This document shows, piece by piece, positions 1 to 21,590 of a stretch of 21,590 nucleotides of DNA. The notes beneath the pieces are model-generated. The model was not told the DNA's origin and ran no database searches. It saw only the letters and a program-made list of their open reading frames with translations. Origin of the DNA: Gryganskiella cystojenkinii (Eukaryota; Mortierellomycota; Mortierellomycetes; Mortierellales; Mortierellaceae); contig JAAAIG010000672.1 in NCBI GenBank assembly GCA_015852425.1, forward strand, positions 1 through 21,590. The letters run 5' to 3'. The position numbers were made by a program, and so were the translations under genes. Every line of letters begins with the position of its first letter. Position 1 is the stretch's first letter.

Positions 1-647
1 GTTGCCATGTTCACGCTTCGGTGACCGATGTTTGTGTCCGTGCGTCGGCATTTCGTGAAGTTGGAGATTCTCGGTCTCGAAGGGTGCACGGAGCTTAAGG
101 GATGGATGGTTGAGAGATCCTGCTGGAGTCCTGCCCAAACCTGATCGAATTTGAGGGTCGTATCCAAGAGGCATACGAGATCGTCTCCTGCCCACTCACG
201 GATAAGATGCGGGCTCACCCACCACATAATCACCAACGCGGTCCTTTGGTACCTGTTCCATCGGAGGCACCAGGGCCTTGGGTCTGTGCCGGACTGCGAC
301 ATCTCAAGGTCCGTCTGCAATTAACGGGAAGAAGCTGGGTAAACTCGATGGTGTACGAGAAGCTCGCCGCGCTGCGGGAGTTACGAACCATGGCCATTGC
401 TAACCTCAAACAATCGAAGTGGTTCTTTGCGGATTGGACAGGCACTGTGATGAATAGCCATTCGTGCCTGACTCTGGGACCGAGATCCCAGTGGGAGAAT
501 AACGGATCGGAGATCACCGCGGTCTTGCTCGAGAGATGGCCCAAGATTGAACACGTGAGCAATTATCTGGAACGGGCACGTATTGTGCAGCAATTGAAGT
601 GTGGAGGTAAAGAAAAAAGTGAAACGAAAGGACAGCACGCTTTATGA
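1..647 (+). pseudogene. Broken F-box/LRR protein, C-terminal part (left edge)
   Basis: The plus strand encodes pieces of a leucine-rich-repeat C-terminus of the F-box/LRR type seen elsewhere in this window. One frame gives HFVKLEILGLEGCTELKGWM (about 49-108). It carries an in-frame TGA at 22-24, and the reading then has to shift frame near 112-118 to continue as ILLESCPNLIEFEGR. From 207 the second frame stays open to a TGA at 645-647 and includes WVCAGLRHLKVRLQL and LLERWPKIEHV, typical of the tail of these proteins. The gene starts outside the window. The stop plus the frameshift suggest a pseudogene; a short intron around 110 is possible but I see no convincing splice pair. Family call by resemblance only. 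Confidence 0.5.
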
Positions 648-967
648 TAATTGTGAGTTGTAATCCGACACTTTATGATAGCTAAGGCAGGAGACTTTTA
701 TGCTAAAGGCGAACGAGTACAGCACAGGCTACTGACAACAAGGAGATATCATAACAACGACTTCGTCATTAGCGGAATGGCGAAAGAGAACGAGACTGAA
801 CCACGGAAGACAAGATGGGATAAGATGGACAATGATTATCGAAAGGGATGGCTCTGCTAGAGAAAGACACGACAAGAAGACCATGACAACGACATGAACA
901 AAGAAATAACAATGGATCAGACAGAACCACAGAGAAAGAGATAAAGGAGATATCCGGATGTGACAAA
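648..967. other. Intergenic, no gene seen; contains first copy of a direct repeat
   Basis: No convincing coding region. The right part (from about 754) is copy A of the diverged direct repeat described separately. The small ORFs here lack recognisable domains. Confidence 0.5.
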
Positions 968-980
968 GTGGATGGAATCG
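754..980 (+). repeat. Diverged direct repeat, copy A
   Basis: About 225 bp that match 1438-1685 in the same orientation. Shared blocks include CTTCGTCATTAG, GGAATGGCGAAAGAGAACGA, ACAAGATGG, GAAGACCATGA, GAACAAAGA.ATAACAATG and a terminal GATAT/TTC.CGGATG.GACAA. Small indels separate the blocks. Purine-rich on the plus strand. Origin unknown. Confidence 0.75.
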
Positions 981-1312
981 CCATCTTTACACGGGGGTTA
1001 GTGAGGAACACGAGAGTCGCAGCTTTAAACTCCTCGAGACTTCAAACCGCTGTCGCGTATCATCAAACAAGAGTTGCCATCAAGGAACTGCTGCAAGAAG
1101 AACGGAAATCTCAAAATCAGGATGGGGACGACACAGAGCCCGAACAAGATCGAGAGGACGCATCGACATTCTCACTTTTTGACAGCGAATTGCGATCAGA
1201 TGATCAAGACAGCGAATACGATACCTCTTCGACAGCAAGATCGTCCTTGAACTCCATTGAGTTTCACCACTACAACTCCTCGTCGGACCAAGCACCACTT
1301 CTTGCACAATAA
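968..1312 (+). CDS. Hypothetical 114-aa protein (weak)
   Basis: An ATG-initiated ORF overlapping the end of repeat copy A and lying between the two repeat copies. The product has a short helical-looking N-terminal half, then an acidic Asp/Glu/Ser-rich, probably disordered half, and ends DQAPLLAQ. I recognise no domain, signal peptide or membrane segment. It could be one exon or a relic of a larger gene, or chance. Length and acidic composition are the only points in its favour. Confidence 0.25.
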   Translation: MDGIAIFTRGLVRNTRVAALNSSRLQTAVAYHQTRVAIKELLQEERKSQNQDGDDTEPEQDREDASTFSLFDSELRSDDQDSEYDTSSTARSSLNSIEFHHYNSSSDQAPLLAQ

Positions 1313-2023
1313 GCAAGACGTCACTCGAGATCAATAGCCTGAATATCTCCCAAACATTGATGGAAGCCCGCAAAGTACTTGTCCAAAATCAGTGTCATCT
1401 GACTGCCACTCCAGAGATTCTGTGAGTTTAAATGTTTTACGACGACTTCGTCATTAGAGGAATGGCGAAAGAGAACGAGACAGGATCACAAAGAACAAGA
1501 TGGAATAGACGATGACTATCAAAAGATATGACTCGAAACGAGAGATGGTCATATGCGAGGAAGACACGACACGAGCACGACGAAGACCATGAACAAAGAG
1601 ATAACAATGAAGCAGACAGAAACAAAAGGAAAACAGATAGAAGAGATTCTCGGATGGGACAAGGATGAAAGGAATCGAGAAGAGCAAGGATTGACGCAGA
1701 GGATGAGCGGAGACAACGATCCTAATGATTTCCGTCTCCGAGGGTCCGAACATAGAATGGGTTCCTGGCTGTAGTTCACAAGCAGATGAAAATAGTAGTA
1801 CAGTAGCAGGCGGACGTAATTGTTGGGAACAATAATCCATTTCGCTTCACTTCAATTCAAATATAGAAAAAAATATAAAAAGGGAATGGAAGAGTAGAAG
1901 ATTTGAGCGACAGAATGGAGCAAACAGAAACACGACGAGTGTCTGCTATTGTAGATGTCTAGATGATGAGAATGAGAAGAGTCGACCTGAACCTCATCAG
2001 CCTGTGCTTCGACTCAAACTCGG
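1313..2023. other. Intergenic, no gene seen; contains second direct-repeat copy
   Basis: Copy B of the direct repeat occupies 1438-1685. The stretch around 1860-1890 is AT-rich (AAAAAAATATAAAAAGGG-like). No supported coding region or RNA gene was found. Confidence 0.5.
1438..1685 (+). repeat. Diverged direct repeat, copy B
   Basis: Second copy of the 754-980 repeat, offset by about 684 bp. It is somewhat longer because of insertions such as the segment around 1530-1555. Same orientation as copy A. Identity by eye is roughly 70-80 percent across aligned blocks. Confidence 0.75.
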
Positions 2024-2703
2024 TCAGGACACAGTCATCCACTGAACCTCCTCCAGATCGAGCTTGTACTGCCAACTCGCAAACGACAACAGAGACATCT
2101 GACGAAGGGTGATCAAGGTGTCGGATCCAGCGGATAGAATCAGCTCCTGTGTTGGATAGTGGACTTCGGTCTCCTGTTCGGATTATCTGTGCGGTTGTCG
2201 ATGCACGGTGAGGGTGGTGAGACGCGTCCGAATCTTAAAGTCGCACCGTTGCGGCTCGAAACATTCGTCTTTATAATCCCTCGAACAAAACATAGGTGAA
2301 GTCGATTCACTTCAGGGTGGTACATGGTGTCTTGAACATCCATGTTCGATCGAGACCATGAGCAAAAGTTCTGGGTTCTTGTCGTATCCGAAAGTGACAT
2401 CGATGAACCGAAGATGTTAAGATTCTTTTGCCAGGGCCAACAAAAGGGTTGGGGGACCGTGGATTAGTCTGTGAATCGTGGAGAATCAAGCAAGGTCGTT
2501 CAGGTCGAGGTATTCGAGATGAAGTGGACCAAGCTCGGGGGTAGTGACAACGGAGGAAGGAGTGTCTAAAATGAGGGGTTTGATCTTGGGGGCGAGAATG
2601 AAACACGCTGTCCTGTCCTCGTGCAACATAAAACCGGATACCACAACACCGAACACCTCCCCGTACGACTCCCCTTTGAAAATTGCGTCGAGTTGACGAT
2701 TTT
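2024..2703 (-). pseudogene. Decayed F-box/LRR gene remnant
   Basis: Read on the minus strand, one frame opens just past the poly(A) signal of the neighbouring F-box gene and gives LRR-like text such as LGPLHLEYLDLNDLA. It then meets a TGA, continues, meets a TAA before HLRFIDVTFGYDKNPELLLM, and finally breaks. In another frame at about 2145-2024 a typical C-terminus appears: LITLRQMSLLSFASWQ, then LEEVQWM, then a TGA. Several stops and at least one frame change argue for decay. It lies directly downstream of the intact F-box/LRR gene on the same strand, so it may be a dead tandem copy. Confidence 0.5.
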
Positions 2704-2706
2704 ATT
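2701..2706 (-). terminator. Poly(A) signal AATAAA of the F-box/LRR gene
   Basis: AATAAA on the minus strand, about 20 nt past the stop codon at 2726. Confidence 0.5.
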
Positions 2707-2725
2707 TTTTGCTCAAGATATGTTT

Positions 2726-4756
2726 CTATGGTACTATGGTGCCAAAGGGAATCTTCTCTACCGCTGAGAGGCTCTTGGATCGATCGAAAAGAACCACGCC
2801 CTCAGAGCCGAGAACAATTTGAAGCTGTGGCCAATGTTCTCGCATCCACACGATGGAGCGTTCCGACAGCTGCTGGATAGCTATCTTGGACAGATCCAGC
2901 TCTCTTAGCTGCACAAGGGGTCGCAATCGATTCAATCCTCCGTTTTCTTTTCCCTGTTTCTGTCTTTGCCCTTGTATCTCTGCTCCACTCTCGGCAAGGC
3001 GAAAGCCCCAACTCAGGGGATTCCATGTCCATGACGTTGCGGGCCTTCGGCTCCTTTGCCCTCCAACTTGGACAGCCGTATCTGGGCTCAAAATAATCGT
3101 ATCCTTGGGATCCCCTCCAAGGACCAAGGTTTGAAGTTTAGTCAGACGACCGAGTTGGTCAAAGATATGTTCCAAATATACCTGAGCAGCGTCGGTCTTT
3201 ATGATAGGTCGGTTAGGATTGCCATCCTCTTCTGAGCCTTTTGCTGTCATTGCCGCTGTAGCGCCTTGCTCTTGCGGACTGAAAAGTCCACCGAACCCAA
3301 TCTGCAACACGGTGAGACCGAGGCAAACCCAGGCTGGTCCCGTGGCCACTGGCAAGTCCTGGACAAGGACTGGTGTAAACGCGATGTTTGGGCTCTTTCT
3401 GACACTAATACCACTGTCGCTGCCGCTACCAAAGTTACTCGCTGCGGAGATCGTCTGGAAGACTGTCAAGAATGGACACGAGGTCAAGATCAACTGAAGA
3501 TCCTCGCTCTCAAGACCCGTGGCCAGTCTGAGATCCAAGTGTTCCAGCGTTCGAGAGTGACTCATTCCGAGGGCCGGATCTCTATTCGAGTTCACCAGGA
3601 CTTGAGTCGATCCCTTACCAAAGGCATTCTGGGTTGAAAGGACAAGACTCTTGAGCGACCGACAACTGTCCAGCAAGGACACCGTAGCCTCGTCCGTGGT
3701 CAGAGTGCAGGCTAGTTCAAGACCCTCAAGTTTTGGGCACCATCGTTTCACAGCCGGGCCGACAATCTCTTTGATGGCTGAATTTTGTTCCTCGGGTAAG
3801 ATTTCAAGCTGTGGGATATAGAGTCGTCTCAGGTTGGGACAATGCTCGAGTAAAGGGATGAGTGTATGTTCCAGGGATCTGTTCAGATAAGCCTCGAATG
3901 TCAGATCCGTGAGTTTGCAAGTCGTATATCCCTCTGGCAAGAGTCGATGAGAGTTTGTGGTCGGTCCCTGCGATGCACTCGGTTCGTCATCCTCGTTCCA
4001 GACCATAGTTGATCGACAAATTACCGTCAACTTGGCTATATTCCCCTGGGCAGCTCCGCGAAAAACGTGTCGGATACTCTCCCGATCCGTCGACTTGAAA
4101 CAGGTGATATGAACCGAGTTCAAATTTGGGTGCGTCGCCAGGCTTATCCCGAGTAACTTTGAAGTGGTGACACTAGCCAATGGGAAGTTGGAAAGGACCA
4201 AGGCGTGCAAGGTGGTGTTTAAAGTAACAAACTGAAGGAGCTTGCAGGTGTTGGTATGGTCTACGATCCCTTTGTTGTGTAGTTCGGAAGCCAGAGTGGC
4301 GAGGTGGGACAGATTTGGAAACGGTTGTTCGAGAAGGGCATCTTGTCCCTCTTCGAGGTTCTGTTGCTGTCCCAGAGGATCCGTTCGGTTCATGGACTCG
4401 TGGTCGTTTTTTGTCGAACCTGCGAGCCGAGAAGGTAAGAGCGAGGTCTGGAACGCAAAACAAAAGACACTCTGGATCGAACGGACATGACTCTTGTTCC
4501 GGATCAACCCTTGCTGCATCGGTGACAAAGTGTCTTGTCTGTGGTCGCCCTGAAGACGATCACGGTTCCGTTGAAACTGGGCAACATCGTGTGGACGTGT
4601 AAAACAGAGGGTTTTCCAGAGGACTGCGGAAAAGAGTTGGTTCCAGGACCATGAGACGAGTACACACCGGGCGAGGTCAGCCTGTGTGAGTGAAAAGGCG
4701 ATCTCGTCGCGAATCAAGGGGATGGAGAGGGCGGCATTCGATGTCATTGTTGGCAT
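2726..4756 (-). CDS. F-box/LRR protein (SCF substrate adaptor type)
   Basis: Single-exon gene of 676 aa if the first ATG at 4756 is used. The open frame extends a few codons upstream to 4771 without another ATG. A second ATG at 4747 has an A at -3 and may be the real start. Residues ~10-52 (IPLIRDEIAFSLTQADLARC... then WKTLCF) read as an F-box, the Skp1-binding motif of SCF ubiquitin ligases. Degenerate leucine-rich repeats follow, e.g. LEGLELACTLTTDEATVSLL, LEHLDLRLATGLESEDLQLI and, near the C-terminus, LRELDLSKIAIQQL plus MREHWPQLQIVLGSE. No transmembrane segment or signal peptide. Likely substrate-recognition subunit; the target is unknown. The layout matches F-box/LRR families that are very large in Mortierellaceae (family knowledge). 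A pyrimidine-rich leader lies upstream on the minus strand. Confidence 0.8.
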   Translation of the reverse strand: MPTMTSNAALSIPLIRDEIAFSLTQADLARCVLVSWSWNQLFSAVLWKTLCFTRPHDVAQFQRNRDRLQGDHRQDTLSPMQQGLIRNKSHVRSIQSVFCFAFQTSLLPSRLAGSTKNDHESMNRTDPLGQQQNLEEGQDALLEQPFPNLSHLATLASELHNKGIVDHTNTCKLLQFVTLNTTLHALVLSNFPLASVTTSKLLGISLATHPNLNSVHITCFKSTDRESIRHVFRGAAQGNIAKLTVICRSTMVWNEDDEPSASQGPTTNSHRLLPEGYTTCKLTDLTFEAYLNRSLEHTLIPLLEHCPNLRRLYIPQLEILPEEQNSAIKEIVGPAVKRWCPKLEGLELACTLTTDEATVSLLDSCRSLKSLVLSTQNAFGKGSTQVLVNSNRDPALGMSHSRTLEHLDLRLATGLESEDLQLILTSCPFLTVFQTISAASNFGSGSDSGISVRKSPNIAFTPVLVQDLPVATGPAWVCLGLTVLQIGFGGLFSPQEQGATAAMTAKGSEEDGNPNRPIIKTDAAQVYLEHIFDQLGRLTKLQTLVLGGDPKDTIILSPDTAVQVGGQRSRRPATSWTWNPLSWGFRLAESGAEIQGQRQKQGKENGGLNRLRPLVQLRELDLSKIAIQQLSERSIVWMREHWPQLQIVLGSEGVVLFDRSKSLSAVEKIPFGTIVP

Positions 4757-5278
4757 GAAGTGAATGAACAAGAAATGAGCTCTGATGAAACCTCTGATTC
4801 AAAGCCTTATGCAATCAGAAACGCGGTTGGAGACGGGATAGCTAAGGATGACCTAACACAGGGAGAGAGAATGAGTGGGGACGGAAGAAGCACTGTCAAT
4901 GAGGACGAACTGAGGAAAGGTGAAAGAGGAAAGGTGAAAGAGGAAGGCCTGAAAAGAGTAATCACAAGAAAAGATTCGCCGACCAAGGCAACGCGTTCAC
5001 GGACCTCCATCGCCGTGACCACCAACGTTTTGGGCCAATAATCACGTTTGCTCTTGGGTCTACCCCACGTAAATAGACCGGTGGGAGGAATTTGCTTTTC
5101 AGCCTATCCAGCTTTTTTAAAGTTTATGTTATCCTGATCCAAGGTCAATAGAGTCAAGATCTGAGTGTCTGCAACGACCATATGGCAAGAGGGGGGCGTG
5201 TCAATTTTTTTGATTTTTTTTAATATGTTTGTTATGGACGTTGTGCTTGGTCTTTCCAAACCCCCCTTGTTTTAAAAG
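4757..5278. other. Leader/promoter of the F-box/LRR gene and 3' flank of the DUF2461 gene
   Basis: Minus-strand sequence from about 5020 to 4800 is strongly pyrimidine-rich (TCTTTC/CTTTCC runs), as expected of a leader for the gene at 4756. It includes an imperfect tandem AGGAAAGGTGAAAG repeat (plus strand, about 4913-4945). The part at 5200-5225 is T-rich. The plus-strand 93-codon ORF here looks like a shadow of this biased leader. Confidence 0.4.
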
Positions 5279-6837
5279 CTACCCGATCCACTCATTCAAG
5301 ATATGGACCAGATCCACACACGCATCAAACGTCTGCAGCACTTCTTCCAGAAACCCTTCCGAAACGACTTGCTCATCCGTAAACGATCGTCCGATCGCAA
5401 AACATTTCCGTTTCAAAAACTCAATCATGGGATGATCCTTTGGGAACCCCACTGGACCAGTCTTGAGTTGAGATTGTCCTGGTCGTAAAGCATCAATCCC
5501 AGTTTTGCCTCCAGTGACCTTTTTGATCGCGTCTGTGGACAAGATTTGTTCGAATCGTTCTTGATTATCGACCAGTCCCTGACGGATCCGATGCAAGACT
5601 GGACCAGAGGGATCCCACACACCGCACCCTGCAAACGTGTCGCCGCCAGAGGAGATTCCAAAGTAGTATCCTGCTGCGATTGACTATTACATGCGGGATA
5701 AAAAAAAATGTTGGCGAAAACAACGAAATCAGCGTCAGTTGTAGTGCATTCCCAAAGGAGAGTCTCCTCAAGGCGTCGGGTTTACTGGACCCTTTTTTTA
5801 CCTTCTTGCCTCCTCGTGAAAAGAAGCAAGCAAGCTGACTCTTGTATGGACTCTTGTCATTCGAGAACCGGACATCGCGACTATGTATTAAGAGCAGGAA
5901 TACGTCTCGATCAGCAACAACATCTATGAGCCTTACTAAGCATAAACATAAACAAACGGCTGACAAGAACCCTCTAAAAAACGAAGGCTTAAAAAGACAA
6001 TTAGCGAGGGGTTTCTCTGACTTACTAGATCCTCATCATGGCATCCTTGGGCTCTTGATTCATGATATTGGGATCCGCTTCTCTCAGACCCTCTTTCAAC
6101 ATGCGAATAAAGTCCATGAAATCGTTCTTGGCGGTATCGCAACGTTCCTGGTTCAACATCATGTACTCTCGATCATTGTTCAATTTCAAATCCCGAATAA
6201 ACTCCAAAGTCTCTGGTTGGATCGCGTCCGGGAACGGGCATCCCTTTGGGTGAGGGATCTTTAGACTGGAAACAGGAAAGACCTGTGTTGGGATCGGAAC
6301 CACGGTTCTTTTGCTGTTGGATGCAGATGTGGATGAAGACGACGACGTTTTGGATTTTCCGCTGGTTGAGGTGGAGCTGGTCTTGGTTTTGGATTTGGGT
6401 GAAGCAAGGGCTTGTCTCTTGACAGTAGATTTCGCACTTTGGGCGGCCGAGGCGGAGCGTTTCCGAGACTGACCATAGCTCGCGTCCGTGAACGCATCGT
6501 CTTCACTCTCCTCGGGACTGTCTTCTTCTGCCTCAGACTCCTCCTCTTCGTCATCCTTGAAATCGTCGTCTTTGTGATCGTCCGCGTCATCACTCTCTTG
6601 ATTATCGTCGTCATCTTCGTCCTTGTCTTCCTCTTCTTTGCTCGTCCTACCGCCGACCTTTTTTCCTTTCCGAGGTGCAGCGTTGGAAGAGACCTTGGCT
6701 TTCTTGTTCTTGGTTGGTGAGAGAACATTGACAGTCTTGGTCTTGGTGGCGGGAGTAGATTGTTTTTTGGATGCGGCTGATGCAGCTGCAGCTGCAGCTC
6801 GCGTGGGCCGTTTTGGGGGAATGGCGGAGGAGACCAT
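5279..6837 (-). CDS. DUF2461 (TIGR02453) family protein, three exons
   Basis: Exons 6837-6026, 5880-5786 and 5673-5279; introns of 145 and 112 nt with GTAAGT...TAG and GTAAAC...CAG ends. Joining them keeps frame (1302 nt, 433 aa). Residues 1-200 are low-complexity: Ala/Lys/Ser-rich start, an acidic D/E run near 70-117, then Ser/Thr/Lys-rich. The DUF2461 domain follows (~205-428): FIRDLKLNNDREYM, then across the first junction IYRDVRFSNDKSPYK, across the second GSTGYYFGISSGGDTFAGCG, and a C-terminal half ending HILNEWIG. These are the hallmark blocks of the family, whose biochemical role is not established. Fungal members often carry a basic, disordered N-terminus; nuclear location is inference. 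The ATG at 6837 was chosen because upstream codons look non-coding. The second donor (GTAAAC) was preferred over an earlier GTAAAA because only it keeps the frame. Confidence 0.85.
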
Positions 6838-7282
6838 GAGTATATACAAAGTTACAATGGATGAATTGATGCTGTTAGGGGTCTCCCTGCAATGTACGCC
6901 CGGGAGAGAGAGAGAATGGCTGCTGTGCTTTATCCTGTGGTGTGGGCTGATGAAATCTGTCGACAATGATGCAACTGTGAGAAAGAATAAATTCCTGCAG
7001 TCGCTGCGCCACAGCATCGTGGCTGGGCTGTCTCAGGGGAGCACTCATTTGACAGGACTTTTTTTTTTTCCTGCTCTCGCGCTTTACCCCTGTATTCTGG
7101 TTCGTTTTTCTTTTTCACTTCTTTTCTTCTTCATTTCTCCTCGTTCTCACGCACACTTCCCTCTGCACTCCCCTGGTAATGCCTTTTTCAATGAGGCAAT
7201 AAAATCATGTCTGTCTCGATACGTAAACGTTTACACACTGACAATCATATACTTTCGTTGATCTCTTAGTATCTGTTTCGAC
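6838..7282. promoter_or_regulatory. Shared divergent promoter region, DUF2461 gene / CBM14 gene
   Basis: About 445 bp between two divergent starts. The CBM14 side is C/T-rich (about 7050-7180) and holds a 12-bp palindrome at 7223-7234. An open frame crossing from the antisense of the DUF2461 exon into this region (6623-7261, plus) reads as antisense low-complexity and leader sequence, not as a gene. Confidence 0.4.
7223..7234. promoter_or_regulatory. 12-bp palindrome GTAAACGTTTAC
   Basis: A perfect palindrome about 50 bp upstream of the CBM14 start codon. Each half reads GTAAAC, the core of the forkhead-factor site (RTAAAYA type). Position fits a promoter element; function is inference. Confidence 0.3.
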
Positions 7283-7522
7283 ATGAAAGCTTCAACTCTT
7301 TCTCTGTTTGTTCTTGTCGTTGGCGTTGTTGCTGCTCAGCTACCTGAATGCACCCAACCTTGGGACGTTGACGAGTATCATCCAGACCCCAGCAGCTGCA
7401 GTCACTACTATCTATGCAATAACGGTGTGCCCATTCGTCAACCCTGCCAACCCGGTCTCGAGTGGAATCAAGTTCTTCTAGTTTGCGACTGGCCAGCCTC
7501 AGCTGGCTGCGTTTTGCATTAG
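7283..7522 (+). CDS. Secreted single-domain CBM14 (peritrophin-A) chitin-binding protein
   Basis: 79 aa, one exon. Residues 1-18 are a clear signal peptide (MKASTLSLFVLVVGVVAA); the mature chain is about 61 aa. It has exactly six cysteines (23, 39, 45, 55, 68, 76) in CBM14 spacing, with the family signature DPSSCSHYYLCNNG and QPCQPGLEWNQVLLVCDWP. CBM14 domains bind chitin and are held by three disulfides. A well-known fungal example is the Avr4 effector of Cladosporium fulvum, which shields hyphal chitin from host chitinases (family knowledge). Here the domain is the whole mature protein. It may coat the fungus's own wall or shield it; which one cannot be told from sequence. A poly(A) signal begins 5 nt after the stop. 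Confidence 0.88.
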   Translation: MKASTLSLFVLVVGVVAAQLPECTQPWDVDEYHPDPSSCSHYYLCNNGVPIRQPCQPGLEWNQVLLVCDWPASAGCVLH

Positions 7523-7526
7523 TTGT

Positions 7527-7532
7527 AATAAA
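7527..7532 (+). terminator. Poly(A) signal AATAAA of the CBM14 gene
   Basis: AATAAA starting 5 nt after the TAG stop of the CBM14 gene, implying a very short 3' UTR. Confidence 0.55.
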
Positions 7533-7999
7533 GCCGCTCAATCCGGGGAGGCTTCAGCTATCACTCATTTAGAAAGTTATCACCGACTTGGTATTATTAA
7601 TATAACCTCTGATCTCTGATCAATCTTCTAAACCATCTCCCAGACACACTCCTCTGCTGCAGGAACTCTGGTGTCGCGAGAGTGACAAGCAAAAGGGCAA
7701 GGCAGAAGGCAAAGCAAAGCAAAAGGCAAAATGTTTCAAGGCAGTTTCTTCTTCAAGGACAAAACGTTTGTGCTGACTCACCATACAGTAGGGTTTTTGC
7801 CAGTTCCCCTGAAATTTTCTTTGTGCAACCAAGACCGATGTTGTGGCATGCCGCCATCATTATTGTCTACCACTTAGCTAATCAAAGCAAGAAGTGCAGT
7901 ACACCACTGGAAACAATAAAGGGTCGCTAGTTGAAAATGCAGTTGTGAGTTATAACCGCGCGATTTTAAAAGGTTTTTTTAATATCGTCAAACCGATGC
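7533..7999. other. Convergent 3' flank of CBM14 and TSC1 genes
   Basis: No supported gene. It holds a purine-rich GGCAAAGCAAAG-type stretch (7685-7735) and a degenerate copy of the repeat found upstream of the Rpn-like gene (about 7660-7850). Confidence 0.45.
7660..7850 (+). repeat. Degenerate dispersed repeat, copy related to 17326-17740
   Basis: In the same order and orientation as at 17370-17495 it carries GAGTGACA, a GGCAAAGCAAA-type run, CTCACCATAC, and then CCCTGAAATTTTCTTTGTGC followed by AACC. Spacing is longer here (insertion in the purine-rich part). Matches are by eye. Confidence 0.5.
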
Positions 8000-10900
8000 C
8001 TAGAACATGCGGACGTTCCGATACATCTTGCTCGGATCCACCAGAGGACCCATCGTGCCCATCAACCGGATCTTGTCCCGATCTCGTTGCTCCTTCTCCT
8101 CCTTGGTCCGACCGCTTTTCTTACTTCCCCGTTCGTTCGTGGAACCAGAGGCTGCAGACCCAGACCGCGATCCAGATCGAGACCCACCCGGTGTCGATCC
8201 TCCTGCAACAGGCACTCGACCAGATGCTACTCCTGCGAGGTCGCTCTCACTGACTGGACGTGCCATGGCTCGACCTCGGCCGCTACCACCACCACCACCA
8301 CCACCACCACCACCGACTCGTCCACTACCCGTCGTACTACTGTCCGAGGTTACATCGCTGCTGCCTCCATCCGATCGACTCGAGAGGTTGCGGGTATAAG
8401 GCATCGGAGGATACAATCCACCTGTCGCGGCCCTGGTCGCTGCGCTGTTACTACCAGTGGTCGACGAAGAATCGCCACTCTTGCGAGGTTTGGTTGCTCC
8501 TGCTGCAGCATGACCTCCGAGATGCGCACCTCCACCAATATTTAAAATCCCACCAAACGTGCTACTCTCTGTTTGGGCCCGCTCGAGACCCGAGGGAGGT
8601 TGCAACCATTTGGCTCGAGATTTGGATTGCTTTGCAGAAAGATTACTGGCAGTGCCCTTGCCCTTCCCTGAAGCCCGCGGCGTGGACGACATGGACGAGC
8701 CGGCGTACTGAGAACGATCTTGTGGTCTAGCCGGGATGTTATCAGAGTCAAGGTACGAGTTGAAAGGTTGCTGGTCTTGGTATTGATGCGCCATAGCTCT
8801 CGCTCTTGGATCAACAAAACCATCGTAGTCGTCGTCGTTCAAATGGCGACTGTATCGTCCGATCATACCAGTCGAGCCACCATCATCCGTGTCACCCCCT
8901 TCTGTCGAACCGTCATGGTGGAGATCCAACTGGCTTCTCATGACGCCCTCGTGTCCACCTGGCATATGCATAGGTAGTGAGGGACGATCGTCTTCGATCC
9001 CAATGGCACCTACTCCTCGGCCACTTGGAGCTCCTACACCATGCTCAGGGCCTCCACCAGATCTCTGGCCGAATCCACCTCTACCACCACCGCCGCCGAA
9101 TCCGGGTTTTTGTCTGAGGTCAATAGCTCGCGCCATCTCTAGCTCGCCTTGGAGTTCCAGAATACGGTCCTCCAGTTGCTGGTTCCTCACAGCTTCTCGA
9201 GACAAACGGTTGTGAGCCTGCTGCAACTCTTGATCCCAACGCTCCTTTTCTCGGACCATGAGTTCTTGAACAGCTTCCGCACGACGCTGTTGCTCAAATC
9301 CAGTATGATTACTGCTAGACCTACTAAACGACAATGGCCAGGACATATCTATACTCTTTGTCGATGGAGCAACGCCTCGGTGACGCATACTCGTAGACTT
9401 TGACCTCGTCGAAATCTTTCGGGTCAGTCTCGTTGACTCATCATCCTCTGTGTCATCGTTATCGCCCTCATGACCCCTAGATGCATCAATGATATCGCCC
9501 TCGTCCAGCTCGTGTTCCTCAACCTCGCTGCGCTGGGAGGCCCGTTCCTCCTCCTCGGAGTGGTACTCGGCTGTTGGTGTCGAGGGCATCGCTGCTGGTC
9601 CTCGACCTTCACTTATCGCCAATTGGATCCGCAAGTCGTCCAAGATCTGGGACTGTTGTGAGAGTTTGTTTCGCAGGATGCGGGATTCTTCCTTCTCAGA
9701 GATCAAGAGAAGCTCGAGATTCTGCCACCGACTCACGATGGTATCCATCTGACGTTGAACTTCAAGTGATTTGGACTGCTCCGTCTCCCATAGTACCATC
9801 TGTCGCGTCAACTCCTCGATCCTCTTTTCGTATTCTTCCATGCGCTTCAACTTTGGGGACAGGTCTTGAATCTCGTTTTGAAGGTCGAATGTTCTAATTG
9901 AAAATATAAGCGGGTGAGATTGTTAGTCAGTGTACCTAAATAAGAGAAAATAGAAGGCTGAGTTCGAACCCATATCAAGATTTCCACACACATACCCCTT
10001 TCGTTCCTCAGTGAGGAGTCTCTCCTGAGTTTCTTGAGCTTGCCGAGTATCGCTAATGTCCTGCTTGAGTCGGTCGACCTCGAACTGAAGCTGTCGACGT
10101 TCCTCTCTAAATGTCTGAATTTTGCCCTTCAGCTCTGTATCCCAATGCGTTTGCTTGTTCTTGCGTTGCGTCAGCTCTGCCTTTTCCTTTTCCAACAGAG
10201 ACCTGGTCTCCTGAAGCTGGGCCTTCAAGGACCGACAAGTGTTGTACAAATTCTGACGTTCTGCCTCCACGCTGGCATCAAGGACATGCGACTGATGGAC
10301 TTTGGAGATCTGCTGAATATGTTGTTGCTTCAAAAACAGTTCAAAATTGAGCTCATTCTTCGCCATCAGGAGCTCTCGTTCCAGTTGGCGGATCGCTTTT
10401 CGGTACTCTTGATGGATCATAGAGATGGCAGACATGGTGACAGCGTTTGTGGGTGCAGTGAGTTCCGGAGAACGGGCGCTGAGTGTTAGCTGCTGCTCGT
10501 CCGCTGGGGGTATATCTGGTGTCACGGTGTCAACGGTGTGAGAACTGGAGGCGGCAGCTGGCGCAGTGTAGATCCCACTCTCTGATTTTTGTTCTGAATT
10601 CCTACGCTCTCCAAGGGCTCCAAATGTCCTCCTCTGGTTCACGTCGTCCAGGTAGTCATCCTGATCCATTCCCCGCAGCGTTGCAAAATTTCGCAGAATT
10701 TGGCTCATTCGGACTTCCTTGGATCGGATGCGTGTCCTCGGAAGAGCGTGGCTAGTGATTCCACTAGAGAAACCTGAGCTGGATGCCGAATGCATAGTAC
10801 GTGGGACATCATTCCTGCCTGATCTTGGACCAAAAAAGTCCTCTTGGGCCAAAATTTCGATAGGAGTCAAGTCTGCCGATTCCTCCGATCCCAGAGATTC

Positions 10901-12057
10901 GACCGAAGCACCAGCGGCTGGCGGACCAATCCGCGTTGAAGATGATCTGAGAGGGCGACGCGCGTCTCCGTCTGAAGAATCCGAGGCCTTGAACGAGTTG
11001 GATCTGGAGAGTACACGATGGCCCGCTGCAAACGCCAACTCTTCGTCATCTTCACTATCCTCAATAGGAGTTCCTCGCTTATCCTCTTCGATGGATCTCA
11101 AGATAGGACCGGTTCCAGATAGACCTCCAGCACTCCAAACATCCAGACCTACGCACATGGCTACAATCTCCATCGGTTCCAGTTTCTGCCAGCGAGCCTT
11201 GTCCGTGATCTCTTGCTCCACGGTCTGCGTCAGTAAAGCGGGATGAAGCGAGTGACGCTTAAGAAGAGTTTTGGCTCGTGCCTTCAAAAGATCCTCATCA
11301 ATGTTCAACGCCTTTTGTTCTATGCTTCCCTCTTTGGGGGACAATATGCCACTTTCAACTACTGGCTCGCCCTCGCCAGCTGCTAATCCAAGTCCCGAAC
11401 CAGGCGTTGGTGAGCCCGTAGGCGAGAGAGACTGCGACAGGTATGCTCGTGGCGAGTGCAGAAACATGAGGAGGTTGCAAGGGAACAGTCCATACAAAAA
11501 TGAAAAGATGGCCGTTGGATCCGGTGCTCCCTCGGATGTCCCGCCAGGCACAGATGGACCTAGAGTAATAAACTCAAAATTCAGTACTAGTCTTCTTTTC
11601 CAAGAGCCCAAGACGACGGTAAGAAGTACGTTTCGCTGCTAAACTCGTTCTTACCATATCGCCGCCAACGAATGCCGTGAAAGTACAGAGGGATGTCCTC
11701 ATATTCGAGCTCTTCTACAGGTAATGAAGGATCGCCGTTTCTATCGCCTGCGACATTGCCTGGAGCAGACTTGGTAGTATCCTCGTCAAATTCGTCAAAG
11801 GACTTGATCGTCTGACCAGTCAAGTTGGCGCCATCCTGTTGAGTCACAGCCATTAATTGTTGCCGTGACCGTGGCCAGCAGAGGATCCTGGCCAGAACTG
11901 TGAATAAATCCGACAACCTCTCGTTGAGCGCCGTCGGGATACGAGGCATCAACATGATCAGCGTCATGAGTCCGAGAGATACAATGAGTGGTGAGGTATC
12001 ATACTAAAAGGAGCAAGATATGAAGGTCAGAATATGATCTTCGGAATACGATCTGCG

Positions 12058-12090
<33 letters not shown>

Positions 12091-13658
12091 TTGGATTTCT
12101 CAATGTACCTTGAGTGAAAGAATAAGAGAGTCAAAAAGCGGTGTTGCCAAGATTTGATGCAAATGTACGCGCTATTGATATGAGACGTAGAGAAGAAAAA
12201 TCGCGTTAGAGCTGGTTCCTTGCTTATTTCAAACAAGAATCATGTGTTAATACGGGCTCCTGTTCTTACCTGTCTTCTGATAAACTGACATAGGAGGCCA
12301 AGGATTTCAGCTCGATAACGTGCACCGACAAAGTACGTGTACAAACAACTGAAAAAGTCCTTGACACGTCCGACGCCACCGCCATAGGCAAAGAGAATGA
12401 TCTCGAGGTTCCTGACGAGGATGTCCTTTTTCCGTCGAATGAGTGCTCTCGCTTTGGAAAAGAGCCGTTGCTGTGTCTCCAGATCCTTTTTCAGCGAAGA
12501 TTGGCTTTGAGGGGTCGATGCTGATGCCGTAGAACCAAAAGACAAAGATGGTCCTGATACATTTGGTCTCTCCTTTGAGCGCAACCAAGATCCTGAAAGA
12601 CCATCACCATGACTTTGCAACTCTGAAGGATCAAAGTCCTCCAGTCGGTGATTAATCTTGTGAGCGGCCTTGATGTACTTTCGCAGCACAAACTGAGGAA
12701 TCGGCATCGCAGCCATGGCGATCGATTTTTCCAGTTGCCCCTCCTCGTCTCCTGCTAACAACAGTGATCCTGATCCTGAGCCCTGTGGGTCCAATAAAGG
12801 ATCCCGGATCATGCACTCTGTCACGAGATCCCTACATGCTTTGAGTGCATCCTTCTCAAGTCTGATCTCACCCTGCAATGACGGCTCGATAAGTCGATCC
12901 CACCAGTCGGCCATGACCAATTGTGGTGTCAGGAAAGGAAGGAGGTGGTTCAGATAGATAATCATTCGACTCGCGACAGCTGCAATTGGAATCGCGCCGA
13001 GTCCGTGTTGTGTGTAGAGACCGATCAGATGGGCTGAGAACCGCTGAGCGGCTAGGTTGGCGGTCGTGGCTCCAGAGATGTTGAAGGAAGAGCTTGATGT
13101 TGATGGCATGGACGGAGATGAGGGTAAGGCGGCACTGCCACTACTAGTGCCTTGAATCTGGCCAGCACTGATGGACGAAAGAATAGGCGATCCTGTTGCT
13201 GAATTATTCAAAGACGAAGGAGTCGACGTCGCGGGCGAGCCGACCACAGAGGACTGACGACTGAGTCGGTGGAATGCGAAAGGCAAGTTCCCGGATTGTT
13301 GTTGTAGAGTTGTGTTTTTGGGTAGCGACTGGTACCAGAGTTCGTTGGCGTGTCGTCGACCGGCAGCAGCAGTAGCAGCGTTGGCAGAGGACGAACCCTG
13401 TCCGGTAGCTGATCCTGTTTGACCTGATGTCACGAATGGTGTGGAGGAATGGGAGCCGGCATTGTTGACACTCGAGGGCGTTGAGGGTGTCTGCGGGTTG
13501 TTGGAAATGGTGTAGCTCTTGACGAACCGGTCGAGGTAATGTTGGATGGTCTCGCGTGGGGCTTCTGCCTCTCTGGACTTGTCCGCGGTCAAGGATGCAT
13601 TAAAATCAGCGGTCAGTACTCTGTAGAGATCCTTGACCGTTGGGGTCGAGCTTGACAT
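8000..13658 (-). CDS. TSC1: TSC1 / hamartin, five exons
   Basis: Exons 13658-12270, 12171-12109, 12003-11655, 11559-9996 and 9893-8000; introns of 98, 105, 95 and 102 nt, all GT-AG. The joined frame is exact: 5259 nt, 1752 aa. N-terminal helical-repeat (HEAT-like) blocks match hamartin: AEILGLLCQFIRRQ at the end of exon 1, then LATPLFDSLILSLK in exon 2, LGLMTLIMLMPRIP in exon 3 and FSFLYGLFPCNLLMFLHSP in exon 4, followed by HPALLTQ and KARWQKLEPMEIV. Coiled coils follow at about 980-1220, where the first part (KNELNFELFLKQQH) matches the hamartin coil, and again near 1320-1382. Long Ser/Gly/Thr-rich disordered inserts (residues ~55-195 and the last ~370, with a run of glycines) explain why it is longer than human hamartin (1164 aa). 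TSC1 holds and stabilises TSC2, the Rheb GAP, and so restrains TORC1 at the lysosome/vacuole. TSC2 is not in the window. Confidence 0.9.
8284..8314 (-). repeat. GGT trinucleotide repeat in TSC1 (polyglycine)
   Basis: A CCA/ACC tandem run on the plus strand encoding a stretch of glycines near the TSC1 C-terminus. Such codon repeats vary in length between strains. Confidence 0.7.
12058..12083. repeat. A26 homopolymer inside TSC1 intron 2
   Basis: Twenty-six consecutive A on the plus strand, i.e. a U26 tract in the TSC1 pre-mRNA within the 105-nt intron 2 (12108-12004), between donor and acceptor. Confidence 0.85.
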
Positions 13659-14183
13659 GCCGAAGACAGAGAAATGCTCAGTGGGAGGGTGTTGGGCCGC
13701 GTCTCAGAGGAGTGCACGCTTGTGTTGATGAACAGAACGCGGAGGATGAAGTGAGTGGGACAATGAGGATGGTCAAGTCTATATCTTTTATCTCTGTGGC
13801 AGGGTATTAAGGTCACGCTGATAGCCGGTATGATGCCGCTGAGGGGGAGGAAAGGGTGGAGATGAGGGCAAAGAATGACGACAAGGAAAGAATGTGCTCT
13901 CAAAAAGAACGAAATGCCATTTTTGAATGCATGCATTGTTCAATTCAAAGACAGGTGGGGGTGGCTATCGCATGTCTTAATACACGTGATCACATAACTT
14001 TTTTTGGAACAGGGTGTGGTGACAGCAAGCCATGGACACTCACGTTTGTATGACTACTGGCAACGCCACCATGTCTCCTCTTTACCTCTCCTCTCCTCAT
14101 TAAGACCTGCTTCTTCACCTCCGTCTCTTTTCTTGCACTTTGCGCTCGCATTTCCCGTCTCAACTCTGCTATCTTTTTTTGTA
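13659..14183. promoter_or_regulatory. Shared divergent promoter region, TSC1 / ATG101
   Basis: About 525 bp between the start codons of TSC1 (minus) and ATG101 (plus). The ATG101 side is C/T-rich (14070-14180), as in other leaders of the window. A CACGTG E-box sits at 13983-13988 in the context TACACGTGATCAC. No convincing TATA box on either side. The ORFs across it have no domain and look like leader sequence. Confidence 0.5.
13983..13988. promoter_or_regulatory. E-box CACGTG between TSC1 and ATG101
   Basis: Palindromic bHLH site, about 200 bp from the ATG101 start and 325 bp from the TSC1 start. bHLH factors such as Cbf1 in fungi and TFEB in animals bind CACGTG-core sites; use here is inference. 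Confidence 0.35.
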
Positions 14184-15296
14184 ATGAGTCATTACCAGCC
14201 CGTTACCTTCCCTGTCGAACTGGTAAAGCAATTCATAGACAGTCTGCACTGCTGCGTCATGTGGTATTCGCATTCCATAGTACTAACCCAAAGACCCCAA
14301 CCCCCTTTCCTCCCCAGTAGACAGTCGAGCGAGCATATCTCAAGGATGCACTCCGGGCTATCCTCCATACCATTCTCTTTCACCGAGTCTTTGCCAACGT
14401 CAAGCCAAGGGACATGGAAATCTTGGATCTTACCATTGTAAGAGAAGGAGATACTTTCCTCCTTTTTTGAGATTTGTTCAACCTACGAGCTGGATCACTG
14501 AACCTTTCTATTAACTCTCTGTGGATTATGCTTCTACCGACTTGTGTTCTTTTGTAAAAGCCTATTATCGACGACCCGGAAATTGATCGACTTGTCGAGG
14601 AAAAGATTGCGGCGTTTGTGAAAGTAGCGGATGCGAACCCACAAAGTCATGGACAAGTAAGATCGAACCGCCCTAGACTATCCAGTTATACGGATTTACA
14701 CAGCACAGGAATTGACTGCAGTCCTCCTTTGTCTCTCGGCTAATAGATCGGAGTCATGTTCTATGAGAAGCGGACAAAACGCGCATGGTTCAGTTCGACA
14801 TCTTCGGAAGTCTGCTGGGAGCAATGGGCAATCACCATCAACGTCGTCACCAATATTAATGAGAAAGGTTAGCAGAAGGGAATGACAAAACGTATAATCT
14901 AGGTGAGGGTTCCTCCGACGCGTGATGTTTTGTTTGATCTCTGCTGACCGCTTGCAACGTCCTCTCATCCTTCGAATTAACAGATAAGCAAAGGTCGATC
15001 AAAAACATGGAAAAGGCGCTCTCATCTCTCTTTCTCAGTATTCTCAGGACCGTTAATGAGCGCAAGGATCATATCCCACCCATCACGACAAGTGACGGCA
15101 ATCCGTTCCCTTATCAGGTATAATATTGGATGCCTTCTTTGGCTGCATGGTGCATCTGTAGTTCGGACCAAATTGTCAACTCGTCTTTTCCTCTGATATA
15201 TCATACTAGATCGTTATACCCACAGCTGCGGACACTTGGGGCTCGATGTTCAAACGCATGTTGGACACTTCAGCGTCATCATCACCGATGAATTAG
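14184..15296 (+). CDS. ATG101: ATG101 autophagy-initiation HORMA protein, six exons
   Basis: Exons 14184-14222, 14321-14437, 14561-14656, 14747-14867, 14984-15117 and 15210-15296; introns of 98, 123, 90, 116 and 92 nt, all GT-AG. Intron 1 holds a perfect TACTAAC branch site at 14281. The joined frame is 594 nt, 197 aa (human ATG101: 218). Conserved blocks in order: VELTVERAYLKDALRAILHT at the N-terminus, ILHTILFHR, MEILDLTIP, then EKIAAFVKVAD, GVMFYEKRTKRAWFSS, CWEQWAITINVV and a C-terminal HIPPI region. W98-F99 sits where the WF finger of ATG101 lies. ATG101 pairs with the HORMA domain of Atg13 in the Atg1/ULK complex, stabilising it and recruiting later autophagy factors. Exon 1 codes only 13 residues; the intron-1 acceptor TAG|ACA was chosen because the upstream AG would give an immediate stop. 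Confidence 0.88.
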
Positions 15297-15709
15297 ATCA
15301 TACCACAACAAAGCTCTTTAGCCTGGATACCATAAGCCCAACACATATTTTGCATAAGGCACAGCTATCAACGAGGCGACAATACTGAATAGGTCGAGAA
15401 CTCATAGATAGTTTCGCCATGGGATACCAATTGTTTGCTTTCCTCCCCTTTGGTCTCGCCGTTTTGATACCATCGCTTTCGAAAAACAAAGTTGGCTGGC
15501 ACCGTCGCAATCAACCGACTCAGCAGCAAAACCTGAATAAATGCAAGTTCTGGCTCAAACAACATCTCTATTTTTCTTTCACACTCCACTCTACGGAATG
15601 ATATTCACAGCAATTGAAAGGCGCTCTACCCGTAGCGGATATCTCGCCTATCGCATCCCCCTACTAAATCAAGCCAGCCTCTCTGCTTCAACTTACTCGA
15701 GAACACGCT
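15297..15709. other. 3' flank of ATG101, no gene seen
   Basis: No recognisable coding region. Small ORFs on both strands lack domains. An AATAAA occurs near 15537, probably too far downstream to serve ATG101 with certainty. Confidence 0.4.
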
Positions 15710-15712
15710 CTG

Positions 15713-15870
15713 ATCGGACACTTCTCTTTGAATATTTGGGAACAGATCTGCTCGTATCTCTACCCGTTGGAACACTCATGGCTCTCTCATGACTGTTTAT
15801 AAATTCGCACCTGCATGGGTTCCCTCCAGGCGGTTCAAGCAATCCTACCTTCAAGGTTGCAAAAAAAAAT
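15713..15870 (+). pseudogene. Decayed copy of the F-box/CxxC family
   Basis: Starting at 15713, one frame reads IGHFSLNIWEQICSYLYP. This aligns without gaps to the F-box of the downstream paralogues (AFSLKIWGRICGHLYP and CFPLEIWEKISRYLYP). It then becomes unrelated and hits TAA near 15801. About 30 nt later GSLQAVQAIL recalls the GSLQVWKKWF block of the paralogues. No start codon or CxxC module is left. Best explained as a dead fourth member of the array; the second block is less certain than the first. Confidence 0.55.
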
Positions 15871-16247
15871 CCTGTCTTCCAGATGAAGACACGTGATTCT
15901 TGCGAGGACCCTTTAGTCAGATGCCAATCGCTCGATCCATGCGCGTTCATTCTCGAGTTTCGTCCTGGTGGTAGGGACCATGACAATGACAATGACAATG
16001 ACAAGGATAAGAAGCACGAAAGCGAGTGCGGTCCCTGTTTGCCAAAGGTGCACGACCCTCTGCCTTCTCAGCAGGCCCTTACTGTCTTCTGAGCAGAATT
16101 TTCCTTTTGGGTCATGCAGCGCCTCCATGTTCTGTGCGACATTACTTTTTCTTTTTCTCATTGCATGTCTACTTTTTCTCTTCATTCCCTTCGCCTTTCG
16201 ACGCCCTTCTTTTTATTTTATTTTTTTGGTTTCTTTGGCGTCTCAAG
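15871..16247 (+). promoter_or_regulatory. Promoter/leader of first F-box/CxxC gene
   Basis: Holds a CACGTG at 15890-15895, a short (TGACAA)n tandem repeat at about 15981-16003, and a strongly T/C-rich leader (16140-16240) ending CTCAAG before the ATG. The same CTCAAG precedes the ATG of the third paralogue. Confidence 0.4.
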
Positions 16248-17072
16248 ATGAACTTCTCTCCTGACCAAACCCTTGACGGTAGTGGCGGTCATTCCCACGA
16301 AGTAACAATCTTCGAGGAGGAACTCGACTTTTCTCCGATACTTCAAACTGCCATCCTGGCTTCGCTCTCAACATCCCAAAACAACCAGCTGCGGCAACGG
16401 CAGTCATCTCGTCTGGACATGTTCTTCCCGATGGAGATCTGGGAGAACATCTGTGGTTACCTCTATCCATCTCAACTCTGTCGTCTCTCTCTAACCAGTC
16501 GAATCATGTATGAGTATGTTGGCTCTCTCAAGATCTGGAAAAAATGGTTCCATAAAACCCATGGCCCATTGGCGCAGTTTCGGCCTTTGACTGGCTTACC
16601 CGAGTCCCGCTCCTATATGCTGTACATGTGCGCCACAAGTTTGTTGATCTGTGAAGAATGTGGTCGTCGGATCCGCCACGACGAAATTTCGGTTCTTGAC
16701 AAACCGTACTATCTAACTTTGTCAATCAACACTCAAGCGGTACTACCCAGAAAGTTGCACCTGTGCCTGAACTGTCGTCAAAAGTCTGGTCTCCACTCTT
16801 TGCTCCCTCAGTCCATCTGTGACTCGTATCTCCCTAAGAGCGAGGTTCTCGGGAAATACCATGGAATCATTGGCAGGACTACGCTCAAATCCATAACGGA
16901 CCGAACTCAAGATCCACTGTCGTACAATGTGCTTTACTCTGAAAAGGCGGTATGGCAAATTATCCGCAGAAGACTTGGAGGTGATGTCGGGTTTTATGCC
17001 ACTCCAGAGCATGTGAGCAATGTTCGACTGTGCACCTTCCTTCGAATTCAGTCACTGCTGGTCCAGTGTTGA
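16248..17072 (+). CDS. F-box protein with two-CxxC putative zinc module, paralogue 1
   Basis: 274 aa, single exon. The ATG at 16248 was chosen over an in-frame one at 16026, because the intervening codons translate a pyrimidine-rich leader (Phe/Leu/Ser runs) and the paralogues start here. Residues ~57-101 are an F-box (MFFPMEIWENICGYLYPSQL, then SLKIWKKWF). C135-x2-C138 (LICEECG) and C173-x2-C176 (LHLCLNC) look like a four-cysteine zinc site. A conserved tail follows: SYLPKSEVLGKY and YSEKAVWQIIRRRLGGDVGF. The F-box predicts binding to Skp1 in an SCF ubiquitin ligase; the CxxC module and tail presumably bind the substrate. The tail faintly recalls XPA-like folds (YLL...L and GG blocks), which I cannot test. 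Same strand as paralogues 2 and 3. Confidence 0.75.
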   Translation: MNFSPDQTLDGSGGHSHEVTIFEEELDFSPILQTAILASLSTSQNNQLRQRQSSRLDMFFPMEIWENICGYLYPSQLCRLSLTSRIMYEYVGSLKIWKKWFHKTHGPLAQFRPLTGLPESRSYMLYMCATSLLICEECGRRIRHDEISVLDKPYYLTLSINTQAVLPRKLHLCLNCRQKSGLHSLLPQSICDSYLPKSEVLGKYHGIIGRTTLKSITDRTQDPLSYNVLYSEKAVWQIIRRRLGGDVGFYATPEHVSNVRLCTFLRIQSLLVQC

Positions 17073-17325
17073 GACCCTTTCGCTCGCTCTTCTCTATCTC
17101 GACTCTTTCATGCAAATACCCCTTTCATTTTTGCATTGGGAGCTTTGCCTTCGGTTTACTATCCTGAACCAACCGAGTACTAAAAAAACGTGCTATTAAA
17201 TTATGATATAAATAGTATAGCACCCTTTACAGAGTTTAGTACAGATGAACAAAGCATCACAACGCGTCCGACGAATTCTATGCAGAGAGGAGAGAAAGAG
17301 CTGCTCATCGAAGGATCAAACAGCA

Positions 17326-17740
17326 ACGTCGCTATGAACGCTTGGCTGCCACAAGTCAGTCACATTTGATTGTGTTCCTCTGGGAGTGAGTGACACGAAA
17401 GGCGAAGCAAAGGCAAAGCTCGTCTCACCATACCTCGAATTTTTCCTCAGATCCCTTGACATTCATTTTCTTTGTGCCACCACCAAAATCGGCAGAGGAG
17501 CGGTCGTGGTGGTCGTTCTTCGGTGCCGACATGACTGGCGAAGTAGAAATGTCGCTATGAATTCTTGGCTTACACAAGCCAGTAAGCCTATCAAAAGGTG
17601 ACCAAACATATCTCAATTAGGAGTTAGAAATTTTGCATTGTCCTACAGCACCCTTGAATTTTCATCAGATCCCATGAAATTTTCCTTGTGCAAGCAACCA
17701 TGATCGATAGTCGCTGACCTACACTAATTCTTGCCAGGCC
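17326..17740 (+). repeat. Degenerate ~215-bp tandem repeat (about two units)
   Basis: Unit starts GTCGCTATGAACGCTTGGCT (17330) and GTCGCTATGAATTCTTGGCT (about 17550), each continuing .ACACAAG/CCACAAG.CAGT. Each unit later carries CTTGAATTTT-like sequence, CAGATCCC.TGA, and TTTTC(T/C)TTGTGC (17440-17490 and 17650-17695). A third start may lie at 17710 (GTCGCTGACC...AATTCTTGCC). A related copy sits near 7660-7850. Confidence 0.6.
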
Positions 17741-17772
17741 CTGCGACTCATCAGTGTCCCATGGTCTACTCA

Positions 17773-17779
17773 TATATAA
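17773..17779 (+). promoter_or_regulatory. TATA box upstream of the Rpn-like gene
   Basis: TATATAA in the context CATATATAAGGC, about 180 bp upstream of the ATG at 17956. With the C/T-rich leader that follows it makes a plausible RNA polymerase II promoter. Confidence 0.5.
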
Positions 17780-17955
17780 GGCAGCGTCCCATCAACTTCA
17801 GTTTCGCCTGAAACACTATCGTTCGCTACACTTCCTGCCCACTTCCTGCCCTTGGAACTGTTCTTGTTCACAACTCCCCGTCTACGTTATCTAGCTCTTG
17901 TTCTTGTCGCCTCTAGTCTCTTTTCCCCCTCTTCCCCCCCCCCTCTACCAGTCCT

Positions 17956-18159
17956 ATGACTATCGCGCAGCAACTCGAACAGAAGGGCCTCCAAAAGGGC
18001 TTGGAGCAAAGCCAGCAGCAGGGCCGCCAACAGGACGAATACTTGGCCAAAGTCGAGGTCGCCAAACAGCTTATGAAAAATGATGTTAGTCGTGACATCG
18101 TCAAGCTTACCACTGGACTATCAGACGAGGACCTGGATAAGTTGATCTCGAGCATCTGA
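17956..18159 (+). CDS. Stand-alone homologue of the Rpn (YhgA-like) C-terminal segment
   Basis: 67 aa, one exon: starts MTIAQQLEQKGLQKGLEQ, has a Gln/Gly/Lys-rich helical stretch, then VEVAKQLMKNDVSRDIVKL and TTGLSDEDLDKLI. This is the pattern of the C-terminal end of bacterial Rpn proteins (PD-(D/E)XK nuclease, PF04754-like). That end has a charged G-rich repeat helix followed by an 'A..L...G.....I...TGLS..E...L' motif. In Escherichia coli this segment is also made alone from an internal start and inhibits the full nuclease, which acts in phage defence (published work on Rpn). Here there is no nuclease domain upstream or in the flanks. The frame is closed by a stop in the leader, codon use looks like the neighbours, and a TATA box and leader precede it. 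Ancient bacterial transfer is inference; function in a fungus is unknown. A coiled-coil protein of similar look cannot be ruled out. Confidence 0.65.
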   Translation: MTIAQQLEQKGLQKGLEQSQQQGRQQDEYLAKVEVAKQLMKNDVSRDIVKLTTGLSDEDLDKLISSI

Positions 18160-19001
18160 GGATTATCCCGACTACTGTTAGTACTGTGTAAACGCCATGT
18201 AAGATTTATTGACAATGTCGATCTTTCTACTCAGAACCAGATGGCCCTTAACCAAGGTATTCTTCTAGAGACATGCACCAACCTGTTTACACACCACGCT
18301 TAAAAATAGATATCTGCCTAAGCCAGATGGAACCTCACCTTTCCACACATGTTTAAATACTGTGCGGCTTTGGGCAGTCAATGCAAAGAAGGGGTGCAAG
18401 GCGAAGTTAAAGTCCACAGAAAGCAATACGTCAACGACAGGCACGGGTCGGTTCTGTGGTCGACAGCCACCAGAAATAAATTGTTTGATTTGCAGCCAAA
18501 CAGAAAAAAAATCTTGAACAAAGTTCAGGAACAAAGCTTGGAATTTATTGTGCCTTTCAAAAAAAATTGATAGAAACAGAGCGAAAAATCGATTTTTAAT
18601 ATCGTTTGTGTTTGCATGGGGTTTTTGCGAGATTGGCAAGTTGAAGACACTGACGAACAACTCCTAAAATGATCCTAAAAGATGGTTTTGATAGTTAGCT
18701 TATATCAAAACCATCATTTTTTGTCACCAGGTCTCTCTCGCTTCTGTGTCAAAAAAATAGTTTAGACCCGCTCTAATATCTGGGTTCTTTTGCCGTGTGG
18801 CGATGGACAATGGCTGAGTGCATGAAATGGACTCCAGGGACACTTTTTTTTTGGTCGTCGATCAGTCTGGATTGTCAGGGCTAATACAATCGCAAGTCCT
18901 TGCCTCAGAGTATCTCTCTTTCTTTCCTGCACTCTTCCCTCTTTCTCTCCCGCCAAGCCGTTCTCATTTTCACTTCTCTCTACCACCACCACCTGGTTAA
19001 A
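18160..19001. other. Intergenic; hairpin and leader of paralogue 2, no gene seen
   Basis: Unrecognised ORFs on both strands around 18265-18660 have no domain and biased composition. A perfect 13-bp inverted repeat lies at 18681-18715. From about 18905 the plus strand is C/T-rich and forms the leader of paralogue 2, ending TGGTTAAA before the ATG. Confidence 0.4.
18681..18715. repeat. 13-bp perfect inverted repeat (hairpin)
   Basis: GATGGTTTTGATA (18681-18693) and its exact reverse complement (18703-18715), separated by a 9-nt loop. T-rich sequence follows on the plus strand. Could form a hairpin in RNA or be a trace of a small transposable element. Confidence 0.7.
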
Positions 19002-19847
19002 ATGTACTCTATGCCCGGTCAGCTTCCGGTCGATAACGCCGACCCTCCGACTGAGACCATGACCAACGCCAACCAAGATCTTGAACTCTCCTGGATGCTT
19101 CAGAACACCGCTCTGGCTCCACTCTCGCCCTTTTCAGATCACTCCCCGAAGAAAGAGGCTCTTCGGTTGGACCAGTGTTTCCCTTTGGAGATCTGGGAAA
19201 AGATATCTCGTTACCTATACCCATCTCAACTATGTCGCCTCGCTCGAGCCACTCGAGCCTTGAACGAGTCTGTAGGGTCTCTCCAGGTCTGGAAGAAATG
19301 GTTTCTGAAAACCCAGGGGTGTTCTTCAGCACCATTTAAATACCTACCTGGTGTCACCGAATCCCGATCCTACATGTTGTACCTGTGCGCCAACAGCTTG
19401 ATGATCTGCGAGGGATGTGGTAATCAGCATCGTCTGGACCAGACACCTGTGGTCGTTTCACCTGCTAGCATCCCACTGACCCGTCAAGCACCTGCGTACT
19501 TTGTGCCTGGGACCTCCCTGCATCTATGCCTGAGCTGTCGTCGTCAACGTTGTGCCGAATATGTCAGAGATCCCTTTCCAGACGATATTCGAGGTGTTTA
19601 CCTGTCCAAGCGAGAGATCCTTGAAAAGTACGCAGGTCGAATTGGAGCCGGCTCTGTTCGGAGTATCGAGGTCCGACGAGGCGGTGGTCACAAGTCTGGA
19701 AAACCGGTCACGTACTCTGAACAAGAAGTGTGGAAGATTCTTAGGGACCAATACGGAGGTGATGTCGGGATCCAAGCAACGATCGAGACGGTCCGTCATG
19801 TCGAGTCTCGAAGGGTCCAGAGATTGCAAGAGTTGATATTCTTCTAA
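19002..19847 (+). CDS. F-box protein with two-CxxC putative zinc module, paralogue 2
   Basis: 281 aa, one exon. The ATG at 19002 was preferred to the in-frame one at 18900 because the upstream codons read as leader. F-box at ~57-101 (RLDQCFPLEIWEKISRYLYP, SLQVWKKWF). The middle block SRSYMLYLCA is shared almost exactly with paralogue 1. Zinc-site candidates are C136-x2-C139 (MICEGCG) and C176-x2-C179 (LHLCLSC). The full tail is kept: GVYLSKREILEKYAGRIG and YSEQEVWKILRDQYGGDVGI. It appears the most complete family member here, and the N-terminal ~50 residues are the divergent, Pro/Ser-rich part. Predicted SCF adaptor; target unknown. An AATAAA lies about 87 nt past the stop. Confidence 0.75.
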   Translation: MYSMPGQLPVDNADPPTETMTNANQDLELSWMLQNTALAPLSPFSDHSPKKEALRLDQCFPLEIWEKISRYLYPSQLCRLARATRALNESVGSLQVWKKWFLKTQGCSSAPFKYLPGVTESRSYMLYLCANSLMICEGCGNQHRLDQTPVVVSPASIPLTRQAPAYFVPGTSLHLCLSCRRQRCAEYVRDPFPDDIRGVYLSKREILEKYAGRIGAGSVRSIEVRRGGGHKSGKPVTYSEQEVWKILRDQYGGDVGIQATIETVRHVESRRVQRLQELIFF

Positions 19848-19933
19848 ATATCTTCGCCTGTCGATTCTTTGGAATCTTTTGGTAAAAAGCTTTCTATCCA
19901 AATGGTCGTTGCACCTCGTAGTAACTTCGAAAT

Positions 19934-19939
19934 AATAAA
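19934..19939 (+). terminator. Poly(A) signal AATAAA of paralogue 2
   Basis: AATAAA in an AT-rich context, about 87 nt after the stop codon. Confidence 0.45.
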
Positions 19940-20086
19940 ACTTTTGAACAACTCTTAATATATGGAAGGCTTCGATCTATCAAATCAAAAGTCAGGGCAT
20001 ATGATATATCATGGTACCATTTACAAAACTGTAACTTATTTTTTTCGCTCTTTTCTTCCTTACCCTTCTGCCATCGACCGCTCAAG

Positions 20087-20734
20087 ATGATCTCTCATTC
20101 CGATGAATGGTTTGTAAATAATGTTGATCCGCAGACCGAGAACTCTACTCCCCAGGACCATCGAGACCTCGATCTTCCCCCGGCGCCTCCTCTACACGAA
20201 CTCTGTGTCTCAGGCAGCGATGAACCGGAACAAGAGCGTCTTCAACTGGATCAAGCCTTCTCATTGAAGATTTGGGGAAGGATCTGTGGTCATCTCTACC
20301 CTTCTCAACTTTGCCGTCTCGCTCGGACAAGTTACACCATGTACTCTTTCGTTGTGTCACTCAGGGTCTGGAAGAAGATGTTTCTTTGGAACGTCCAAGA
20401 TCCCTTGAGACAAGTACAGGCATTTCAGGACATGCGAATGCCCAAACGTTGTTTCTACATGATGTACATGTGCGCGCGCAGTCTGCTGCATTGCGAGGAA
20501 TGTGGCTATTTGTTCCCATTGAAGAACGATCACTTGTTCACGGTACCTCAGAAAATGCCACTGTCGGTCGAGGTCCCAAAGGTCTCTCCCAAGAAACTGC
20601 ATCTGTGTCTGGGCTGTCGTATGAGACTTGGAGCGGATAAAGCCGTCGTACACGCTGCCACGCTGGAGAGGGTGAAGACTATTTGGATTCGGGCCATGCG
20701 ACGGATCGAATCGATTCAGGCTAGGCGTCGATGA
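20087..20734 (+). CDS. F-box/CxxC paralogue 3, C-terminally shortened
   Basis: 215 aa, one exon, ATG preceded by CTCAAG as in paralogue 1. F-box at ~53-100 (LQLDQAFSLKIWGRICGHLY, SLRVWKKMF). Cysteine pairs at C136/C139 (LHCEECG) and C174/C177 (LHLCLGC), with the MMYMCARSLL block between F-box and first pair. After the second pair it keeps only RAMRRIESIQARRR, matching the SVRSIEV stretch of paralogue 2. It then stops, so the YSEQEVW...GGDVG tail is missing, and no trace of that tail follows in any plus frame that I can see. It may still bind Skp1 and zinc but probably differs in partner binding. Could be a functional short form or an early step of decay. Confidence 0.7.
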   Translation: MISHSDEWFVNNVDPQTENSTPQDHRDLDLPPAPPLHELCVSGSDEPEQERLQLDQAFSLKIWGRICGHLYPSQLCRLARTSYTMYSFVVSLRVWKKMFLWNVQDPLRQVQAFQDMRMPKRCFYMMYMCARSLLHCEECGYLFPLKNDHLFTVPQKMPLSVEVPKVSPKKLHLCLGCRMRLGADKAVVHAATLERVKTIWIRAMRRIESIQARRR

Positions 20735-21218
20735 AGGTACCAACCCTTTGCTCTCTCTCTCCCTTTCTCTGCATCTCTGCCTCTGCTACTTTCCTTCTAC
20801 GAACCTTAGTTCTTCTTTCACCACTTGCAAATCTGTGGTACAAAATAAAAGTGAGAATTCTTACCGAAAATTTATCCAGTCTCTTGCAGAAGCGAAAAGC
20901 CGAGCCTTTCCAAATCCAAAAAGGAAAGGCAGATGAAGGCTTAGCTTCAAGGAAGGCTGGTAGTCTCATCACCATCCCCTCCGACAGGCAAGTGCACCCT
21001 TGCTATTCGCACTCATCTGTAGGTGGGGATGGCGATGAGACTAGAAGACTGGTCCAGTCTAGATACAGGAACCAAAAAGCGGAACAACAATGGGAGAAGA
21101 TTCAAAAATGGCGGTTAAACTAAAGGCCAATTTTTTATTTTTTTAGTTGGTCAAGATATTAGTCGGTTCCATTCACTACTTTTGAGAGAATCAGAAGGAA
21201 GAGGTCTAATAGGTGGGT
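20735..21218. other. Intergenic between paralogue 3 and the right-edge gene
   Basis: AATAAA at 20844-20849 probably ends the paralogue 3 transcript. An open plus frame (20731-21123, 130 codons) overlaps the end of paralogue 3. It begins in C/T-rich 3' UTR and later reads basic, Gln-rich text (YRNQKAEQQWEKIQKW) with no domain I recognise. I do not call it a gene, though its second half could be an exon remnant. Confidence 0.35.
20844..20849 (+). terminator. Poly(A) signal AATAAA of paralogue 3
   Basis: AATAAA about 110 nt after the stop codon of paralogue 3. Confidence 0.45.
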
Positions 21219-21544
21219 TCATCTTAAAGGTGGGATCACAGGCGTGGGTATGGGGAGCACATTTGTTGGGATCACGGGTATTGTGAACGCGGTCGGGATC
21301 ACGATTGGAGGGATGGTGAGACTAGCGCCTTCAGAATCTTTGCAATTCTTGATGAGGTTGAGGATTGGCCCAACAAGACCCAGGATGGCTTTGACAGGAG
21401 CGGGTAACAGAGAACCGACAGGACCAGTGGTTTGATCGACAATCAACTTCAAGAAGTCAGATACGCCTGCGTCATTGCCTGCAATCAAACCATCTGATAT
21501 CTTGTCGACTGTGGGCTGCAGGGCGTCAAATACAACGATTGAAG
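21219..21544 (-). CDS. Small probable secreted protein, C-terminal exon (partial)
   Basis: The last exon of a gene whose 5' part lies beyond the right edge. A splice acceptor (TTTCTAG) precedes C21544, entering at codon position 2. The remaining ~108 residues read VVFDALQPTVDKISDGLIAG, then VSDFLKLIVDQTTGPVGSLL, a hydrophobic helix with one cysteine (LNLIKNC), and an Ile/Val/Pro/Thr-rich tail ending TPVIPPLR. No catalytic motif. The amphipathic helices, single Cys and Pro-rich tail recall uncharacterised small secreted fungal proteins, but the signal peptide would be outside the window, so this is inference. Confidence 0.55.
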
Positions 21545-21590
21545 CTAGAAATAGGAAGCAAAACATACGTTAAAATTGAAAAAATAAGGC

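Follow-up and report, generated by a model that had tools for sequence, protein, structure and literature searches.

A bacterial RpnS-like reading frame between eukaryotic F-box genes points to an antitoxin kept without its toxin

How does a eukaryotic genome come to carry a short reading frame that resembles only the C-terminal part of a bacterial nuclease, and what might the frame do there? The frame lies on the forward strand at 17956-18159 of the window, the whole stretch of 21,590 nucleotides that was analysed, and consists of 67 codons and a stop without interruption, in line with the single-exon gene of 67 residues described in the first-pass annotation. Its protein runs from MTIAQQLEQKG to TGLSDEDLDKLISSI. 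The length by itself is no signal, as the window holds 113 ORFs of at least 60 aa. The features of the frame are as follows.

17956..18159 (+): rpnS-like gene, 67 aa, single exon (ORF reading and homology)
17956..17988 (+): start and first 11 residues, MTIAQQLEQKG; residues and start are common to bacterial RpnS segments
17962..18078 (+): residues 3-41, predicted long helix 1 (structure prediction), corresponding to the dimer helix of RpnA-S
18091..18153 (+): residues 46-66, predicted helices 2 and 3, helix-turn-helix-like, including TGLSDEDL (prediction and alignment)

Bacterial RpnS is described in the accessible part of the report by Zhong et al. (PMC10327210) as the C-terminal segment of an Rpn nuclease, made as a separate product from an internal start. 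In E. coli it dimerises via its long helix 1 and blocks its full-length Rpn by direct binding. The four-residue repeats of helix 1, each with one hydrophobic residue plus charged residues or Gly, are variable and set the specificity of the pair: RpnA-S was without effect on RpnB, and one added repeat abolished the action of RpnC-S (PMC10327210).

The ORF is almost certainly, on sequence grounds, a homologue of RpnS. The profile phrog_3300, annotated as transposase (Rpn type), matches it with E 2e-14 at positions 247-311 of 313, and TIGR01784 (Rpn family) matches with E 1.2e-7 and 31.8 bits; the curated cut-off of 52.1 is not reached because the ORF holds just the C-terminal end (last quarter) of the model. 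The catalytic N-terminal domain of the Rpn PD-(D/E)XK nuclease is absent, with profile matches beginning at position 218 or later. The short profile phrog_5416 (66 positions) matches at 1-61 with E 4.1e-12, and an HMM of 80 bacterial segments, the best 80 of 205 relatives kept from a scan of genome contigs, gives 74.9 bits. The resemblance to the antitoxin-like segment of Rpn proposed in the first-pass annotation is carried by the phrog, TIGR01784 and purpose-built profiles, whereas the Pfam search of the ORF returned no family at E <= 1. The search of the large protein database gave six matches at E <= 1, the window protein itself and five more (50-105 aa); precomputed annotation assigns PF27070.1 to the ORF protein and to four of these five. 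Of 19 candidates from the full-length search, six were Rpn proteins with E <= 0.001 and lengths of 285-325 aa, and Erwinia typographi P0007 ranked first (53% identity over 90%). Weaker NCBIfam rows (Wmk, 5.1e-6; FliH, 0.0086) are taken as helical resemblance.

The predicted structure is a three-helix bundle with a long first helix, and E. coli RpnA-S (7th0) is its best solved match. A search of the PDB by sequence missed RpnA-S, its top hit being an unrelated chain with E 0.33. The register of the four-residue repeats in helix 1 is recognisable by eye, and by eye the repeats are degenerate, Gln-rich and lacking the glycine at position 19.

The first-pass annotation had the frame begin almost where bacteria have their internal start. 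In 80/80 loci (best 80 of 205) the ORF start is aligned with an ATG, a count which the pattern MTIAQQLE favours, and the ribosome-binding motif is therefore the independent signal: AGGA, GGAG or GAGG occurs at -16 to -4 in 72/80 loci, against 47/1453 upstream positions of these loci taken as controls. The upstream frame is open for at least 200 codons in 59 of the 80; among the other 21 an upstream nuclease match was found in 16 and none in five (L039, L056, L057, L087, L104), one of which sits 25 bases from a contig end. The RpnS segments of the 80 loci are 57-77 aa long, compared with 67 aa for the ORF. As aligned, the ORF start coincides exactly with the bacterial internal start, which sharpens the earlier "almost", and together with the ribosome-binding motif this means that the counterpart of the eukaryotic gene is the RpnS that bacteria translate separately (PMC10327210).

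The nuclease half was sought in the window and in the assembly. PF04754 (Transposase_31) gave no match in the assembly, which may be incomplete, while E. coli and Synechococcus, run as controls, were positive. In the assembly the ORF is the sole match of phrog_3300 and of TIGR01784, and both control genomes were positive for these families too. When six-frame translations of the window were searched with an HMM built from 59 N-terminal halves from bacteria, no nuclease remnant scored above -0.3 bits. The ORF is present once in the 35 Mb assembly. It is thus an orphan there, as first supposed, and the whole-genome search for full-length Rpn detected no nuclease half; a cognate full-length Rpn in the same genome, by which Rpn toxin-antitoxin pairs are recognised, was not found in this possibly incomplete assembly. 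Erwinia typographi P0007 and Candidatus Sodalis endolongispinus L029 match the ORF with 50-54% identity in their Rpn C-terminal segment, but as full-length Enterobacterales Rpn proteins they also have the PF04754 nuclease domain that the ORF lacks. Free-standing rpnS copies are likewise known in bacteria, both from the accessible part of PMC10327210 (rpnE-S/ypaA, rpnC-S) and from Rickettsiella massiliensis (L119). However, the separate genes of E. coli sit 3' of a full rpn (PMC10327210) and locus L045 has an upstream nuclease match, whereas the ORF has none.

The flanks of the ORF are the host genome's own, and the host is eukaryotic; from its gene content and the reading of the first-pass annotation it is probably a fungus. 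The neighbouring genes and the putative expression signals are listed here.

16206..17060 (+): F-box gene, upstream neighbour, 42% identity to the downstream paralogue
18900..19847 (+): F-box-like gene, downstream neighbour
17773..17779 (+): TATA-type box TATATAA, putative, 176 bases 5' of the ATG (pattern match only)
17876..17955 (+): pyrimidine-rich leader, 82.5% C+T (80-mers of the window: mean 51%, 99th percentile 79%)
18475..18480 (+): AATAAA, putative poly(A) signal, 316 bases 3' of the stop (pattern match only)

The reported position between F-box paralogues was confirmed. The F-box family has 23 matches in the assembly, and three of the eight listed first fall in the window. Another frame nearby, of 472 aa, yielded eight relatives, the best at 78%. 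The segment 17229-17364 is a dispersed repeat with 40 further matches in the assembly (76-96% identity), and repeats of the downstream flank recur on contigs C813, C136, C439 and C941.

Other features of the window were also recorded. Three tandem F-box-like genes surround the ORF at 16206-20734. A palindrome-like repeat at 18677-18719, found in both orientations also on C813 and C136 and in part on C941, may be a small non-autonomous transposon. At 17322-17583 and 17441-17681, direct repeats that have diverged (39 nt at 82%, 23 nt at 87%) and lie some 220 bases from each other suggest an old tandem duplication immediately 5' of the gene. At 7283-7522 a secreted-looking protein of 79 aa carries a chitin-binding Peritrophin-A domain (CBM_14, E 4.7e-14). 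No RNA families or tRNAs were found in the window.

A TATA box of its own had been ascribed to the gene, and a putative one is present by pattern match. Box, leader and AATAAA are all pattern matches, and the sequence 5' of the ORF looks like a eukaryotic promoter and leader; no ATG occurs between 17770 and 17955, that is, up to the ORF start. Leaders near three F-box starts are likewise rich in pyrimidines, with fractions of 0.80, 0.79 and 0.69, two of the three positions being off the exact ATG. Compared with E. coli RpnA-S (7th0; accessible part of PMC10327210), the ORF is alike in homologous segment, start codon position, similar length and predicted three-helix fold. It differs in lying in a eukaryotic nuclear genome with no cognate nuclease found in the assembly, in having a putative TATA-type box and a pyrimidine-rich leader instead of a bacterial ribosome-binding context, and in its degenerate repeats.

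Horizontal origin and nuclear residence of the ORF are highly probable; the sampled relatives with organism names are all bacterial. The nearest of those sampled are, by sequence, Enterobacterales Rpn proteins, with Rickettsiella less close: in the Rickettsiella order E <= 1e-6 was reached by 9/16 genomes, the best of them with E 1.5e-12, compared with E 3.7e-15 for Erwinia. Candidatus Sodalis endolongispinus shows 54% identity to the ORF over 65 columns, and Erwinia is also among the nearest rows. A phylogeny against bacterial Rpn C-termini, based on 72 columns, groups the ORF with Candidatus Sodalis endolongispinus, but with uneven support: SH-aLRT was 82 in the tree of 98 rows, and bootstrap 93 with SH-aLRT 38 after nine long-branch rows were dropped (89 rows). 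The donor was probably a gammaproteobacterium, and among these most likely a relative of the Enterobacterales. Phages and plasmids, earlier named as possible sources, were represented just by Sodalis phage phiSG1 (3 records, 54% query coverage) and Arsenophonus nasoniae plasmids (6 records, 48%), and are not retained; five loci lie in viral contigs. In the 1.7-Mb genome of Rickettsiella massiliensis there are 13 matches at E <= 0.001, and three small free-standing rpnS-like genes stand in a row at G001:C1:540071-540652 (L119, L121, L142). The accessible text of PMC11291939, on interkingdom transfer in 44 early-diverging fungi, has no occurrence of Rpn, nuclease or transposase, and a partial search of open-licence literature found no title or abstract opening on RpnS in a eukaryote.

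The best explanation, favoured with some reserve, is that an rpnS of bacterial origin became fixed in the nuclear genome of a eukaryote, probably a fungus, and was reused without the nuclease. It would begin with horizontal transfer from a gammaproteobacterium, most likely one related to the Enterobacterales. The small protein would then be expressed in soluble form as a dimer, which is what one would most simply expect because start motif and helical layout are retained in the ORF. With the cognate nuclease partner lost, the dimeric helical binder would act alone via helix-1 pairing, and a host function would have been taken over, most likely through a protein partner, with a helix-turn-helix role on DNA as second choice. 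That the ORF is functional and has been retained by selection is only slightly more likely than not; the partner-binding mode, a stand-alone dimeric binder using helix-1 pairing, is proposed tentatively.

The pattern of change bears on selection. In an alignment of the ORF with 36 rows (33 hand-chosen loci of the 80, plus P0002, P0003 and P0005), the ORF keeps 18 of the 21 columns with conservation of at least 90%, having lost G19, L40 and G43, and has the commonest residue in 1/14 variable columns. Its DNA identity to the 80 loci (best 80 of 205) averages 55% with a maximum of 61%, and at shared residues the majority of codons differ from those of the closest rows. Codon preference falls within the range of the window genes, and in the bacterial range it sits at the upper end; GC3 is 0.67, above all six window genes compared.

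A recent, unselected insertion, in which a stray bacterial rpnS fragment is still open by chance and does nothing, is the strongest alternative, though an unlikely one. The frame is short, no host relative is known from the protein-database search to carry the gene (fungal orthologues are missing from that database in a way that is uninformative), and bacterial RpnS is variable enough that 50% identity needs no long residence in the host. In neutral simulations the frame was intact in 26% (with indels) to 55% (without) of cases at 0.05 changes per site, in 1.7% to 13% at 0.2, and in 0.1% to 0.9% at 0.6. However, bacterial flanks would be expected and no nuclease remnant was seen over the window, and in codon preference the ORF resembles the window genes more than it does the bacterial mean. 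The simulated nuclease half, counted as visible at 10 bits or more, was visible in 120/120 runs at 0.2, in about 60% at 0.4 and in 4% at 0.6, and is thus lost only near the distance at which hardly any frames survive. An intact rpnS beside an invisible nuclease is therefore very unlikely if a whole rpn was inserted and then decayed neutrally. This argument is void if the nuclease half was deleted or if rpnS arrived alone, as it may have done since separate rpnS genes exist (accessible part of PMC10327210; Rickettsiella).

It is improbable that the ORF is a working antitoxin or decoy, captured without the toxin as an immunity protein that binds the Rpn nucleases of bacteria inside or close to the host and so neutralises them. 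In E. coli, RpnS does block the Rpn of its own pair by binding to it directly, and the ORF retains the conserved start motif and the helix. Inhibition is nevertheless pair-specific (accessible part of PMC10327210) and the repeats of the ORF are degenerate, and a protein without an export signal would not be able to reach the cytosol of an intracellular bacterium. SSU models found no bacterial 16S rRNA of an endobacterium or contaminant in the assembly, which speaks against the suggestion in the first-pass annotation that the protein neutralises Rpn of resident endobacteria. The bacterial SSU model matched at two places. One (C269, 787 bits) is a 45-kb contig with 24-33% GC around the rRNA and with frames that we take to be homing-endonuclease-like and nad-like, and is read as mitochondrial; at the other (C551) the eukaryotic SSU model matches better (416 bits). 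Were the decoy reading true, an antitoxin would have become a protein of cross-kingdom defence or symbiont control. Reuse as a stand-alone dimeric binder is favoured over it because no partner nuclease was found and the repeats are degenerate.

A DNA-binding regulator, with helices 2-3 forming a helix-turn-helix in the dimer as in TrpR-type repressors, is equally doubtful, as small helical motifs match widely and the accessible part of PMC10327210 reports no DNA binding of RpnS. Chance or low-complexity resemblance to a Gln/Lys-rich coiled coil, or assembly contamination, is scarcely credible: Q and K abound in the first half and tblastn with a low-complexity filter matched at residues 28-63 or 32-63 only, but 1998 scored shuffles of the same composition (2000 made) reach at most 10.6 bits against the 74.9 of the ORF, contradicting a generic coiled-coil match, residues 1-11 are identical to the bacterial consensus, the C-terminal TGLS motif lies inside the match, and genome repeats and F-box paralogues flank the ORF on both sides on one contig.

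The preferred reading is thus reuse of rpnS in the host, and the evidence points to a bacterial antitoxin kept without its toxin after moving from bacteria. A stand-alone eukaryotic RpnS that begins exactly at the internal start would mean that the product of a gene within a gene can travel and persist as a unit. As an orphan, it would offer a clean test of antitoxin reuse after toxin loss, and of RpnS acting by itself.
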